NCBI GenBank assembly: GCA_016871315.1
Contig: VFZE01000016.1
Location: 1-64,000 of the forward strand
Direction: 5' to 3'
Length of the DNA: 64,000 nt
Origin: Acidimicrobiia bacterium
Lineage (GTDB): Bacteria > Acidobacteriota > Terriglobia > Bryobacterales > Bryobacteraceae
Shown here one piece after another: positions 1 through 64,000 of this stretch. The notes under the pieces were generated by a model. The model was not told the DNA's origin. It made no database searches and saw only the letters and a program-made list of their open reading frames with translations. Numbering within the stretch: position 1 is the stretch's first letter; each line of letters opens with the position of its first letter. Made by a program: the position numbers and the translations under genes.

Positions 1-108
1 AACGATACCTTCCAGACGCGCGTTGGAAACCTGTCCCCAAACGGGTGAGGCAATCAACAGACACAGCGCGAAGAGAAAAAGCAGACGGATTGCGTAGTAG
101 CGATTCAT
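1..108 (-). CDS. TonB-dependent receptor-like protein, N-terminal fragment (runs off left edge)
   Basis: Only the first 36 codons are in the window; the reading frame is open to base 1. The product begins with a signal peptide (MNRYYAIRLLFLFALCLLIA, then SPVWGQ) and continues VSNARLEGIV. That is how the carboxypeptidase-regulatory-like domain starts in the Oar-type receptors further along (compare SAISGTV and SRIRGIV in the two full-length minus-strand receptors). The ATG at 106-108 is preceded on its strand by GGGGAAAG, a good ribosome binding site. The inferred role is an outer-membrane TonB-dependent transporter or adhesin-like receptor. The barrel is outside the window, so the family call rests on the signal peptide and about ten residues. 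Confidence 0.6.
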   Translation of the reverse strand, partial: MNRYYAIRLLFLFALCLLIASPVWGQVSNARLEGIV

Positions 109-140
109 TTCTTTCCCCTGTCCACAAAATTAAGACAGAC

Positions 141-163
141 CCCCGTCTCTTTGGAAGACGGGG
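141..163. other. 8-bp perfect hairpin in a divergent intergenic region
   Basis: CCCCGTCT (141-148) and AGACGGGG (156-163) are exact inverted repeats around a 7-base loop. The hairpin lies between the receptor start at 108 (minus) and the DUF1080 gene start at 239 (plus). On the minus strand it would fall in the receptor's 5' leader or promoter region, and on the plus strand in that of the DUF1080 gene. No T-tract follows on either strand, so a terminator is unlikely. An operator or leader structure is possible, but no function is shown. Confidence 0.45.
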
Positions 164-238
164 ACCATCCAACTCCTGTAAAGGGAGCCTACCGCGTTCG
201 AAGGTGCAAGTAAAGGGGGGGTATGATATATCACAGGT

Positions 239-1138
239 GTGAACCGGATCATTCTGACGCTGGTTTTCAGCATGGCCCTGTGGGGGCAGCAGTGGAGCGC
301 GGAGCGGACGATCGTGTTATTCGACGGCCGGAGCGCAGCCAACTGGACGGGGTTGAACAAGAGCGGGTTCCCGGAAGAGTACTGGAAGGTGGAAGACGGG
401 TGGCTGAAATCGGTGCCCGGCTTCGGGCACCAGGACCTGATCAGCAGCACGACAGCGCCGGACTTTGAGCTGAGCTGGGAATGGAAGGCAAGTCCGGGCG
501 GCAATGCGGGAGTGAAGTATCTGGTACGGGAGGGGCGGATGGATCCGTACCTATCCGATCTGCGGAACATCGCGATGGCGGTGGGATGGCTGTGCCTGGC
601 GGCGATGGCGGTTTTGGCGGTGTTGCCACGCAAGAGCCGGATGCGGCCGCCGAAGCTGCTGCTGTCGGCGCTGGCAATCACGGGCCTGTCCGCGATCGGA
701 CTGTCGCTTTACTACAAGGACCTGTCGCTGCTGCGTGCGGTGGGTCTGGAATACCAGATGACCGATGACGGGCAGAACAGCGATGCGCAGCGCGGGGATC
801 TGTACCGTTCGGGAGCGCTATACGGGCTGGTGGAGGCCAAGGGCGGGCGTTCGCTGGAGGCTGGTTTGATCAACCGATCGAAGATTGTCGTGCAAGGCGG
901 CCAGGTGGAGCACTATTTGAACGGGCAATTGACGGCCAGCTACAAGCTGGGGAGTGCGCCATTACTGGAGCGGATCAAGGAAAGCAAGTTCAAGAACTTT
1001 CCCGGTTTCGGCGACCGGGGAACGGGGCGGATCGCGCTGCAGCATCATGGGGATGAAATGTGGTTCCGCGACATTCAGTTGGTGAGGCTGCGGAGGGGCG
1101 CGGCGCCGTCGTATCCGGCTCCGGCGAGGCGGCGGTAG
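239..1138 (+). CDS. DUF1080 (3-keto-disaccharide hydrolase-like) protein with inserted two-helix membrane hairpin
   Basis: The 299-residue protein starts with a short signal-like segment (MNRIILTLVFSMALWGQ). A DUF1080 jelly-roll domain follows: VLFDGRSAANW near residue 22, YWKVEDGWLK, FELSWEWKASPGGNAGVKYL, then GLEYQMTDD, GALYGLVEAK, VVQGGQVEHYLNG and FRDIQLVRL. DUF1080 proteins are secreted sugar-binding or glycosidase-like proteins. About 65-70 residues (roughly 100-167) interrupt the domain between GVKYLVREGR and VGLEYQ. They hold two hydrophobic helices (NIAMAVGWLCLAAMAVLAVL and LLLSALAITGLSAIGLSLYY) separated by a basic loop, PRKSRMRPPK. The start is GTG at 239; no nearer ATG precedes the signal segment. 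The gene ends 3 bp before a convergent ankyrin gene. Substrate unknown. Confidence 0.75.
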   Translation: MNRIILTLVFSMALWGQQWSAERTIVLFDGRSAANWTGLNKSGFPEEYWKVEDGWLKSVPGFGHQDLISSTTAPDFELSWEWKASPGGNAGVKYLVREGRMDPYLSDLRNIAMAVGWLCLAAMAVLAVLPRKSRMRPPKLLLSALAITGLSAIGLSLYYKDLSLLRAVGLEYQMTDDGQNSDAQRGDLYRSGALYGLVEAKGGRSLEAGLINRSKIVVQGGQVEHYLNGQLTASYKLGSAPLLERIKESKFKNFPGFGDRGTGRIALQHHGDEMWFRDIQLVRLRRGAAPSYPAPARRR

Positions 1139-1141
1139 GGC

Positions 1142-1792
1142 TCAGGATTCCAATAGCGATGCGATGACGGCATGGCCGCGGGTCATGGCAAGGTCGAGAG
1201 GGGTTTGCCCGTTGTCGGCGCGGGTTTGGCGGTTGGCTCCGGCGGAGAGCAGGAGGCGGACGGCGGGCTCGTCGCCGTTCTGGGCGGCAGCGTGGAGGGG
1301 ACGCCAGCCTTGTTGCTGGGGCTGGTTGACGTCGGCGCCGTTTTGGACAAGGAGTTCGAGGATGCGGAAGTGTCCTCCGGCGGCGGCGGCGTGAACGGGG
1401 GCGACCTTCATATGGTTGGAGGCTGCGAGATTGATGTTGGCGCCCTGATCAATGAGGTGGCGGGCGACCTGGAGGTTGCCGAAGAAGGCGGCGAGTGTGA
1501 GCGGAGTGAAGCCATCGGGAGCGTGAGAGTCCATGTGGCGGCTGCGTGAGGCGAGGTGCTCTTTCACTTTTTCGAGGGCGCCGACGGCGCAGGCTTCATA
1601 GAGGTTGAGCGCCGCCCCGGCGGCCAACAGGAACTCAACGGCGCCGGGCTGGCGGTGGTATTTGGCGAGCATGACGGCGCTTTGGCCGAGCTCATTACGC
1701 GCTTCCAGAAGTGTGGGGTCGGAGGCGAGCAGTTCAGCGAGACGGGCGTTGTTGCCTTCGCGGGCGGCATCGAGGAAAAGTGGAGCGGACAT
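1142..1792 (-). CDS. Ankyrin-repeat protein
   Basis: The 216-residue protein consists almost entirely of ankyrin repeats. Units are visible at LFLDAAREGNNARLAELLA, DGFTPLTLAAFFGNLQVARH, VAPVHAAAAGGHFRILELLV, GWRPLHAAAQNGDEPAVRLL and NGQTPLDLAMTRGHAVIASL, about six repeats in all. There is no signal peptide or membrane segment, so it is probably cytoplasmic. Ankyrin domains bind other proteins; no partner can be deduced. It lies 2 bp downstream of a small protein gene on the same strand, with which it is probably co-transcribed. It is convergent with the DUF1080 gene, with a 3-bp gap and no terminator between them. Confidence 0.9.
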   Translation of the reverse strand: MSAPLFLDAAREGNNARLAELLASDPTLLEARNELGQSAVMLAKYHRQPGAVEFLLAAGAALNLYEACAVGALEKVKEHLASRSRHMDSHAPDGFTPLTLAAFFGNLQVARHLIDQGANINLAASNHMKVAPVHAAAAGGHFRILELLVQNGADVNQPQQQGWRPLHAAAQNGDEPAVRLLLSAGANRQTRADNGQTPLDLAMTRGHAVIASLLES

Positions 1793-1794
1793 GA

Positions 1795-2010
1795 TCAGGG
1801 GCGTGCGGCGGGGATTCCGGCGCGGAGCAAGGCGGCTTCCACTTGTGCGCAGGTGAGGCGGGAAGCATCGTATTCGACACGCACGGATTTGAGATCGGGA
1901 GCAAGCTGGACACGGTACATGCCGTAGAGGGAATGAGCGGTGGCCATCTTGTCGAGGAGGGCCTCATCGAGGAAGCGGGCGAGGCGCAATTCGAGTTCCA
2001 CCTTCGTCAT
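1795..2010 (-). CDS. Small conserved-looking protein, possibly HMA-like fold
   Basis: A 71-residue protein, MTKVELELRLARFLDEALLD and onward, of unknown function. The C-terminal half (YRVQLAPDLKSVRVEYDASR followed by LTCAQVEAALLRAGIP) has the beta-alpha-beta look of a heavy-metal-associated (HMA) domain: a strand of the type RVEYDAS, then an amphipathic helix ending ALLRAGIP. It lacks the CxxC metal site. The ATG at 2008-2010 is preferred over an in-frame TTG one codon upstream. It sits 2 bp upstream of the ankyrin gene and is probably the first gene of a two-gene operon. The HMA resemblance is weak and should be treated as a suggestion only. Confidence 0.55.
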   Translation of the reverse strand: MTKVELELRLARFLDEALLDKMATAHSLYGMYRVQLAPDLKSVRVEYDASRLTCAQVEAALLRAGIPAARP

Positions 2011-2165
2011 CAAGACAAGGATAGCAGGTGCGCAGAAACATTTGATTATGCTGATGTTTCCTTGTTAGAGTATGGAGGCGGACCGGAAACGGCCAGACCA
2101 GGCGTTTGCCGGTTCGCCATCTCTTTGGGGACCCATTACCCAGTCCCGGAGGACTCAGCACTCAT

Positions 2166-4607
2166 ATGTTTTTTGACTTCCTTGTAGAAGCCAAGCGCGC
2201 CGCGCGCCGCGCCCAGCCTCTGTTTTCCCTGTTTCTGGTTAGCGTTTGTTCGTCCTTTGCGCAGCAGCATCATGGAGGCGAAGCGGACCTTGTGCTGCCG
2301 GATCTGGATCAGGCGCAGTTTCTGGGGGGGTACGGCGGGCGGAGCCTGCTGATGATCGGGCTGGTGGTATCGGCGCTGGGGCTGGCGTTCGGGCTGATGA
2401 TCTACCGGCACCTGAAGAACCTGCCGGTGCATTCGTCGATGCTCGAAATCTCCGAGCTGATCTACGAGACCTGCAAGACGTATTTGCTGACGCAAGGGAA
2501 GTTCCTGCTGATCCTGGAAATCTTCATCGGAGCGATTATCGTTTTCTATTTCGGGGTGCTGCGGCATTTTGACGCGCTGAAGGTGGGGATTATTCTCCTG
2601 TTCAGCTTGATCGGCATCGCGGGCAGTTACGCGGTGGCGTGGTTCGGGATCCGGGTGAACACGTTCGCCAATTCGCGGACTTCGTTTGCGAGCCTGCGCG
2701 GACAGCCGTTCCCCTGCTACGCGATTCCGCTGCAAGCGGGAATGAGCATCGGAATGATGCTGATCAGCGTGGAGCTGCTGCTGATGCTGATCATTCTTCT
2801 GTTCATCCCGGGTGATTACGCAGGACAGTGTTTCATTGGGTTCGCGATCGGTGAGTCGCTGGGCGCGGCGGCGCTGCGCGTGGCGGGCGGGATTTTCACG
2901 AAGATCGCCGATATCGGGTCGGACCTGATGAAGATCGTGTTCAAGATCAAAGAGGATGATGCGAGGAATCCAGGGGTGATCGCCGATTGCACGGGCGACA
3001 ACGCGGGTGATTCGGTGGGGCCATCGGCGGACGGGTTTGAGACGTACGGCGTGACGGGTGTTGCGCTGATCGCATTCATCCTGCTGGCGGTGAACGATCC
3101 GGTGGTGAAGGTGCAGCTGCTGGTGTGGATCTTCGTGATGCGCATCATGATGATTCTGGCTTCGGGCGTGTCGTATTTCCTGAACGACATCATCGCGAAG
3201 GCGCGGTATTTGCATGTGGCGAAGATGAACTACGAGGTTCCGCTGACCGTGCTGGTGTGGCTGACGTCGGTGGTGTCGGTGGCGCTGACCTACGTGGTGA
3301 GCTCGGTCTTGATCCCGGACCTGGGCGGCGACAGCAGCCTATGGTGGAAGCTATCGACGGTGATCACGTGCGGCACGCTGGCGGGGGCGATCATACCGGA
3401 ACTGGTGAAGGTGTTCACGTCGACCGAATCGCGGCACGTGCACGAGGTGGTGACGAGTTCGCGCGAGGGTGGAGCGTCGTTGAACATCCTGTCGGGGCTG
3501 GTGGCAGGGAACTATAGCGCGTACTGGCTTGGCATGGCGGTGCTGGTGCTGATGACGGTGGCATTCTGGGTGAGCACGATGGGGCTGGCGAGCCTGATGG
3601 CGGCGCCGGCGGTGTTCGCGTTCGGGCTTGTGGCGTTCGGATTCCTCGGAATGGGCCCGGTGACGATCGCGGTGGACAGCTACGGTCCGGTGACCGACAA
3701 TGCGCAGTCCGTGTACGAGCTGTCGCTGATCGAGGACCTCCCGGGAATCAAGGAGGAGCTGAAGCAGAAGTTCGGGTTCGAGCCGGACTTCGCGCGGGCC
3801 AAGCAGCACCTGGAGGAGAACGACGGCGCGGGGAACACGTTCAAGGCGACGGCGAAGCCCGTTCTCATCGGCACGGCGGTGGTAGGCGCGACGACGATGA
3901 TCTTTTCGACGATCGTGATGCTGACCAACGGGCTGACCGAGCAACTGGACAAACTTTCGATTCTGCATCCGCCGTTTCTGCTCGGGCTGATCGCGGGCGG
4001 GTCGGTGATTTACTGGTTCACGGGCGCATCGACGCAGGCGGTGACGACGGGGGCCTACCGCGCGGTGGAGTTCATCAAGGCGAACATCAAGCTGGAAGGC
4101 ACGACGAAGGCGAGCGTGGAGGATTCCAAGAAGGTGGTGGAGATCTGCACGCAGTACGCGCAGAAGGGGATGTTCAATATCTTCCTGACGGTGTTTTTCG
4201 CGACGCTGGGTTTTGCGTTTGTGGAGCCGTTCTTCTTTGTGGGGTACCTAATATCGATCGCGCTGTTCGGGCTGTTCCAGGCGATCTACATGGCGAACGC
4301 GGGCGGAGCGTGGGACAACGCGAAGAAGATCGTGGAGACGGAGCTGAAGCAGAAGGGGACGGCACTGCATGATGCGACGGTGGTGGGCGATACGGTGGGA
4401 GATCCGTTCAAGGACACCTCGAGCGTGGCGCTGAATCCGATCATCAAGTTCACGACACTGTTCGGGCTGCTGGCGGTGGAACTGGCGGTGTCGATGGCGG
4501 CGGGCCCCGGAGCGCAGATGACGGCAGTCCTGGCGGGGGCGTTTCTGGCGGTCTCAGTGTATTTTGTCTACCGGTCCTTCTATGGAATGCGTATTGAAGG
4601 GTCGTAG
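2166..4607 (+). CDS. hppA: Membrane-bound proton/sodium-translocating pyrophosphatase, divergent subfamily
   Basis: The protein couples hydrolysis of cytoplasmic pyrophosphate to H+ (or Na+) export across the inner membrane. It has 813 residues from the ATG at 2166 and about 16 membrane helices. The substrate-site motifs are present: IADIGSDL and EDDARNPGVIADCTGDNAGD near residues 247-282, and GDTVGDPFKDT near the C-terminus. The cation-specificity motif reads GNTFKA. Lysine sits where potassium-independent enzymes have it (GNTTKA; potassium-dependent enzymes have GNTTAA). GPSADGFETYGVTG replaces the usual GMAADLFESY, placing it away from the common H+-PPases and closer to the divergent bacterial group described from Chlorobium. 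ATG 2166 follows GGAGG and opens a hydrophobic leader; an upstream in-frame TTG (2106) has no such support. A TPR gene starts 9 bp downstream. Confidence 0.95.
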   Translation: MFFDFLVEAKRAARRAQPLFSLFLVSVCSSFAQQHHGGEADLVLPDLDQAQFLGGYGGRSLLMIGLVVSALGLAFGLMIYRHLKNLPVHSSMLEISELIYETCKTYLLTQGKFLLILEIFIGAIIVFYFGVLRHFDALKVGIILLFSLIGIAGSYAVAWFGIRVNTFANSRTSFASLRGQPFPCYAIPLQAGMSIGMMLISVELLLMLIILLFIPGDYAGQCFIGFAIGESLGAAALRVAGGIFTKIADIGSDLMKIVFKIKEDDARNPGVIADCTGDNAGDSVGPSADGFETYGVTGVALIAFILLAVNDPVVKVQLLVWIFVMRIMMILASGVSYFLNDIIAKARYLHVAKMNYEVPLTVLVWLTSVVSVALTYVVSSVLIPDLGGDSSLWWKLSTVITCGTLAGAIIPELVKVFTSTESRHVHEVVTSSREGGASLNILSGLVAGNYSAYWLGMAVLVLMTVAFWVSTMGLASLMAAPAVFAFGLVAFGFLGMGPVTIAVDSYGPVTDNAQSVYELSLIEDLPGIKEELKQKFGFEPDFARAKQHLEENDGAGNTFKATAKPVLIGTAVVGATTMIFSTIVMLTNGLTEQLDKLSILHPPFLLGLIAGGSVIYWFTGASTQAVTTGAYRAVEFIKANIKLEGTTKASVEDSKKVVEICTQYAQKGMFNIFLTVFFATLGFAFVEPFFFVGYLISIALFGLFQAIYMANAGGAWDNAKKIVETELKQKGTALHDATVVGDTVGDPFKDTSSVALNPIIKFTTLFGLLAVELAVSMAAGPGAQMTAVLAGAFLAVSVYFVYRSFYGMRIEGS

Positions 4608-4616
4608 AATCGTAAT

Positions 4617-5948
4617 GTGAGCTTGCCGGCTGTCCTTGCCCTGGCATTGGCGGCACAATCGCCGCCGGCGGTGGCAGTGCGCGCTGCGGAGCTGCTGGAA
4701 AAGGGGCGGCATAGCGAAGCGGTGGCGGCGTTCACCGCAGCGCTGAACAAAGAGGGGAAACACTCGGCGGTTTACCTCGGGCGGGGGCGCGCCTTTGCGG
4801 CGATGGGAAGGTGGCCGGACGCGATCCGAGACTTTGACGAGGCGATCCGGCTGAGGCTGGACGATGCGGCGGCGTGGAAGGAGCGGGGAGCGGCGAAGGC
4901 GCAGCTGAAGAGGTATCAGGACGCGATTGAAGATTTTGACCGTGCGATCCAGCTGAAGCCGGACTTTTGGGAGGCGTACGTGGAGCGGGCCTCCGCGTTC
5001 GGCAACGCGGGGCTTTATGTGCGCGGAGTGGCGGATCTGGACAAGGTTCTGGAGCAAGAGCCGGGGCATTTGCGGGGGCGTTCGTTGCGCGGGGCGGCCT
5101 ATTTCATGCTTGGTGATCATGAACGCGCGGCGGCCGATTACAGTGCGGCTCTGGAGATGAAGCCCGGGGATGTGAGGCTGCTGTTGGCGCGGGCGGCGGC
5201 GTATTCGCAGATGAAGGAGCATCGGAAGGCGCTGGCGGACCGGGATGCGGCGGTACGGGCTGCGCCGGATATGGCAGACGCGTATGTGGCGCGGGGTGGA
5301 TCGTATCACCAGCTTGGGGAGCATGAGAAGGGTCTGGCGGACCGGACGAGGGCGATCGAGCTGTCGCCGGAAATGGCGCTGGCCTGGAGCGCGCGGGGGA
5401 ATACGTATTACTTGCTGGGGCGGTTCCGGGAGGCGATGGAGGATCTGCAGAAGGCGGTGCGGCTGAATCCGTCAGATAGAGATGCGGTGGAGCTGCTCGG
5501 GAAGACACGGCAGCGGGTGAAGGAGGCGAGCGGGCCGGCGGTGGCGGTGGAGGATCTGCCGGTGAGGATGCGGGAGGGTCCGATGCCGCAGGTGGAGGTG
5601 AGGGTTGCGGCGAGCGAGGCGACGGTGAACCCGGAGGCGGCGGAGGAGTATCACAAGCGGGGGCGGACGCTGTTGCAGGCGGGGGATTTGAATGGGGCTG
5701 TGCGGGAGTTGACGGAGGCGCTGCGGCTGATTCCGCGGCATGCGCTGGCGTGGAATGGGCGGGGCTACGCGTATTTGCAGTTGAGGAGGATGGAGGAGGC
5801 GATCGCGGATTTCACGAGGGCGATCGAGGTGAATCCGCGGTACGTGAACGCGTACCGGAACCGGGCGGCGGCCCGGCGGATGGCGGGGGATGCGGCGGGA
5901 GCGGGGGAGGATTTAGCGCGCGCGGCGGAGTTGGGGAAGGGCCGATAG
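4617..5948 (+). CDS. Tetratricopeptide-repeat protein
   Basis: The 443-residue protein has about seven consecutive TPR units in residues 20-300, typified by WPDAIRDFDEAIRL, YQDAIEDFDRAIQLKPDFW and REAMEDLQKAVRLNPSD. A less regular linker covers about 300-345, and two or three further repeats (DLNGAVRELTEALRLIPRHA, MEEAIADFTRAIEVNPRY) end the protein. The N-terminus MSLPAVLALALAAQSPPAVA is hydrophobic and may be a signal peptide. The start is GTG at 4617, 9 bp after the hppA stop, so the two are probably co-transcribed. TPRs form protein-binding superhelices; the partner is unknown, and no link to the pyrophosphatase beyond position can be shown. Confidence 0.9.
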   Translation: MSLPAVLALALAAQSPPAVAVRAAELLEKGRHSEAVAAFTAALNKEGKHSAVYLGRGRAFAAMGRWPDAIRDFDEAIRLRLDDAAAWKERGAAKAQLKRYQDAIEDFDRAIQLKPDFWEAYVERASAFGNAGLYVRGVADLDKVLEQEPGHLRGRSLRGAAYFMLGDHERAAADYSAALEMKPGDVRLLLARAAAYSQMKEHRKALADRDAAVRAAPDMADAYVARGGSYHQLGEHEKGLADRTRAIELSPEMALAWSARGNTYYLLGRFREAMEDLQKAVRLNPSDRDAVELLGKTRQRVKEASGPAVAVEDLPVRMREGPMPQVEVRVAASEATVNPEAAEEYHKRGRTLLQAGDLNGAVRELTEALRLIPRHALAWNGRGYAYLQLRRMEEAIADFTRAIEVNPRYVNAYRNRAAARRMAGDAAGAGEDLARAAELGKGR

Positions 5949-5987
5949 GGGAGGAGACTACCACAGGATACGTGTCACACTGTTCCT

Positions 5988-6217
5988 GTGAAAAACCTCA
6001 CGCTGGCTATCGAAGAGCACATCCTAGCCGGGGCCCGGCAGGCTGCCCTCAATTCCGGCACGACGATCAATCAATTGGTGCGCGACTACCTGGCCGGGCG
6101 GTTCAGCAGGCGGACCGGAGACGAGCCGCCCAGGCCAGGCTGGAAGCGGCCATGGTCAAGGGTCTTGCCGGCGTTGGCCCGAGGACGTGGACTCGGGACG
6201 AACTCCATGAAAGATAG
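5988..6217 (+). pseudogene. Frameshifted VapB-type antitoxin remnant
   Basis: The first part, from GTG 5988, reads MKNLTLAIEEHILAGARQAA then TINQLVRDYLAG, a ribbon-helix-helix antitoxin N-terminus. After about codon 38 this frame becomes meaningless (RFSRRTGDEPPRPGWKRPWS). A different frame carries a convincing antitoxin tail: DRRRAAQARLEAAMV, then VGPRTWTRDELHER, ending at TAG 6215-6217. One frameshift near 6095-6120 explains both halves. The repaired gene would overlap the following PIN-toxin start at 6207, the usual antitoxin-toxin arrangement. The antitoxin is therefore probably non-functional, consistent with the toxin also being broken. Confidence 0.75.
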
Positions 6218-6480
6218 TCCGGAGTTCCTTGACACCAACATACTGGTTTACGCATTTGAGCGGGACGATTCCCGCCGTCACCAAACGGCCAGACAACTGC
6301 TTGGCCGTCTGATGGCCTCCAACTCGTTGCGATTGAGCACGCAGGTGCTGCAGGAATTCTACGTTTGCCGCGGCGCGTTCCGGCGCAAAACGGCTCTACA
6401 CGGAAGATCTCAACCATGGGCAGACGGTTCTAGGCGTGGAGATCACGAATCCGTTTCTGGCGGAGAGGCGTGGGCGGTAA
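6207..6480 (+). pseudogene. Internally deleted VapC-type PIN toxin remnant
   Basis: From ATG 6207 the frame gives MKDSPEFLDTNILVYAFERD and ends its recognisable part at LSTQVLQEFYVC. This is the N-terminal half of a PIN-domain ribonuclease, with the first catalytic aspartate in FLDTNILVYAF. The C-terminal end, LYTEDLNHGQTVLGVEITNP then FLAERRGR and TAA (6478-6480), is in another frame starting near 6394. Roughly 60-70 middle residues, including later acidic catalytic positions, are missing. A toxin of this type normally cleaves RNA; this copy cannot fold as one. The original frame runs on meaninglessly to 7265, opposite the next receptor gene. Confidence 0.75.
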
Positions 6481-6518
6481 TCCGCGGGCAAGGGCCGCGA
6501 CCAAGACATTTATCTACT

Positions 6519-9500
6519 TCAGAAAATCATCTTGAGGGCGAACTGGACGACGCGTCCGGATTCGCCGGTCTGGATGATGTTCTGGGTGGAAGAAGGAGCC
6601 ACAGCGGCGCAGCAGGCTTCGGCGAAGCGCGCCGAGGTGATCTGGTTGGAGCCGCTGGAGGAAGCGGTGGGCGTCTCGAAGCTGGGGTGATTGAAGGTGT
6701 TGAAGGTCTCCATGCGGACCTGGAGGCGGAGGCCTTCCTTCAACTGGACCATCTTCTGGAGACCGATGTCGGTGTTCCAGTAGCCGGAGCCGCGGAACAT
6801 GTTGCGGGCCAGGCCGTTGTCGCCGGGCGCGGGGAAGGCGAACATGGTGTTGTCCGGGAAGAAGACGGGGCCGACGGTGTTGGCGCGATCCTGAAGCTGC
6901 GCCTTGGGCAGCGAGGAGACGGCGAGGGCGGCGCGGGAGACGTGAGAGTTGTTGGAGGTGCGGACGCCGCTCTGGACGGTGAAGGGCTCGCTGGTCATGG
7001 CGCTGAAGATGCCGTTGATGCTCCAGCCGCCGATCAGGTGATTGACGAAGCCGCGCGCGCCGGCGCCGAAGCTCTTGTTAGCGCCGAAGGGCAACTCGTA
7101 AAGCCAGATGCCGTTGAAGACGTGACGGCGGTCGAAGTCGGAAACGGCGCGCTCATTGCGCCAGTTGCGGATGTCGGCGGGAGTGCGGGAGTTGGTGGTG
7201 CTCAAGCCGCCGCCGGAGGTGGAGCCGACCGGGTCGACCGACTGGTTGTCGATGGACTTGGCTAGGGTGTAGCTGGCGGCCAGGTGCAATCCGTTCGAGA
7301 AGCGTTTGCGCAAGGTGGATTGGAAGCTGTGGTAGTAGGAGTCGCCGCCGGAATCGATGTAGGTGATGGTGCCGAACTGGGAGTTGGGACGGAAGCCGGC
7401 GACGGTGGATTGTTCCACGCGGCCGACAAAGAGGCCGGCGGCGTTTTGGGAGAGTTCGGCGGCTGTGGCGGCGCTGTTGACGAAAGCGGCATTGACGACG
7501 CCGCGGTTGACGAGGCCGATGGGGATGCCGGATACCCCGGCGGGGCAGCCGGTACCGGAAGCCTGGCAGCGATTGTTGACGTTGCGCTGCATGTTGAGGA
7601 AGTCCTCAAGGATGGGTTCGGCGTTGATCTGGTTGAGGTCATAGGCGCGCAAAAGACGCGTGCCGCGCTTGCCGATGTAGCCGATCTGGGCGACCAGGCC
7701 CTGAGGCAGCTCACGCTGGACGTTGAGGTTCCACTGGTGGACGGTGGGCATCTTCAGGCTTTGATCGAAGAAGGTGGCTGCCGGGGCCGCGTTGAGAGTT
7801 TGGGAGGGCTGTTTGAGGAAGGAGGTTGGCTTGGTGGTGGGCGGCGTCAACTCAAGCGGGAATCCTTCGTTAATGCGGCGGTCGGGCGCCGGCGAGCAGC
7901 CTGCGGTGGTGGAGCCGCCTGGGTTGGCCTGGCAGCTGGTGCTGAGGCCCGGAACGCGGCCTGCGGCGGCGGTGATCTGGAAGGAACTGATGGGGTCGAA
8001 GGAGATGCCGTATCCGGAGCGGATCACGGTTTTTCCATTGCCGGGGTTCCAGGTGATGCCAAACCGCGGACCCACGGCGAGCACATTGTCATTGCTGTAC
8101 CACCGCTTGCTGTTGACGAAGGCAACCTGGCTGCTGTTGAGATCGCCCTGTGGGACGTAGACACGGTCTCCGGCTTCGGTGGCGCCAGGGTTGAGTTCGG
8201 CGCGGACGCCATAGTTGAGGGTCATGTCACGGCGCAGTTTCCACTCATCCTGGAAGTAGAAGTTGTACTGCTTGACGCGCTGGCCCTGAGACCAGAGAGT
8301 GACGGAGTTGCCGGTGCGGAAGGGGAGGAAGGCGTCCGAGCGGAGGTCGCCGAGGAAGACCTGGGTGAGACGGGCGGGGATGCCGAGCAGCTCATTGATG
8401 CCTTGCTGAAGGTTGTTGGAGTCCTGGGCGACGATGCCGCCTTGGGTGGCAGTGGCGACTCCGGGAAGATTGAAGCCCACGGGAGGGCGGATGGTGCGGC
8501 TGAAGCTGATGACGGGGGTGACGTTGACACCGCCGGGCTGTCCGCGCTGGTCGTTGTGTTGATAGAAGCGGCCGTTGAAGCCCATGCGAAAGACGTGGGA
8601 GCCGCTGACGACGCTGAGGTTGTTGAGGATCTGCGGCGTGGTGACGGCGCGGGCGGTGCGCGGGCGGTTCAAGTACGGCTCGCTGATGTTGGCGAAGTCG
8701 AAGGGCGGGATGTCGGGGAAGGCGGGGTTGGCTTCGCCCTGCGTGAAGATGAATGCGAAGCGGGAGAAGCCGAAGGTGAGTTCGTTCACGATGCGCGGGT
8801 TGATGACACGGCGGTAGCTGACGGCGAGGTTTTGGGAGCGGCGGACGACTTCCCCGAGCGGCGCGAAGCCGGGGAAGACCTGCGGGCGGCTGTTGTTGGG
8901 ATCGCCGCCGAGAGTGTTGTTGTCGGAGAACAGATACCTGCCGAAGATCGTGTTGTTCTCGTTGAAGGTGTGATCAATCCGGCCCATCAGGTGAGGACCG
9001 CGGACGCGGGTGGGCGGGTTCCAGACGTAGCTGGCCATGTTGAGGCCGTCGCCGGCGACATAGGAGTTGGGGCGGGGGAAGGTGTTGAGGAGTTTGAGAA
9101 TGGTGGGATCGCCTCCGATGCGGCGGGGATCGTCGGAGAACATGTTGTAAGTGGCGACGCAGTTGAGGTCTGTGTTAGAGCCGCAGGTTCGCACGCCTGA
9201 GCGCAAAGCGCCGGTGCGCGGGTCGACCAGCTGAGGCAGGTTGCGGTTGATGCGGACGCCGTCGAGGGTGAAGGGAGTGGTGGGGTTGATGCGGAAATAG
9301 CGCCACTGTCCGGCGAGGGCTTCCGGGGTGTAGACGATGGCCGGGCCGCCGAAGACCTGATCGATAGGCTGGGTGAAGTTGATCCTCTGGCCCTGCCAGG
9401 AAGCGAAGAAGAAGGTTTTGTTCTTGCGAACGGGGCCGCCGACTTCAAAGCCGAACTGGTTGAGCTTGATGTCGGGCTTAGGGGTTTCCTGGGCGCGGGC

Positions 9501-10289
9501 GAAAAAGTCGTTGGAATTGAGGACGGTGTTGCGGAAGAAGTGGAAGAGGGTGCCGTGGAAGGCGTTGGTGCCGGTACGGGTGGCGACGGCGACGGAGGCG
9601 CCGGAGTTGCGGCCCTCTTCGGGAGTGGGGTTCGAGGTGGTTACCTTGTACTCCTGTACGTTGTCGGGATTGAGGCGGAAGACGTTGTTAAGGGGGTTGG
9701 GGACGGAGGACTCGTTGGCCTCGATACCGTCGATGGTGGTGTTGAAGGCGCGATCGCGGGAGCCGTTGACGTGGACGCCGGAACCGGCGCCACCCTGCGT
9801 CCGTTGCACGACGCCGGGTTCGAGGATGAGCAGGTTCAGAGGATTGCGGCCGTTGAGGGGGAGCTCGACGATGGCCTTGCGCTCGACGACGTTGCCGATG
9901 GTGGCGTTGGAGGTTTGCAGCTGCTCAAAGCTGCTCTCGACAAGCACGGTTTCCGCTGTCTGGCCGACTTCCATCTGGACGTCGACGGTGATGGGTGAGC
10001 CAACCTGAAGCAGGCTTCCGGTGCGCTTGGCGGTCTTGAAGCCCTGCAATTCGACGGTGATGGTGTAGCTACCAACGGGCAGAGCCGAGAACGCGTACAA
10101 GCCGGCATCGGTGGTGTTCTGCTTGTAGGAGATACCAGTGGCTTCGTTGGTGGCAGTGACCGCGGCGCCGGGGATGACGCCGCCGGAGGAGTCGGAAACG
10201 GTACCAGAGATGGCGGAGGTGCTGGTTTGTGCCATTCCCGTGGAGACCAATAGCAGAAAAATGGCCAGGAGGCCGGCTTTGTTTGGCAT
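6519..10289 (-). CDS. Oar-like TonB-dependent receptor with carboxypeptidase-regulatory-like domain
   Basis: The 1256-residue protein is a predicted outer-membrane beta-barrel. A signal peptide (MPNKAGLLAIFLLLVSTGMA) precedes a carboxypeptidase-regulatory-like Ig fold (SAISGTVSDSSGGVIPGAAV through YTITVELQGFKTA, residues 22-100). A plug region follows, with VELPLNGRNPLNLLILEPGV, NGSRDRAFNTTIDGIEANES and EEGRNSGASVAVATRTGTN. A long barrel ends in FALKMIF, with the terminal aromatic residue typical of outer-membrane proteins. ATG 10287-10289 has GGGAG upstream. It lies 105 bp downstream of another receptor on the same strand and has its own candidate promoter. Such receptors are greatly expanded in Solibacter-type genomes; the ligand cannot be inferred. 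The gene is intact. Confidence 0.9.
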   Translation of the reverse strand: MPNKAGLLAIFLLLVSTGMAQTSTSAISGTVSDSSGGVIPGAAVTATNEATGISYKQNTTDAGLYAFSALPVGSYTITVELQGFKTAKRTGSLLQVGSPITVDVQMEVGQTAETVLVESSFEQLQTSNATIGNVVERKAIVELPLNGRNPLNLLILEPGVVQRTQGGAGSGVHVNGSRDRAFNTTIDGIEANESSVPNPLNNVFRLNPDNVQEYKVTTSNPTPEEGRNSGASVAVATRTGTNAFHGTLFHFFRNTVLNSNDFFARAQETPKPDIKLNQFGFEVGGPVRKNKTFFFASWQGQRINFTQPIDQVFGGPAIVYTPEALAGQWRYFRINPTTPFTLDGVRINRNLPQLVDPRTGALRSGVRTCGSNTDLNCVATYNMFSDDPRRIGGDPTILKLLNTFPRPNSYVAGDGLNMASYVWNPPTRVRGPHLMGRIDHTFNENNTIFGRYLFSDNNTLGGDPNNSRPQVFPGFAPLGEVVRRSQNLAVSYRRVINPRIVNELTFGFSRFAFIFTQGEANPAFPDIPPFDFANISEPYLNRPRTARAVTTPQILNNLSVVSGSHVFRMGFNGRFYQHNDQRGQPGGVNVTPVISFSRTIRPPVGFNLPGVATATQGGIVAQDSNNLQQGINELLGIPARLTQVFLGDLRSDAFLPFRTGNSVTLWSQGQRVKQYNFYFQDEWKLRRDMTLNYGVRAELNPGATEAGDRVYVPQGDLNSSQVAFVNSKRWYSNDNVLAVGPRFGITWNPGNGKTVIRSGYGISFDPISSFQITAAAGRVPGLSTSCQANPGGSTTAGCSPAPDRRINEGFPLELTPPTTKPTSFLKQPSQTLNAAPAATFFDQSLKMPTVHQWNLNVQRELPQGLVAQIGYIGKRGTRLLRAYDLNQINAEPILEDFLNMQRNVNNRCQASGTGCPAGVSGIPIGLVNRGVVNAAFVNSAATAAELSQNAAGLFVGRVEQSTVAGFRPNSQFGTITYIDSGGDSYYHSFQSTLRKRFSNGLHLAASYTLAKSIDNQSVDPVGSTSGGGLSTTNSRTPADIRNWRNERAVSDFDRRHVFNGIWLYELPFGANKSFGAGARGFVNHLIGGWSINGIFSAMTSEPFTVQSGVRTSNNSHVSRAALAVSSLPKAQLQDRANTVGPVFFPDNTMFAFPAPGDNGLARNMFRGSGYWNTDIGLQKMVQLKEGLRLQVRMETFNTFNHPSFETPTASSSGSNQITSARFAEACCAAVAPSSTQNIIQTGESGRVVQFALKMIF

Positions 10290-10324
10290 GATTCAATCCA
10301 CTCCCTGAAGGTTAAGGTCTCTTC

Positions 10325-10352
10325 AGTATAGTATGAACCGCTGCCGGGACAA
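10325..10352 (-). promoter_or_regulatory. Candidate sigma-70-type promoter for the 6519-10289 receptor
   Basis: Read on the minus strand, TTGTCC (10347-10352) and TATACT (10325-10330) are separated by 16 bases, 35 bases upstream of the ATG. The -10 element matches 5/6 and the -35 element 4/6 of the consensus. It falls in the 105-bp gap after the upstream receptor's stop. A small GC hairpin (GGCGG/CCGCC, 10358-10371) lies just upstream of it and could attenuate read-through. The call is by eye only. Confidence 0.4.
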
Positions 10353-10394
10353 TGAGCGGCGGAGCGCCGCCCCGAAGCAAGGTTGCCGCATGGG

Positions 10395-13300
10395 TCAGAA
10401 AGAAAACCGCGCCGCAATCTGGAGAATTCTGGGCGGAACGCGGGTGGAGGAGATGACGCCAAAGGCGGCGGCGGTGGAAGTCACGTTGGGATTGTTGAAG
10501 TTCACGTTATTGAAGACGTTGAAGGCTTCGCCGCGGAGCTCGATCTTCATGGTTTCCGTAATGGAGAAGGCCTTGTGGAGAGCGAAGTCGGTTTGAAAGA
10601 AGCCGGGGCCTGTAAAGATGTTGCGGCCGGCGCCATACTGGCCGACGACGGGAGCGGTGAAGAGGGCCTTTTCGGATTCCGAGAGATAGCTCACGGCGGT
10701 GCCGCCCTTGACGAGGGTGCCGATGGAGGTGGGGTCGCCGGTGAAAACCGACCTGGAGGTGGTGTTGGGGAAGGTGGTACTGAAACCGTAGCTGACGGTG
10801 AAGGGATAGCCGCTGGACCAGTCGATGATGGTGTTGGTGGTCCAGCCGCCGGCGACCCAGGAGAGCAGGCCATTGCGGAGCCAGGCTTTGTTCTTGCCGA
10901 AGGGCAGCTCATAGATGATACCCGCGCGGAACTGGTGGCGGATGTCGTAATTGCTGCGCCCGCGGTCGAGGAGGCGGTTATTGGAGTCGTGCGGGACGAG
11001 CAGGCCCTGGCCGGCGCCGTCGGTGTCGTCGCTGATATCGTCAAGGCTCTTGGCCCAGGTGTAGTTGGAGGTGACCATGAGGCCCTGCGAGAAGCGGCGG
11101 TTGAGGGAGATTTGGAGCGAGTTATAGCTGTTGTCGGTGCAAGCGCATCCGAGAGCGGCAATGGAGAACTGGGGGTTGCGGAAGTAGCTCTGGCCCAGTC
11201 CGGCGGCCACCAGACGCCCGCCAGCGACGCCGTTGAAGACGCCCACATCGACGGCGGTGATGAAGCCGCCGACATCGTTGTTGTTGAGGTTGGTGGTGAT
11301 GGTGGAGGGGAGGGAAGCGCCGTAGGTGTTCAGGAGCGCGCCGACGGGGCCAGTGCGGACACCGTTCTTGGCGGCCTGGAAACTGGCGAGGAACTCAGGA
11401 GTAACCCTGGCCTGATTGACGTTCAACATGCGGAACATGTGGGTTCCCTTATTGCCGACGTAGGCGACTTCCAGGACCGTGTCGGGCAGAATCTGGCGCT
11501 GGATGCTGAAATTCCATTGGTGGACGAAGGGAGTGGTCAGGTTGGGATCGAAAAGCAGTGGCGTGGAGTTGCGGTCAGGCTGCACGACACGGAGCACCTC
11601 GGTGCCGACCACGTTGCGGGAGAGATTACTGACGAGCGTCTGGACGCCGGCGTCGCTGGCGCGCAAAGAGGCGGGGTTTGCCGCCGTGGCGCCGGAATTG
11701 GGCCGGAGAATCTCCGGCCGGGTGGTGCCGGGCTGATTCTGCTCGACGACGTTGAGGGCCCAGTTGACGAGACGATTGTAGGCAATGCGGTAGCCGCCGC
11801 GCACGGCGGTCTGGTTGTCGCGGTTCGGTGACCAGGCGAAGCCGACCGAAGGGGCGAAGTTGTTCTTGTCCGGGTTGTACCATTTGCGGCCGGTGCCGGG
11901 GCCGGCGGGGATGAGGGCGACGTCCGCCGATGGGCTATTGAGCGGCTTGTCGTTGACAACCTGCATGCCAGACAGGTCATAGGGGACACCGTTGAACTCG
12001 TAGCGGACACCGAGGTTGAGGGTCAGTTGGCGGGTGACGCGCCAGTCATCCTGGAAGTAGAAGTTGTATTCGCGTGCGCGCTGAAGAAACTTCAACTCCT
12101 GGTCGGCGGAAGGGAATCTCTTGCCATCGGAATAAAAGGTCTTTTGAACGGTACCGACGACGCCCATGAGATCGTTGAAGAGGCTGTTGGCGCGGGTCAG
12201 ATCGACACTGTTGATTCCGGCGGTGCTGACGGAGGGATCGAAAAAGACGGGGGCGTTGGCGGTGCCGAAACTGAGGCGGGGGTAGAAGTTGGTGGCGCGG
12301 CGGAACTGGTCGATGGCGTAGAAGCGGATGTTCACGCCGGTCTTGAAGGTGTTGTTGCCTTTGACGAAGGAGAAATTGTCGAGCGCCTGCCAGTTCTTGG
12401 GGGTCCGGCCGGTGCCGCCCCAGAACAGGAACGGGTCCGATTGGATATTCGAGATGATCTCGAACTTGGGGTGGGTGGGATCGAGGAAGAGGATGCTGTT
12501 CCGCGTATAGCCGAGATTGAACTCGTTGACTTTCGAGTTGCCGAGGGTGGAGGTGAAACCGGCCGAGAAGCCGATATTGCGCGACTCGCGGGTGCGGCCG
12601 GGAAAGGAATCGGGATTGGCGGGATAGCGGGGCAGGCCGCTGTTGATGTAGTCGCCGTTGAGGATGCTGGAGCCCTGACTCCAGCGGAAAAAGGCGGAAT
12701 GGCCGTCGGTGAGACGGTGGTCCACCTTGGTGGTGTAGGTGTTGACAGGGGCCGCGGCGGGAGCGTTGAAGCGGAAAATACCGGTATTGAAGCCGTCGCC
12801 GCCGGAAAAGTCGTTCGGCAGATTTGTCAGATTGATCTGGGACTGCATCAACCTGTCGAGCCCGCGCTTGAGCGGATCGGCCTGGGCGAGATTGATCGTG
12901 CGGTAGCAGTTGGTGGTGACGGCGCCGCCGCAGGCGGCAACCAGGGGCTGTCCGGAGGCGTCGACGAAACGGGGAGCATTGGCCGCGCCGACCATGTAGC
13001 GGAAGATGCCGTTGCGCATGGTGGGGGTGAGCACGGTGCGGGTCTGGGTGAGGCTCTGGGCCATGCGCTGGGACTGCCAGTTGAAAAAGAAGAAGGTCTT
13101 GTCCTTGCGGATGGGGCCGCCGAGACCGGCGCCGAACTGGTTGCGGATGAGGATCTCGCGATGAATGCCGGACCGGTTATTGAACCACTCGTTCGCATTG
13201 AAGATGGTGTTGCGGTGGTATTCAAAGAGGTTGCCATGGAACTCATTGGTTCCCGAGCGGGTGACAACCTGAACCTGGGCGCCGGAATTGCGCCCGTATT

Positions 13301-13973
13301 CGGCCTTGGCGACGGAGGTGATGACGCGGTACTCGCTGATGGAGTCTGGGTTCATCAGGACCTGAGAGAGTTCGCCGCGCGGAATCACCGGATCGGTGAT
13401 ATCGACGCCGTCCAGCGTGGTGAAGATGCCGCGGCCGCGATCCCCGTTGACGGAGAAAGTGACGGTCCCGGTGGAGGAGGTGGCCTGCGAGGCATGTCCA
13501 GCAACTCCGGGGAGCAGGGCCATGAGGTGGAGGGGGTTGCGGCCATTCAGCGGGAGGTTTTCGATGGGCTTGGTGTCGAGCACGACGCCGAGGGAAGCTT
13601 CGGCCGTCTGCACTTGCACGCTATGGGCCGACACGGTTATCTGTTCGGTGATGGCGCCCGTCTCCAGTTGAATGTCGATGGTCATCGGTTCGCCGACCTG
13701 AAGCTCGTTGGCGGAACTGGTGAATTTCTTGAAGCCTTGCATGGAGACGGTAATGCGGTACTTGCCGAGTGGCATGGCGTTAAAGGCGTAGAGTCCGGAC
13801 GAGTTGGTGGGCATCGTGCGAGTAAGTCCGGTGCCTTCGTGAGTCACGGTGACTTCGGCGCTGGGGACTATGGCGCCCGAGGGATCGGTGACGATACCAC
13901 GAATACGCGAGGTGACGGTTTGAGCAGGCAGGATGAAGCCCGCCAGAGCGAGCAGCACAATAATTCTGGACAT
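10395..13973 (-). CDS. Oar-like TonB-dependent receptor with carboxypeptidase-regulatory-like domain
   Basis: The 1192-residue predicted outer-membrane receptor is built like its downstream neighbour. A signal peptide (MSRIIVLLALAGFILPAQ) leads into a regulatory-like Ig domain (RIRGIVTDPSGAIVPSAEV to YRITVSMQGFKKF). The plug follows, with IENLPLNGRNPLHLMALLPG, VNGDRGRGIFTTLDGVDITD and AEYGRNSGAQVQVVTRSGTN. The barrel ends IAARFSF. ATG 13971-13973 is preceded by GGAGG six bases upstream on its strand. The stop lies 105 bp before the next receptor. Barrel sequence differs substantially from that neighbour, so this is an old duplication. Ligand unknown. A TATACT box (14066-14071, minus) is a weak -10 candidate without a good -35. 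Confidence 0.9.
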   Translation of the reverse strand: MSRIIVLLALAGFILPAQTVTSRIRGIVTDPSGAIVPSAEVTVTHEGTGLTRTMPTNSSGLYAFNAMPLGKYRITVSMQGFKKFTSSANELQVGEPMTIDIQLETGAITEQITVSAHSVQVQTAEASLGVVLDTKPIENLPLNGRNPLHLMALLPGVAGHASQATSSTGTVTFSVNGDRGRGIFTTLDGVDITDPVIPRGELSQVLMNPDSISEYRVITSVAKAEYGRNSGAQVQVVTRSGTNEFHGNLFEYHRNTIFNANEWFNNRSGIHREILIRNQFGAGLGGPIRKDKTFFFFNWQSQRMAQSLTQTRTVLTPTMRNGIFRYMVGAANAPRFVDASGQPLVAACGGAVTTNCYRTINLAQADPLKRGLDRLMQSQINLTNLPNDFSGGDGFNTGIFRFNAPAAAPVNTYTTKVDHRLTDGHSAFFRWSQGSSILNGDYINSGLPRYPANPDSFPGRTRESRNIGFSAGFTSTLGNSKVNEFNLGYTRNSILFLDPTHPKFEIISNIQSDPFLFWGGTGRTPKNWQALDNFSFVKGNNTFKTGVNIRFYAIDQFRRATNFYPRLSFGTANAPVFFDPSVSTAGINSVDLTRANSLFNDLMGVVGTVQKTFYSDGKRFPSADQELKFLQRAREYNFYFQDDWRVTRQLTLNLGVRYEFNGVPYDLSGMQVVNDKPLNSPSADVALIPAGPGTGRKWYNPDKNNFAPSVGFAWSPNRDNQTAVRGGYRIAYNRLVNWALNVVEQNQPGTTRPEILRPNSGATAANPASLRASDAGVQTLVSNLSRNVVGTEVLRVVQPDRNSTPLLFDPNLTTPFVHQWNFSIQRQILPDTVLEVAYVGNKGTHMFRMLNVNQARVTPEFLASFQAAKNGVRTGPVGALLNTYGASLPSTITTNLNNNDVGGFITAVDVGVFNGVAGGRLVAAGLGQSYFRNPQFSIAALGCACTDNSYNSLQISLNRRFSQGLMVTSNYTWAKSLDDISDDTDGAGQGLLVPHDSNNRLLDRGRSNYDIRHQFRAGIIYELPFGKNKAWLRNGLLSWVAGGWTTNTIIDWSSGYPFTVSYGFSTTFPNTTSRSVFTGDPTSIGTLVKGGTAVSYLSESEKALFTAPVVGQYGAGRNIFTGPGFFQTDFALHKAFSITETMKIELRGEAFNVFNNVNFNNPNVTSTAAAFGVISSTRVPPRILQIAARFSF

Positions 13974-14178
13974 AGCTGGCCTCCAGCGAAAAAGCGGGCG
14001 ATGGCGCGCCGGCTTCTCTTACAGAAACTTAATGAAATCTATAGGTTGACCCCAACCACGACAGCAGTATACACGCAATTCCGCGGGATGAAGAAGTATT
14101 TTTTGTGGCGGAAGGAAGTGATCGCGCAGGCACAAGGTAACTGAGAGGAACGGTGAGGATGCCGGCAGCTCATCCACC

Positions 14179-14207
14179 TTGACTTCCATCACCCATTCCT
14201 ATATATG
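14179..14207 (+). promoter_or_regulatory. Candidate promoter for the 14249-17686 receptor
   Basis: TTGACT (14179-14184) and TATATG (14202-14207) are separated by exactly 17 bases and lie 42 bases upstream of the ATG at 14249. The -35 element matches 5/6 and the -10 element 4/6 of the sigma-70 consensus. It sits in the 275-bp divergent region between two receptor genes. The rest of that region shows no further feature I can support beyond a weak minus-strand -10 box at 14066-14071. Confidence 0.45.
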
Positions 14208-14248
14208 TCGATCACCTTGCCCTTTAGGTGGCGTGAAAGAGGAGTGCG

Positions 14249-17200
14249 ATGAAGAAGAATCTCTGCGCGATTATCGCCTTGGCGCTGGTGCAGGCCGGGC
14301 AGTTGTTTGCTCAAGACTACCGGGGCCGCGTTGCCGGCACGGTGGTGGATTCCACGCAGGCGGTTGTTTCCGGGGCGCAGGTGCGCTTGCGGAACATCAA
14401 TACAGGTGTGGAATCGGCGCGGCTAACGAACCCGAATGGACAGTACCTGTTCGACTTCGTGGATCCGGGAACGTACGAACTGGTGGCGGAGATGCAGGGG
14501 TTCGCGCGATTCGTGCAGCAGGGCGTGCAGGTGCAAACGCGCGGCGACGTGACGGTGAATCCGGTGCTGAAGATCGGGGCGGTGGCGGAAACGGTGAACG
14601 TGTCGGCGCAGACGGTGGAGGTGCAGTTCACGACGAGCACGATGTCGCTGACGGTGGACCGGAAGATGCTGACGGACCTGCCGGTGCTGGCGCGGAATCC
14701 CTTCACGCTGGTGCTGCTGGATCCGGCGGTGGTGAACCGGTACACGAGCAACCTGGCGACGAGGAATCCGTTTTATATGTGGTCATCGAGCCAGCTGGAC
14801 GTGGGCGGGAGCACGACGCAGCGCAACGAGCTGCAACTCGACGGAGCGCCGCTGCAGTTGGGCTGGAAAGGCTCCTACGCGCCGCCGATGGACGCCACGC
14901 AGGAGGTGGCTGTGCAGCAGAACGCGGTGGACGCCGAGTTCGGCCATTCTGCCGGCGGGGTGCTGACGCTGTCGGTGAAGTCGGGAACGAACGATTTTCA
15001 CGGGACGGCGTATTATTTCGGGCGGAATCCGGCGCTGAATGCGGTGTCGAACTCGGTGGTGCGTGCGAAGAACCTTGTGCGGAACCACATCTATGGCGGG
15101 ACGCTCGGGAACCCGATTGTGAAGAACAAACTGTTCAACTTCGTCAGCTATGAGTACTGGGCGACGAAGGATCCGCGGAACGCGATCATGACGCTGCCGA
15201 CGGAACTGGAGAGGCAAGGAGACTTCTCGCAGTCGCTGAACCCGGACCGGGGGTTGCGGGCGATCTTCGATCCGTGGACGACGCAGCTGACCGGCGGGGT
15301 GGCCTCGCGGATGCCGTTTGCGGGGAACCGGATTCCGGGGAGCCGGATGGACGCGCTGTCGCGGCGGTTCCTGCAAGACATCTGGCTGCCGAACAACGCC
15401 GGGGACAATATCACCGGGGTGAACAACTACAAGCAGGCCTATTTCTGGTTTCTCTACAACTGGAACTTCAACAACCGGACGGACTGGAACGTGAACGACA
15501 AATGGAAGGTGTTCGGGCGGTACTCGCGGTTCCGGACCGATCTGTCGCAGAACAATTACACGCCGAACAACAGTCCGGCGATGACGGACGATAACGGCGG
15601 GGTGATGAATTCGCGCAACATCGCGGGCGACGCGGTGTGGACGGCGAACAGCACGACGGTGGTGAACTTCCGGTTCAGCTATGCGACGCTGAACGACGAT
15701 TTTGATTCGCCGAAGACGGCGGTGGGAGAGGAAGGGCTTTCGTCGTTTTGGTCGAACGGCTGGTTCAAACCTTACCTGCCGGGGATCCCGCGGGTCTATT
15801 ATCCGAACCTGGTGGTGAGCGGGGTGGGATCAGCGAGCTTCGGGAAGGGCGGCTACTGGTACCAGCATCCGCAGAGCTATAACTATAGCGGGCGGATTTC
15901 GAAGACGATCGCGCGGCATTATTTGAAATGGGGAGGAGAGAGCCGGATGCTTCGAGGCTCTTCCGTGCGGCCGAACCTGATGAACCTGCGGTTCGGTCCG
16001 GCGCTGACGGCGGACACGTTCCAGGCTCCGAACACGCGGCTGCGCGGGGACGGGTGGGCGACTTTTCTGCTCGGGGCACTGGATGGGGATTCCCAGGCGC
16101 AGCATATCCCGCTGCAACAGCCCCGCACCGATTTCTACGGCTTCTACGTTCACAACGATTTCAAGGTGAACCGCAATTTCACGATCAACATGGGACTGCG
16201 GTATGAGTACGAGACAGGGATCTTCGATCCGCTGGACCGGTTGTCGCGGCCGCTGGATCTGACGGCGGCGATTCCGGACTTGCAGCGGACGCCGCCGCCG
16301 ATTCCGGCCGATATCGCGGCGCTGCGGGGTCAGCCGTACCGGTTCACCGGGCCGTGGCAGTTCACCGGAGACGGCAATCCGCGGAGCATGTGGGACAGCA
16401 ACAAGCGAGTGTTCATGCCGCGGATCGGTGTGGCGATCCGGCTGAGCGACCGGATGTCGCTCCGCGCGGGCTTCGCGAGGTATGTGATTCCGCCGGTGCT
16501 GACGAGCGACGTGCTGGGAGCGGCCGATTCGCGCTACGCGGGATTCGGGGCGATCACCACCGTGGCGCCCTCGCTGCAGGGCGTGCCGCAGGCGCGGTTG
16601 AACGATCCGTTTCCCGCCAATTCCAATCCGCTGATCCCGCCGGTGGCCAAGGGCCTGGCGATCTACACACGGCTGGGAAGCCAGGCGGATTGGAACCAGC
16701 GCGACCTGCGGACGGGGGTGAATGACCGTATCAATGTTTCGTTCCAGCGGCAGCTGCCGCACCTGATCCACGCCGACATCACCTATTTCGCCAACGTCGG
16801 CAGTGACCTGCCGTTCAACCAGCGGATGAACCTGGTGGATCCCAACCTGATCTATACCCACAAGGCGCTGCTGGACCAGGCGGTGCCGAATCCGTTTTTC
16901 GGGTATCTGACGCCGGAGAGATTCCCAGGGCAGCTGCGTAACATACGGACGGTGACGCGCGGGAGCCTGTTGAGCCCGCACCCGCACTACCTGGCGCTGA
17001 CACAGTTCAACACGGCCGGGGTCAGCAACCGCTACCACGCGCTGCAAATGAAGCTGCAACGGAATTTCAACAGTGGATTGATGTTCCTGGTCTCGTACAA
17101 CTTCAACCGGGAAAGAAGCTCCACGTTCTTCAACGACATTGATGAGTTCGCGCAGTTGTTCACCTACATCCAAAGCAACAACCCGCGGCACCGGATCGCG

Positions 17201-17686
17201 TCAGCGGCGGTGTATGAGGTGCCGTTCGGCAAGGGGAGGCGTTTCGCGGCCGATATGCATCCGGTGGCAAACGCGGTGCTGGGCGGCTGGTCCATGAGCG
17301 GCCTGCTGTTCTACAACTCGGGAGCGTATTTGCGCTTCCCGACGCAGATCGGGCCGCAGGAGACGCCCACCATCTACCGCGACCGGGCGCAGTGGTTCGA
17401 TCTCACGGGCTTCAACCGGCAGCCGGCTTACACGCCTCGTTCCAATCCCTGGCAATATCCGAACCTGACGGGGCCGAGGAACTGGAATATGGATACGACG
17501 CTGTCGAAGTTCTTCGACCTGACGGAGCGAGTGCGGTTTGAGTTGCGGCTCGAGGCGTACAATCTGACGAACAGCTTTGTGCCCAACGACCCGTCGACGG
17601 CTTTTACGGCGGCGACGTTCGGGCGGACGACGAATCAGATCAATCGAGGCCGGGAGTTTCAATATACGGCGCGGTTCCACTTTTAG
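14249..17686 (+). CDS. Oar-like TonB-dependent receptor with carboxypeptidase-regulatory-like domain
   Basis: The 1145-residue predicted outer-membrane receptor runs divergently from the two minus-strand receptors. A signal peptide (MKKNLCAIIALALVQAGQLF) precedes a regulatory-like Ig domain (RVAGTVVDSTQAVVSGAQV to YELVAEMQGFARF). The plug carries LTDLPVLARNPFTLVLLDPA and EFGHSAGGVLTLSVKSGTND, and the barrel ends FQYTARFHF. ATG 14249 follows AGAGGAG at the proper distance. The plug lacks the LPLNGRNP form of its neighbours (it has LPVLARNP), so it belongs to a different subgroup. A hairpin lies 20 bases after the stop codon. Ligand unknown. Confidence 0.9.
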   Translation: MKKNLCAIIALALVQAGQLFAQDYRGRVAGTVVDSTQAVVSGAQVRLRNINTGVESARLTNPNGQYLFDFVDPGTYELVAEMQGFARFVQQGVQVQTRGDVTVNPVLKIGAVAETVNVSAQTVEVQFTTSTMSLTVDRKMLTDLPVLARNPFTLVLLDPAVVNRYTSNLATRNPFYMWSSSQLDVGGSTTQRNELQLDGAPLQLGWKGSYAPPMDATQEVAVQQNAVDAEFGHSAGGVLTLSVKSGTNDFHGTAYYFGRNPALNAVSNSVVRAKNLVRNHIYGGTLGNPIVKNKLFNFVSYEYWATKDPRNAIMTLPTELERQGDFSQSLNPDRGLRAIFDPWTTQLTGGVASRMPFAGNRIPGSRMDALSRRFLQDIWLPNNAGDNITGVNNYKQAYFWFLYNWNFNNRTDWNVNDKWKVFGRYSRFRTDLSQNNYTPNNSPAMTDDNGGVMNSRNIAGDAVWTANSTTVVNFRFSYATLNDDFDSPKTAVGEEGLSSFWSNGWFKPYLPGIPRVYYPNLVVSGVGSASFGKGGYWYQHPQSYNYSGRISKTIARHYLKWGGESRMLRGSSVRPNLMNLRFGPALTADTFQAPNTRLRGDGWATFLLGALDGDSQAQHIPLQQPRTDFYGFYVHNDFKVNRNFTINMGLRYEYETGIFDPLDRLSRPLDLTAAIPDLQRTPPPIPADIAALRGQPYRFTGPWQFTGDGNPRSMWDSNKRVFMPRIGVAIRLSDRMSLRAGFARYVIPPVLTSDVLGAADSRYAGFGAITTVAPSLQGVPQARLNDPFPANSNPLIPPVAKGLAIYTRLGSQADWNQRDLRTGVNDRINVSFQRQLPHLIHADITYFANVGSDLPFNQRMNLVDPNLIYTHKALLDQAVPNPFFGYLTPERFPGQLRNIRTVTRGSLLSPHPHYLALTQFNTAGVSNRYHALQMKLQRNFNSGLMFLVSYNFNRERSSTFFNDIDEFAQLFTYIQSNNPRHRIASAAVYEVPFGKGRRFAADMHPVANAVLGGWSMSGLLFYNSGAYLRFPTQIGPQETPTIYRDRAQWFDLTGFNRQPAYTPRSNPWQYPNLTGPRNWNMDTTLSKFFDLTERVRFELRLEAYNLTNSFVPNDPSTAFTAATFGRTTNQINRGREFQYTARFHF

Positions 17687-17706
17687 AGCAGGAAGAGTGG
17701 TCAGGA

Positions 17707-17736
17707 CTGGATCGCCCGCGCAGGCGCGCGATCCAG
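17707..17736 (+). terminator. Hairpin after the receptor gene, possible terminator
   Basis: CTGGATCGC (17707-17715) and GCGATCCAG (17728-17736) form a perfect 9-bp stem around a GC-rich 12-base loop, starting 20 bases past the receptor stop codon. No run of T follows, so intrinsic termination is uncertain. It may instead be a 3'-end stabilising structure. Confidence 0.4.
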
Positions 17737-17960
17737 CTGCTCCTTCCGCGGCATGGCAGGAGGGCCTGGCATAAGGGGTGGCGACCGTTTGCATTACCCG
17801 ATGCGGTCACTGTTTGCGCTTTTTTGAAGGAGCCGGAGAGACCTTCCTTTTCATCAATCAAATACGAGATCGTATCGCGTCTCTATGTCGGGGCCGAGCG
17901 GTCCCGGCCGGCCTTTCCCTTGGAGCAGCGGCAGTGTTACGCGCTGACCCCGTTCTTTTC

Positions 17961-18035
17961 GGGGAATCGCTAAGGGTGAATCCAGGCAATGACTGGGCGA
18001 GGCGGAAGCTCAAGGACCTGAGCCAACGATGGAAG
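17961..18035 (+). pseudogene. Possible short TPR-like gene relic in a 444-bp gap
   Basis: The gap between the receptor stop (17686) and the next gene (stop at 18131) holds no complete gene. One in-frame stretch, GESLRVNPGNDWARRKLKDL followed by SQRW, looks like the end of a TPR-type repeat tail (form: SLxxNPxNxxARxKLxxL). The surrounding open frame (17778-18095) is otherwise featureless and is not proposed as a gene. The match is short and could be chance. Apart from the hairpin at 17707-17736, nothing else is supported in this gap. Confidence 0.25.
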
Positions 18036-18130
18036 CGGCGGATGCTGGGGATTTGGCGAAGTCAGCCGAGGGGATTTACCGAAACGGCAAGCTAGAGTGC
18101 AGACGAGGCTCGGTTTCGGGAGTGCAGAGT

Positions 18131-18424
18131 TCACAGCAGGGCGCGGGTGAGGGCGCTGTCGAGAGCTTCTTTGCTCATGGTGGTGGAAATGAAGAGTTCC
18201 TGGCGGGCGCCGGAGGCGAGGGCGATGGCTTTCCAGCCGTTTTGAGTCGGGACGGTGAGGCGGATTTTGAGGCCGCCCTTGGCGTCGCGGACGCGGCGGA
18301 TGACGCCGGGGATGATGGAGCGGATTTCCGGGTTCTGGGCGATGAGGCGCTCCAGGGCGGGGCGGAGGCCGTCGATGATGCTGTGCTCGATCTTGAGTTT
18401 GCCTTGCGAGGCGCGGAGTTTCAT
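18131..18424 (-). CDS. Small conserved protein, DUF2103-like (predicted metal-binding)
   Basis: A 97-residue protein with the pattern KIEHSIIDGLRPALERLIA, NPEIRSIIPGVIRRVRDAKG, LKIRLTVPTQNGWKAIALAS and RQELFIST. This resembles the DUF2103 family, described as predicted metal-binding, of unknown function. ATG 18422-18424 overlaps the stop of pcm as ATGA, so translation is probably coupled; the upstream in-frame ATG at 18436 lies inside pcm and is less likely. It is the last gene of the Omp85-SurA-TamB-Pcm operon. The family name is from memory of the pattern. The reading frame and operon position are secure. Confidence 0.65.
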   Translation of the reverse strand: MKLRASQGKLKIEHSIIDGLRPALERLIAQNPEIRSIIPGVIRRVRDAKGGLKIRLTVPTQNGWKAIALASGARQELFISTTMSKEALDSALTRALL

Positions 18425-19071
18425 GAGTGCTCCCAACCGTGCTCGCCGACCAGGGGGACGAAGCGGCAGTGGGTCACGATTTTGGTGTGGAACCGGTCGC
18501 CTTTTCTTTCGACAAGTTCGAGGGCTTGCTCCTTTCGGCCGCCGACGGGGATGACGAGGCGGCCGCCGTCCTTGAGCTGGTTGAGCAAAGCGGGAGGGAC
18601 GGAAGGGGCGGCGGCGGCGACGGAGATGGCGTCGTAGGGGGCTTCGGCGGGCCAGCCCTGGCTGCCGTCGGCGACGATGATTTCGACGTTGGAAGCGCAG
18701 CCAGCGTGCTTCAGGTTTTCGCGGGCTTGTTCGGCGAGCTCGGGAATGATTTCGAGCGCGATGACGCGGGCGGCAAGGCGGGCGAGCACGGCGGCATGAT
18801 AGCCGCTGCCGGCGCCGACTTCAAGGAGTTTTTCGTGGCCTTTGAGTTCCAGGCACTGGACCATGGTGGCGGTCATGTACGGCTGGGAAAGAGTCTGGCC
18901 ATAGCCGATGGGGAGCGGGTCATCGCCATAGCAGACGTCACGATCCCGGCGGTCGACGAACATCTCGCGGGGGATTTCCGACATCGCCGTGAGCAGACGC
19001 TTGTCATGAATGCCCCGCGAGGCCAGCTGCGTCTTGACCATGTGCAGGCGCTTGGCATCCAAGCCGGTCAC
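18421..19071 (-). CDS. pcm: Protein-L-isoaspartate O-methyltransferase
   Basis: The enzyme methylates isoaspartyl residues of damaged proteins with S-adenosylmethionine so that they can return to normal aspartate. The 216-residue sequence has the family motifs PLPIGYGQTLSQPYMTATMV (around residues 52-71), the SAM-binding LLEVGAGSGYHAAVLA, and the C-terminal FVPLVGEHGW. Length is typical. The start is GTG at 19069-19071, overlapping the tamB stop as GTGA; its own stop overlaps the next start as ATGA. It is a cytoplasmic enzyme embedded in an envelope-assembly operon, which is unusual company. There is no signal peptide, so it should act in the cytoplasm unless exported by another route. Confidence 0.93.
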   Translation of the reverse strand: MTGLDAKRLHMVKTQLASRGIHDKRLLTAMSEIPREMFVDRRDRDVCYGDDPLPIGYGQTLSQPYMTATMVQCLELKGHEKLLEVGAGSGYHAAVLARLAARVIALEIIPELAEQARENLKHAGCASNVEIIVADGSQGWPAEAPYDAISVAAAAPSVPPALLNQLKDGGRLVIPVGGRKEQALELVERKGDRFHTKIVTHCRFVPLVGEHGWEHS

Positions 19072-22000
19072 TTGAATCTCTTCCGGTACTGGAAATCGAT
19101 ACCGAAGATGCCGTTGTCATCGCGGACGGCGATCATCGAATAGTCGCGCGAGAAATCCCACTGGAGGCGGACGATTTGCTGCTGTGTGCGGTTGAGGCTG
19201 GTGATGTAGGTCATGGTGATGTCGCGCGTGAGCTGCTGCTCAATGGTGAGGCGGGCTTGCGGGGTGTTGGTAACGCCGGTGAGGTCGGGATCGATCTTGA
19301 GGCGGCTGACGCCGAAGAAGCGCTGGAGGCGTCCGCTTAGGGGAGCGGCGACGGCTTGGCCGAGGAGGGAGTTGCTGCCGGACTGGAGGAAACTTTGGTT
19401 TTGGGAGACGGAGCCGGCGACGGAGGTGCCGGGTGCGCGGCCGACGGTGAGCAGGGCAACGATTTCGGCGGACTGTAGCGGCGGATCGGAGCGGTAGCTG
19501 ACGTTGAGCTTGCCGACAGGACCGGAGAAGTTGATGGTGACGGTGATGCCGCGGACGCGTGTTTCGACGTCGAGGTTGAGGACGGGCTCAACCTTGACGG
19601 GGTTGAAGAAGCTGATGTCGCCCTGGGTGATGTTGTAGCGGTTGCCGAAGAATTGGATCTCACCCTGGTTGACGGAGACGCGGCCGAGCAGGACGGGACG
19701 CTCGGGGGTACCGCGGAGGCGGAGGTCGGCCTCGGGCTGGATGTCGCGGGTGAGGGAGGTTTGCAGTTCAGCGTCGGTGGAGGTTTCGATGCGGACGTCA
19801 AGCTGCATGTTGCGGAGAAACTCGTTGGGCGGGACGGGGGGGCCGGCGGCTCCGGTTTCGGCGAGGAGGCTGCCGAGGTCGGTTTTCGGAGTGATGCCCA
19901 TCTTGGTGACGGTAACGCCGCCGCTGAGCATGCTTTGGGCAGCGGTGCCGGTGAGGTTGAGGCTGGCGTCGAAGGTGGTGGAGACGGCTTCCGGATAGCG
20001 GACGCGGACACGCTGGGCGTTGGCCTGAAGGCGATAGACGAGTTGATCGCCGCCGAATCCGATGAAGCCGCTGAGCTTGAGATCGCCGCCGCCGGTTTGG
20101 GCGGTGAAGTTGTCGAGCGAGGCGCGGCTGCGGTCAAAGAGGATGACGCCGTTGGCCTTCTCGAGGCCGTTGGGAACTCCGCGGAGATAGAAGGAGGCGT
20201 CTTTGAGTTCGAGGCGGCCGTTGACTTGCGGGCGTTCGAGCGAGCCGCGGATGGTGGCGTCCAGAGTGGACTTGCCGGTGGCGAGCAGGTCGGGTTCCAG
20301 GGTGGCGAGAGCGGGCAGTTCGAGACCGCCCTTTAGTTGGAGGTTCCAGGTGCTGCGGGCGCGGAAGGCGACAGTGCCCGAGGCCTCCAGGTCCGTCCCT
20401 TCGCCGATGATGTGAGCGGACTGGACGTGAAGGCCGCGCGAATCGATGTGGGCGACGAGAGGATCGCGATTGCGGAGGAGGACTCTTTTGCCGTTGGCCG
20501 GAGCGGTGGAAGGTTCAATCTCGAGGGTAGTGATCTTGGCCGCCGCCGTCCAGCGATCAGGCTGGAGCACCGGGCCGGAGAAGCCGATCTCACCGTCGAG
20601 CACCGCCTTGGCGGGCAGCGGCCTGCCGGGGACGCCCATGATGCCGAGGTCCTGGAGGGCATCCAAAGTGAGGCGGGAGACGCGGACCTGGCCGAGACCG
20701 TAGCCGGTGCGGCTGCCAAGGCTCCATTCGGCGCTGCCATGGACGGAGGAGCCGATGAGGCTGCCATCGAGCGAAAAATTGGCGACGGTTCCCGACGTGG
20801 AGGCCACCAGCAGGAGACCGCCCGCGGGCCGCCCGGAAACGTTGAGGTCTGCAAGCTCCAGGCGTCCGCCGACGGAGGCAAGCTGCGGCTGTCCGTTGAC
20901 GATACGCGCGGCGCCGGCGAGGCGTCCGGTGATGCGGCCGCTGAGCTGCTTGGGAACGTCGAGCAGGGCGAAACTGCGCAGAGTCAGGCCGGCGGTGGAG
21001 GCGGAAAACTGAGCCTGGGAGTTTTGCCATCCCTCACCGGGACGCTCGAGAGAGCCGGAAAGATCCAAGACGGATGCGCCGTCCCGGAGCTTTCCGTTAA
21101 GCAGTTCGATGCGGTGGGAAGAGAAGCGCAGGTCCGCGTCGGCGGATTCAAACGGCTCTCCCCAGAACTCGGGAGCCGAGAGAGCGATGCGGCCTTGACC
21201 GCGTGGGCCGCCCCAGGTGCCTTCCAGGTTTGCACGCACGGTCATCTTGCCTTTGAGAGGATAGTCGAGCCGGTTTTCGTTGAGCGCTGCGTCGAGGGCG
21301 GCGGCTTCCAGGGAAAGATTGGCGGCGAGCCGGCTGGACTCGACGGGACGCCAGTTTTCCAGAGCGAGTTCGAGATTGCCGGCGCCGCGGAGGGAATCCT
21401 GGCTGAATTCGGCTGAGGAGAGGATGAGGAGGGAAGGGGAGGCGTCGACGACGGCTTTGAAGTGGCGCAGGGCACGATCGTCAAAGCGCAAGGGGCCGGC
21501 TTCGACCTGGCCTTTCAGGTGAGGCTCGCTCCAGGTTCCGGTGAGCTTGCCTTGGAAGCGGGCGGTTCCTTTTTCCAAGCGCAGGGGCAGCGGGGCGGGG
21601 GCCTGTTCGGAGGCCAGGGCGAGGGCGGGGAGAAGATCGTCGAGGTTGGAGGAGAACAGGCCAAAGGTAATGCCGCCGTCAAGGGAGCCGGAGAAGTGCA
21701 CCCTGGTATGAGGCAGTTGGATGGCCGATTCGGCGAAGCGCATCTCGCCGCGGCGGGTGTCGTAGTCCATGGCGAGCCTGCCGCCGACAGAGACGCCATC
21801 GGAGGAGGGTTCGAGTGTGAGATCCGTGGTCACCTGCCAGCCTTGGGCGGCGGCAGCCCCCCAAGCGCCTTCCACGGAAACGGGACCGGAGACGATCGCT
21901 GACCATGCGAGATTGGTTCCCGCGCGGGCCTGGTTGAGTTTGTCGAGAGCAAAGCCGGCGGCCTCGCCGGAGAGGCTGATGGTGGACCAGTCGCGAATGG

Positions 22001-23042
22001 AGGCCTGGCCGGAGAAGGCTCCGCCGAGCAGCTGAGCCTCAAAGTTGTCGACCTTCAGTTCATCGGCAGTGGCGGACCAGTGGGCGCCGAGAGAGGCGTC
22101 GCGGATGTCGACGCCGTACTGGCGGTAGGCGAGTCCGGATGCGGTAGCATCGCCGCGTGCATTCCACTGCGTGCCTTTGAACTCGAGGCGGCCGTTCCAG
22201 GCGGCGTTGCCTTGGGGGAGGATGGGAAGCGGGAGGCGGGCGATGAGTTCGGGGACCGACTGGCGGCCACGGAACTGGAAGTTGCCCGAGGGTGGATCGG
22301 AAAAGGCGACTTCGCCGGCGCCGGAAACGGAAGAGCCGTTTGCCGACAGCTCCAGCTTGGAGACAGCGAGGCGATCCTGGGTGAGACGGAAGGCGAGCCC
22401 GGCATCGGCGGCGAGCGGAAGGCGGAGCGGCTGGCGGAGCTCGGTTCCAGCGCTGCGGAATTCGCCGCTATAGGCGCGGGCAGGGCGGTCAAAGTCGAGG
22501 CGGATCTCGAGGCCGCGGCCGGAGGCATCGACGGGCCAGCGGCTATCGCGATAGCCGACGCTGCTGTTGCTGACGCGGTACTCGCCGACGGAAAGGTCGA
22601 GAAAGCGCTGTAAAGGCTTCTTGGGATCGCGCGGGGTTTTCGGCTCCGGGATGTTGGTTCTTCCGTTCTTGTCGACGGTGACGGAGAGTTCGCAGGCGCG
22701 GAGCTGAAGGAAGGCGATCTCGATCTTCCGTTGGAGGCCGGAGACGATCTTCAGGCCGGCCGAGATGTGTGCGGCACGAAACAGCGGCGGCTGATCGGGG
22801 CTCTCGAGTCCGTGAATGACAAGGCGGTCGAGATCGGCGCGCAGCGCGCGCCAGTCGAAGTGAAACGCGGCAAGTTCGACACGGCCGCCGGTTGCGTTCT
22901 CGATTTCGAGCACGATTCTCTGGCGGACCTTTTCTCGCAGCCAGTCCGACTGCAGGAGCCAGAGGGCGGCGGCGCCGGCGAGGAAAACGGCCGCGAGCAG
23001 TACGGCGCCGGTGCGCAGCCAGAAGCGGGCGCGGCGGGTCAT
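19068..23042 (-). CDS. tamB: TamB-family translocation and assembly module protein
   Basis: The 1324-residue protein starts MTRRARFWLRTGAVLLAA, an N-terminal inner-membrane anchor. A very long beta-rich AsmA/TamB-type body follows, and a typical DUF490 C-terminus: RVSVNQGEIQFFGNRYNITQ, GDISFFNPVKVEPVLNLDVE, RGITVTINFSGPVGKL, SDPPLQSAEIVALLTVGRAP and the last residues YRKRFK. TamB proteins span the periplasm as hydrophobic grooves and act with an Omp85 partner in outer-membrane protein or lipid delivery. ATG 23040-23042 overlaps the upstream SurA-like stop as ATGA; the longer open frame to 23201 is arginine/proline-rich and is a shadow. Position next to an Omp85 gene strongly supports the assignment. 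Confidence 0.9.
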   Translation of the reverse strand: MTRRARFWLRTGAVLLAAVFLAGAAALWLLQSDWLREKVRQRIVLEIENATGGRVELAAFHFDWRALRADLDRLVIHGLESPDQPPLFRAAHISAGLKIVSGLQRKIEIAFLQLRACELSVTVDKNGRTNIPEPKTPRDPKKPLQRFLDLSVGEYRVSNSSVGYRDSRWPVDASGRGLEIRLDFDRPARAYSGEFRSAGTELRQPLRLPLAADAGLAFRLTQDRLAVSKLELSANGSSVSGAGEVAFSDPPSGNFQFRGRQSVPELIARLPLPILPQGNAAWNGRLEFKGTQWNARGDATASGLAYRQYGVDIRDASLGAHWSATADELKVDNFEAQLLGGAFSGQASIRDWSTISLSGEAAGFALDKLNQARAGTNLAWSAIVSGPVSVEGAWGAAAAQGWQVTTDLTLEPSSDGVSVGGRLAMDYDTRRGEMRFAESAIQLPHTRVHFSGSLDGGITFGLFSSNLDDLLPALALASEQAPAPLPLRLEKGTARFQGKLTGTWSEPHLKGQVEAGPLRFDDRALRHFKAVVDASPSLLILSSAEFSQDSLRGAGNLELALENWRPVESSRLAANLSLEAAALDAALNENRLDYPLKGKMTVRANLEGTWGGPRGQGRIALSAPEFWGEPFESADADLRFSSHRIELLNGKLRDGASVLDLSGSLERPGEGWQNSQAQFSASTAGLTLRSFALLDVPKQLSGRITGRLAGAARIVNGQPQLASVGGRLELADLNVSGRPAGGLLLVASTSGTVANFSLDGSLIGSSVHGSAEWSLGSRTGYGLGQVRVSRLTLDALQDLGIMGVPGRPLPAKAVLDGEIGFSGPVLQPDRWTAAAKITTLEIEPSTAPANGKRVLLRNRDPLVAHIDSRGLHVQSAHIIGEGTDLEASGTVAFRARSTWNLQLKGGLELPALATLEPDLLATGKSTLDATIRGSLERPQVNGRLELKDASFYLRGVPNGLEKANGVILFDRSRASLDNFTAQTGGGDLKLSGFIGFGGDQLVYRLQANAQRVRVRYPEAVSTTFDASLNLTGTAAQSMLSGGVTVTKMGITPKTDLGSLLAETGAAGPPVPPNEFLRNMQLDVRIETSTDAELQTSLTRDIQPEADLRLRGTPERPVLLGRVSVNQGEIQFFGNRYNITQGDISFFNPVKVEPVLNLDVETRVRGITVTINFSGPVGKLNVSYRSDPPLQSAEIVALLTVGRAPGTSVAGSVSQNQSFLQSGSNSLLGQAVAAPLSGRLQRFFGVSRLKIDPDLTGVTNTPQARLTIEQQLTRDITMTYITSLNRTQQQIVRLQWDFSRDYSMIAVRDDNGIFGIDFQYRKRFK

Positions 23043-23692
23043 TGAATAGCCTCCTCGACAAAGCGGACGCGCGTCTGGCGGCGGGACTGGTTGAGCCACT
23101 GGTTGAGGGCCTGATCGGTGCGCTCGGCGACAAGGATGCTTTCCACTTCCTCGGCGGCGTCCTCGAGAGCGGGCGGCGGGGAGTTGTTGCGGCGCTCCCA
23201 ACCGGGCACGAATTGTTCGCGGTAGTAGATTTCAATTTCGCCATCCCCGACGGCGACGCCGGGGCGGAAACGGAGCTCGATGAACCGGAGCGTGCCGAGC
23301 TGAAGGATGAGGTGACGGCGGAGGATACTCTCGGTGATTCCGTAGGAGGCGAGTGTGCGGAGAAAGGAGTCCTCATCGGGAAAGCGTTCCTTGCGGATTT
23401 CGGCGAGGAGGGGTTCGGCCTGTTCGTGGCCGGGCAGCACGTAACCGCTGAACTCCATTTCCTGACGGAGGAGAGTCTGCTCGATCATGCGGTCGGCGGC
23501 GCGGCGGCGGGCGAGAGGGCCGAGATCGAGCGGTTCCTGATTGAGGAAGGCGGTAACGCGGACCTGCTCCTCGACGGCGCTTTGCGTAATGACGGTACGG
23601 CCCATGGTCACGGCGACACGGTCGATGATTTCCGCGGAAGCGGGAAGCATCGCGAGGACGAGCAGGGAGCCGATGGGGGTTGCGCGCCTCAT
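23039..23692 (-). CDS. SurA-like periplasmic chaperone lacking a PPIase domain
   Basis: The 217-residue protein has a signal peptide (MRRATPIGSLLVLAMLPASA) followed by EIIDRVAVTMGRTVITQSAV. That is the standard opening of SurA/PpiD-type chaperones. Helical SurA N-domain features follow: ARRRAADRMIEQTLLRQEM, FRPGVAVGDGEIEIYYREQF, then a short C-terminal helix (ERTDQALNQWLNQSRRQTRV). The parvulin prolyl-isomerase domain normally inserted before the last helix is absent, so this is predicted to be a chaperone only. It starts 1 bp after the Omp85 gene ends and overlaps tamB by 4 bp. Its inferred job is handling unfolded outer-membrane proteins in the periplasm. Confidence 0.8.
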   Translation of the reverse strand: MRRATPIGSLLVLAMLPASAEIIDRVAVTMGRTVITQSAVEEQVRVTAFLNQEPLDLGPLARRRAADRMIEQTLLRQEMEFSGYVLPGHEQAEPLLAEIRKERFPDEDSFLRTLASYGITESILRRHLILQLGTLRFIELRFRPGVAVGDGEIEIYYREQFVPGWERRNNSPPPALEDAAEEVESILVAERTDQALNQWLNQSRRQTRVRFVEEAIQ

Positions 23693-23693
23693 A

Positions 23694-26606
23694 TTAAAAA
23701 GTCTGCCCCAACGAGAAGTGAAATTGGAAGCGGTTGATGCGCTGGGTGACCAGCTGCGGCAGGCCCGTTTCCCCTGGGCCTGGCGTTTTGAAGAAGGAGA
23801 ACTCGGGGGAGTTGGGACTGAAGGAGAGGTCGATGCGGAAGGGCCCGACCGGGGTTTTGTAGCGGATGCCGAACCCGGCCGAGTGGACCATGTAGTTGAA
23901 GTCCTGCAAGTCGCGTTGGGTGGGGCGTAGGCTAAGCTCGCGGAAGCGGGTGTAGACGTTGCCGGCGTCGTGGAACAGCACGGCGCCGATGGCTTCGCCG
24001 AGCAGCGGGAAGCGGAGCTCGAGATTGTTCATGAGGAGGCCGCTGCCACCGAGCGGGAAGCCGGTGGTGAGGTCGCGGGGGCCGGCCTGGTTGTCGGGGA
24101 AGGCCCTGTGGGTTGCGGCGCCGCCGGAGAAGAAGCGCTCGGGGAGGGGGACGGCGTCAGGCCCGCCGGCGCGGAAATTGTGGAGCCAGCCGATGGTGAT
24201 GCTGCGGGCGAAAATCATGTCGCCGAAGACCTGATGATAGGAAGAGTTGCGGGCGAGAATGCGGATGAAGTCGGCTTCCGAGAGAAAGGCTTTGGAAGCG
24301 AGTCCGGCGTCGAAGCTGTTGTAGTAGCCCTTGTGGGAATCGATGGGATCGTCACGGCGGTCCATGATGAAAGTGGCGGAGGCGATGCCGACGCGGACGG
24401 GGCGGGAAAAGATGGGGATCAGGGATTCATCGATGGCGAGATTGCGGACGGTGTTGCGGCGATAGGTGAAGCGTGACTGGAGGGTGTTGGCGCGGGAGAG
24501 GCGCTGGCTGAGCTGAACGGCGCCCTCCTGGCGGCGGCCTTCAAAGGTGCGGATGTCGCGGCTGATGTCGTAGAGGAGGCTGCCGGTAAGGGAAAGATCG
24601 TCGCGGCCCTTGAACTGCGGGGCGAGATAGGTGAACAGGCCGCGTTGCTGAATGTTGGAAACGCGGGTCTGGATGCTGGCGGTATGCCCAATGCCGAAGA
24701 GGTTGGCGCGGCTGACGCCCAAGCTGACGCGGGGGCTGAAGCCGGGCTCGCCGGCCGGAGCGTCGAAGTTGGGAGTGCCCGCGCCGATGCGCGCGATTTC
24801 GGCGCCGAGGCCGAAGTTGAGAGAGTATTTGCGGGCCTCTTCAAACTGGTACAGGACATATTTGGATTCTTCCCGGCCGTCGGGGTTTTGCAGGGCCATG
24901 TCGACGCGGGCAAAGACGCCGAGGTCATAGAGGCGGCGCTGGCTTTCAATGAGGCGGGACTGGGAGAGCGGCTCACCGGGGCCAAGCTGGATGCGCTCGG
25001 CGACCATGCCGGGATTGGAGGCGAGCAGGCCGCCGGTGAGCACGCCGCGGACATAGCTCTGGCTGCCTTCGGTGATTTCATAATGGATGGCCTTGCGATG
25101 CGGGCCGGCATCGGTGACGGTGAAATCGAAAGCGGCATCGGGGTTGCCGCGGTTGTAGAAGAAGTTGAGCACGGCGTCGCGATCGGTGGCGAGGTTGGCC
25201 TGGCTGTAGGGCTGACCCGGGATGGAACTGAGGAGAGGTTCGATGCGCTCCAGGCTTGCATCGCTGAGTCCGATGATTTCCAGGGATTCGACCAGCGTCT
25301 GCGGCCCTTCCTCAATGGCCACGGTAACACCCAGCTGATCGGCCTCGCCTTCGTAGTTTTCGATGGTCTGGGTGTTGATGTTCACTTCCAGGAATCCGTT
25401 GGAGGTGTAGAGCTCGCGGATGCCGGCGACATCGGAAGCGAGCATCTGTTCGCTGAAGCGGCCGCGGCGGAAACGGATTCTGGTTGCCGGCAGCACATTC
25501 ATGCGCTCGCGGATGGTTTCTTCCTGGAAGTACTGGTTGCCGGTGATCTCGAGGTGTGCCAGTTTGTAGCGTTCCCCGCGGTCCACTTTATAGACGACAG
25601 ACTGGCGGCCGGCCTCAAGCGAGGCGGTGTCGAAGCTGACTTTGGCGCGAAAGTAGCCTTGGGACTGGAAGTATTCGGTGAGGTTGCGCATCCCCTCGAC
25701 AAGCAGATCGCGGTCGGCGGATTGTTCGAGGAAAACGGGAACGAGGCGGCGTAGCTGGCCACGGGAGACCTTGGCTCCGGTAACCTCGATTTCCACTTTC
25801 GGGCCGGGTTCGATTTCCAGCACGGGTTGGGCGACGCTCTCGCGCGGCTTATAGTCGAGTTCCTTGAGCGTGACGCGGTTGAGCAGATGGTCGCGCCTGC
25901 TGTAGTAGGTTCGTATGTGATCGAGCCCCTGCTGGACGCGGGTTTCGGTGACAGGCTTGTAGCCGAGCAGCCCCCACAGGCGCTTCCACTTGGAGGCGTT
26001 GACGACGCGGTCGAACTCCCTTTGGGGGACGCCACCGATGACGGGTTCGGTGAGGCGGGAGCGCGGGCCGGGGTCGATCTCAAAATCGACGTGGACCTGG
26101 AAGGTGCCGGGATCGTACTCGGTCCGGGGGTTGAGCCGGGCCTCATAGTAGCCGTTGTCTTGCAGCCGCTGGCGGAGATTCTCGACGGCCTGCTGGAGAT
26201 CCTCGGCGTGAAACTCGGTACCGAGTTCGAGCTTCGCGGCGCTGATGAGCTGGCCGCGGTTGGGCGGCTCAGGAACGCCATCGACGCTGACACGGCCGAC
26301 GAACCAGGTGGCGGTGGTGAGGAAACGCAGTGCGACACCGCCTTGGTCCCTGGAAGCATCCACGCTGATTGCCTGATAGCGGCCGGTGGCGTAGAGGCGC
26401 TCAATGGCGTAGCGCAGGGTTTCCAGATCGAGCATATCGCCGGCTTGCATGGGAACAATGTTGGCCAGCTCGGCGGTGGGTAGCGGCTGTGCGGCAGGTT
26501 CGAAGAGGACTCGAGTGACGGGCAAGCCCTGGTAGTCCCTGGCCTCGGCGCGGGCAATGGCCGGCAGAGTGAGAAGGAGCAGCGCAAGAAACGCACCAAC
26601 ACGCAT
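23694..26606 (-). CDS. Omp85-family outer-membrane assembly protein (BamA/TamA-like)
   Basis: The 970-residue protein has a signal peptide (MRVGAFLALLLLTLPAIARA). About five to six POTRA domains fill residues 25-590; typical segments are GLPVTRVLFEPAAQPLPTAE, GYYEARLNPRTEY, ITGNQYFQEETIRERMNVLP and YTSNGFLEVNINTQT. The C-terminal 16-strand-type barrel begins near KYSLNFGLGAEIARIG. The signature region GTHRAFP is represented by GGAATHRAFPDN, followed by GSGLLMNNLELRFPLLGEAI, and the protein ends RFQFHFSLGQTF with a terminal phenylalanine. It inserts beta-barrels into the outer membrane or partners TamB. ATG 26606 is preferred to GTG 26621 because it opens the signal peptide directly. It is the first gene of the operon. 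Confidence 0.9.
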   Translation of the reverse strand: MRVGAFLALLLLTLPAIARAEARDYQGLPVTRVLFEPAAQPLPTAELANIVPMQAGDMLDLETLRYAIERLYATGRYQAISVDASRDQGGVALRFLTTATWFVGRVSVDGVPEPPNRGQLISAAKLELGTEFHAEDLQQAVENLRQRLQDNGYYEARLNPRTEYDPGTFQVHVDFEIDPGPRSRLTEPVIGGVPQREFDRVVNASKWKRLWGLLGYKPVTETRVQQGLDHIRTYYSRRDHLLNRVTLKELDYKPRESVAQPVLEIEPGPKVEIEVTGAKVSRGQLRRLVPVFLEQSADRDLLVEGMRNLTEYFQSQGYFRAKVSFDTASLEAGRQSVVYKVDRGERYKLAHLEITGNQYFQEETIRERMNVLPATRIRFRRGRFSEQMLASDVAGIRELYTSNGFLEVNINTQTIENYEGEADQLGVTVAIEEGPQTLVESLEIIGLSDASLERIEPLLSSIPGQPYSQANLATDRDAVLNFFYNRGNPDAAFDFTVTDAGPHRKAIHYEITEGSQSYVRGVLTGGLLASNPGMVAERIQLGPGEPLSQSRLIESQRRLYDLGVFARVDMALQNPDGREESKYVLYQFEEARKYSLNFGLGAEIARIGAGTPNFDAPAGEPGFSPRVSLGVSRANLFGIGHTASIQTRVSNIQQRGLFTYLAPQFKGRDDLSLTGSLLYDISRDIRTFEGRRQEGAVQLSQRLSRANTLQSRFTYRRNTVRNLAIDESLIPIFSRPVRVGIASATFIMDRRDDPIDSHKGYYNSFDAGLASKAFLSEADFIRILARNSSYHQVFGDMIFARSITIGWLHNFRAGGPDAVPLPERFFSGGAATHRAFPDNQAGPRDLTTGFPLGGSGLLMNNLELRFPLLGEAIGAVLFHDAGNVYTRFRELSLRPTQRDLQDFNYMVHSAGFGIRYKTPVGPFRIDLSFSPNSPEFSFFKTPGPGETGLPQLVTQRINRFQFHFSLGQTF

Positions 26607-26657
26607 TCCGGCCGAAGTCACTTACATGTCATGATAACAACACCGTGATGGGGTGAA

Positions 26658-27593
26658 TCAGAGGCGTTCGAGTTCGGCGGTGGCGCGGAGGTTGGCGACG
26701 CCGGCGGTGTAACGTGTGTCGGTGACGGAGAAAGCGACGGCATCCTCCAGCCAGTCGTGCCAGACACCGTCCGGGTCATGGGAGGCGGCGGTGAGCGTAT
26801 ACTGCTGCGGGCAGAGCCCGCAGGGGAAGCGGAAAGTGACGGCAATTCGGGCGCCGCCTTCCACGGGACCCAGCTTCAGGCGCTCCAATTCGGTGTTGGT
26901 GCCGAAGACTTCAAAGCCGATGCGGGTCCGGATCATGATGCCGACAACGGGATCCTCGACAGGCTGAGTGAACTTTACGCCGACGCGAACGGCGACGGGT
27001 TCGCCGGATTGCCACTGGACAGTGGCGTTGCCGCCGGCGTCGAGAGTTTCCAGGGAGACGATTTCTGCGCGGCCGTCGCCACGGCGCATGGAAGGGGCAA
27101 GCGGTTCGCTGATAGAGGCGGCCCATTGGCGGAGCTGTGAGTTGACGTGGCGGTTGTAGGCATCCAGGGTTATGCGGGGATCGCCCCTGGTTTCCAAACG
27201 GCCGCCATTGAGCCACCAGACCTCGTCGCAGAGGCTTGCGAGGAGGTTCTGGTCATGGGAAATGATGAGAATGGAAGCGCCGTGGCGGCGGAGGCGCTCG
27301 ATACCGATGGAGGAGCGGGCGCGGACGACGGCGTCCTGAAGGGCGAGGGGATGCTCGAGCACGAGCGTAGCGGCGGGCGCCAGGTTGAGCGGATCGGCGG
27401 GGCCCACCAGCCGCGCCGGCGGGGCGGCGCGCACTTCCCCTGTGGAGGGCCGGAGAGCGCCAGCAGCCAGGCGGGCGAGCGCGGAGAGGGCATCCGGCTG
27501 ATCCCCGATGACACCGATGATGGTACCGTCTGGGACTTCCGCGCGGACCGGTTCCAGCGGAGCCAGGGCCGCGTCACGAAACTGGATGCTCAT
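26658..27593 (-). CDS. Degenerate ABC ATPase-like domain fused to Wzt-type glycan-binding domain
   Basis: The 311-residue protein begins like a polysaccharide-export ABC ATPase (GTIIGVIGDQPDALSALARL, then AAGALRPSTGEVRA), but the Walker A GKST is absent. Only about 50 residues separate it from a Walker-B-like TLVLEHPLALQDA. There the catalytic DE has become EH, and the helical subdomain with the LSGGQ signature is missing. The H-loop region survives (ASILIISHDQNLLASLCDEV then WWLNGGRLE). Residues about 165-311 form a beta-sandwich like the Wzt C-terminal domain that recognises O-polysaccharide ends: EIVSLETLDAGGNATVQWQS, VGIMIRTRIGFEVFGTNTEL, CGLCPQQYTLTAASHDPDGV. The start is ATG 27591-27593. 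It probably binds glycan without hydrolysing ATP. No permease gene is adjacent. Confidence 0.7.
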   Translation of the reverse strand: MSIQFRDAALAPLEPVRAEVPDGTIIGVIGDQPDALSALARLAAGALRPSTGEVRAAPPARLVGPADPLNLAPAATLVLEHPLALQDAVVRARSSIGIERLRRHGASILIISHDQNLLASLCDEVWWLNGGRLETRGDPRITLDAYNRHVNSQLRQWAASISEPLAPSMRRGDGRAEIVSLETLDAGGNATVQWQSGEPVAVRVGVKFTQPVEDPVVGIMIRTRIGFEVFGTNTELERLKLGPVEGGARIAVTFRFPCGLCPQQYTLTAASHDPDGVWHDWLEDAVAFSVTDTRYTAGVANLRATAELERL

Positions 27594-27614
27594 CAACGCT
27601 AGAATAACGGGTTC

Positions 27615-28976
27615 ATGGTGAATTGTCTGCGTCTGCTGACGCCCGCCCTGCTGGCGATGCTTTGGGGCTGTTCGTCACCGGAGAGCAGTCTGCAGCGGCA
27701 GTTCAGCAAGACCAACACGGGACGATTGCAGTTGCCGGCCGGGACGATGGAAATTAGCGAGCCGCTGTTCGTGCCGGTGGGGGCCACGGATCTGGAGATT
27801 ACCGGTGACAACACGGTGCTGCGGGCCTCGGCGGAGTTTCAGGGGCGCGCGATGATCCTGATCCGCAGCGCGCGGAAGGTGCGGCTGCATGGTTTCTCGA
27901 TCGAGGGGAACCGGGCCACTTTTTCCAAGGTGACCGAGATTCCGCCGGCGGAGGCCCCGTTTGTCACGCACTTTCAGGGCAACGGCATCATCGCCGATGA
28001 TGTGGACGGGCTGGAAATGAGCAACATCCAGCTTCGCGAGATTCCGGGATTCGCGGTTCTGGTGAGTGCATCGCAGAACGTGACGATTGAAAAGGTCACG
28101 GTGGAGGATAGCGGCTCCTCCAACAGCAAGTCGCGGAACAACACCTCCGGGGGGATTCTGCTGGAGGAGGGCGTGCAGAACTTCACGGTTCGGGACTGCA
28201 CGCTGCGGAAGGTCCTGGGGAACGGGATCTGGACCCATTCCACCTACCGGTCACCACGCAATTACACGGGACAGATCACGGGGAACCGGTTTGAGATGAT
28301 CGGCCGCGATGCGATTCAGGTGGGACATGCGAACCGGATCCGCGTGGAGAACAATACAGGACACATGATCGGGTATCCGGAAAAGACAGTGGACGTGGAG
28401 GGCGGAGGCATCCCGGTGGGGATAGATACGGCGGGCAAGGTGGACGAGTCGGTTTATGCGCGGAACCGGTTTGAGGAGATCAATGGGAAGTGCATCGACC
28501 TGGACGGGTTTCATGACGGAGAAGTGGCCGAGAACGTCTGCATCAACCGGGGCGCGGCGGCCGACTATCCGCAGGGCCACTTCGCGGTGGTCTTCAACAA
28601 CACCAACCAGGAGATGCAGTCGCAGAACATTACCGTTCGGGACAATGTCTTTGACGGGACGAAGTTCGGCGGGATCTTCGTGATCGGCTCCGGCCACAGG
28701 ATCACGGGGAACAAGCTGACCAATATCAACCGCGCGAAATGCAACGAATCGGCGGCCACCTATGGCTGCAAGCACTTCGAGAAGGAGCCGGATCTGATGC
28801 AGGCGGGGATCTATCTGGGCCTGCGGGCCGAAAGGCATCATCCGGCGAACAACACCCTGATCGAGGGCAACCAGGTTTCCGGGCATAAAATGAGGGAGCG
28901 CTGCGTGATGGCGGCGCGCGATCCATCGGTCCACAGCAACACGATCCGCAACAATGTCTGCACCGACGCACCCTGA
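27615..28976 (+). CDS. Right-handed beta-helix lipoprotein
   Basis: The 453-residue protein has a lipoprotein signal (MVNCLRLLTPALLAMLWGCS, lipobox cysteine near residue 19). A parallel beta-helix (pectate-lyase-like) fold follows: repeated short strands such as VRLHGFSIEGNRATF, LEMSNIQLREIPGFAVLVS, NVTIEKVTVEDSG, FTVRDCTLRKVLGNGIW, HANRIRVENNTG and ITVRDNVFDGTKFGGIFV. Such proteins usually bind or cleave polysaccharide; no catalytic residues can be assigned with confidence. It lies 21 bp from the divergent ABC-like gene, so its promoter must overlap that gene's coding sequence or the tiny gap. Its last 23 bases overlap the start of the following methyltransferase gene, implying co-expression. 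Confidence 0.8.
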   Translation: MVNCLRLLTPALLAMLWGCSSPESSLQRQFSKTNTGRLQLPAGTMEISEPLFVPVGATDLEITGDNTVLRASAEFQGRAMILIRSARKVRLHGFSIEGNRATFSKVTEIPPAEAPFVTHFQGNGIIADDVDGLEMSNIQLREIPGFAVLVSASQNVTIEKVTVEDSGSSNSKSRNNTSGGILLEEGVQNFTVRDCTLRKVLGNGIWTHSTYRSPRNYTGQITGNRFEMIGRDAIQVGHANRIRVENNTGHMIGYPEKTVDVEGGGIPVGIDTAGKVDESVYARNRFEEINGKCIDLDGFHDGEVAENVCINRGAAADYPQGHFAVVFNNTNQEMQSQNITVRDNVFDGTKFGGIFVIGSGHRITGNKLTNINRAKCNESAATYGCKHFEKEPDLMQAGIYLGLRAERHHPANNTLIEGNQVSGHKMRERCVMAARDPSVHSNTIRNNVCTDAP

Positions 28977-30264
28977 AGCTCCCTTGCCCGGCGCCATCGC
29001 CGAGCGCATGCGCGAGGACTGGAACCGCCGCGCGCGGGAAGACGCGGGCTACTACGTGGCGTTCGGGCGGCGGAAGCAGTCGCGGGAGGAGTTTTTCGCC
29101 ACCGCGCATGACCAGGTGCGCGGGTTTGAACGCGAGCTGAAGAGGCTGCCGGAGGCGGCGCCGCAGTCACGCCGAGCGCTGGAGATCGGGTGCGGGCCGG
29201 GGCGGTTGATGCTGCCGCTGAGCCGGCACTTCGGGGAGATTCACGGGGTGGATATCTCGGAGGAGATGATCGAGCTGGCGCGGCGGAATCTGGCAGCGGT
29301 TCGGAATGCGCATCCGCGGCATGCGCCGAACTCGAACCTGGAGGCGTTCGCGAGCGATTCGTTCGACTTTGTGTACTCCTACGCGGTGTTCCAACACATC
29401 CCGGACCGCGAGGTGGTGACCGGCTATTTGAAGGAGGCGCAGAGGGTGCTTAAGCCGGGCGGGATCTTGCGGTGCCAGATCAACGGGCTGCCGGAGCAGG
29501 CGCCACAGTACGATACCTGGAGCGGGGTTCGCATTTCTTATCGCGATGTTCGGGCTTTCGCGCGGGAGCAGGGTTTGGAGTTGCTGGCGCTGGAGGGGAT
29601 TGAGACGCAGTACATGTGGGCCACGTTCCGCAAGCCGGCGGCGGCGGTGGAGCGGGCGGGCTCGGTTCGGGTGAGGCGGATTACCAACGCGCACTCTTCG
29701 GAGCCGGCGGCGCCGGCGCGGGGCAGGTTCGCGGCGCTTTCCTTATGGGTGGACGGGCTGCCGGAGGCCGCGGATTTGAATCGCCTGGAAGTGACGATTG
29801 GCGGCAAGCCGGCCTATGCATCGTACCTGGGGCAGCCCGAACACGACGGTTTGCAGCAGCTGAATGTCTATGTGCCGGGGGGGCTGGAGGCGGGGCTGCA
29901 GCCGGTTGAGGTGGAAGTGAATGGGGAGGCGGCTGCGTCGTCGTTTGTGCGGCTGATTCCGCCACCGCCGGCGGTTCCGCGGGTGGTGTCGCTGACCGAT
30001 GGAATTGACCTGCTGTCGGGGAATCGCATCGTGACGGGATCGGTTAAGATAAGCCTGGAGGAGGTTTACGAGCCCGGGCAATTGCGGCTGCGGATAGGGA
30101 AGGCGGAGGTGGAGGTTTTTGAAAGCTTTTGCACGGATCCGCGCGTACCGTCGTGGGAGGTGAATTTCGAGGTGCCTGAGGGTGTAGAAAAGGGGGAGAC
30201 GGATGTGAGGGTGGAGTTGGGGGGCCGTTTTCTAGGGACGTATCCTGTTGAAGTGTTAGGGTGA
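28954..30264 (+). CDS. SAM-dependent methyltransferase fused to two beta-sandwich domains
   Basis: The 436-residue protein has a class I methyltransferase domain in residues about 1-225. The SAM motif is RALEIGCGPGRLMLPLSRHF, followed by IHGVDISEEMIELARRNLA, FDFVYSYAVFQHIPDREVV and EAQRVLKPGGILRCQINGL. Two all-beta domains follow. Residues about 245-330 (LSLWVDGLPEAADLNRLEVT, IGGKPAYASYLGQ, LQQLNVYVPGGLEAGLQPVE) resemble the Solibacter TIGR03437-type domain. Residues about 340-436 (VVSLTDGIDLLSGNRIVTGS, CTDPRVPSWEVNFEVPEG) form an Ig-like unit. There is no signal peptide. The start overlaps the beta-helix gene by 23 bp. The substrate is unknown; a glycan or glycan-linked substrate would fit the neighbours. 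Confidence 0.8.
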   Translation: MSAPTHPEAPLPGAIAERMREDWNRRAREDAGYYVAFGRRKQSREEFFATAHDQVRGFERELKRLPEAAPQSRRALEIGCGPGRLMLPLSRHFGEIHGVDISEEMIELARRNLAAVRNAHPRHAPNSNLEAFASDSFDFVYSYAVFQHIPDREVVTGYLKEAQRVLKPGGILRCQINGLPEQAPQYDTWSGVRISYRDVRAFAREQGLELLALEGIETQYMWATFRKPAAAVERAGSVRVRRITNAHSSEPAAPARGRFAALSLWVDGLPEAADLNRLEVTIGGKPAYASYLGQPEHDGLQQLNVYVPGGLEAGLQPVEVEVNGEAAASSFVRLIPPPPAVPRVVSLTDGIDLLSGNRIVTGSVKISLEEVYEPGQLRLRIGKAEVEVFESFCTDPRVPSWEVNFEVPEGVEKGETDVRVELGGRFLGTYPVEVLG

Positions 30265-30279
30265 GCGGCAACTTAATGT

Positions 30280-30323
30280 ACGGTATATAGATATAATTCT
30301 TGACGAGACACTACATATTGGGG
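30280..30323 (+). promoter_or_regulatory. Candidate nrdJ promoter with NrdR-like box
   Basis: ACACTACATATTGGGG (30308-30323) matches the palindromic NrdR-box pattern ACAC-(AT-rich)-GTGT well in its left half and centre and partly in its right half. A weaker AT-rich candidate starts at 30280 (ACGGTATATAGATATA), 28 bases upstream; paired NrdR boxes are usually 31-32 bases apart, so the pairing is imperfect. TATAAT (30292-30297) is a perfect -10 element, without a clear -35. NrdR represses ribonucleotide reductase genes when dATP is abundant. The site lies upstream of the preferred nrdJ start at 30367. No nrdR gene is in the window. Confidence 0.4.
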
Positions 30324-30366
30324 CATGATGACGTCTGACCCCACTTCCTCGGAAGGTTCACTCACT

Positions 30367-33189
30367 ATGGGACAGTTAACTGTAGACCTCAGCGCACGCG
30401 CGCAAGAACTAAAACGCTCCCTGCCTAGAGAGCAGCGCACAGGAATCGCATTTCCCCGGTTTTTCACCGCCAAGCTGGAAGCCGGCAAGACCCCTTACGA
30501 CGAGATCCAATGGGAACTCCGAACCGCCTCGATCGGCAATGACAAAGGCGCAGTCTTATTCGAACAGCGCGACGTGGAAGTGCCGGCCAGCTGGTCGCAG
30601 ACGGCCACCAATATCGTGGCCAGCAAGTATTTTCATGGCAAGATCGGTTCGCCGGAGCGCGAGCGCAGCGTGGCGCAGCTGGTGCACCGTGTAGTGGACA
30701 CGATCGCCGATTGGGGCATCGCGGGCAATTATTTCCGCACCGGAGAGGATGGAGAGAATTTCCGGAATGAGCTGGCGCACCTGATGCTGACGCAGAAGGC
30801 CTGCTTCAATTCGCCGGTCTGGTTCAACGTGGGGGTGAAGCAGGAATCGCGCGGGTACGGCTTTTATTATGATGAGGCCGCCCAACAGGTGAAGAGGCTG
30901 GAGAAGGACGTGGACCGGCCGCAGTGTTCGGCCTGCTTCATCAATTCCGTGCGCGACAACCTGGAATCGATCCTCGAGCTGGCCAAGACCGAAGGGATGC
31001 TGTTCAAGTTCGGTTCAGGAACGGGGACGAACCTGTCGTCGCTGCGGGAAGAGGATGCGATTCTGTCGGGCGGCGGGCGCGCCTCCGGACCGCTGTCCTT
31101 TATGAAGGGCTTCGACGCCTTTGCCGGTGTCATCAAGAGCGGCGGCAAGACGCGCCGCGCGGCGAAGATGGTGATTCTAAATGCCGAGCACCCGGATGTC
31201 GAGAAGTTCATCTGGTGCAAGGCGAAGGAAGAAAAGAAGGCGCACACGCTGGTGGATGCCGGCTACGACTCCTCGCTCGACGGCGAAGCCTATTCGTCCG
31301 TCTTCTTTCAGAACGCCAACAACTCCGTCCGCGCCACGGACGAGTTCATGCAGGCCGTGGTGGAGGACCGGGACTGGTGGACCAAGTCGGTGTTCAATTC
31401 GCAGCCGATTAACCGCTATCGCGCGCGCGACCTGATGAAGCAGATCGCCGAGGCGACGCACCAGTGCGGCGACCCGGGCATGCAGTTCGACACGACCGTG
31501 AACCGCTGGCACACTTCGAAGAACACGGACCGCATCAATGCTTCAAACCCTTGTTCGGAGTATATGTTTCTGGACGATTCGGCGTGCAACCTGGCGTCGT
31601 TCAACCTGATGAAGTTTGTCGGGCCGGATGGGCAGTTCGACGTCGTGGCGTACCGGCACGCGGTGGATACGCTCATCGTGGCGATGGAGATCATCGTCGA
31701 GAACGCCAGCTATCCCACCGACAGGATCGCCCGGAATTCGCGCGACTTCCGCCCGTTGGGCCTCGGCTATGCGAATCTCGGCGCGCTGCTGATGAGCCAG
31801 GGCATGGGCTATGACTCCGATGAAGGGCGCAACGTGGCGGCGGCGATTACGGCGGTGCTGTGCGGGCAGAGCTACCTGACCAGCGCGCGCATCGCCGAAG
31901 GGACCGGTCCGTTCCCCGGTTACGCCGTCAACGAGGAGCCGTTCCTCGAAGTCATCCGCATGCACCGCGATTCGGTGCCGAACATCGATTCCCGCAAGGT
32001 GCCGCCGGCGCTGTTTGAAGCGGCCAAGCGCTGCTGGGGCGACGCCTACCAGAAGGGGCGCATCCATGGTTTTAGGAATGCGCAGGCGACGGTGATCGCG
32101 CCGACAGGCACGATCGGGTTCATGATGGATTGCGACACCACCGGGATCGAGCCGGACCTGGCGCTCGTCAAATACAAGAAGCTGGTCGGCGGCGGCGTCA
32201 TCAAGATCGTGAACAACACGGTTCCGCAGGCGCTGATCAAGCTGGGCTACACGCCGGAGCAGGTGGAGAAGATCGTTTCGCACATCGATTCCACGGGCAC
32301 GATTGAAGGCGCCCCGGGCATCAAAGATGAGCATCTGACGGTGTTTGATTGCAGCTTCCGCCCGCAGAACGGGACGCGCTTCATCCACCACATGGGCCAC
32401 GTGCGGATGATGGCCGCCACGCAGCCGTTCATTTCCGGGGCGATCTCAAAGACGATCAACATGCCGGAAGAGTCGACGGTGGAAGAGATCATGAATGCCT
32501 ACATCGAAAGCTGGCGGCTGGGGTTGAAGGCGGTGGCGATCTACCGCGACGGCTCCAAGCGCGTGCAGCCGCTGAGCTCGGGCACGGGCAAGGGCGAGAA
32601 GAAGGCGGTTGCGGCGCCGGCTCCGGCGGTGACCGAGAAGATCGTCTACCGGCCGGTGCGGCGGAAGCTGCCCGATGAGCGGCAGTCGATCACGCATAAG
32701 TTTTCGATCGCCGGGCACGAAGGCTATTTCACGGTGGGCCTGTTCGACGACGGCACGCCGGGCGAGTTGTTCATCACGATGGCGAAGGAAGGCTCGACGA
32801 TTTCCGGGCTGATGGACAGCTTCGCGACGGCGATCAGCTACGGGTTGCAGTACGGGGTTCCGCTGAAGTTCTACGTGGACAAGTTCTCGCACGTGCGGTT
32901 TGAGCCGAGCGGCTGGACGGGATCGAAGCTGATCCCCTACGCCAAGTCGATCATGGATTACATCTTCCGGTGGCTCGGGGCGCGGTTCCTGGGGCCGGAG
33001 TATGCGCTGGGCGAAGCCGGCGACAACAAGGCGGTGTTGCAGCCGACCGAGCCGGAGCCGCAGCAGTCGCTGCCGTTCTCGCCGGTAGTTGCCGATGCGC
33101 CGCTGTGTTCGGAGTGCGGTTCGACGATGACGCGGAACGGCAGCTGCTACAAGTGCGGGAATTGCGGTTCGACGAGCGGGTGCAGTTAG
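30367..33189 (+). CDS. nrdJ: Vitamin B12-dependent (class II) ribonucleoside-diphosphate reductase
   Basis: The enzyme reduces ribonucleotides to deoxyribonucleotides with adenosylcobalamin, without needing oxygen. The 940-residue product has the 10-stranded barrel motifs QCSACFINSVRDNLESILEL, FKFGSGTGTNLSSLREEDAI, the active-site cysteine in NPCSEYMFLDDSACNLASFN, and PTGTIGFMMDCDTTGIEPDL. A cysteine-rich tail (CSECGSTMTRNGSCYKCG then NCGSTSGCS) is typical of long NrdJ proteins. ATG 30367 (GGAAGG upstream) is preferred over ATG 30325, because the latter would place the promoter and candidate NrdR box against the start codon. It is transcribed alone: the preceding gene ends at 30264 and a gene relic follows. 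No cobalamin riboswitch fits the short leader. Confidence 0.95.
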   Translation: MGQLTVDLSARAQELKRSLPREQRTGIAFPRFFTAKLEAGKTPYDEIQWELRTASIGNDKGAVLFEQRDVEVPASWSQTATNIVASKYFHGKIGSPERERSVAQLVHRVVDTIADWGIAGNYFRTGEDGENFRNELAHLMLTQKACFNSPVWFNVGVKQESRGYGFYYDEAAQQVKRLEKDVDRPQCSACFINSVRDNLESILELAKTEGMLFKFGSGTGTNLSSLREEDAILSGGGRASGPLSFMKGFDAFAGVIKSGGKTRRAAKMVILNAEHPDVEKFIWCKAKEEKKAHTLVDAGYDSSLDGEAYSSVFFQNANNSVRATDEFMQAVVEDRDWWTKSVFNSQPINRYRARDLMKQIAEATHQCGDPGMQFDTTVNRWHTSKNTDRINASNPCSEYMFLDDSACNLASFNLMKFVGPDGQFDVVAYRHAVDTLIVAMEIIVENASYPTDRIARNSRDFRPLGLGYANLGALLMSQGMGYDSDEGRNVAAAITAVLCGQSYLTSARIAEGTGPFPGYAVNEEPFLEVIRMHRDSVPNIDSRKVPPALFEAAKRCWGDAYQKGRIHGFRNAQATVIAPTGTIGFMMDCDTTGIEPDLALVKYKKLVGGGVIKIVNNTVPQALIKLGYTPEQVEKIVSHIDSTGTIEGAPGIKDEHLTVFDCSFRPQNGTRFIHHMGHVRMMAATQPFISGAISKTINMPEESTVEEIMNAYIESWRLGLKAVAIYRDGSKRVQPLSSGTGKGEKKAVAAPAPAVTEKIVYRPVRRKLPDERQSITHKFSIAGHEGYFTVGLFDDGTPGELFITMAKEGSTISGLMDSFATAISYGLQYGVPLKFYVDKFSHVRFEPSGWTGSKLIPYAKSIMDYIFRWLGARFLGPEYALGEAGDNKAVLQPTEPEPQQSLPFSPVVADAPLCSECGSTMTRNGSCYKCGNCGSTSGCS

Positions 33190-33231
33190 GGCCCGGCGGG
33201 CAAGCCAGGTATTCGCTAAATCTGAAGCGTA

Positions 33232-33690
33232 ATGCCAGCGGTTGACAGGTACGCTCGTGAAGGGCACCCTTCGATCGAGGAATTGATCGAGCAGCAACGC
33301 GTTGTGTTCCCCCGCGACCCTCGGCACCTGCTAGGGGAGGTCCTGCTACATCTGGAACCGGACGCTCGAGAAGCATGCCTCGCTGCCGCACGATGAGAGC
33401 GGCAAGCCGCTGGATCAGAAGAAATCGACACCGGAGAATGCGGCCCGCTATGCGGCGGCCGCAGGTGAAGCTGGATGACGGAAGCTCGTGGGCGCTTGGC
33501 TGGCAGATCCGCCACACGCCGCGCGGCGACGTGATTCAACATTACGGCAACAACAAGGGTTTTCACGCGGCGCGATCGCTTTTCTTCCGCGCCAGTCGGG
33601 TTTGATCGTGATGACGAACGGGGAGCAGGGATGGAAGTTGCTGGGGAGATGAGGCTATACGAGCTGTTTCAGGGGATCCTGAGGGGTTAG
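33232..33690 (+). pseudogene. Decayed serine hydrolase (beta-lactamase/CubicO family) relic
   Basis: The 576-bp gap after nrdJ contains broken pieces of one gene in several frames. Frame from 33232: SIEELIEQQRVVFP then LLGEVLL. Frame from 33353: NRTLEKHASLPHDESGKPLD then KKSTPENAARYAAAA, ending at TGA 33476-33478. Frame from about 33468: KLDDGSSWALGWQIRHTPRG and DVIQHYGNNKGFHA. Another frame near 33596: SGLIVMTNGEQGWKLL. The end is GEMRLYELFQGILRG before TAG at 33688-33690. These segments occur in this order in penicillin-binding-protein-like serine hydrolases, but the catalytic SxxK region is missing. At least three frameshifts and large deletions are present. There is no function; it marks gene loss next to nrdJ. 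Confidence 0.7.
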
Positions 33691-33765
33691 AGGCGGATTC
33701 CTGTGGACAAGCCACTGAAACTCTGGCATACTCATGTTGCATTCCCACAGGAACGGGACTCCAAC

Positions 33766-34530
33766 ATGCTGCAAGTTGCAAACCTTGTCAAACGCTACAA
33801 CCGGATTCCGGCGGTGGATGGGGTTTCGTTCACCGTCCGGCCGGGGGAGATTCTCGGCTACCTGGGGCCGAACGGGGCGGGCAAGAGCACGACGGTGAAG
33901 ATGCTGATCGGGCTGATTGAGCCGACATCGGGCGATATCTACTTCGATGGCGGTGATGTTCGGAAGGATTGGCCGGGGTTTCAGCGGAGGCTGGGTTACG
34001 TGCCGGAGGAGCCGTCGCTGTATCCGCACCTGGCGGGGCGTGAGTATTTGCAGCTGGTGGGGCGGCTGCGGGGGATGCCGCGCAAGGCGCTGGAGCCGCG
34101 GATGGATGAGATGTTGCGGCTGCTCGGGCTGTGGGAGGACCGGCACACGCCACTGGCCTCCTACTCAAAGGGGATGCGGCAGAAGATACTGTTGTCAGCG
34201 GCGCTGCTGCACAATCCCGAGTTGCTCATCCTGGATGAGCCGTTCTCCGGGCTCGACGTGAACACGGCGGCGATTCTGCGTTCGCTGTTGTGGGCGCTGG
34301 CGAGGGAGGGCAAGATGATCCTCTACAGCTCGCACGTGCTGGAGGTGGTGGAGAAGGTCTGCACGTCGGTGGTGATTTTGCGCAAAGGGAAAGTGGTGGC
34401 GCACGATGCGGTGGAGAGCCTGCGCGGGCTGATGCAGCAGCCGACGCTGGAGGCGGTGTTCGCGCAGCTGACCGAGCAGGAGGATCCGGGCCGGATCGTG
34501 GGCGGGATCATCGCGGCGATGCGGGGGTAG
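33766..34530 (+). CDS. ABC transporter ATP-binding protein
   Basis: The 254-residue ATPase drives the ABC-2-type permease encoded 4 bp downstream. It has Walker A GPNGAGKST (about residue 37), the Q-loop region GYVPEEPSLYPHLAGREYLQ, the signature SYSKGMRQKILLSAALLHNP, Walker B LLILDEPFSGLD and the H-loop YSSHVLEVVEKV. ATG 33766 is chosen over the in-frame GTG at 33703 because the conserved domain begins MLQVANLVKRYNRI. It is the first gene of a run (ATPase, permease, PadR, ADOP) with gaps or overlaps of 4 bp. The substrate is unknown; the organisation resembles drug, lipid or ion exporters. Confidence 0.93.
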   Translation: MLQVANLVKRYNRIPAVDGVSFTVRPGEILGYLGPNGAGKSTTVKMLIGLIEPTSGDIYFDGGDVRKDWPGFQRRLGYVPEEPSLYPHLAGREYLQLVGRLRGMPRKALEPRMDEMLRLLGLWEDRHTPLASYSKGMRQKILLSAALLHNPELLILDEPFSGLDVNTAAILRSLLWALAREGKMILYSSHVLEVVEKVCTSVVILRKGKVVAHDAVESLRGLMQQPTLEAVFAQLTEQEDPGRIVGGIIAAMRG

Positions 34531-34534
34531 CGGG

Positions 34535-36190
34535 ATGCGAGAGACGGGCTCGACGGGGTTCGAACTGCGGCGGCACTTTTTCGCGCGGTTTTTCGACAGC
34601 GACCTTGTGGCGACGCCGGGGCAGTGGAAGATTGTGGCGGCGGGCCTGGTGGCCGTTGTCTTTTCCCTGGCGCTGATCTTCGCGCAGGCTTACTACGCCA
34701 AATACGGGGCGCTGAAAAAGCTGGATGTGATCGAGCCATACCGTATGGCGCTGCTGGCCGATGCGCTGTTTCTTATCTGTCTTGCGATGCTGCTGACGGG
34801 GCTGTTCACGACGCTGCTGTGGCCGAACCTGTTTCCGGGCCTGCGCGATTATATGACACTGGCGTCGCTGCCGATTCGAACCAGGCAGATCTTTCTGGCG
34901 AAGTTCGCGGCGCTGTTCTCGTTTGCGGCGGCGTTTGCGGCGTCGATCGCGCTGCTGCCGGGCGTCATTCTGCCGATGGTGGTGGCGGGGCGCTACGCGA
35001 CGCATTCGGGGCGGCAGATCGCGGCCGTGTTCCTGTCGATGTTTCTCTCCTCGCTGCTCGTGTTTTTCACGCTTGCCGCCTTGCAGGGGCTGTTGCTGAA
35101 CCTGACGCCGGTGCGGCTGTTTCCACGGCTGTCGCTGGCGGCGCAGGGATTGCTGCTGACGCTGCTGCTGATGCTGGCGCCGGCGGTGTTGAAGATTCCC
35201 AACTGGCACACGTCGATGCATCTGCGGCCGGATTGGATGGAGTGGGCTCCGCCGTTGTGGTTTCTTGGCCTGCACCAGGTTGTCAACGGGAATGCGGAGT
35301 CCGCAGCCGTGGCGCTGGCGAGGCTCTCGGCGGCGGGCTTGATGCTGGCGGCGCTGATCTGCCTGGCCACCTATTATTGGAGCTACCGCCGGCACCGCGT
35401 GCGGCTGCTGGAATGTCCGGCGGAGACCGAGCGCGCCGCCGGGTTCGCTTTTCCGGAGCGGCTGGTAGAGAGGCTGCTGCCGGAACAACGCTCGCTCGCC
35501 GTGTTTGCCTTCATCGGGAAGACGCTGGGCAGAAGCCGTACGCACCGGCTGGTGGTGACAGCGTTTCTGGCGCTGGCTTTGGCGGCTGCCTTCGAGGGGC
35601 TGTTGACGCTGAGTCCGGTCTCGGTTCCGCTGACGTTCAGCTTTTTCCTTCTGACGGGATTCGCGTACCTGTTCCGGCTGCCGGTGGAGCTGAGGGCCAA
35701 CTGGCTGTTCCGGATGCTGGAGCCGGGCTGGGGCGGGAAGCTGGTGGCCGGCGCGGAGAAGTTTCTGTTGTATGCGGCGATTGTGCCGGTGGTTGTGGGG
35801 ACGCTCCCGGTGCTGCTCGGTGGCATGGGCCTGCAACGCGGCCTGATCGCGTCGTTGTACTGCCTTGTGGCATCCTTGACGCTGATGGAACTGTTGCTGA
35901 CGCGCTTCCACAAGGTTCCGTTCACGTGCGGCTATCTGCCCGGACGCCGGCCGCTTATTGAGACGCTGGTGCTCTATGGCGTAGCGGTGACACTGTTCGT
36001 TTCGATTCTCGGGATGATCATCGGCGCGCTGTCTGGGGAAACCGGCTGGTCGGCGTTGATGCTGGCGTTGTGGACGGGACTGTGGTGGCGATTCCGGACG
36101 GCGCGGCTGGAGGATAGTCACCTGTGGCGGCTGGAATTCGAGGAGCTGGAAGAGATCAGCGTGCAGACGCTGAGCATCGAGAGGGACTAA
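34535..36190 (+). CDS. ABC-2-type permease-like membrane protein
   Basis: The 551-residue protein has about twelve hydrophobic helices, for example IVAAGLVAVVFSLALIFAQA, FAALFSFAAAFAASIALLPG and LTFSFFLLTGFAYLFRLPV. Soluble loops are short and basic. It starts 4 bp after the ATPase stop and ends 4 bp before the PadR gene, so it is the transport partner of the ATPase. No close subfamily is recognised beyond the ABC-2-like arrangement. The N-terminal segment ELRRHFFARFFDSDLVATPG is cytoplasmic. Export of a hydrophobic or toxic substrate under PadR control is an inference from context. Confidence 0.8.
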   Translation: MRETGSTGFELRRHFFARFFDSDLVATPGQWKIVAAGLVAVVFSLALIFAQAYYAKYGALKKLDVIEPYRMALLADALFLICLAMLLTGLFTTLLWPNLFPGLRDYMTLASLPIRTRQIFLAKFAALFSFAAAFAASIALLPGVILPMVVAGRYATHSGRQIAAVFLSMFLSSLLVFFTLAALQGLLLNLTPVRLFPRLSLAAQGLLLTLLLMLAPAVLKIPNWHTSMHLRPDWMEWAPPLWFLGLHQVVNGNAESAAVALARLSAAGLMLAALICLATYYWSYRRHRVRLLECPAETERAAGFAFPERLVERLLPEQRSLAVFAFIGKTLGRSRTHRLVVTAFLALALAAAFEGLLTLSPVSVPLTFSFFLLTGFAYLFRLPVELRANWLFRMLEPGWGGKLVAGAEKFLLYAAIVPVVVGTLPVLLGGMGLQRGLIASLYCLVASLTLMELLLTRFHKVPFTCGYLPGRRPLIETLVLYGVAVTLFVSILGMIIGALSGETGWSALMLALWTGLWWRFRTARLEDSHLWRLEFEELEEISVQTLSIERD

Positions 36191-36194
36191 AAAG

Positions 36195-36545
36195 ATGACA
36201 CAGCCGCGATTGGACCTGTTGCAAGGGACGCTGGACCTGATGGTGCTGCAGACGCTGGAGACAATGGGTCCGCAGCACGGCTACGGCATCGCGCGGCGCA
36301 TTGAGCAGGCGAGCCAGGAGGCCATCCTGCTGAACCAGGGAACGATCTATGCCTCGCTGGTACGGCTCCAGCAGCGCGGCTGGATCAGCGCCGCGTGGGG
36401 AACTTCGGAAAACAACCGGCGGGCGAAGTTCTACTCGATTACGGGCGCGGGCAAGCGGCAGCTAGTGCGGGATGCGCGCAACTGGAAGCGCCTGTCGGAG
36501 GTGATCGGCCGGATGCTTACCGCCGAGGGCGGCGGCGCGGAATGA
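36195..36545 (+). CDS. PadR-family transcriptional regulator
   Basis: The 116-residue protein has the PadR winged helix-turn-helix pattern LLQGTLDLMVLQTLETMGPQ, HGYGIARRIEQAS, LNQGTIYASLVRLQQRGWIS and RRAKFYSITGAGKRQL. PadR proteins are repressors that often respond to aromatic or hydrophobic compounds. It starts 4 bp after the permease gene. Its TGA overlaps the ATG of the following ADOP permease (ATGA). PadR-ADOP adjacency is very common in Acidobacteriota. It probably controls this operon, but no operator could be identified by eye. Confidence 0.93.
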   Translation: MTQPRLDLLQGTLDLMVLQTLETMGPQHGYGIARRIEQASQEAILLNQGTIYASLVRLQQRGWISAAWGTSENNRRAKFYSITGAGKRQLVRDARNWKRLSEVIGRMLTAEGGGAE

Positions 36546-39241
36546 CGGATCCTCTGCGCGCGGGATGGCGGCGGCTGGTGTCGCTGGCGCGGCGGCGCGA
36601 GTTGGAAGTGGAGTTCGAGCAGGAACTGGCCTCGCATCTGGAGCTGTTGATCGAGGAATACGAGGCGCGCGGGCTGCCGAGGGAAGAGGCGCGGAGGCTG
36701 GCGCGGATCAAGCTGGGCGGCGAGGCGCAGTTGGCCGAGTCGCACCGCGACCGCAACGGGCTGCCGTGGCTGGAGCAGATGCTGCGCGACTGGCAACTGG
36801 CCTTCCGCTCGCTAGGGCGCAATCGGCTTCTGTCGGCTGTCGCGGTGATGTCGCTGGCACTCGGCATCGGCGCCAATACCGCCATCTACAGCCTGCTCGA
36901 CCAGGTGCTGCACCGCCGGCTGCCGGTTGCGAACCCGGAGCAGCTGGTGTGGCTGAATCCGCGCGGCCCGGCGTTCGGCAATCCGGCGGGCTCGCAGATC
37001 ATGTCGTATCCGATGTACCGGGACATCCGCGACCGGAACCAGGTGTTCACGGAAGTGTTCGGGCGGATGATCCTGCCGGCGCACATCGCCTTCCCGGATC
37101 ACTCCGAGCGTGTTTCGGCAGAGATGGTTTCGGGCAATTACTTTCGGGCGTTGGGACTGAAGCCCTACATCGGGCGGCTGATCGGCCCCGAAGATGACCG
37201 GGCGCCGGGAGCGCACGCGGTGGCAGTGCTTTCCTACAGCTACTGGCGCACACGATTCAGCGGCCGGCGCTCGGTACTGGGCGATCCGATCTTCATCAAC
37301 GGCACGCCGTTTAAGGTGATCGGGGTTTCTGGTCCCGAGTTCAAGGGGCTGGACATGCCCGTGTCGCCGCAGATCCGCGTACCGGTGATGATGAAGTCGA
37401 GCCTGACGCCAAACTGGGACGAACTCGAGAACAGGCGCATGCGCTGGTTCAACGTCTATGCACGGCTGAAGCCGGGAATCACGCGGGAGAAGGCGCAGGC
37501 GGCGCTGGAGCCGCTCTACGCCGGCCTGTTGGAGATGGAATCGATGGAAGCCGGGTGGGAGCGGGAGCGGATGCGGGGGTTTCTGGCAGGCAAGCTGGCG
37601 TTGCAGCCGGGCTCGCAGGCGGAGTTGCCGGACCGGCGTTCGCAGCCGCTGTCGTTTCTGCTGCACGGAATCGTGGCGGCGGTGTTGCTGATCGCCTGCG
37701 CCAACATCGCGAATCTGCTCTTGGCGCGCGCCGCGTCGCGGCACAAGGAGATCGCCATCCGGCGCGCGCTGGGCGTTTCCCGCCGGAGGCTGATCCACCA
37801 GCAGCTGGCCGAGAGCATGCTGCTCGCGCTGTCGGGAGGGCTGGTGGGACTTGGCGTGGCGCGGTGGACGGCCGGCTACGTGATCGGATTCGCGCCGCCG
37901 GAGATGGCCGGCTCGCTTACGCCGGACCTGGACCGTCATCTGCTGCTGTTCAACTTCGCGGTGGCTACTGTGACGGGTTTGGTATTCGGACTGGCGCCCG
38001 CTTTGCAGACGACGCGAGTCCAGCTAACGCCGGCGCTGAACGATCAGACCGGCTCGGCGGGAGTCTCGCGCGGCCGGAACCGCTGGCGCAAGGCGCTGGT
38101 GGCGGCGCAGATGACGCTTTCGGTTGCACTGCTGGCCACCGCGGCTTTTTTCGTGCAAAGCCTGATGAACCGCCGGGGCACCGACATCGGCTTTCCGCGG
38201 CAAAGACTGATCGCCTTCAGCCTGGACCCGAGACTGAACGGATACTCGCCGGAGCAGACACGGCAGCTGTGTGAGAGGCTCCAGGAGCGGTTGGGGGCAC
38301 TGCCGGGGGTAGCCAGCGCATCCAACGGAAAGTTCCCGGTCTTCGGAGGGCAGTATTGGATGAACGCCGTGGTGGCCGATGCCGCGCCTTCCTCCGCGCA
38401 CCCTGCCTATGTGAACGTGGTGGGACCAGGCTACTTCCGCACGATCGGCGTCAGGCTTGTTTCCGGACGTGAATTCACCGGGGAAGACCGGGGGATGTTT
38501 TATCGGGCGGCTGTGGTGAATGAGTCTTTCGCCAGACAGAAGTTCGGAGAGGCGGATCCGGTGGGGAGACGGATCGGGTTGGGAAACGGGCCGCGGACTC
38601 CGATCGAGATTGTCGGGCTGGTGAAGGATGTTTCCTACGCCTGGGTGAAGGGGCCGCCGGAGCCGCAAGTCTACCTTTCCACGCTGCAAGACCCGTCCCC
38701 ATCGCCATTGACGATGTATGTGCGGACGGCGGCGGAGCCGGAAACTTTGTTCCGTGCGGTGGAGCGGCAGGTGCGTGAGATCGACACGCATCTGCCCGTG
38801 TATGGACTGCGGACGATGGAATCGCAAATCGATGAGCGGCTGGTGGTGGAGCGCTTCATGGCGGAGTTTTCCTCCGGGTTCGCGTCGCTGGCGGCGGCGC
38901 TGGCCTCGATCGGGCTGTATGGCGTGATGAGCTACTTGGTTGCGTTGAGAGCGAGGGAACTGGCGATCCGGATGGCGCTTGGCGCGGCGCGGCGCGGAAT
39001 ACTGTGGCTGGTGATGCGGGAGGCGATGACGCTGGCCGCGGCCGGCGCCGCGGCTGGCCTGTTGCTGGCGGCGTTCATATCGCGGGCGCTGGCTTCGCTG
39101 TGGTTCGGGCTGGCGCCGCACGATGCTTTCACTTTGGGCAGCGCAACGGTGCTGATGCTGTTGGTGGCAGGGCTGGCAGGGCTTGGTCCGGCGCTGCGGG
39201 CCACGCGAGTGGATCCGAACCGGGTGTTGCATTGTCCCTGA
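36542..39241 (+). CDS. ADOP-family permease (MacB/FtsX-like, acidobacterial duplicated orphan permease)
   Basis: The 899-residue membrane protein has the ADOP layout. An N-terminal prefix domain comes first (FEQELASHLELLIEEYEARG, LPREEARRLARIKLGGE). A MacB-like periplasmic domain follows the first helix (AVMSLALGIGANTAIYSLLD). A three-helix FtsX module contains IACANIANLLLARAASRHKE, EIAIRRALGVSRRRLIHQQL and GLVFGLAPALQTTR. A second periplasmic domain and a second FtsX module (VALRARELAIRMALGAARRG, ending GLGPALRATRVDPNRVLHCP) complete it. ADOPs lack a dedicated ATPase, although one is encoded 2 kb upstream here. ATG 36542 overlaps the padR stop; the longer open frame from 36395 is a shadow. 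The function is unknown, perhaps envelope stress or export. Confidence 0.93.
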   Translation: MTDPLRAGWRRLVSLARRRELEVEFEQELASHLELLIEEYEARGLPREEARRLARIKLGGEAQLAESHRDRNGLPWLEQMLRDWQLAFRSLGRNRLLSAVAVMSLALGIGANTAIYSLLDQVLHRRLPVANPEQLVWLNPRGPAFGNPAGSQIMSYPMYRDIRDRNQVFTEVFGRMILPAHIAFPDHSERVSAEMVSGNYFRALGLKPYIGRLIGPEDDRAPGAHAVAVLSYSYWRTRFSGRRSVLGDPIFINGTPFKVIGVSGPEFKGLDMPVSPQIRVPVMMKSSLTPNWDELENRRMRWFNVYARLKPGITREKAQAALEPLYAGLLEMESMEAGWERERMRGFLAGKLALQPGSQAELPDRRSQPLSFLLHGIVAAVLLIACANIANLLLARAASRHKEIAIRRALGVSRRRLIHQQLAESMLLALSGGLVGLGVARWTAGYVIGFAPPEMAGSLTPDLDRHLLLFNFAVATVTGLVFGLAPALQTTRVQLTPALNDQTGSAGVSRGRNRWRKALVAAQMTLSVALLATAAFFVQSLMNRRGTDIGFPRQRLIAFSLDPRLNGYSPEQTRQLCERLQERLGALPGVASASNGKFPVFGGQYWMNAVVADAAPSSAHPAYVNVVGPGYFRTIGVRLVSGREFTGEDRGMFYRAAVVNESFARQKFGEADPVGRRIGLGNGPRTPIEIVGLVKDVSYAWVKGPPEPQVYLSTLQDPSPSPLTMYVRTAAEPETLFRAVERQVREIDTHLPVYGLRTMESQIDERLVVERFMAEFSSGFASLAAALASIGLYGVMSYLVALRARELAIRMALGAARRGILWLVMREAMTLAAAGAAAGLLLAAFISRALASLWFGLAPHDAFTLGSATVLMLLVAGLAGLGPALRATRVDPNRVLHCP

Positions 39242-39278
39242 GGGTTCGTGGTTTAATGGGAATCCTCAGGAGGAAGTC

Positions 39279-39785
39279 ATGAAAAGAAGAAACTGGGTGG
39301 TATCGATAGCCGTTGGCGCGCTATGGCTGACCGGTTGCCAGCAGCAGCAACCGGCGGTTGATCTGGAAGCGGAGAAGAAAGCAGTCATGGAGATGGAGGC
39401 GTCGTGGGTCAAGGCGGCCGCGGCGAAGGACGTGGAGGCCTTTGTCGCCTTCTATGCGGATAACGCCGTGGTGCTGGAACCGAACAAGCCGGCGCATCAC
39501 GGCAAGGAGGCGATTCGAGCGGGGCTGAAGGAGATTTTTGGCTTGCCCGGGTTTGCGCTGAGTTTCCAGAGCACGCGGGTGGAAGTGGCGAAATCGGGTG
39601 ACATGGCCTGGTCCACCGGCGGCTATACGATGTCGTTCCAGGACCCGAAGGGGAACACGATGAACGACCGCGGGAAATTCGTCACGGCGTTCGAAAAGGA
39701 CGCCGCGGGCCAGTGGAAGGTGACGGCGGACATGTTCAGCAGCGACCTGCCGGCGCCGGGCGCTCCTGCGGAGGCGGCGAAGTAA
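39279..39785 (+). CDS. SnoaL/DUF4440-like lipoprotein
   Basis: The 168-residue protein starts MKRRNWVVSIAVGALWLTGC, a lipoprotein signal with the lipobox cysteine at residue 20. A cone-shaped NTF2-like domain of the SnoaL/DUF4440 type follows: EKKAVMEMEASWVKAAAAKD, VEAFVAFYADNAVVLEPNKP, HHGKEAIRAGLKEIFGLP and RGKFVTAFEKDAAGQWKVTA. These domains bind small ligands or act as ketosteroid-isomerase-like enzymes; no catalytic residue is assigned. ATG 39279 is set by AGGAGG just upstream. It lies 37 bp after the ADOP gene and may be the last gene of that operon. It is convergent with the MerR gene, 5 bp apart. Confidence 0.85.
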   Translation: MKRRNWVVSIAVGALWLTGCQQQQPAVDLEAEKKAVMEMEASWVKAAAAKDVEAFVAFYADNAVVLEPNKPAHHGKEAIRAGLKEIFGLPGFALSFQSTRVEVAKSGDMAWSTGGYTMSFQDPKGNTMNDRGKFVTAFEKDAAGQWKVTADMFSSDLPAPGAPAEAAK

Positions 39786-39790
39786 CCAGA

Positions 39791-40174
39791 TTAGCTGCCG
39801 GCGGAGGCGACGCGTAGAGGTTTGCGGTTGCCGCTGGAGGATGAGTGCTGAAGGCTGGCGCGGATGGAGGCTTGCATCGCATCCAGGGTGGCCATGCGCC
39901 GCTCGATCGCCTCCAGCGCCTCGCCGGCGATCTTCTGTTTGTCCTTGCGGTTGGATGTTTCCCCAAGAGAGAGGATCCGCGCAATTTCTCTGAGCGTGAA
40001 ACCGGTGTCCAGGCCGTTGCGGATGAATTGCATCCTTAGCGAGGCCACGGCCGAGTAGCTGTGTCCACGGCCTTCCGATCCTAAGGACTGAATCAGCCCC
40101 CGGTTCAAGTAGTGACGCACGAGGCGCGGACTGACCCCCGATTGCAGGGCCACCTGTTTTGTGGTTAGTGCCAT
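39791..40174 (-). CDS. MerR-family transcriptional regulator
   Basis: The 127-residue protein begins MALTTKQVALQSGVSPRLVR then HYLNRGLIQSLGSEGRG, a MerR winged helix-turn-helix. A second wing and helix follow (SLRMQFIRNGLDTGFTLREI, ARILSLGE), then a coiled dimerisation helix and a short tail. ATG 40172-40174 has AGGAGA ten bases upstream; the longer open frame to 40387 is a shadow of trxB. No cysteine-rich metal site is visible, so a metal- or redox-sensing role is unproven. The gene follows trxB on the same strand after 94 bp. Its target is unknown. Confidence 0.88.
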   Translation of the reverse strand: MALTTKQVALQSGVSPRLVRHYLNRGLIQSLGSEGRGHSYSAVASLRMQFIRNGLDTGFTLREIARILSLGETSNRKDKQKIAGEALEAIERRMATLDAMQASIRASLQHSSSSGNRKPLRVASAGS

Positions 40175-40268
40175 TGCCCAGACATCTCCTTTTCGGCTGG
40201 GGAACAAATGCCCCTCTAGGGAGTCTGAGATGGCAGGCTTAGTTCTCACACGGGGGGCGGGGAAAACT

Positions 40269-41192
40269 TCAGTGGCCTTCGTTTTCGAGGAACTTTTCGG
40301 CCTCCATGGCGGCGCGGCAGCCGGCGCCGGAGGCGGTGATGGCTTGGCGGTAGATGCGGTCTTCGACATCGCCGGCATGAAAAACACCGGTGACGCTGGT
40401 GCGCGGCCCGCCTTTGCTGATGATATAGCCGTCGGGGTCCAGCTCGAGCTGTTCTTTAAAAACTTTCGTGTTCGGGATGTGGCCGATGGCGAGGAAGAAG
40501 CCGTCGACTTCGCGCTCCGACGTCTCTCCGGTCACGGTGTTGCGGAGCTTGACGCCGGTGACGATGCCCTTGCTGACATCGTAGACGTCCTCGACCACGG
40601 TGTTGGTGAGCCACTTGATTTTTGGATTGGCACGCGCGCGGTCGAGCATGATCTTCGAGGCGCGGAACTCCTCGCGGCGGTGCACGATGACCACTTCCGA
40701 GCCGAAGCGGGTGAGGAAGTTGGCTTCCTCCATGGCCGAATCGCCGCCGCCGATGACCATGATCTTCTTGTCGCGGTAGAAGAAGCCGTCGCAGGTGGCG
40801 CAGGAGCTGACGCCGTGGCCGATGAGCTTCTGCTCGTTGGGCAGGCCGAGCCAGCGGGCGGAGGCGCCGCTGGCGACGATGAGGGCGCGCGTGGTCTCCC
40901 AGTTGCCGTCAATGTTGATGCGGAAGGGGCGCTTGCTGAGATCGGCTTCGATGACGGAGCCGTGAACATATTCGGCGCCGAAGCGTTCGGCCTGCTTCTT
41001 CATGTTCTCGACCAGGACCGGGCCGTCGATACCTTCCGGAAATCCGGGAAAATTCTCGACGAGGGTGGTGAGCGAGAGCTGCCCGCCAGGCTCATGGCCG
41101 CCGACGACCAGCGGCGTCAAATTCGCGCGGGCGGCATAGATGGCGGCGGTGTTTCCCGCACACCCGGAGCCGATGATAATTACGTTTCGCAT
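40269..41192 (-). CDS. trxB: Thioredoxin-disulfide reductase
   Basis: The 307-residue flavoenzyme transfers electrons from NADPH to thioredoxin. The FAD motif reads MRNVIIIGSGCAGNTAAIYA; the usual proline of GxGPAG is a cysteine here. The redox-active CATC is in GVSSCATCDGFFYRDKK, the NADPH motif is IMVIGGGDSAMEEANFLTRF, and the second FAD motif is SVTGVFHAGDVEDRIYRQAI. The length is that of the low-molecular-weight bacterial enzyme. The start is ATG 41190-41192. It stands alone, with feoB ending 38 bp upstream on the same strand. Thioredoxin itself is not in the window. Confidence 0.95.
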   Translation of the reverse strand: MRNVIIIGSGCAGNTAAIYAARANLTPLVVGGHEPGGQLSLTTLVENFPGFPEGIDGPVLVENMKKQAERFGAEYVHGSVIEADLSKRPFRINIDGNWETTRALIVASGASARWLGLPNEQKLIGHGVSSCATCDGFFYRDKKIMVIGGGDSAMEEANFLTRFGSEVVIVHRREEFRASKIMLDRARANPKIKWLTNTVVEDVYDVSKGIVTGVKLRNTVTGETSEREVDGFFLAIGHIPNTKVFKEQLELDPDGYIISKGGPRTSVTGVFHAGDVEDRIYRQAITASGAGCRAAMEAEKFLENEGH

Positions 41193-41230
41193 GCTTGGAC
41201 CGGAAGAATTTTATGCTAGCACGGCGGGGT

Positions 41231-43123
41231 TTAAGCGCCCAGCCAGGCGGTGACCAGGTAGTTGGCGGCGAGGGCGCAGCCGTAGGCGAGCGCGGTCATG
41301 TATCCGAACTGAATGGCGGGCCAGCTCCAGCCGCCGGTTTCACGGCGCACCACAGCCACCGTCGACATGCATTGCATGGCGAACGCGAAGAAGACCAGCA
41401 GCGCCACGGCGCCGCCGGGAGTGAGGTCCTGCCGCAGGGCTTGTTGGAGTCCGCCGGCATCCTCCTCGCTTTCGATCCCGTAGATGGTTCCGAGGGTGCC
41501 GACGATGACTTCGCGCGCGGCCAGCGAGGTGATCAGTCCGATGCCGATCTTCCAGTTGAAGCCGAGCGGCTCAATGACAGGCTCGATCGTGCGTCCAATA
41601 GTGCCGGCGACGCTATCGCCGATCTCGGGCGCTTTGCCTCCGGCTAGAGGCAGGTGTGCCATGATCCAGAGTCCAATGGCGACGGCGAGAATTACGGTTC
41701 CGGCACGGCGCAGGAATACCTTGGAACGGTCCAGCAGGCGCAGGCCGAGGGACTGCGCGGTGGGCCAGCGGTAGGGCGGCATTTCCATGACGAAGGGAGT
41801 TCGTTCTCCCTTAAGGATGGAGGACTTCAGCAGACGTGCCGTGATCACGGCAGCCAGGAAACCGAGCAGGTAAAGCCCAAGCAGCGCGGCGGCGCGCGTG
41901 CCGAGCGGCCACATCAGCGGACGCTCGGGTATAAAGGCCGCGATGACGAGGGTGTAAACCGGCAGCCGGGCCGAGCAGGTCATGAAAGGAGCGATCAGGA
42001 TCGTGGCCATGCGGTCACGCTTGTTCTCGATGGTTCGCGTGGCGAGAATGGCGGGCACGGCGCAGGCGTAGGCCGACAACAGCGGGATGAAAGACTTGCC
42101 TTGCAAGCCGACCTTGGCCATGGTGCGGTCGGCGATGACGGCGGCGCGGGCCAGATATCCGCTGTCCTCGAGCACGCCGATGAACAGGAACAGCAGCAGG
42201 ATCTGGGGAAGGAACACAACAACGGAGCCTACGCCTCCCCAGACCCCTTCCACGAGGAGGTCGCGAAGGACTCCGGCCGGCAGCACGACGCCAAGCCATT
42301 TGCCGGAGGCGGTTACCTGCGCCTCCACCCAATCCATCATTGGCACGGCGCCGGCGAAGATCGTTTGGAAGACCGCAATCACCACCGCGGCGAAGATCAG
42401 CGGACCGGCCAGCGGGTGGAGAAAAACGGCGTCCAGGCGTTTGGTCCATTGGGGCGGAGCAGGGGGGCGGTAGGCGCGGCCGGAAACTTGCGCGGCCCAT
42501 GCTCGGCAGGCGGGCGGGTTGTTCAGCACGGGCAGTTCCAGCGGCGCGGGCACGGCGAGAGTCCCCATGAGGAATTCCCGTACGGGCTCGACTCCTTCGC
42601 CGCGGGCGGCGCTGGCGAGGACAACGGGCGCGCCCATGCGCTTCGCGATATCGGCGGTGTCGATCTCGCCTCCGCGGCGGCCAAGCTCATCGGACATGTT
42701 CAGCACCACCAGAGTCGGAATACCCAATGCCAAGATGGGGGCCGCGAGCATCAGGTGGCGTCCCAGGTTGGTGGAGTCAAGCACGAGGACGATCGCCTTG
42801 GGGCGCGGCGTGCCGGGCATGTTGCCCATCAGCACATCGCGCGTAACGCGCTCATCTTCACTGCGCGCCTGAAGGCTGTAGACGCCGGGAAGGTCGATCA
42901 ACTCCACGTGCCGCATGCCAGTGAGTTGCATCTTGCCGCGGCGCTGCTCCACGGTGACGCCGGGGTAATTGGCGACTTTCTGGCGCAGGCCGGTGAGGCG
43001 GTTGAACAGAGTGGACTTGCCGGAATTAGGAGGTCCGATGATGGCGACGGTATGGTCGGCAATCGACGCAACGCCGCCGGCGGAAGCGACGGCGAGCGTG
43101 TGGCAGGTTCCCTCTTTTTCCAC
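41231..43123 (-). CDS. feoB: Ferrous iron transport protein B
   Basis: The 630-residue protein imports Fe2+ across the inner membrane. The N-terminal GTPase domain has G1 IIGPPNSGKSTLFNRLTG, the switch region NYPGVTVEQRRG, G3 IDLPGVYSL and G4 VVLNMSDE. The membrane part carries the two Gate motifs: GYLARAAVIADRTMAKVGLQ then GKSFIPLLSAYACAVPAI, and later FLRRAGTVILAVAIGLW, with SARLPVYTLVIAAF between. It is shorter than the E. coli protein in the linker and C-terminus. The start is GTG 43121-43123, 5 bp after feoA. There is no feoC. Iron regulation by Fur is expected for the family, but no Fur box was recognised here. Confidence 0.95.
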   Translation of the reverse strand: MEKEGTCHTLAVASAGGVASIADHTVAIIGPPNSGKSTLFNRLTGLRQKVANYPGVTVEQRRGKMQLTGMRHVELIDLPGVYSLQARSEDERVTRDVLMGNMPGTPRPKAIVLVLDSTNLGRHLMLAAPILALGIPTLVVLNMSDELGRRGGEIDTADIAKRMGAPVVLASAARGEGVEPVREFLMGTLAVPAPLELPVLNNPPACRAWAAQVSGRAYRPPAPPQWTKRLDAVFLHPLAGPLIFAAVVIAVFQTIFAGAVPMMDWVEAQVTASGKWLGVVLPAGVLRDLLVEGVWGGVGSVVVFLPQILLLFLFIGVLEDSGYLARAAVIADRTMAKVGLQGKSFIPLLSAYACAVPAILATRTIENKRDRMATILIAPFMTCSARLPVYTLVIAAFIPERPLMWPLGTRAAALLGLYLLGFLAAVITARLLKSSILKGERTPFVMEMPPYRWPTAQSLGLRLLDRSKVFLRRAGTVILAVAIGLWIMAHLPLAGGKAPEIGDSVAGTIGRTIEPVIEPLGFNWKIGIGLITSLAAREVIVGTLGTIYGIESEEDAGGLQQALRQDLTPGGAVALLVFFAFAMQCMSTVAVVRRETGGWSWPAIQFGYMTALAYGCALAANYLVTAWLGA

Positions 43124-43128
43124 CCGAG

Positions 43129-43413
43129 CTACCCCGCGGTCCTGCCGGCGCGCAGCTCACGCAGCCTGATTCCCGCTGCGGTCTCGCGGCGCAGAGCTAC
43201 TTCGCTGCCATCCACCTCAAACACGCGGGGATCGCCGCCGGGAGCGCTGCGGCCGGCCCGGACGGCGCTGCCGGGCAGGAAACCGAGTTCCATGAGCCTG
43301 CGGGCAACTTCCTCGGGCAAGTCGAACCCATCCACGACGGCCTCCTGGCCCCGGCGCAACTGGCAGAGAGTGACGGGAGGACGAGGGTCACCGTTGTTGC
43401 CACTCAGTTGCAT
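43129..43413 (-). CDS. feoA: Ferrous iron transport protein A
   Basis: This is an SH3-like small protein required for FeoB function. Key parts are VTLCQLRRGQEAVVDGFDLP, EVARRLMELGFLPGSAVRAG and VALRRETAAGIRLREL. ATG 43411-43413 gives 94 residues, near the usual FeoA length; in-frame starts further upstream (to 43506) would add a proline/arginine-rich leader that is not family-like. It precedes feoB by 5 bp and is divergent from the MerR-TPR gene, so both promoters share the roughly 110-bp gap at 43414-43523. Confidence 0.92.
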   Translation of the reverse strand: MQLSGNNGDPRPPVTLCQLRRGQEAVVDGFDLPEEVARRLMELGFLPGSAVRAGRSAPGGDPRVFEVDGSEVALRRETAAGIRLRELRAGRTAG

Positions 43414-43485
43414 CAACTTCAGTATCTTCCCGTGGCCGCGTTCTGTCAAGACCGGTGGGCGGACCATCCAAGGCGGTGGATGGGA

Positions 43486-43514
43486 TTCCTCATTCCGCCC
43501 CCTCATGCTAAAAT
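43486..43514 (+). promoter_or_regulatory. Candidate extended -10 promoter for the MerR-TPR gene
   Basis: TGCTAAAAT (43506-43514) is an extended -10 element (TGn plus TAAAAT, 5/6). A poor -35, TTCCTC (43486-43491), lies 17 bases upstream. The predicted transcript would start near 43521, leaving no room for a Shine-Dalgarno before GTG 43524 and only about 20 bases before ATG 43542. Leaderless or SD-independent translation is therefore possible. Confidence 0.35.
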
Positions 43515-43541
43515 CTCTTTCGCGTGCCGGCCGTTGCTTCC

Positions 43542-44456
43542 ATGCAGGAGTACTCGCGCAGCCAGGTGCTCCGGCTGCTTGGTGTCACCGAGCGCCAGTT
43601 GAAAAGTTGGGAAAAGCTGGGGCTGGTGCCGGAAGGCGACACGTACGGCTTCCGGCAGTTGATCGCGCTACGAACCCTGGCCCGGCTGAGGGCCGCCAAA
43701 GTTCCCGCCGCCAAGATCGAGAAAGCCGTATCCGCGGTCCGGCGCAAGCTGCTGGAAGTGGACAATCCCCTTACCGACCTTCGGATCTATTCCGACGGCA
43801 AACGAATCCGGGTGCAGTTGGGCACGCAGAAGATGGAGCCGGAGAGCGGCCAGTTGCTGCTGGATTTTGATCAGGGGGAGCTGGAGAGGCTGGTTTCGCT
43901 GCCGTCGCGGCGGCGGGAGGAAGTGGAAGCCGCGTTGCGGCGGAAACAGACAGAGGCCGAGCACTGGTTTCAAAAGGGCGTCGAGTTCGAGCAGAACGGC
44001 GGTCCGATGGAACAGGCTGTCGATGCCTATAAGATCGCCATCTCGCTGGACCCGCATCTGGCGGCGGCGATGGTGAATCTGGGGACGATTTACTTCAGCT
44101 CGCGCAGCCTGGACCGGGCCGAAAAATACTATCGCCGTGCGTTGGAGGCGAACCCGGAGTACGCGCTAGCGCACTTCAACATGGGGAACCTGCATGATGA
44201 GCGCGGAGACCGCGGCAAGGCCCTCTACCACTACCAGACGGCGATCAAGCTCAGCCCGCAGTATGCCGATGCGCACTACAATCTGGCGCTGCTTTATCAG
44301 ACGGTCGGCCAGCACATGAAAGCAATTCGGTACTGGCGCGCTTATCTGCGGTTGGACCCGTCGAGTCCTTGGGCGGAAATCGCGCGGCGTGAGTTGCAGC
44401 GGCTGTATGCGTCGGCGGTGGTTCGCGGTAACCGGTCCGACCAGCCGGCATCGTAG
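43542..44456 (+). CDS. MerR-type DNA-binding domain fused to TPR repeats
   Basis: The 304-residue protein has two parts. MQEYSRSQVLRLLGVTERQL, KSWEKLGLVPEG and YGFRQLIALRTLARLRAAKV form a MerR-like winged helix-turn-helix (residues about 1-65). After a linker rich in charged residues, at least four TPR units follow (residues about 145-290): PMEQAVDAYKIAISLDPHLA, SLDRAEKYYRRALEANPEYA, DRGKALYHYQTAIKLSPQYA and HMKAIRYWRAYLRLDPSSP. ATG 43542 is preferred because the HTH starts there; an in-frame GTG at 43524 is possible. It is divergent from feoAB across a short gap. It is probably a DNA-binding adaptor whose TPRs sense a protein partner; target and signal are unknown. Confidence 0.82.
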   Translation: MQEYSRSQVLRLLGVTERQLKSWEKLGLVPEGDTYGFRQLIALRTLARLRAAKVPAAKIEKAVSAVRRKLLEVDNPLTDLRIYSDGKRIRVQLGTQKMEPESGQLLLDFDQGELERLVSLPSRRREEVEAALRRKQTEAEHWFQKGVEFEQNGGPMEQAVDAYKIAISLDPHLAAAMVNLGTIYFSSRSLDRAEKYYRRALEANPEYALAHFNMGNLHDERGDRGKALYHYQTAIKLSPQYADAHYNLALLYQTVGQHMKAIRYWRAYLRLDPSSPWAEIARRELQRLYASAVVRGNRSDQPAS

Positions 44457-44491
44457 GATCGCGCCGACGTTATATACTTCTAACCATAGCC

Positions 44492-46474
44492 ATGTCTGGG
44501 AAGCGTGTTTGCCTCCTCTTCGCGATAGCCGCCGGGTTGCTTACGCAGGCTGCCAGCGAAGAATATACGGCTGCCGAGCGGCGCCATTGGGCGTTTCAGC
44601 CTGTCGTGCGTCCGCAAGCGCCGGCGTTCACTTTGGCCGCAGACAAGACTTGGGCGCGTAACCCCGTCGATGCCTTTGTCCTGGCCAGGCTGCAGAAGGA
44701 GGGGCTTCGCCCGGCGCCCGCCGCGACGCGGGCTACATGGCTGCGGCGAGTTTATTACGACTTGATCGGCCTGCCTCCGTCGCCGGAGCAGATCAAGGCA
44801 TTCGAGTCGGACCGTTCGGCCGGAGCATTCGAGAAGGTGGTGGAGCGATTGCTGGAAAGCCCCCGTTATGGAGAGAGGTGGGCGCAGCACTGGCTGGACG
44901 TTGTGCGGTTCGCCGAGACGGACGGGTTCGAGTACGACACGCACCGTCCGGACGCATGGCGCTACCGCGATTACGTGATTCGCTCGATCCAGGAGGACAA
45001 GCCGTACAACCAGTTCATTACCGAGCAACTCGCCGGCGATGAGATGGACGCGGCGGACCAGACGTTGCGCGTGGCAAGCGGATTTCAGCGTCTGGGCCCG
45101 CTGCGCAAGAACGCCGGGAACCAGGAAGTGGCCAGCAGCCGGAACGAGGTGCTGACCGAGATGACCAACGCCGTTGGCTCGGCGCTGCTGGGTGTGACGC
45201 TCGGCTGCGCGCGCTGCCACGATCACAAGTTCGATCCGATACGGCACACCGATTACTACCGCATGCAGGCCTATTTCGCCGCCGTGCATGACCAGGACGT
45301 GACGGTGGCGACGAATGAGGAGAAGGCGTCCTGGGAGGCGGCCAAGAAAGCGGTCGAGGCCGAGATCGAGGATCTGCGGAAGCAGATGAAGACGCTGAAG
45401 GGGGAAGAGCGCGGGCGCATGCAGCAGCGCATCCGTAACGCCCAGGAGCGCATGCCGGGGCCGCTGCCGGCGCTGTACTCCGTGCACAACGACTTTGAGA
45501 AAGCTTCTTCCATTCACGTACTGGCGCGCGGAGAGTATCAGAACAAGGGCCAACGCATGGGGATGCGTCCGCTGGGCGTGCTTTTGCCGGACGGCGCCGC
45601 GGAGCTGGAGCCCGGCGTGAAGGCGCCGCGCACACAGCTGGCGCGTTGGATCGCTTCAGAGAGCAACCCTCTGACGGCGCGCGTGATGGTGAACCGGATC
45701 TGGCAGTACCATTTCGGGAGAGGCATCGTGGCCACGCCGAACGACTTCGGGCGGATGGGCGGGCGGCCGTCGCATCCGCAGTTGCTGGACTGGCTGGCGT
45801 CGCGTTTTGTGGAGGAAGGCTGGCGGATGAAGCCGCTTCACCGGATGATTGTGCTGTCGAATACTTACCGGCAGACTTCGGCGTCCCCGCAGGAAGCGGT
45901 GGCGATGGAGAAAGACGCGGGCAACGCGTGGCTTTGGAAATTCAACCGCTACCGGCTGGATGCCGAGCAGCTGCGCGACTCGATGCTGGCGGTCTCCGCA
46001 CGCATCCAACTGAAGATGGGTGGTCCGAGCGTGATCGTGCCGGCGGATGAGGAGTTGGTCAACCTGCTGTATAAGCCGGCGCAGTGGGCGGTGACCGCGG
46101 ACGGGGCTGAGCATGACCGCCGTTCCGTGTATCTGATCCACAAGCGCAATTTGCGGCTGCCGATGATGGAGGTGTTCGACGCGCCTGATTTTCAAACCTC
46201 CTGCGCGCGGCGCGAGTCGAGCACGCATGCGCCGCAGGCGCTGGAGCTGCTGAACGGGGCTTTCGCCTCGGAGATGGCGAAAGCGTTGGCGGCGCGTCTG
46301 GACCGGGAAGCGGCCACAACGGCGGCGCAAGTGGACCTGGCTTACCGGCTGGCGGCGGGGCGGGCGCCGTCGGCGAAGGAAAAACAGCTCGGGGTGGAGT
46401 TTCTGCGCAACCAGCCGCTTCGCGAGTTTGCGCTTGCCGTGCTTAACCTGAACGCTTTTCTGTACGTGAACTGA
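44492..46474 (+). CDS. DUF1549/DUF1553 secreted protein
   Basis: The 660-residue protein has a signal peptide ([20 protein letters not shown]). A DUF1549 domain follows ([60 protein letters not shown]), with one c-type-heme-like CxxCH motif in [21 protein letters not shown] coiled middle (residues about 275-315) leads to a DUF1553 domain: [49 protein letters not shown]. The N-terminal planctomycete cytochrome domain often fused to this family is absent. TATACT at 44473-44478 is a possible -10 box. It is followed after 1 bp by a DUF1501 gene, the standard partner. The function is unknown; complex-carbohydrate degradation has been suggested for such pairs. Confidence 0.9.
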
Positions 46475-46475
46475 T

Positions 46476-47891
46476 ATGACACATTGCCGCCTGACAAGAA
46501 ACCGGCGTGAATTTCTCAGCGACGCCTTCTGCGGCTTCGGCACGCTGGCGCTGACCTCGATGCTCTTTGAGGAGAAGCTGCGCGCGGCGCGGAACAATCC
46601 GCTGGCGCCGAAGCCGCCGCACTTTCCCGCGAAGGCAAAGTCGATCATCTTTCTGTTTATGGCCGGCGGGCCGAGCCACCTGGAGACGTTCGACCACAAG
46701 CCGCTGCTCAACCAGCTGGACGGGCAGAAGCGGCCGGCGGAGTTCGGTGAGGTGAAGTACCAGTTCGTCACCGCGGACGCGAAGATTCTGGGGACTAAAC
46801 GTACTTTCCAGCGTTACGGCAAGAGCGGCATCGAGGTGTCGGACCTGTTGCCGCATACGGCGCAGATTGTGGATGACATCGCCGTGATCCGCAGCTGCCA
46901 CGGCGACATGGTGGTGCATTCGGCGGCGCAATACCAGCTGTTCAGCGGGCGCGTGATTCCGGGCTTTCCGAGCATGGGCTCCTGGATGGTCTATGGGCTC
47001 GGGGCGGAGACCGATTCCCTGCCCTCCTATGTGGTGATGCCCGATCCGGATGGAGCGCTGGAGGCAGGGCAGCCGATGTACATGCACGGGTTTCTGCCGG
47101 CGGTCTATCAGCCGACGATGATGCGCGCGGGAAAGAAGCCGATGCTGAATCTCGACCTGCCGGCCGGGGTGAAGCTGGAGGAGCGGCGGCAGACGATTGA
47201 CCTGATCCGCGAGCTGAACCAGGCGGCGATTGCGGGGTCGGATCCGGAATTTGAGGCGCGCATCAGCGCCTACGATCTGGCTTTTAAGATGCAGACGGAA
47301 GCGCCCGGAGTGTTCGATATTTCCACCGAGCGGGCCGAGACGCTGGAGATGTACGGCGTGGGCAAGGAGCCGACCGACGATTATGCGCGGCGCTGCCTGC
47401 TGGCGCGGCGGATGGTGGAGCGTGGGGTGAGGTTCGTGACGGTGGTCTCCGGAGGTGGTCCGGGGAATCTGCAATGGGACGCGCATGAGGATATCGAGGA
47501 GAATCATGTGCGGATGGCGGCGCAGACGGATCAACCGGTGGCGGCGCTGATCAAGGATCTGAAGCGGCGGGGGATGCTGGATTCGACGCTGGTGCTGTGG
47601 GGCGGGGAGTTTGGGCGGTCTCCGGAGGCGCAGGGCGGCAAGGGACGGGATCATCACAACACGGGATTCACGATGTGGATGGCGGGGGGCGGGATCAAGG
47701 GAGGTCAGGTAGTGGGGGCGACGGACGGGATCGGGCTGCGGGCGGTGGAGCGGCCGGTGCACTTCCGGGATATCCACACGACGATGCTGCACCAGATGGG
47801 GCTGAGCCAGGATGCGCTGAGCTACATGCATCAGGGGCGGAAGGAGCGGCTGACCGAGGTTCACGGAGAGGTGATCCGGGAGATTGTGTGA
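46476..47891 (+). CDS. DUF1501 protein with twin-arginine-type leader
   Basis: The 471-residue protein belongs to the sulfatase/alkaline-phosphatase-like DUF1501 family. The N-terminus RNRREFLSDAFCGFGTLALT is a twin-arginine export signal. Family motifs are SIIFLFMAGGPSHLETFDHK, KYGKS-type RYGKSGIEVSDLLPHTAQIV, DDIAVIRSCHGDMVVHSAAQ, LWGGEFGRSPEAQGGKGRDH and FTMWMAGGGIKGGQVVGATD. It starts 1 bp after the DUF1553 gene, with which it almost always travels in Planctomycetota and Acidobacteriota. Tat export implies folding with a cofactor or metal in the cytoplasm. A hairpin follows the stop codon by 10 bases. Confidence 0.93.
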   Translation: MTHCRLTRNRREFLSDAFCGFGTLALTSMLFEEKLRAARNNPLAPKPPHFPAKAKSIIFLFMAGGPSHLETFDHKPLLNQLDGQKRPAEFGEVKYQFVTADAKILGTKRTFQRYGKSGIEVSDLLPHTAQIVDDIAVIRSCHGDMVVHSAAQYQLFSGRVIPGFPSMGSWMVYGLGAETDSLPSYVVMPDPDGALEAGQPMYMHGFLPAVYQPTMMRAGKKPMLNLDLPAGVKLEERRQTIDLIRELNQAAIAGSDPEFEARISAYDLAFKMQTEAPGVFDISTERAETLEMYGVGKEPTDDYARRCLLARRMVERGVRFVTVVSGGGPGNLQWDAHEDIEENHVRMAAQTDQPVAALIKDLKRRGMLDSTLVLWGGEFGRSPEAQGGKGRDHHNTGFTMWMAGGGIKGGQVVGATDGIGLRAVERPVHFRDIHTTMLHQMGLSQDALSYMHQGRKERLTEVHGEVIREIV

Positions 47892-47901
47892 TCCTTGTAT
47901 T

Positions 47902-47920
47902 TTGAGCATGCGGTGCTCAA
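47902..47920. terminator. Bidirectional hairpin between convergent genes
   Basis: TTGAGCA (47902-47908) and TGCTCAA (47914-47920) form a 7-bp stem with a 5-base loop, 10 bases after the DUF1501 stop, followed by TTTA. On the minus strand it lies beyond the end of the decayed receptor gene. It is a moderate candidate for a terminator serving the plus-strand operon. Confidence 0.45.
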
Positions 47921-47989
47921 TTTACGAGGACGTAGAGATTCAATGCTTCCCCGCTCTTCGCTCCATGAGATGCGGCGCCGGGCGGCCGG

Positions 47990-49446
47990 CTAAAAGTCCA
48001 GCTTCAGCGCAAATTGGAAGGTGCGCGCCGGAGCGGCGGTGCCGGTGATTCTTCCGAAGGCCGTGTTCGTGGGAGCGGTGTTGGGGTTGTTGAAGATGCT
48101 CTTGTTGAGCGCGTTAAAGGCCTCGGCGCGGAACTGGAACTTCACTCTTTCGCCGGTCCAGGCAGGCCGGCGCCAAACTTCCGCTTCTTGCCGACCGGGA
48201 TCTCCCAGATTCCGCTGAGAGCGATGCGGTGCGGGCGGTCCAGATCGGCGATGGTTTCGTAGGGCATCGGGTCGACCGCATTGAGGAAGGTGAGCGCCTC
48301 CATCGTTTTCGACCAGGTGTAGGCGCTGGCGGGGAGCCCCGGAATGGGACTGCGGGCGTAGTTTGCTACCGCCTGCGCCTCCACCGGGCTGGCGGAGGTG
48401 AAATCGAAGCCTCCATTGATCCGGTCATAGCGCTCGGAGATGGGCCACTCCTTTTCATAGCGCAGGCCGAGATTCAGCGTGAGCGTACGGCTGAGCTTGA
48501 AGTCATCGTGGATGTAGAGGCCGAGGAAGGTGAGGAAAGATCCGGCGCGGTCTGGCGGGGGAATCGGTTGCCAAAGGCCCGGTAGATCCGGGAATCCACT
48601 CCGAACTTCAGGTTGTGCGTGCCTTGCAGTCTGGTGAAATGGGTTTGTAGCACGTGGGTAAGGCTGGAATTGGTGCCATCGCCGGACTCCCAAGGTGAGA
48701 TCGTGGAGTAGGCGCCGAGGCTGACGCGCGGAACGGTGGCCAGGGAACGGTCGACCAGGTTGGTGAGAGCCGAGGAGAAGCCGGTGGAACCGATGGTGTG
48801 GCCAGTGCTGGCGTCGTAGGTTGCGGTCTGCATCTTGAATTCCTGAATCGCCGTTTGCGGAGGAGAAAAAGCGACACGGGCGCGGGCGTTGCCATCGGCG
48901 AAGGTGTTCGATACGCCGTCAATTTGAAATTCGTTGTTGTAGGTGCCGTTGCCGTCGGTCGATATTTGCGAGTTTCCGTTGTTGAACGCCGGCTTGCGGT
49001 CGCGAAGATTGGTGCCGAATCCGGCGCTGGTCGATGACTTGGCCGAGCGAAGGACTTGTCGTGTCCAGCAGCGGCGTGGTCGCCGTGACCTCCACGGATT
49101 CGGTAATCTGGCCGACTTCGAGCCCGATGACCAGTTCGGTGATTTCGCCGACGCGCACTTCCACGCCGTCCTGCACGAAGCGCTTGAATCCAGTCAACTG
49201 CGCCGTGACCCGGTAGAAGCCCGGCAGCAGATAGGGCATCGTGTAGCGGCCCGATTCGTTGGTCTGCGCCTGCGCGCTGACACCGGTGGCGTTGTTGGTC
49301 GCCTGCACTTGCACCGACGGCACAATAGCGCCGGTCGTATCGGCGACGCGGCCGAGCAAGGTGCCGCGAGGATCCTGTGCAACGAGGGGCAGCGAGACGG
49401 TGAAGAGCGCACACACCAACACTACAAAGCAGCGATGAACAAACAT
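47990..49446 (-). pseudogene. Decayed Oar-like TonB-dependent receptor
   Basis: About 485 codons remain of a gene that is normally 1100-1250 codons, split among frames. The N-terminus from ATG 49446 is good: MFVHRCFVVLVCALFTVSLP, then the regulatory-like domain GTLLGRVADTTGAIVPSVQV, and TESVEVTATTPLLDTTSPSL up to GQVIDQRRI. The frame then shifts near 49020 to NLRDRKPAFNNGNSQISTDG and TATYDASTGHTIGSTG. A large deletion removes most of the barrel. Barrel pieces follow (TRLQGTHNLKFGVDSRIYRA), another shift gives GLYIHDDFKLSRTLTLNLGL and LDRPHRIALSGIWEIPVGKK, and the last part ends FQFALKLDF at TAG 47990-47992. At least three frame breaks and two deletions make it non-functional. Confidence 0.85.
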
Positions 49447-49473
49447 GAAGACCTCTTAATCTGCAATCTGCCG

Positions 49474-49848
49474 CTATTTTACATCAGAGGGAGGCATTGG
49501 ATTGTGGGCGAAGGCGAACTCTTCCACGGGACTGCCGCCGATCAGATGCTGTTGCACGATCCGCTCCAGCACTGCCGGATGCGCGGAGTGATACCAGGTT
49601 CCCTCCGGATAGACCACCGCGATGGGTCCGCGCTCGCAAACGCGCAGGCAGTTGGCTTTGGTGCGGTAGACGCAGTTTTCACCGCTCATCAGGCCCAGCT
49701 CGGCCAGCCGCTTTTTCAGGTAATCCCAGGCGGCGATACTTTCCTCTTTGGTGGAGCATTCCGGCTTGGTCTGATCAGCGCAGAGAAAAATGTGGCGGCG
49801 GATCTTGCCGATGCCGAGCCGGGAAGCGACCTGCGCGAGTTCTTCCAT
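49474..49848 (-). CDS. Thioredoxin-like [2Fe-2S] ferredoxin
   Basis: The 124-residue protein resembles the thioredoxin-fold [2Fe-2S] ferredoxins. The cysteines are in [20 protein letters not shown] and [20 protein letters not shown], giving four candidate cluster ligands (Cys in FLCAD, KPECS, ANCLR and RVCER). The sequence then reads [20 protein letters not shown], a usual C-terminal pattern. ATG 49846-49848 is chosen because it opens the domain ([20 protein letters not shown]). It is the last of three minus-strand genes, 5 bp after the beta-propeller gene. Its electron partner is unknown. Confidence 0.85.
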
Positions 49849-49853
49849 GCGGG

Positions 49854-50825
49854 TTAGTCGAGAGGCAGGACCGGATCGGGACCGGCCTCCTTTGGGGTAT
49901 CGAAGACACGAGCCAGCTTGCGCCCGGTGATGGAGACGATGGCGACTTTGTCGCTGTCTTGGATACCACAGTAGGCCCACTTGCCGTCGCGCGACATGGT
50001 GAGCGAGAGCGGATTGCCGGGGAGACGGATCTCCGCGGTCTGGCGGCGCGCCGCCACATCCGCGAAGCCGACGCCGGCGCCGGCTTGGAGGTTGTAGACC
50101 AGCGTCTTGCCATCCGGCGTAAGCACCACGCGGCCGGGCCCCACGCCCGTGGCGATCCGTCCGATGCGCTCCTTCTTTACAGGATCGATGATCGAGATGG
50201 AGCTGCCTTCGGAGTTGGTTACGTAGAGCGTTTTGCCGTCGTGAGAGAAGACGGCGCCCTGGGGGCGGCCGTCAGTGGGGATCAGCTTCACGTGACCATC
50301 GGAAAGCCTGAGGGCGGCCACGGTGGCGGAGCTGGTGTTGCTCACGTAGGCGTACTCGCCGCCGGGTTCGATGATGACCATGTGCGGATCTTCGCCTTCG
50401 ACATCGTAGGCGCGTAGGAGCTTGCGCGAGGCAAGGTCAATCAGCAGGAGGCCGTCAGGATTCTCCGTGGTCACCACCATGCGGTTGGACTTCGGATCAA
50501 TGTCCATGCCGTGCGGACGGCGGTGATTGCCGAGATCGATCACACCGATGCGCTTGCGGGCGGCCAGATCGATGATGGAGATCGTATTGCCTCCCTGTCC
50601 GGCGTACTGCATCCACAGGATGCCGTTGTCGCTCACGTAGGCCAGCTTGCGGTCCGGAGAAAAGATGATCTCGTGCGGGTGTTCGCCGACTTTGCCGCCG
50701 CCGAGCCGGACGCCCTCCTGGGTGTAGAAGCCTACCTGGCCGGCTTTCTTTTCGACAATGGCGAAGGCGGCGGTTTGCGCCCATGCCGCGGCGGCGATCA
50801 GCATCAGCGAGAAGAGGATTCTCAT
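49854..50825 (-). CDS. Secreted YncE-like beta-propeller protein
   Basis: The 323-residue protein has a signal peptide ([17 protein letters not shown]). Seven-bladed YVTN/YncE-type repeats follow: [117 protein letters not shown] and [17 protein letters not shown]. Such propellers are periplasmic or extracellular binding proteins, some redox-linked. ATG 50823-50825 opens the signal peptide; the longer open frame to 51047 overlaps the zincin gene in another frame and is spurious. It sits between a zincin gene (13 bp upstream) and a ferredoxin gene (5 bp downstream). Ligand unknown. Confidence 0.88.
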
Positions 50826-50838
50826 GATTCCATCCATT

Positions 50839-51213
50839 TCAATCGAAACGCCTGCTCCGGAGCAACCTTTTCTTATGGCGCCTGCGCTCGGCACTGCGGA
50901 CTTGCGCTTCGTCCATCCCGAAATAATGGGCGATCTCATGCCATACTGTATCCTTGACCATCTGCTCCAGCTCTTCCGGTGTGCGGGCCAGCCGCTCATG
51001 CGTGCCCTGATAAATGATGATCTGGTCCGGCATGGTAAACCCGTCATGCACGCTGCGTTCGGTCAGCGGCCGCCCGTGGTACAGCCCGAGAAGGCCAGGG
51101 CGCGGAGGTTCCTGTTCCACCAAGAACACCACGTTTTTGAGCCGGCTGCGGAAGCGTGGGGGTATGCCTTTTAGCGCGCGATGCACCAGCTTGTCGAACT
51201 CCTTCGGGCTCAT
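50839..51213 (-). CDS. Small zinc metallopeptidase (zincin_1 family)
   Basis: The 124-residue protein carries TVWHEIAHYFGMDEAQVR, a HExxH zinc site with a downstream acidic residue as in the minimal-gluzincin-like PF06262 family. The N-terminal part matches the family: EFDKLVHRALKGIPPRFRSR, NVVFLVEQEPPRPGLLGLYH, MPDQIIIYQGTHERLA. No signal peptide is present, so it acts in the cytoplasm. Substrates of this family are not known to me. It is the first gene of a three-gene run (zincin, propeller, ferredoxin) and is divergent from cmk across 36 bp. Confidence 0.9.
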   Translation of the reverse strand: MSPKEFDKLVHRALKGIPPRFRSRLKNVVFLVEQEPPRPGLLGLYHGRPLTERSVHDGFTMPDQIIIYQGTHERLARTPEELEQMVKDTVWHEIAHYFGMDEAQVRSAERRRHKKRLLRSRRFD

Positions 51214-51249
51214 TCACCCCAATTGTAGGCGGTCAGGGGCGGCGCGCAC

Positions 51250-51939
51250 GTGAAACGCCGGATCGTCATCGCTATCGACGGACCGGGAGGAGCCGGCAAG
51301 TCGACAATCGCGCGGCGTCTGGCAGCCAAGCTAAAGTTTCTCTACATCGATTCCGGGGCGATGTATCGTGCGGTGGCCTTGTGGGCGTCCCGGCAGGGCG
51401 CCGGTTTGAGCGACATGCTGGCGCTGGAGCAACTGGCGCGGGCGTCTGAAATCGGGCTCTCGTCGGACCCCACTACTGTCAGCCTCAACGGCGAGGACAT
51501 CACCGATGCCATCCGGACCCCCGAAATCGCGCAGGCAGCTTCGAAGGTATCCGCGATTCCGGGGGTCCGGCGCGCCCTGGTGGATAAGCAGCGTGAGATG
51601 GCGGAGAACAGCTCTGTAGTGATGGAGGGGCGCGATATCGGGACCGTGGTGTTTCCCGCCGCCGATGTGAAGATCTTCCTCGATGCCGATCCGGAAGTGC
51701 GCGCGGCGCGCCGGTTGCGGGATCTAGAGGAGAAAGCGGCGGCGGTCAGCAAGGAGGAGGTTTTGCGGGATCTGAATGAGCGCGACCGGCGCGACCGCAC
51801 ACGCGCAGAGTCTCCATTGATGCAGGCCCCGGATGCGCTCTATCTGGACTCCTCGGGCCTGTCGATCGAGGAGGTGGAAACAGCGATTCTGAAGATCATC
51901 CGGAGCCGGATCTCCAATGGAAAGGAATTTGAACGTTGA
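51250..51939 (+). CDS. cmk: Cytidylate kinase
   Basis: The enzyme phosphorylates CMP and dCMP with ATP. The 229-residue sequence begins VIAIDGPGGAGKSTIARRLA (P-loop) and continues LYIDSGAMYRAVALWASRQG, RDIGTVVFPAADVKIFLDAD and ERDRRDRTRAESPLMQAPDA, all typical of bacterial Cmk. The start is GTG 51250. Its TGA stop overlaps the next start as TTGA, so lysC is translationally coupled. In many bacteria cmk is next to aroA or rpsA; neither is present here. Confidence 0.95.
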   Translation: MKRRIVIAIDGPGGAGKSTIARRLAAKLKFLYIDSGAMYRAVALWASRQGAGLSDMLALEQLARASEIGLSSDPTTVSLNGEDITDAIRTPEIAQAASKVSAIPGVRRALVDKQREMAENSSVVMEGRDIGTVVFPAADVKIFLDADPEVRAARRLRDLEEKAAAVSKEEVLRDLNERDRRDRTRAESPLMQAPDALYLDSSGLSIEEVETAILKIIRSRISNGKEFER

Positions 51940-53351
51940 CTGATCTGCTGGTGATGAAGTTCGGTGGCACGTCGATGGGCTCGGCGGAGCGCATCAAAGC
52001 AGCCGCCACGCTCGCCTCGCGCGAGGCCGCGCGCCGGCCCGTGTTGGTAGTAGTCTCCGCGATGTCGAAGGTTACCGACCTGCTGCTGGACACGCTGCGG
52101 CACGCCGAAGGCGGCGACACCGCGGGCATTGAAGCCAACCTGGCGGAACTGCGGCGGCGGCACGAGGAGACGTGTTGGGAGTTAGTCTCTGGTCCGGCGC
52201 AGGAAGAAACGCACCGTGCGGTTGTCAGCCTTGTGAACGAGTTCGGACGCATCGCAAGAGGCATTGAGATGCTGGGCGAGCGGCCGCCGCGCGCAGTGGA
52301 TGAAGCGCTTGCGATCGGAGAACGGCTTTCGACGGTGCTGCTGTCGGCCTACCTGAACTCGCAGGGCGCCGCCGCCCGGGCGATCAACGCGCGCGAGGTG
52401 ATTGTCACCGATTCGGTTCACGGCAATGCCACTCCGATCATGGGACCGACACGGGAGAAGGCCGAGGTGCTGCTGACTCCTTTGCTTTCACAGGGCATCA
52501 TCCCGATCGTCACCGGATTCAATGGAGCAACCGCCGACGGACGGCCAACGACGCTCGGCCGCGGGGGGTCGGATTTTTCCGCCTCGATCCTTGCCGCGGC
52601 GCTGAACGCGGCGCAGCTGTGGATCTGGACGGATGTCGATGGCATCATGACCGCCGACCCGCGCATTGTCTCCTCACCGGCGGTGCTTCAAGAGGTCACC
52701 TACCGCGAAGCGGCTGAGCTGGCCTATAACGGGGCGAAGGTGCTCCATCCGCGAACGCTGGCCCCGCTCATCGAAACCCAAATTCCGGTGTGGAGCAAGA
52801 ACAGCTTTGCGCCGGAGAAGTCCGGGACGAAGATTGTCTCGAAAGTGGAAGCACAGCCGGGACCACGCGCCGTCACCTCGATGGGCAACGTCGCGCTGGT
52901 TTCGGTGGAACCGGCAAGCGCGGAGATTTCCGGCACGCGTATCATGGGGCGCGCGATGGAGGCGCTCGGCGCCTCGGGAGCCGAAGTGCTGGCGATGTCG
53001 AGTTCCAGCTACCGGCAGAGCTTTTGCTTCCTGGTAAGAAAGGATGAGCTGGCGCGCGCCATGGAGGCGCTGGAGGCGAGCCTGTCGCTGGAGCTTGCCC
53101 ACGGTTACCTGAAGCCGATCGATGTCGATCACAACGTCGGCCTGCTCGCGGTTGTCGGGGAGGGAATGCGCGGAACCCCGGGGCTGGCGGGGCGGATCTT
53201 TACGGCCATCTCGCGAGAGAGGGTGAACATTATCGCCATCGCGCAAGGCTCAAGTGAGCTGACCATTGCCATCGTGGTGGCCCGGGACGGGCTGGACAAA
53301 GCGGTCCGCGCGGTGCACTCGGAATGCGATTTGGGCAAGCCTGGCGGATGA
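51936..53351 (+). CDS. lysC: Aspartate kinase
   Basis: The enzyme catalyses the first step from aspartate to lysine, threonine and methionine. The 471-residue monofunctional enzyme has the kinase motifs VMKFGGTSMGSAERI, VVVSAMSKVTDLLLD, GFNGATADGRPTTLGRGGSD then FSASILAAAL, and WIWTDVDGIMTADPRIV. Two C-terminal ACT domains follow (VTSMGNVALVSVEPASAEIS and LLAVVGEGMRGTPGLAGRIF), which normally bind lysine or threonine for feedback inhibition. Length and ACT layout fit the LysC-III-type single-chain enzyme. The start is TTG 51936-51938, overlapping the cmk stop; no other start reaches the conserved N-terminus. Confidence 0.95.
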   Translation: MTDLLVMKFGGTSMGSAERIKAAATLASREAARRPVLVVVSAMSKVTDLLLDTLRHAEGGDTAGIEANLAELRRRHEETCWELVSGPAQEETHRAVVSLVNEFGRIARGIEMLGERPPRAVDEALAIGERLSTVLLSAYLNSQGAAARAINAREVIVTDSVHGNATPIMGPTREKAEVLLTPLLSQGIIPIVTGFNGATADGRPTTLGRGGSDFSASILAAALNAAQLWIWTDVDGIMTADPRIVSSPAVLQEVTYREAAELAYNGAKVLHPRTLAPLIETQIPVWSKNSFAPEKSGTKIVSKVEAQPGPRAVTSMGNVALVSVEPASAEISGTRIMGRAMEALGASGAEVLAMSSSSYRQSFCFLVRKDELARAMEALEASLSLELAHGYLKPIDVDHNVGLLAVVGEGMRGTPGLAGRIFTAISRERVNIIAIAQGSSELTIAIVVARDGLDKAVRAVHSECDLGKPGG

Positions 53352-53369
53352 GAGTTGAAAATCGTCGGT

Positions 53370-53669
53370 TCAACCTCGCTGACGCACCCAATCCCGAACT
53401 GTACGCACCCACGGAGTGCTGCGTAGCGACTTTCTTAACTTAAGAAAATGAGTCAGAGCGTCCGCGGTGATCGATGGCATCGCCACACTGCCGGACACTT
53501 CGATGTACTGACCATCTTGCAGCCTGTGCATGGTGACGCGTTCCACGCTGTAGCGCCAGTCCTCGGGCACTCCGAAGGCGGCAAAGATAGGGAATCTGGG
53601 AAGGGACGGACTGAAGCTGACCCCATTCAGGATCACTTTATGCTCGACTGGGGCTGAAACGGTTGCCAT
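53370..53669 (-). pseudogene. Uma2-family nuclease relic with in-frame loss of the catalytic core
   Basis: A 99-codon open frame begins MATVSAPVEHKVILNGVSF, the usual start of Uma2 (DUF820, PD-(D/E)XK-like) proteins. It then jumps to SPSLPRFPIFAAFGVPEDWR and YSVERVTMHRLQDGQYIEVS, which is the C-terminal third, ending WVRTVRDWVRQRG. About 100 residues between them, including the strand with the catalytic D...ExK, are missing. The deletion is in frame, so a short protein could still be made but would not be a nuclease. Full-length members are about 190-200 residues. It lies between lysC and purQ on the opposite strand. Solitary Uma2 genes are common in soil bacteria. Confidence 0.65.
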
Positions 53670-53768
53670 TGACTGGGCCCGCCTTCTTTGATTTTCATCT
53701 TATCTTTCGTCCCCCCCGGAATAGCCAGCCAAACGATCCCTCAAATCTGGTACTCTAAATCTTCCACG

Positions 53769-54440
53769 ATGAAATTCGGGGTCGTTGTGTTTCCGGGCAG
53801 CAATTGCGATCACGACGCATGGTATGCCGTCACCCGCAATTTGGGCCAGCAGGCGGAGTTTGTCTGGCATGACAGCAACAGGCTGGGTGATGTCGACGCG
53901 GTCATCCTCCCGGGGGGCTTCAGCTACGGTGATTATCTGCGCTGCGGCGCCATCGCCAAGTTCAGTCCGGTGATGGGCGCGGTGAAAAAATTCGCCGCCG
54001 ACGGCGGGCTGGTGGCCGGCATCTGCAACGGATTCCAGATTCTGGTGGAAAGCGGGCTGCTGCCGGGCGCGCTGGTGCGCAACGCCGGCTTGAAGTTCCG
54101 ATGCATGGAACTGCAGCTCACGGTGGCTACTTCGGATTCTCCTTTCACCAACGCCTGCCGCAAAGGTGACGTACTGCGTGTTCCGATCGCGCATGGGGAA
54201 GGCTGCTATGTCGCCGAGGAGCGCGTGCTGGATGAACTCGAAGCGGAGGACCGGATCGCTTTCCGCTACGTGAAGAATCCCAACGGCTCCCAGCGCGATA
54301 TCGCCGGAGTGCTCAACCGGGGGCGCAACGTTCTCGGGATGATGCCGCACCCGGAGCGCGCCGCCGACCCGCTGATGGGCTCGCTTGACGGGCTCAGCGT
54401 TTTCACTTCCATGGTTGCGGCGGCGGCATTGAAAAAATGA
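53769..54440 (+). CDS. purQ: Phosphoribosylformylglycinamidine synthase, glutaminase subunit
   Basis: PurQ releases ammonia from glutamine for PurL in purine synthesis. The 223-residue protein has the class I amidotransferase nucleophile in [18 protein letters not shown] and the catalytic His/Glu in [40 protein letters not shown] is the family start. ATG 53769 is preferred; the longer open frame to 53688 adds unrelated residues. The stop overlaps purL as ATGA. PurQ of this short type works with small PurL and PurS, but no purS gene is found upstream. Confidence 0.96.
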
Positions 54441-56653
54441 GCGCCATCACCGCCGATCTGATCAGCTCGCATCAGCTCACGCACGACGAGTACGAACGCA
54501 TTTGCCGCATCCTCGGGCGCGAGCCCAACCTCACCGAGCTCGGCATCTTCTCGGTCATGTGGAGCGAGCACTGCTCCTACAAAAGCTCCAAGCGACACCT
54601 GAAGAAGCTGCCCACCGAAAGCAAGCATGTACTGCAAGGACCGGGCGAGAACGCGGGCATTATCGACATCGGCCAAGGCTGGGCGATCGCGTTCAAGATC
54701 GAATCGCACAATCATCCCAGCTTCATTGAGCCGTTTCAGGGCGCGGCGACGGGCGTGGGCGGCATCTTGCGAGACATCTTTACCATGGGCGCGCGGCCCA
54801 TCGCGGTGATGGATGCGCTGCGGTTCGGCCCGCTCGAGGATCCCAAGGCGGGCGCGCGCAACCGCCGCATCGTGGAAGGCGTAGTGAGCGGGATCGCGCA
54901 TTACGGCAACTGTTTCGGGGTCCCCACGGTTGGCGGTGAGTGCGTCTTTGACCCCAGCTATAACGGCAATCCGCTGGTGAATGTTTTTGCCCTGGGCCTC
55001 TTCCGGCACGATGAGATTTTCTACGGCCGCGCCTCCGGCGTGGGCAATCCGGTGATTTATGTGGGCGCCAAGACCGGGCGCGACGGAATTCACGGCGCGT
55101 CGATGGCGTCGGCGGAATTCACCGAAGAATCCAAGCAGAAGCGTCCGAACGTGCAGGTGGGCGATCCGTTCATGGAGAAACTGCTGCTGGAAGCCTGCCT
55201 GGAAGCGATGCGCACGGGTGCGATTGTGGGTATTCAGGACATGGGCGCAGCAGGGCTGACCTGTTCGACGTGCGAAATGGGTAGCCGCGCGGGCACGGGC
55301 ATCGAAATCGATCTGATGCATGTTCCGCAGCGGGAAACGGGCATGACGCCGTACGAGATCATGCTCAGCGAATCCCAGGAGCGGATGCTGCTGGTGGCGG
55401 AGAACGGGCGCGAGGAAGAGGTTTTTGCGGTCTTCCGCAAGTGGGGACTGGACGCGGTAGAGATCGGGCACGTTACCGGCGACGGGATTCTACGGGTGAA
55501 GGATCATGGCAAAGTGGTTGCCGAGATCCCGAACCGTCCGCTGGCCGACGAAGCGCCGCTCTATGACCGGCCGTATACGACGCCTTACCGGCCTGCGCCA
55601 ATGGAAGGGCCCTCCTTCGTGACGGCGGGGATCCAAGAGGATTTGAAGATGCTACTCGCTTCCGGCGATCTCTGTTCGAAGCGCTGGATCTGGGAGCAGT
55701 ACGACTACATGGTGCGGACGAACACGCTGCAAGGTCCGGGCGCCGACGCGGCGATTGTCCGCATCAAGGACACCGGCATCTCCATCGCCATGTCGCTTGA
55801 CGGGAATGGCCGTTACTGCATGTTGTCGCCTCGAGAGGGTACAAAGCTGATCGTTGCCGAATGCTGCCGCAATCTATCGGTGGCAGGGGCGCTGCCCGTC
55901 GCCGCGACGAACAATCTGAACTTCGGTAATCCGGAGCGGCCCGAGATCATGGCGCAACTGGTGGAGTCGATTGAAGGGATGGCCGAGGCGTGCCGGTTCT
56001 TTGAGACGCCCATCACCGGCGGCAACGTCAGCTTGTACAACGAGACGCTCGGAGAGCCGATTCATCCTTCGCCTGTAGTGGGAATCGTGGGCCTGATGCA
56101 CACCGGGGAACCGGCGGGAATCGCCTTCCGTAATGCGGATCGCGCGGTGCTGCTGGTGGGCGGCATTGGCGACTGCGATGCGGTCCGCTTCGGGGGCACG
56201 CAGTATGCGAGCGTCGTGGTGGGCAAGGTCTGGGGCCTGCCGCCGGCGCTGGACATGGATTTCGAAAAACGCGTACAGGCAGCCGCGCGGGAGATGGTTT
56301 CGGCCGGCATGGCGGAATCGGCGCATGACATCGGCCAAGGCGGCTTGGCGGTGGCGCTTGCGGAATGTTGTTTCGGCTTGGGGGTTGGGGCGGAGATCAC
56401 ACTCGATTCGGAGTTGCGCCCGGAATACCTGCTGTTCCATGAAGGCCCTTCGCGCGTGGTGATCAGTACGAACAATGAAGAGGCGATTGTGGAAGTTGCG
56501 AAGAGGCACAATGTCCCGGTGGTGCGCATCGGCACGACGTGGGAAAAGACGCTGTCGATTTCCAACCGCGGCGTCCGGTTAGCCACAATGGAGGTGGAGG
56601 CGCTGCGTGAAAGCTGGGAGAACGCGCTTCCGGCCAAGCTGAGCGTTTCTTGA
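54437..56653 (+). CDS. purL: Phosphoribosylformylglycinamidine synthase, synthase subunit (small type)
   Basis: PurL converts FGAR to FGAM using ATP and ammonia from PurQ. The 738-residue protein is the small PurL type. It has [96 protein letters not shown] and [20 protein letters not shown]. Its ATG overlaps the purQ stop by 4 bp, and purF starts 9 bp later. The three genes form one purine operon. Confidence 0.96.
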
Positions 56654-56662
56654 GGTAAGAAC

Positions 56663-58084
56663 ATGTTCGACCGGTTTCGTGAAGAGTGCGGCGTGGTGGC
56701 CATCTTCGGGCACCCGGAGTCCGCCAATCTGGCTTATCTCGGCCTTTACGCGTTGCAGCATCGCGGACAGGAGAGCGCGGGACTTGCGGTTTCCGACGGG
56801 CAGTCGATCGTCTGCCACAAAGACATGGGCCATGTGGCCGACATCTTCACACCGGAGGTTCTGGGGGGCCTGCCGGGGCCGATGGCGATCGGGCATACGC
56901 GCTACTCCACCGCCGGCGATACGGTGCTGAACAACGCGCAGCCTTTCAAGGTAGCGTGCAATAAGGGGCAGATCGCCGTGGCCCACAATGGGAACATCAC
57001 CAACGCGGCTGAGTTGCGCCGGATGCTGGAGCGTGACGGGGCGATTTTCCAGGCATCGAGCGACACGGAGGTGATCCTGCACCTGGTGGCGCATTCGCGC
57101 GAGCGGGAACTGGCGGCGGCGCTGCGCGAGGCGCTCCTGCAATTGCAAGGCGCCTATTCGCTGGTCTTCCTCGCCAATGACAGCATGATCATCGCGCGCG
57201 ATCCGCACGGGTTCCGCCCGCTGGCGATGGGGCAGTTGGAGCTGAGCGGTGGGAAGATCAGCTACGTTTTCGCGTCGGAGACCTGCGCGTTTGATTTGAT
57301 CGGCGCGGTTTATCTCAACGAAGTCGATCCCGGCGAGATGGTGATCATCGGGCCGCAGGGGATGCGGCGCGAGAGGTTCGCGCCGGAGCGCAACCGCGCT
57401 CACTGCGTGTTCGAGCATGTGTATTTTTCCCGGCCTGATTCGATGGTCTTCGGACGAAGCGTGCAGCAGTCGCGCGAGATGCTGGGCCGGCTGATCGCGC
57501 GCGAGTGCCCTGCGGCTGGCGCGGAGATCGTGGTTCCCGTTCCCGACTCGGGTGTATCGGCCGCCATCGGCTATGCCGAAGAATCCGGCGTGCCGTTCCG
57601 CCACGCGCTGATCCGGAACCATTACGTCGGACGCACCTTCATTGAACCGTCGCAGGCGATCCGTGACTTCGGCGTGAAGCTGAAGCTGAATCCGGTGCGT
57701 CACCTGCTGGAGGGAAAGAGCGTCGTGCTGGTAGACGACTCGATTGTGCGTGGGACCACGTCGCGCAAGATCGTGCGCATGGTACGCAGCGCCGGCGCGC
57801 GCGAAGTTCACTTGCGCATCTCGTGCCCGCCGACGCTGTCGCCTTGCTTTTACGGCGTGGACACGCCGACGCGCAGCGAACTGATCGCCTCCAACAACAC
57901 GGTCGAGGAGATCCGGAAGTTCGTCGAGGCCGATACGCTCGGCTATCTCCCCCTTGCGCGGCTGCGCGAAGCCGTCGACGATCATCAAAAGCTCGACTAC
58001 TGTTACGCTTGCTACACGGGCGACTATCCGACCGAGCTTGTCAACATCGACGAATTGATGGCCGCCAAAAAGAAGCGCGGCTAA
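56663..58084 (+). CDS. purF: Amidophosphoribosyltransferase
   Basis: PurF makes phosphoribosylamine from PRPP and glutamine, the first step of purine synthesis. The 473-residue protein begins MFDRFREECGVVAIFGHPES; the cysteine at position 9 is the glutaminase nucleophile after removal of a short propeptide, as in the Bacillus-type enzyme. ALQHRGQESAGLAVSDG and GHTRYSTAGDTVLNNAQPFK belong to the glutaminase domain. VVLVDDSIVRGTTSRKIVRM is the PRPP loop. Cysteines in RISCPPTLSPCFYGVD and YCYACYTGDYP are candidate [4Fe-4S] ligands. It lies 9 bp after purL and 5 bp before an aminotransferase gene. Confidence 0.96.
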   Translation: MFDRFREECGVVAIFGHPESANLAYLGLYALQHRGQESAGLAVSDGQSIVCHKDMGHVADIFTPEVLGGLPGPMAIGHTRYSTAGDTVLNNAQPFKVACNKGQIAVAHNGNITNAAELRRMLERDGAIFQASSDTEVILHLVAHSRERELAAALREALLQLQGAYSLVFLANDSMIIARDPHGFRPLAMGQLELSGGKISYVFASETCAFDLIGAVYLNEVDPGEMVIIGPQGMRRERFAPERNRAHCVFEHVYFSRPDSMVFGRSVQQSREMLGRLIARECPAAGAEIVVPVPDSGVSAAIGYAEESGVPFRHALIRNHYVGRTFIEPSQAIRDFGVKLKLNPVRHLLEGKSVVLVDDSIVRGTTSRKIVRMVRSAGAREVHLRISCPPTLSPCFYGVDTPTRSELIASNNTVEEIRKFVEADTLGYLPLARLREAVDDHQKLDYCYACYTGDYPTELVNIDELMAAKKKRG

Positions 58085-58089
58085 GAGCC

Positions 58090-59274
58090 ATGACTCCAGC
58101 CATCGCCACTTCCGCTCAACAGGTCTCCCATTCCCGCATCCGGGAACTGGCCGAGATCGCCATCAGCATGGAGGGCGTGCTGCGGCTCTACTTCGGCGAG
58201 TCCAGCCTTCCAACGCCGGAGTTCATCAAGAACGCCGCGGTGCGCGCCCTGGACGATGGTTACACGTTCTACACTTCCAACGCCGGGCTGCTTTCCACAC
58301 GGCAAGCGCTGGCGGCCTATTACGAAACGGCGCATGGGGTGAAGCTGGACGCCGAAAATGAGATTGTGGTGACCACCAGCGGCGTGCAGGCGCTGAACGT
58401 GGCCATCCGCTGCGTGCTGGACCCCGGAGATGAAGCGATCATCCTGACGCCCGCATGGCCGAATGGTACTTCGATCACGCAAATGGTCAATGCGCGGCCG
58501 GTTCAAGTGGCGCATCCCTTGTGCGGAGACCGCTACACGATCGACTTTGACGCGCTGGAAGCGGCGGTGACGGCGCGCACGCGGATGCTGCTCTATACCT
58601 CGCCCTCCAATCCGCTGGGCTGGGTGGCCACCGTGGCCGAGCAGCTACGGTTGCTCGATTTCGCGCGCCGCCACCGTTTGTGGCTGATGGCGGATGAAGT
58701 CTATGAACGGCTGTACTATCGCGGCAACCGGCTCGGCGAGCCTGTCCCTACGATTCTGAAGCTGGCGGACCGCAACGATGCCGTCATTGCCGTGCAGTCT
58801 TTTTCCAAGAGCTATTGCATGACCGGATGGCGCGTTGGCTGGCTGGCGGCGCGCGCCGATCTGGCGGCGCGGGCCACGCAGCTCAATGAGTTTATCATTT
58901 CCCATGCGCCCAGCTTCGCGCAGCGGGCCGCCGAGACCGCGCTCCAGGACGGCGAGCCGGCGATCGTGGAAATGCTGGGGAGATTGAAAGAGAACCGCGA
59001 CTTCTGCGGCATGGCGCTGGAGGAGATGCCGGGGCTGAAGGTTCCCGACCCGGATGGCGCATTCTATCTTTTCCCCAAAGTGGACGGCTTGGCCGATTCG
59101 TTCGAGTTCTGTAAGCGCCTGTTGCTGGAGACCAAGGTGGGGCTCGCCCCCGGCGTTGCGTTCGGCGAAGGCGGGGAGGGATCGGTAAGGATTTGCTATG
59201 CGGCGGAGCGGCGGATTCTCGAGCCCGCCATGGAGCGGCTTGGCGAGTTCATGGAAAAGTGGAGACGGGGCTGA
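58090..59274 (+). CDS. Class I/II PLP-dependent aminotransferase
   Basis: The 394-residue fold-type-I aminotransferase has SGVQALNVAIRCVLDPGDEA, the substrate-loop YTSPSNPLGWVAT, LMADEVYERLYYRGNRLGEP, and the PLP-binding lysine in SFSKSYCMTGWRVGWLAARA, with DPDGAFYLFPKVDGLADSFE near the C-terminus. This is an AspC/aromatic-type layout, but the substrate cannot be told from sequence. ATG 58090 lies 5 bp after the purF stop, so it is probably part of the purine operon transcript, although its product is not a purine enzyme. A longer open frame from 57823 lies inside purF and is spurious. Confidence 0.9.
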   Translation: MTPAIATSAQQVSHSRIRELAEIAISMEGVLRLYFGESSLPTPEFIKNAAVRALDDGYTFYTSNAGLLSTRQALAAYYETAHGVKLDAENEIVVTTSGVQALNVAIRCVLDPGDEAIILTPAWPNGTSITQMVNARPVQVAHPLCGDRYTIDFDALEAAVTARTRMLLYTSPSNPLGWVATVAEQLRLLDFARRHRLWLMADEVYERLYYRGNRLGEPVPTILKLADRNDAVIAVQSFSKSYCMTGWRVGWLAARADLAARATQLNEFIISHAPSFAQRAAETALQDGEPAIVEMLGRLKENRDFCGMALEEMPGLKVPDPDGAFYLFPKVDGLADSFEFCKRLLLETKVGLAPGVAFGEGGEGSVRICYAAERRILEPAMERLGEFMEKWRRG

Positions 59275-59319
59275 TCAGCCGCAGTTCTCACCGGGTCCAC
59301 GACCTGGCCGTGCCGGACC

Positions 59320-59391
59320 TCAACCACCGCCGGTGAATTTGGTAATCAGCACCCACGCGATTACGATCAAGAGGATGCCTACAGCTTCCAC
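59320..59391 (-). CDS. Possible 23-residue membrane protein
   Basis: On the minus strand, GTG 59389-59391 opens a frame of 23 codons, MEAVGILLIVIAWVLITKFT then GGG and TGA. It would be a single membrane helix with a short basic/glycine tail. The hydrophobic run is uninterrupted and the frame sits exactly in the gap between the aminotransferase and the next gene, which supports a small inner-membrane protein. The start is GTG with only a weak GGA upstream. There is no homolog that I can name. It is too short to be certain. Confidence 0.35.
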   Translation of the reverse strand: MEAVGILLIVIAWVLITKFTGGG

Positions 59392-59419
59392 AATTCCATT
59401 TTAGGGCATGGAGGCGCTT

Positions 59420-60013
59420 ATGTTCTCCGATCTCGACGATCTTTGCCGTCTACTGATGGCCTTGGTCTTCTTTCCGACGGCAGCCATCGGCCTTTTTCAC
59501 CGGCTGAAAGCGGAAACGGGCGAAAAGCTGGATCGGAAACAGGAAGGCATGGCACTGCTGATTCCGATACGCGTGCTCGGGCTGTCGGCGTTCCTCATGA
59601 TCGGCGTATGGCTGGTTTCTCCGTCCATGCTGCGATGGGCCCAGATTGATTTGCCCGCATGGGGGCGCATCTCCGGTTTCGGCTCCGGGCTGTTGCTGAT
59701 CGGCTGGTACTGGTGGGTCTTTCACGGCATAGGGCGCAACATCACGGACACGGTGGTGACGAGAAAGGAACACGAACTGGTGACGCACGGCCCGTACCGA
59801 TGGGTGCGGCACCCACTCTACACGGGCCTCATTCCCTTTGGTCTGGCGGTAGCGTTGCTGATGGCCAACTGGCTGATTGCGGCAGTGATGGCTGGACTGT
59901 TCATTCTGCTGCGAATCCGGACGGACAAGGAAGAAGCAAACCTGATCGCGCGATTTGGAGACAGCTACCGCCGCTACATGGAAACAACAGGACGTTTTCT
60001 ACCGAAGCTGTAA
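59420..60013 (+). CDS. Isoprenylcysteine carboxyl methyltransferase-like membrane protein
   Basis: The 197-residue membrane protein has about four to five helices. The C-terminal motif of the ICMT/phospholipid-methyltransferase group is present: HELVTHGPYRWVRHPLYTGL, followed by RIRTDKEEANLIARFGDSYR and RYMETTGRFLPKL. Bacterial members methylate unknown small lipids or prenyl compounds with SAM. ATG 59420 is chosen over ATG 59408 because GGAGG (59410-59414) lies five bases upstream of it. It is followed after 12 bp by the transhydrogenase gene. Confidence 0.85.
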   Translation: MFSDLDDLCRLLMALVFFPTAAIGLFHRLKAETGEKLDRKQEGMALLIPIRVLGLSAFLMIGVWLVSPSMLRWAQIDLPAWGRISGFGSGLLLIGWYWWVFHGIGRNITDTVVTRKEHELVTHGPYRWVRHPLYTGLIPFGLAVALLMANWLIAAVMAGLFILLRIRTDKEEANLIARFGDSYRRYMETTGRFLPKL

Positions 60014-60025
60014 AATGTCGTGAGC

Positions 60026-61306
60026 ATGGAAAAAGAGTTTGCGTTCGAGATGGCGACCTCCAGCATCCGCTTCGGCAGCGGAGTGACGCGGGAGATCGGC
60101 ATGGACTTTGGCGACATGGGCGCGCGGCGAGTGCTGGTGGTCACCGACCCGTGGGTGGTGAAATTGCAGCCTGTGGCCACGGTGCTGGAATCACTGGAAG
60201 GGGCCGGTGTCCAGGCGCGGATCTATAGGCAGGTTCGAGTGGAACCGACGGATGAGAGCTTCCGGGATGCGATCGAGTTTGCGCAGCGGGAGGAGTTCGA
60301 CGCGATCGCCGCCGTCGGCGGCGGCTCGGTCATCGATACGGCGAAGGCAGTGAATCTCTACACGTGCCATCCGCCTTCCGATTTTCTCGACTACGTGAAC
60401 CCGCCCATCGGCAAGGGCATGCCCGTGCCCGGACCGCTGAAGCCCTTGATCGCGGTTCCAACGACCGCGGGAACGGGAAGCGAGACGACTGGCGTCGCGA
60501 TTTTCGATATGTCGCGGATGCACGCGAAGACCGGGATCGCGCACCGGCGATTGAAGCCGTCCTTGGGGCTGGTGGATCCGGAGAACACGCGGACGCTGCC
60601 ACCCGAGGTGGCCGCATCCAGCGGCCTTGACGTCCTGTGTCACGCGATTGAATCCTTCACCGCGATGCCGTTCACCGATCGTCCGCGGCCGGAGCGGCCG
60701 CTGCTGCGCCCCGCTTATCAAGGGTCGAACCCGATCAGCGATCTGTGGTCACTGCATGCGCTGGAGATGACGGCGAAGTATCTGCCGCGCGCCGTGGAGA
60801 ATCCCGACGATGAGCAAGCGCGGGCGCAGATGTTGCTGGCGGCTTCCTACGCCGGCATCGGATTCGGCAATGCCGGAGTTCACCTGCCGCATGGCATGTC
60901 CTATCCGGTTTCGGGGATGGTGCGCGGCTTCCGCATGAAAGGCTACCCGGTGGACCATCCGATCGTGCCGCACGGAGTGAGTGTCATTCTGAATGCGCCG
61001 GCGGTTTTCCGCTACACGGCGCAAGCATGCGCGGACCGCCATTGGAAAGCGGCGGAAGTGCTTGGCGCCGATGTGAGCCGAGCGTCCAATCAGGATGCTG
61101 GGAAAATTCTGGCGGATCAAATCACGGTGCTGATGCAGCGGTTGTCGATTCCCAACGGCCTGGCTGCGCTCGGGTATACAAGTGCGGACATTGGCAAGCT
61201 GGTGGAAGGAACGCTGCCGCAGCATCGGGTGACGAAGCTGTCGCCGCGCGCGGCTGGGCCGGAAGAGCTGGCGCGGCTTTTCGAAGATGCGATGACCGCC
61301 TGGTGA
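60026..61306 (+). CDS. Hydroxyacid-oxoacid transhydrogenase-type iron alcohol dehydrogenase
   Basis: The 426-residue protein is an iron-dependent alcohol dehydrogenase of the HOT (ADHFE1-like) subgroup. This group transfers hydride between hydroxyacids such as 4-hydroxybutyrate and oxoacids such as 2-oxoglutarate. The NAD-site GGGSVIDTAKAVNLYTCHPP, SDFLDYVNPPIGKGMPVPGP, PTTAGTGSETTGVAIFD, SSGLDVLCHAIESFTAMPF, the characteristic RPAYQGSNPISDLWSLHALE and metal-binding histidines in VHLPHGMSYPVSG and VPHGVSVILNAP are all present. ATG 60026 is preferred to GTG 60020. It ends 1 bp before a convergent cupin gene. The actual substrates are an inference from the subgroup. Confidence 0.88.
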   Translation: MEKEFAFEMATSSIRFGSGVTREIGMDFGDMGARRVLVVTDPWVVKLQPVATVLESLEGAGVQARIYRQVRVEPTDESFRDAIEFAQREEFDAIAAVGGGSVIDTAKAVNLYTCHPPSDFLDYVNPPIGKGMPVPGPLKPLIAVPTTAGTGSETTGVAIFDMSRMHAKTGIAHRRLKPSLGLVDPENTRTLPPEVAASSGLDVLCHAIESFTAMPFTDRPRPERPLLRPAYQGSNPISDLWSLHALEMTAKYLPRAVENPDDEQARAQMLLAASYAGIGFGNAGVHLPHGMSYPVSGMVRGFRMKGYPVDHPIVPHGVSVILNAPAVFRYTAQACADRHWKAAEVLGADVSRASNQDAGKILADQITVLMQRLSIPNGLAALGYTSADIGKLVEGTLPQHRVTKLSPRAAGPEELARLFEDAMTAW

Positions 61307-61307
61307 G

Positions 61308-61661
61308 CTAGAGGTAGTGAATCTCGAACGGCTTGTTGGTGATGAAGATCACCGTAGTGTCTGATTCCGCCGTGGCGCCATGCTCCATCTGCATACCTTC
61401 AGGGAACCAAACGAAACTACCGGGGCCGAAGTTGCCCTGATTGGTGACCAGCGTTCCTTCCAGAACGTACATGCCATGAGCGCAGGGGTGCGTGTGGAGC
61501 TTGTTGATCACGCCGGCGGGATAGCGGACCAGGCGAACCTCCATTCCGGTGTCGGGATCAGTGATCAGGTTCTTACGGTAGAGGGTACGTCCGAGATGCT
61601 CGTTGAAGCGCTCCTCCCACGGAAGCGAGTTGGCGTCAACCGTGATCAGCCGCTGGCTCAT
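61308..61661 (-). CDS. Cupin-domain protein (ChrR-like cupin)
   Basis: The 117-residue protein is a single cupin barrel. RLVRYPAGVINKLHTHPCAH and GMYVLEGTLVTNQGNFGPGS contain the metal-binding histidines and glutamate; FVWFPEGMQMEHGATAESDT completes the second motif. It resembles the cupin part of ChrR-type anti-sigma factors, but the zinc-binding N-domain is absent. It lies 2 bp after the amidohydrolase gene, at the end of the folC-plsC-amidohydrolase-cupin run. Ligand unknown. Confidence 0.88.
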   Translation of the reverse strand: MSQRLITVDANSLPWEERFNEHLGRTLYRKNLITDPDTGMEVRLVRYPAGVINKLHTHPCAHGMYVLEGTLVTNQGNFGPGSFVWFPEGMQMEHGATAESDTTVIFITNKPFEIHYL

Positions 61662-61663
61662 CT

Positions 61664-62731
61664 CTAATCCGGAAATCCTTTCGCGTTGAGGCCGGGAATG
61701 AGGCGGAGCGCGTTCTTGTAGTAGAGCTTCTTCAAGACGAGATCGGGCAGGTCGAGACCGTACATCTGCCAGAACGCGTGGCGGCGGCGGTAGTAGTCGA
61801 AGTACTCATCGGAGGTTTCCAACACGCGGAAGTAGGTGTGGTATTCGGAGGGCTCGTAGCTGTCCTTTCCGAACATCACGCGGTTCTGGTACTGGATGAA
61901 CCACTGCCGCGCAAAACGCGGCTGGCGACCAAGCTCGGCGAGCACGGCGCCGATCTCGGTGACCATGTTTGGATATTTGTCCATCAGCCGGCCAAGCTCG
62001 CCGAGGTTGCCGCCGAGCCAGCCCAGATGCGCGTTGATGAAGGTGGTTTTGGGATGCTTCTCAAACACGCGGCGCTGTTCGCCCATGATGGTGTCCCAGC
62101 TCGGGTAGCGATCACTGGGGCGTGCGCGGCCGGGCATTTCGCGCAGCTCAAGCCACCGTTCATTGTTTTTGTCCTGCGGCAGGAAAAAGGGCGCCGGCTC
62201 TCCGGTGTGGATTAGAACGGGGATTTTCAGGCGGCCACAGGCTTCCCAGACGGAGTCGAAACGCGGGTCGTCGGTGCGGATGCGCTGGCCTTGCGAGTCC
62301 TTCAGGTCCATGCCGAGGTTTTTGAAGATCTTCAGGCCTTGCGCGCCGGCTTTGACGTCAGCTTCCAGCTGGGCGACGGCACGCTTGCTCCAGTCGGCGT
62401 CGTCGATACCGCTGAAATCGAGGTTGCAGAAGACGGCGAACCGGTCCGGATAGCGGCCTTTCATGTTTTCGATGGTGCGCTTCAGGCGGGCTCCGAAGCC
62501 GCCGCTGAGATTCACCATGATGCGCATGTTCATCTCCTCCATTTCCTTGACGAGCTTGTCGACGCGCTCCGGCGAATCCACGCGCTGATGATTGTGGACA
62601 TCGATGAAGGGAAATTTGGCCCGCTTGACGATGTGCTGAGGCACGACAAGGGTCGACTTTGGACGGTACTCCTCGATCGTCATCGTTTGAGCAGCCGCCA
62701 AGGCAGGGATCAAGAGAAGCCAACTACGCAT
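61664..62731 (-). CDS. Secreted amidohydrolase (amidohydrolase_2 type)
   Basis: The 355-residue protein has a signal peptide (MRSWLLLIPALAAAQ). A TIM-barrel amidohydrolase follows: FPFIDVHNHQRVDSPERVDK gives the first metal-binding His pair, IPVLIHTGEPAPFFLP and TTFINAHLGWLGGNLGELGR supply later histidines, and VMFGKDSYEPSEYHTYFRV the catalytic aspartate. Enzymes of this family hydrolyse or decarboxylate small substrates, often aromatic acids. ATG 62729-62731 opens the signal peptide. The gene lies 16 bp after plsC and 2 bp before the cupin gene. Periplasmic location is inferred from the signal. The substrate is unknown. Confidence 0.88.
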   Translation of the reverse strand: MRSWLLLIPALAAAQTMTIEEYRPKSTLVVPQHIVKRAKFPFIDVHNHQRVDSPERVDKLVKEMEEMNMRIMVNLSGGFGARLKRTIENMKGRYPDRFAVFCNLDFSGIDDADWSKRAVAQLEADVKAGAQGLKIFKNLGMDLKDSQGQRIRTDDPRFDSVWEACGRLKIPVLIHTGEPAPFFLPQDKNNERWLELREMPGRARPSDRYPSWDTIMGEQRRVFEKHPKTTFINAHLGWLGGNLGELGRLMDKYPNMVTEIGAVLAELGRQPRFARQWFIQYQNRVMFGKDSYEPSEYHTYFRVLETSDEYFDYYRRRHAFWQMYGLDLPDLVLKKLYYKNALRLIPGLNAKGFPD

Positions 62732-62747
62732 TGTGATTGAGTATACC

Positions 62748-63443
62748 TCAGGACTCATGGAGAAGAGAGGCAACGCTGGCCTGCAAATTGCGTGTGAATT
62801 GGTCCCTGTCTTTTGGTCCCAATCCCTCGGTCGGAAGCGGTTTCCCGACGCGAAGCCGGACGAGGCCCGGGCGCATCAGGAAAGATCCCTTGGGGAGAAC
62901 CTCCGCCGTGCCTTCCACGGCAATCGGAACCACCGGAACCCCGGACTTGATGGCCAGATGAGCCGCGCCGCCTTTGAAGGATTGCAGCAAGCCGTCCGAG
63001 CGGCTGCCCTCGGCAAATAGCAGCACCGAGACGCCGCGCGCCAGCACCTCCGCCGCCTGAGCAAGACTCTTCACGGCGCTTCGCGGATCTTCACGCATCA
63101 CGGAGATGTGCCCGGAGCGGCTGAGGTGCGCACCGACGATAGGAGCGCGGAACAGGCTGGCTTTGGCGATGAAGCGGAATTCGAGCGGAAGGTAGGCGTA
63201 GAGAAGCGGCGTGTCGGCCAGACTCAGGTGATTGGAGACCAGCACGCAGGCGCCCTGTCCGCGAAGCCTGTCCGCTCCTTCGACTTCTGCGCGGATGCCG
63301 TTGGCCTTGAGCAGCCACCCCGAGAAGACACGCCCCACCCCGTGCCCGGATTTGCCTAGCCGTTTGGCAATGGCGCCGGAGACGTAGAACAGCAGAAACA
63401 GAACCAGTGAGGCCGGCGGGTTAAACAAGTAGGTGCGCAGCAT
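62748..63443 (-). CDS. plsC: 1-acyl-sn-glycerol-3-phosphate acyltransferase
   Basis: The enzyme adds the second fatty acid in phosphatidic acid synthesis. The 231-residue membrane-associated protein has an N-terminal helix (FNPPASLVLFLLFYVSGAIA). The acyltransferase motifs are VLVSNHLSLADTPLLYAYLP (the NHxxxxD active site), FIAKASLFRAPIVGAHLSRS, VLLFAEGSRSDGLLQSFKGG and GVPVVPIAVEGTAEVLPKG. ATG 63441-63443 lies 1 bp after the folC stop; the open frame further upstream (to 63548) is folC in another frame. It is one of four co-oriented genes at the right end. Confidence 0.93.
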   Translation of the reverse strand: MLRTYLFNPPASLVLFLLFYVSGAIAKRLGKSGHGVGRVFSGWLLKANGIRAEVEGADRLRGQGACVLVSNHLSLADTPLLYAYLPLEFRFIAKASLFRAPIVGAHLSRSGHISVMREDPRSAVKSLAQAAEVLARGVSVLLFAEGSRSDGLLQSFKGGAAHLAIKSGVPVVPIAVEGTAEVLPKGSFLMRPGLVRLRVGKPLPTEGLGPKDRDQFTRNLQASVASLLHES

Positions 63444-63444
63444 T

Positions 63445-64000
63445 TCAAGTGACCGCGGGCGCTTTCGAAAACAGCGCCTTGGCTTCTCCGACCAGAAACA
63501 GCGAGCCGCAGATGAAGATGACATCGCTTGGAGCGGCTTCCGCAGCAAGCTCCAGCGCCTGTGCGAGCCGGGGCGCGGTCCGCACTTGAGGGTGAGGAAA
63601 CATCGGCCGCAACGTCTCGGGCCGCAACGACCGGGCTGAATCCGACATCGTCAGGATGATCTCGCTTGCGGCGCCGCTCAGCCTTTCTCCGATCTCATCG
63701 ACGGACTTGTCGCGCATGGTGGCGTAGATCAGCCAGACCTTGCGGTCCGCGTAGAAGCGGGTGATGTGATCGGTGAGGGCGCGAATACCGGCGGGATTAT
63801 GGGCGCCGTCGAGAATAATGTCCGGGCTGGCGGAGACACGCTCCAGCCGTCCCGGCCACTGTGCCCGCGCGATGCCTTCCTGGATCGCCGTCACGGAGAG
63901 GCCAAGCGCTTGAAGCGCGGTAACGGCCGTGCGGATGTTGGCCACTTGATGCAGACCGGCCAAGGGGCATTCCAGCATCACGGCCTCCTGGCCGATCACG
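63445..64000 (-). CDS. folC: Folylpolyglutamate/dihydrofolate synthase, C-terminal part (runs off right edge)
   Basis: About 184 codons are present; the frame is open to the window edge, so the N-terminal ATPase part lies outside. The Mur-ligase-type C-terminal domain is clear: LAGLHQVANIRTAVTALQAL, GLSVTAIQEGIARAQWPGRL, ERVSASPDIILDGAHNPAGI, WLIYATMRDKSVDEIGERLS and VIFICGSLFLVGEAKALFSK. FolC adds glutamate to folates (and in some species also makes dihydrofolate). The stop lies 1 bp before plsC, so the genes are probably co-transcribed. Confidence 0.92.
   Translation of the reverse strand, partial: VIGQEAVMLECPLAGLHQVANIRTAVTALQALGLSVTAIQEGIARAQWPGRLERVSASPDIILDGAHNPAGIRALTDHITRFYADRKVWLIYATMRDKSVDEIGERLSGAASEIILTMSDSARSLRPETLRPMFPHPQVRTAPRLAQALELAAEAAPSDVIFICGSLFLVGEAKALFSKAPAVT

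Follow-up and report, generated by a model that had tools for sequence, protein, structure and literature searches.

Export of capped O-antigens couples recognition of the chain end and ATP hydrolysis within one protein. In the WbdD system, capping is described as essential for export (PMC3482155). For the Wzt protein of Aquifex aeolicus, PMC9445017 places the 3-O-methyl cap in a pocket formed by Asn313, Leu300, Thr346, Ala348, His350, and Trp362, with side chains contacting the sugar ring, the C2 hydroxyl, and the methyl group. According to the same study, helices 174–189, 201–207, and 226–240 of the nucleotide-binding domain (NBD) lie at the interface with the carbohydrate-binding domain (CBD), Tyr233 in the hinge helix contacts the second and third sugars, the Wzt_C dimer swaps its C-terminal strands, and transport by a truncated exporter is restored in trans when the CBD is expressed separately (PMC9445017). 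Here, we compare these systems with a degenerate Wzt paralogue, hereafter T, encoded in a 64,000-nucleotide stretch of a Bryobacteraceae contig (the whole of which is referred to as the window), and with its neighbors, hereafter B and M (Table 1).

Table 1. Features of the T locus, with positions counted along the window
Feature	Coordinates	Strand	Basis
T, degenerate Wzt paralogue, 311 aa	26658..27593	-	ORF, Pfam, predicted model; stop codon included
Wzt_C domain with conserved methyl-cap pocket (N233, T268, A270, H272, W281)	26691..27089	-	Pfam and alignment
D-E-V-W-W, residues 123–127, lineage-specific motif	27213..27227	-	Alignment
H-loop S-H-D, residues 112–114, kept	27252..27260	-	Alignment
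Walker B remnant LVLEH, residues 77–81, catalytic Glu replaced by His	27351..27365	-	Alignment
Stretch about residues 58–76, site of the canonical Q-loop, helical subdomain, and signature	27366..27420	-	Alignment
Walker A remnant, residues 27–38, without GKS/T	27480..27515	-	Alignment
B, right-handed beta-helix protein with signal-peptide-like N-terminus, 453 aa	27615..28976	+	Divergent from T; model
M, SAM methyltransferase with Soli_cterm-type C-terminal domain, 426 aa	28984..30264	+	Pfam, NCBIfam, alignment

T combines a degenerate ABC core with a complete Wzt_C domain

The T gene starts with an ATG at position 27593, immediately preceded by a TTG codon. Wzt_C (PF14524) was the sole Pfam match in the protein, at 113.6 bits against a curated cut-off of 30.4, and covered profile positions 3–142 of 143, which bears out an earlier, sequence-only reading of this locus that had described the C-terminal Wzt-like domain as complete. 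That reading had also taken the N-terminal half for an ABC ATPase, and had proposed profile searches of the two halves and structure prediction as checks. NCBIfam and PDB searches aligned this half to ABC proteins in two pieces with the middle missing, one from about residue 12 to 57 matching the Walker A region and one from residue 75 to 150 matching Walker B through the end of the NBD, and no search placed it outside the ABC family. The AlphaFold2 model was confident (pLDDT 92.9), its top seven Foldseek matches were all chains of Aquifex WzmWzt (E-values 1.7e-22 to 5.9e-21), and its NBD half superposed on the NBD of TagH over 158 residues (Z 21.2, 2.0 Å). These two-piece matches and the predicted fold thus identify the N-terminal half as ABC kin, whose remaining core, with its S-H-D H-loop, is predicted to fold well.

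We next compared 61 aligned T copies, i.e., the window copy and 60 of about 90 orthologue matches in the family, with 13 canonical Wzt paralogues of the same family (L095, L096, L099–L109; 370–439 aa). The latter share with T the Wzt_C domain and most pocket residues, and are 36–46% identical to it over about residues 70–308 among the listed matches; unlike T, all 13 retain an intact Walker A, the Walker B Glu, and the signature. At the Walker A position, the window copy reads GVIGDQPDALS, versus G-x-x-G-P-N-G-S/C-G-K-S in 12 of the canonical paralogues and G-E-N-G-S-G-K-S in the remaining one; an intact G-x-x-G-x-G-K-S was found in just four T copies (L047, L053, L054, L067). Walker B is altered at both acidic positions (LVLEH in the window versus LI/VVDE in canonical paralogues), and the catalytic-Glu column, occupied by E in 13/13 canonical paralogues, holds E in none of the 61 T copies and H in 37. 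The segment carrying the Q-loop, helical subdomain, and signature amounts to 63 alignment columns, which are filled in the canonical paralogues and hold no letter in 60 T rows and a single letter in L063. A helical subdomain with signature was accordingly absent from all 61 aligned T copies, the signature-like letters of L075 belonging to residue 38 in the N-terminal remnant. All three losses for which the sequence-only reading had argued, namely a Walker A without GKST, EH in place of DE in Walker B, and a missing helical subdomain and signature, were thereby confirmed. Gone with these elements are the ATP sandwich and, going by general ABC mechanics, the coupling to the membrane subunit.

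Other parts of the NBD remnant are kept. The H-loop His is present in 46 of 61 T copies, D123 and E124 are each invariant, and W126 and W127 occur together in 59, while position 124 is R (12) or K (1) in canonical paralogues. This D-E-V-W-W motif persists even where most of the NBD has been deleted (L073, L077, L078). Within Wzt_C, a CxLC motif is found in 59/61 T copies, and none of the 13 canonical copies has a Cys at the second of its Cys positions. D-E-x-W-W in the NBD remnant and the second Cys of CxLC are new near-invariants. Overall, T is almost certainly a dead ATPase with a conserved glycan-binding domain.

The methyl-cap pocket and the interface helices are retained

Aquifex residue numbers were transferred through a phmmer alignment with an offset of one, which gave the correct letter at all eleven named residues. 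The pocket residues aligned to N233, M220, T268, A270, H272, and W281 of T, such that T carries the counterparts of Asn313, Thr346, Ala348, His350, and Trp362. Among the 61 copies, these positions were occupied by N in 60, M or L in 61, T in 61, A in 59, H in 59, and W in 61. The tested residues other than His350 are also common in canonical paralogues, and because most of the pocket is shared in this way, it marks the subfamily rather than T alone. The His350 equivalent differs, with His in none of the 13 canonical paralogues and Gln in 12.

The three interface helices align with residues 88–103, 115–121, and 140–154 of T, and the model has helices at 88–103, 115–121, and 139–158. Neither Tyr233 (N147 in the window copy, R in 35/61) nor His355 (P274) is kept in T, whose trap loop is shorter than that of Aquifex Wzt by three residues.

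T is a single lineage of the Bryobacterales with low dN/dS in close pairs

Of 257 genomes sampled from the order Bryobacterales, at least 148 contained a T-type copy, three of these belonging to a second family; this lower bound counts rows at ≥298 bits, all from different genomes. Within the Bryobacteraceae, 92 of 150 genomes carried a T-type copy, as assigned from the listed scores (≥217 bits, plus two fragments in G101 and G087). Among the first candidates scored per genome, no T-type row was seen outside the order in 299 genomes of the class (cut-off 1e-30) or in 347 genomes of the phylum (cut-off 1e-60), both samples including genomes of the order. Relatives carry the names Bryobacteraceae, Bryobacterales, Solibacter, and Sulfopaludibacter in their record titles, and are mostly metagenome-assembled genomes (MAGs). 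One record titled Bordetella parapertussis (L154, a MAG) is an acidobacterial contig with a T gene, and its title is probably wrong.

In a tree built from 44 of the 61 T rows, three second-family copies, and 31 canonical Wzt rows, the 44 T rows grouped in a single clade (100/98), the three second-family copies branched with it (100/96), and all canonical rows fell on the opposite side. Together with the best sequence and fold matches, this tree supports the descent of T from Wzt. Since the single T clade includes the second family, the segment deletion most likely occurred once, before the two families of the order split. Decay of Walker A was gradual, with three changes needed among the 47 rows of T and second-family copies, and most of the NBD was lost in several lineages (e.g., L073, L077, L078, L076, L085, L087).

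Selection was evaluated through dN/dS for 366 pairs with dS under 1.2, of which six close pairs were trusted. These six displayed low dN/dS over both halves of T, and lower values over Wzt_C (e.g., 0.12/0.07 for L041–L043, 0.25/0.06 for L089–L094, and 0.05/0.03 for L077–L078). For distant pairs, dN/dS over the NBD remnant reached 1.11 among the 40 pairs listed of the 366, which we attribute to unreliable dS in these GC-rich genes. Only G434 showed a stop among the T-type rows of the order survey, and the single stops seen in G131 and G145 in the family survey were not repeated in the order survey. The intact reading frame first noted in the window copy was confirmed by full-length open orthologues across the family which, along with the low dN/dS of close pairs, rule out a pseudogene or frameshift reading. 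The survey for a conserved degenerate form suggested by the sequence-only reading thus recovered one widespread clade, with no frameshift truncation of relatives.

T is frequently associated with a methyltransferase and a beta-helix protein

In the window, T and B are arranged head to head with 21 bp between their start codons, and M lies beyond B. B is probably exported, judging from its N-terminus; a loose lipobox pattern was found in 19 of 52 B proteins, and the other N-termini shown were hydrophobic by eye. The B model (pLDDT 93.5) first matched the mannuronan C-5 epimerases AlgE4 (Z 36.8, 2.0 Å over 314) and AlgE6 in VIA, with tailspikes and polysaccharide lyases lower, and its top Foldseek match was the polysaccharide lyase RbmB (E 3.3e-9, modest TM-scores). 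B is predicted from this model to be glycan-active, a shared fold not being equal to a shared reaction. M has an alternative upstream start at 28954 that would yield 436 aa, and its E-I-G-C-G-P-G-R motif is invariant in 42 rows. PADLOC matched only its methyltransferase region (mads_2).

Across the 150 family genomes, T and B co-occurred in 86, with T only in 6, B only in 7, and neither in 51; for T and M, scored as present at ≥194 bits for M (the fragment in G119, at 191, being left out), the corresponding numbers were 87, 5, 10, and 48. Both associations are far above independence, based on raw counts that ignore kinship. B was located ≤3 kb upstream of T in 36 of 61 loci, or 38 when including L076 and L085, where the genes overlap by start choice, and M in 35. 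Neither was found within this distance in 17 loci (L076 and L085 counted as B-bearing); in L062, B lies at 3.03 kb, and L075 and L080 have little upstream sequence. T was found with neither B nor M in G064, G089, and G106, and no B or M was detected in the three second-family T loci (L218, L248, L249). B and M also occur together away from T (e.g., G010, G022, G074). Clustering of neighboring genes, for which T was parsed in 50 loci including the window, showed that clusters 3, 4, 6, 7, and 10 recur less. In the class sample, B was detected outside the family in one genome, G176, from another family of the class. This strong homologue (L256:3379-4845, E 8e-200) sits on a contig without T or M, and would reflect either transfer or contamination.

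Downstream of T, its strand carries a pcm-like gene, tamB, a gene whose 217-aa product has no Pfam match, and bamA (window positions 18421-26621). An operon of T with bamA was considered and rejected, as bamA, the 217-aa gene, and tamB were matched in 0/60 orthologue loci; they were also unmatched in the three second-family loci, with the window serving as positive control. Further along the window, genes for an ABC ATPase (33766-34530) and a MacB/FtsX-type permease (36542-39241) flank that of a 551-aa protein without Pfam match (34535-36190).

Canonical Wzt and Wzm proteins in T-bearing genomes

T is flanked in the window by B, M, and bamA, with no adjoining Wzm. Among 63 other T loci searched at E 1e-5, a Wzm-like frame was detected in one (L055), where it is partial, lies at the locus edge, and is separated from T by about 6.8 kb of unrelated genes. 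The genome of the window encodes a Wzm together with a Wzt whose match ends before Wzt_C (L254), and a similar pair was found in G064 (L258). It also carries two Wzm-like genes with no NBD matched within 7 kb (L253:2765-3730 and L255:2975-4261). Its closest canonical paralogue of T is not beside Wzm.

Each of 11 genomes examined encodes at least one further Wzt_C protein besides T. In five of these (G089, G363, G064, G106, G010), the sole other Wzt_C protein found is of a more distant type by score (71–95 bits, versus 107–123 bits for the closest type), and the closest canonical paralogue thus appears, on these scores, to be missing while T is kept. The closest canonical Wzt of the family is often directly downstream of phage-tail-like genes and not beside Wzm. 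In one such locus (L107:337-8878), PHROG matches included central tail fibre J, minor tail, and, weakly, tail sheath; the same gene clusters recur in L102, L104, L105, L106, and L108, and three L108 genes checked against PHROG gave no match. These upstream genes possibly correspond to a tail-like particle or an old prophage.

Discussion

We propose that T, a Wzt paralogue without catalytic capacity, serves as a cytoplasmic reader of a polysaccharide terminal cap, a reading to which we assign a probability of about 0.5. As an ATPase-derived scaffold that carries a Wzt_C domain, T would no longer power export and would bind the (methyl-)capped chain end and work in trans. It may then hand licensed chains to an exporter whose ATPase is without Wzt_C, such as those of L254 or L258, or alternatively hold the methyltransferase M at the chain end, while B would edit the glycan after export. 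The sequence-only reading had suggested a glycan sensor or adaptor rather than a transporter engine. We infer that this is the best-supported reading of T, in view of the loss of catalytic elements and helical subdomain and of the retained cap pocket and interface helices.

A different role for the same domain is conceivable, in which T is a regulator or scaffold whose Wzt_C binds a ligand other than a cap (e.g., a protein or a sugar metabolite) and whose D-E-V-W-W motif is the working surface. The near-invariance of this motif in T against R/K at position 124 in canonical copies, its survival in NBD-deleted copies, and the T-specific CxLC would all fit, yet the methyl-cap pocket residues are nearly invariant too, and the genes usually found beside T encode a methyltransferase and a protein predicted to act on glycans, so that we regard this possibility as unlikely. 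Degenerate sites occur in other ABC exporters, and T might instead be the half-dead subunit of an asymmetric exporter, joining a canonical Wzt by means of Wzt_C dimerization and forming with Wzm a complex in which a single ATPase works. The presence of a further Wzt_C protein in all 11 genomes and the L055 locus are consistent with such a pairing, and the strand swap described in PMC9445017 makes hetero-dimers conceivable. Several of our observations nevertheless argue against it: five T-bearing genomes seem to be without the closest canonical paralogue, L055 is alone among 63 other T loci in having a Wzm-like protein, and all 61 T copies are without helical subdomain and signature. Because these elements are gone, T cannot complete the ATP site of a partner or couple to Wzm in the usual manner. 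We therefore consider an asymmetric exporter distinctly unlikely, and less likely than the sensor or adaptor reading.

The remaining alternatives concern what is left of the ATPase. Four copies with an intact Walker A and the H-loop His of 46 copies would be compatible with a switch that binds nucleotide without hydrolysis; however, since Walker A is not intact in 57 of the 61 copies (the window and 56 others) and the segment is wholly absent from some, nucleotide binding is no general requirement of T, and a switch of this kind is very improbable. That T is a decaying, functionless relic is hardly credible: repeated Walker A decay, NBD deletions in several lineages, and the elevated dN/dS of distant pairs (for which dS is unreliable) go in this direction, but T is kept in more than half of the order genomes sampled, close pairs display low dN/dS over both halves, and both halves contain invariant residues in a confidently predicted fold.

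If T is indeed a cap reader, cap recognition and ATP-driven export would be separable in nature, and not just in engineered strains. In this Bryobacterales lineage, the reading half has been retained and the motor given up, and present-day copies have lost the motor to different extents, which provides a natural setting for testing how far cap recognition depends on the ATPase core. More tentatively, T may be a naturally occurring reader of glycan caps that works without ATP, its engine having been given up before the two families split. M, T, and B would then be the candidate writer, reader, and editor, respectively, of a capped polysaccharide at the surface of soil Acidobacteriota. Among the titles and abstracts listed in searches of the open literature, none dealt with a degenerate Wzt of the T type.

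Among known systems, T has the same beta-sandwich by Foldseek as the stand-alone Wzt CBDs 2r5o and 5hno, which presumably derive from E. coli O9a and Raoultella. Unlike T, these are isolated pieces of a full-length Wzt; W281 of T is opposite an Arg of 2r5o in a weak phmmer match (E = 0.45). The closest resemblance is to Aquifex aeolicus Wzt (PDB 8dku, 8dl0, 7k2t), which is the best sequence and fold match and, by comparison with PMC9445017, shares with T its domain order, 3-O-methyl pocket residues, and three interface helices. T differs in having no usable Walker A, catalytic Glu, Q-loop, helical subdomain, or signature, in the loss of Tyr233 and His355, in its shorter trap loop, and in the lack of an adjoining Wzm in the window. 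Finally, T and M would resemble the WbdD system (PMC3482155), in which a methyl-type cap written on the chain end is recognized by a Wzt_C domain. As a SAM methyltransferase adjoining the putative reader, M may follow the same logic, although unlike WbdD it was without a Pfam kinase match and ends in a Soli_cterm-type domain.
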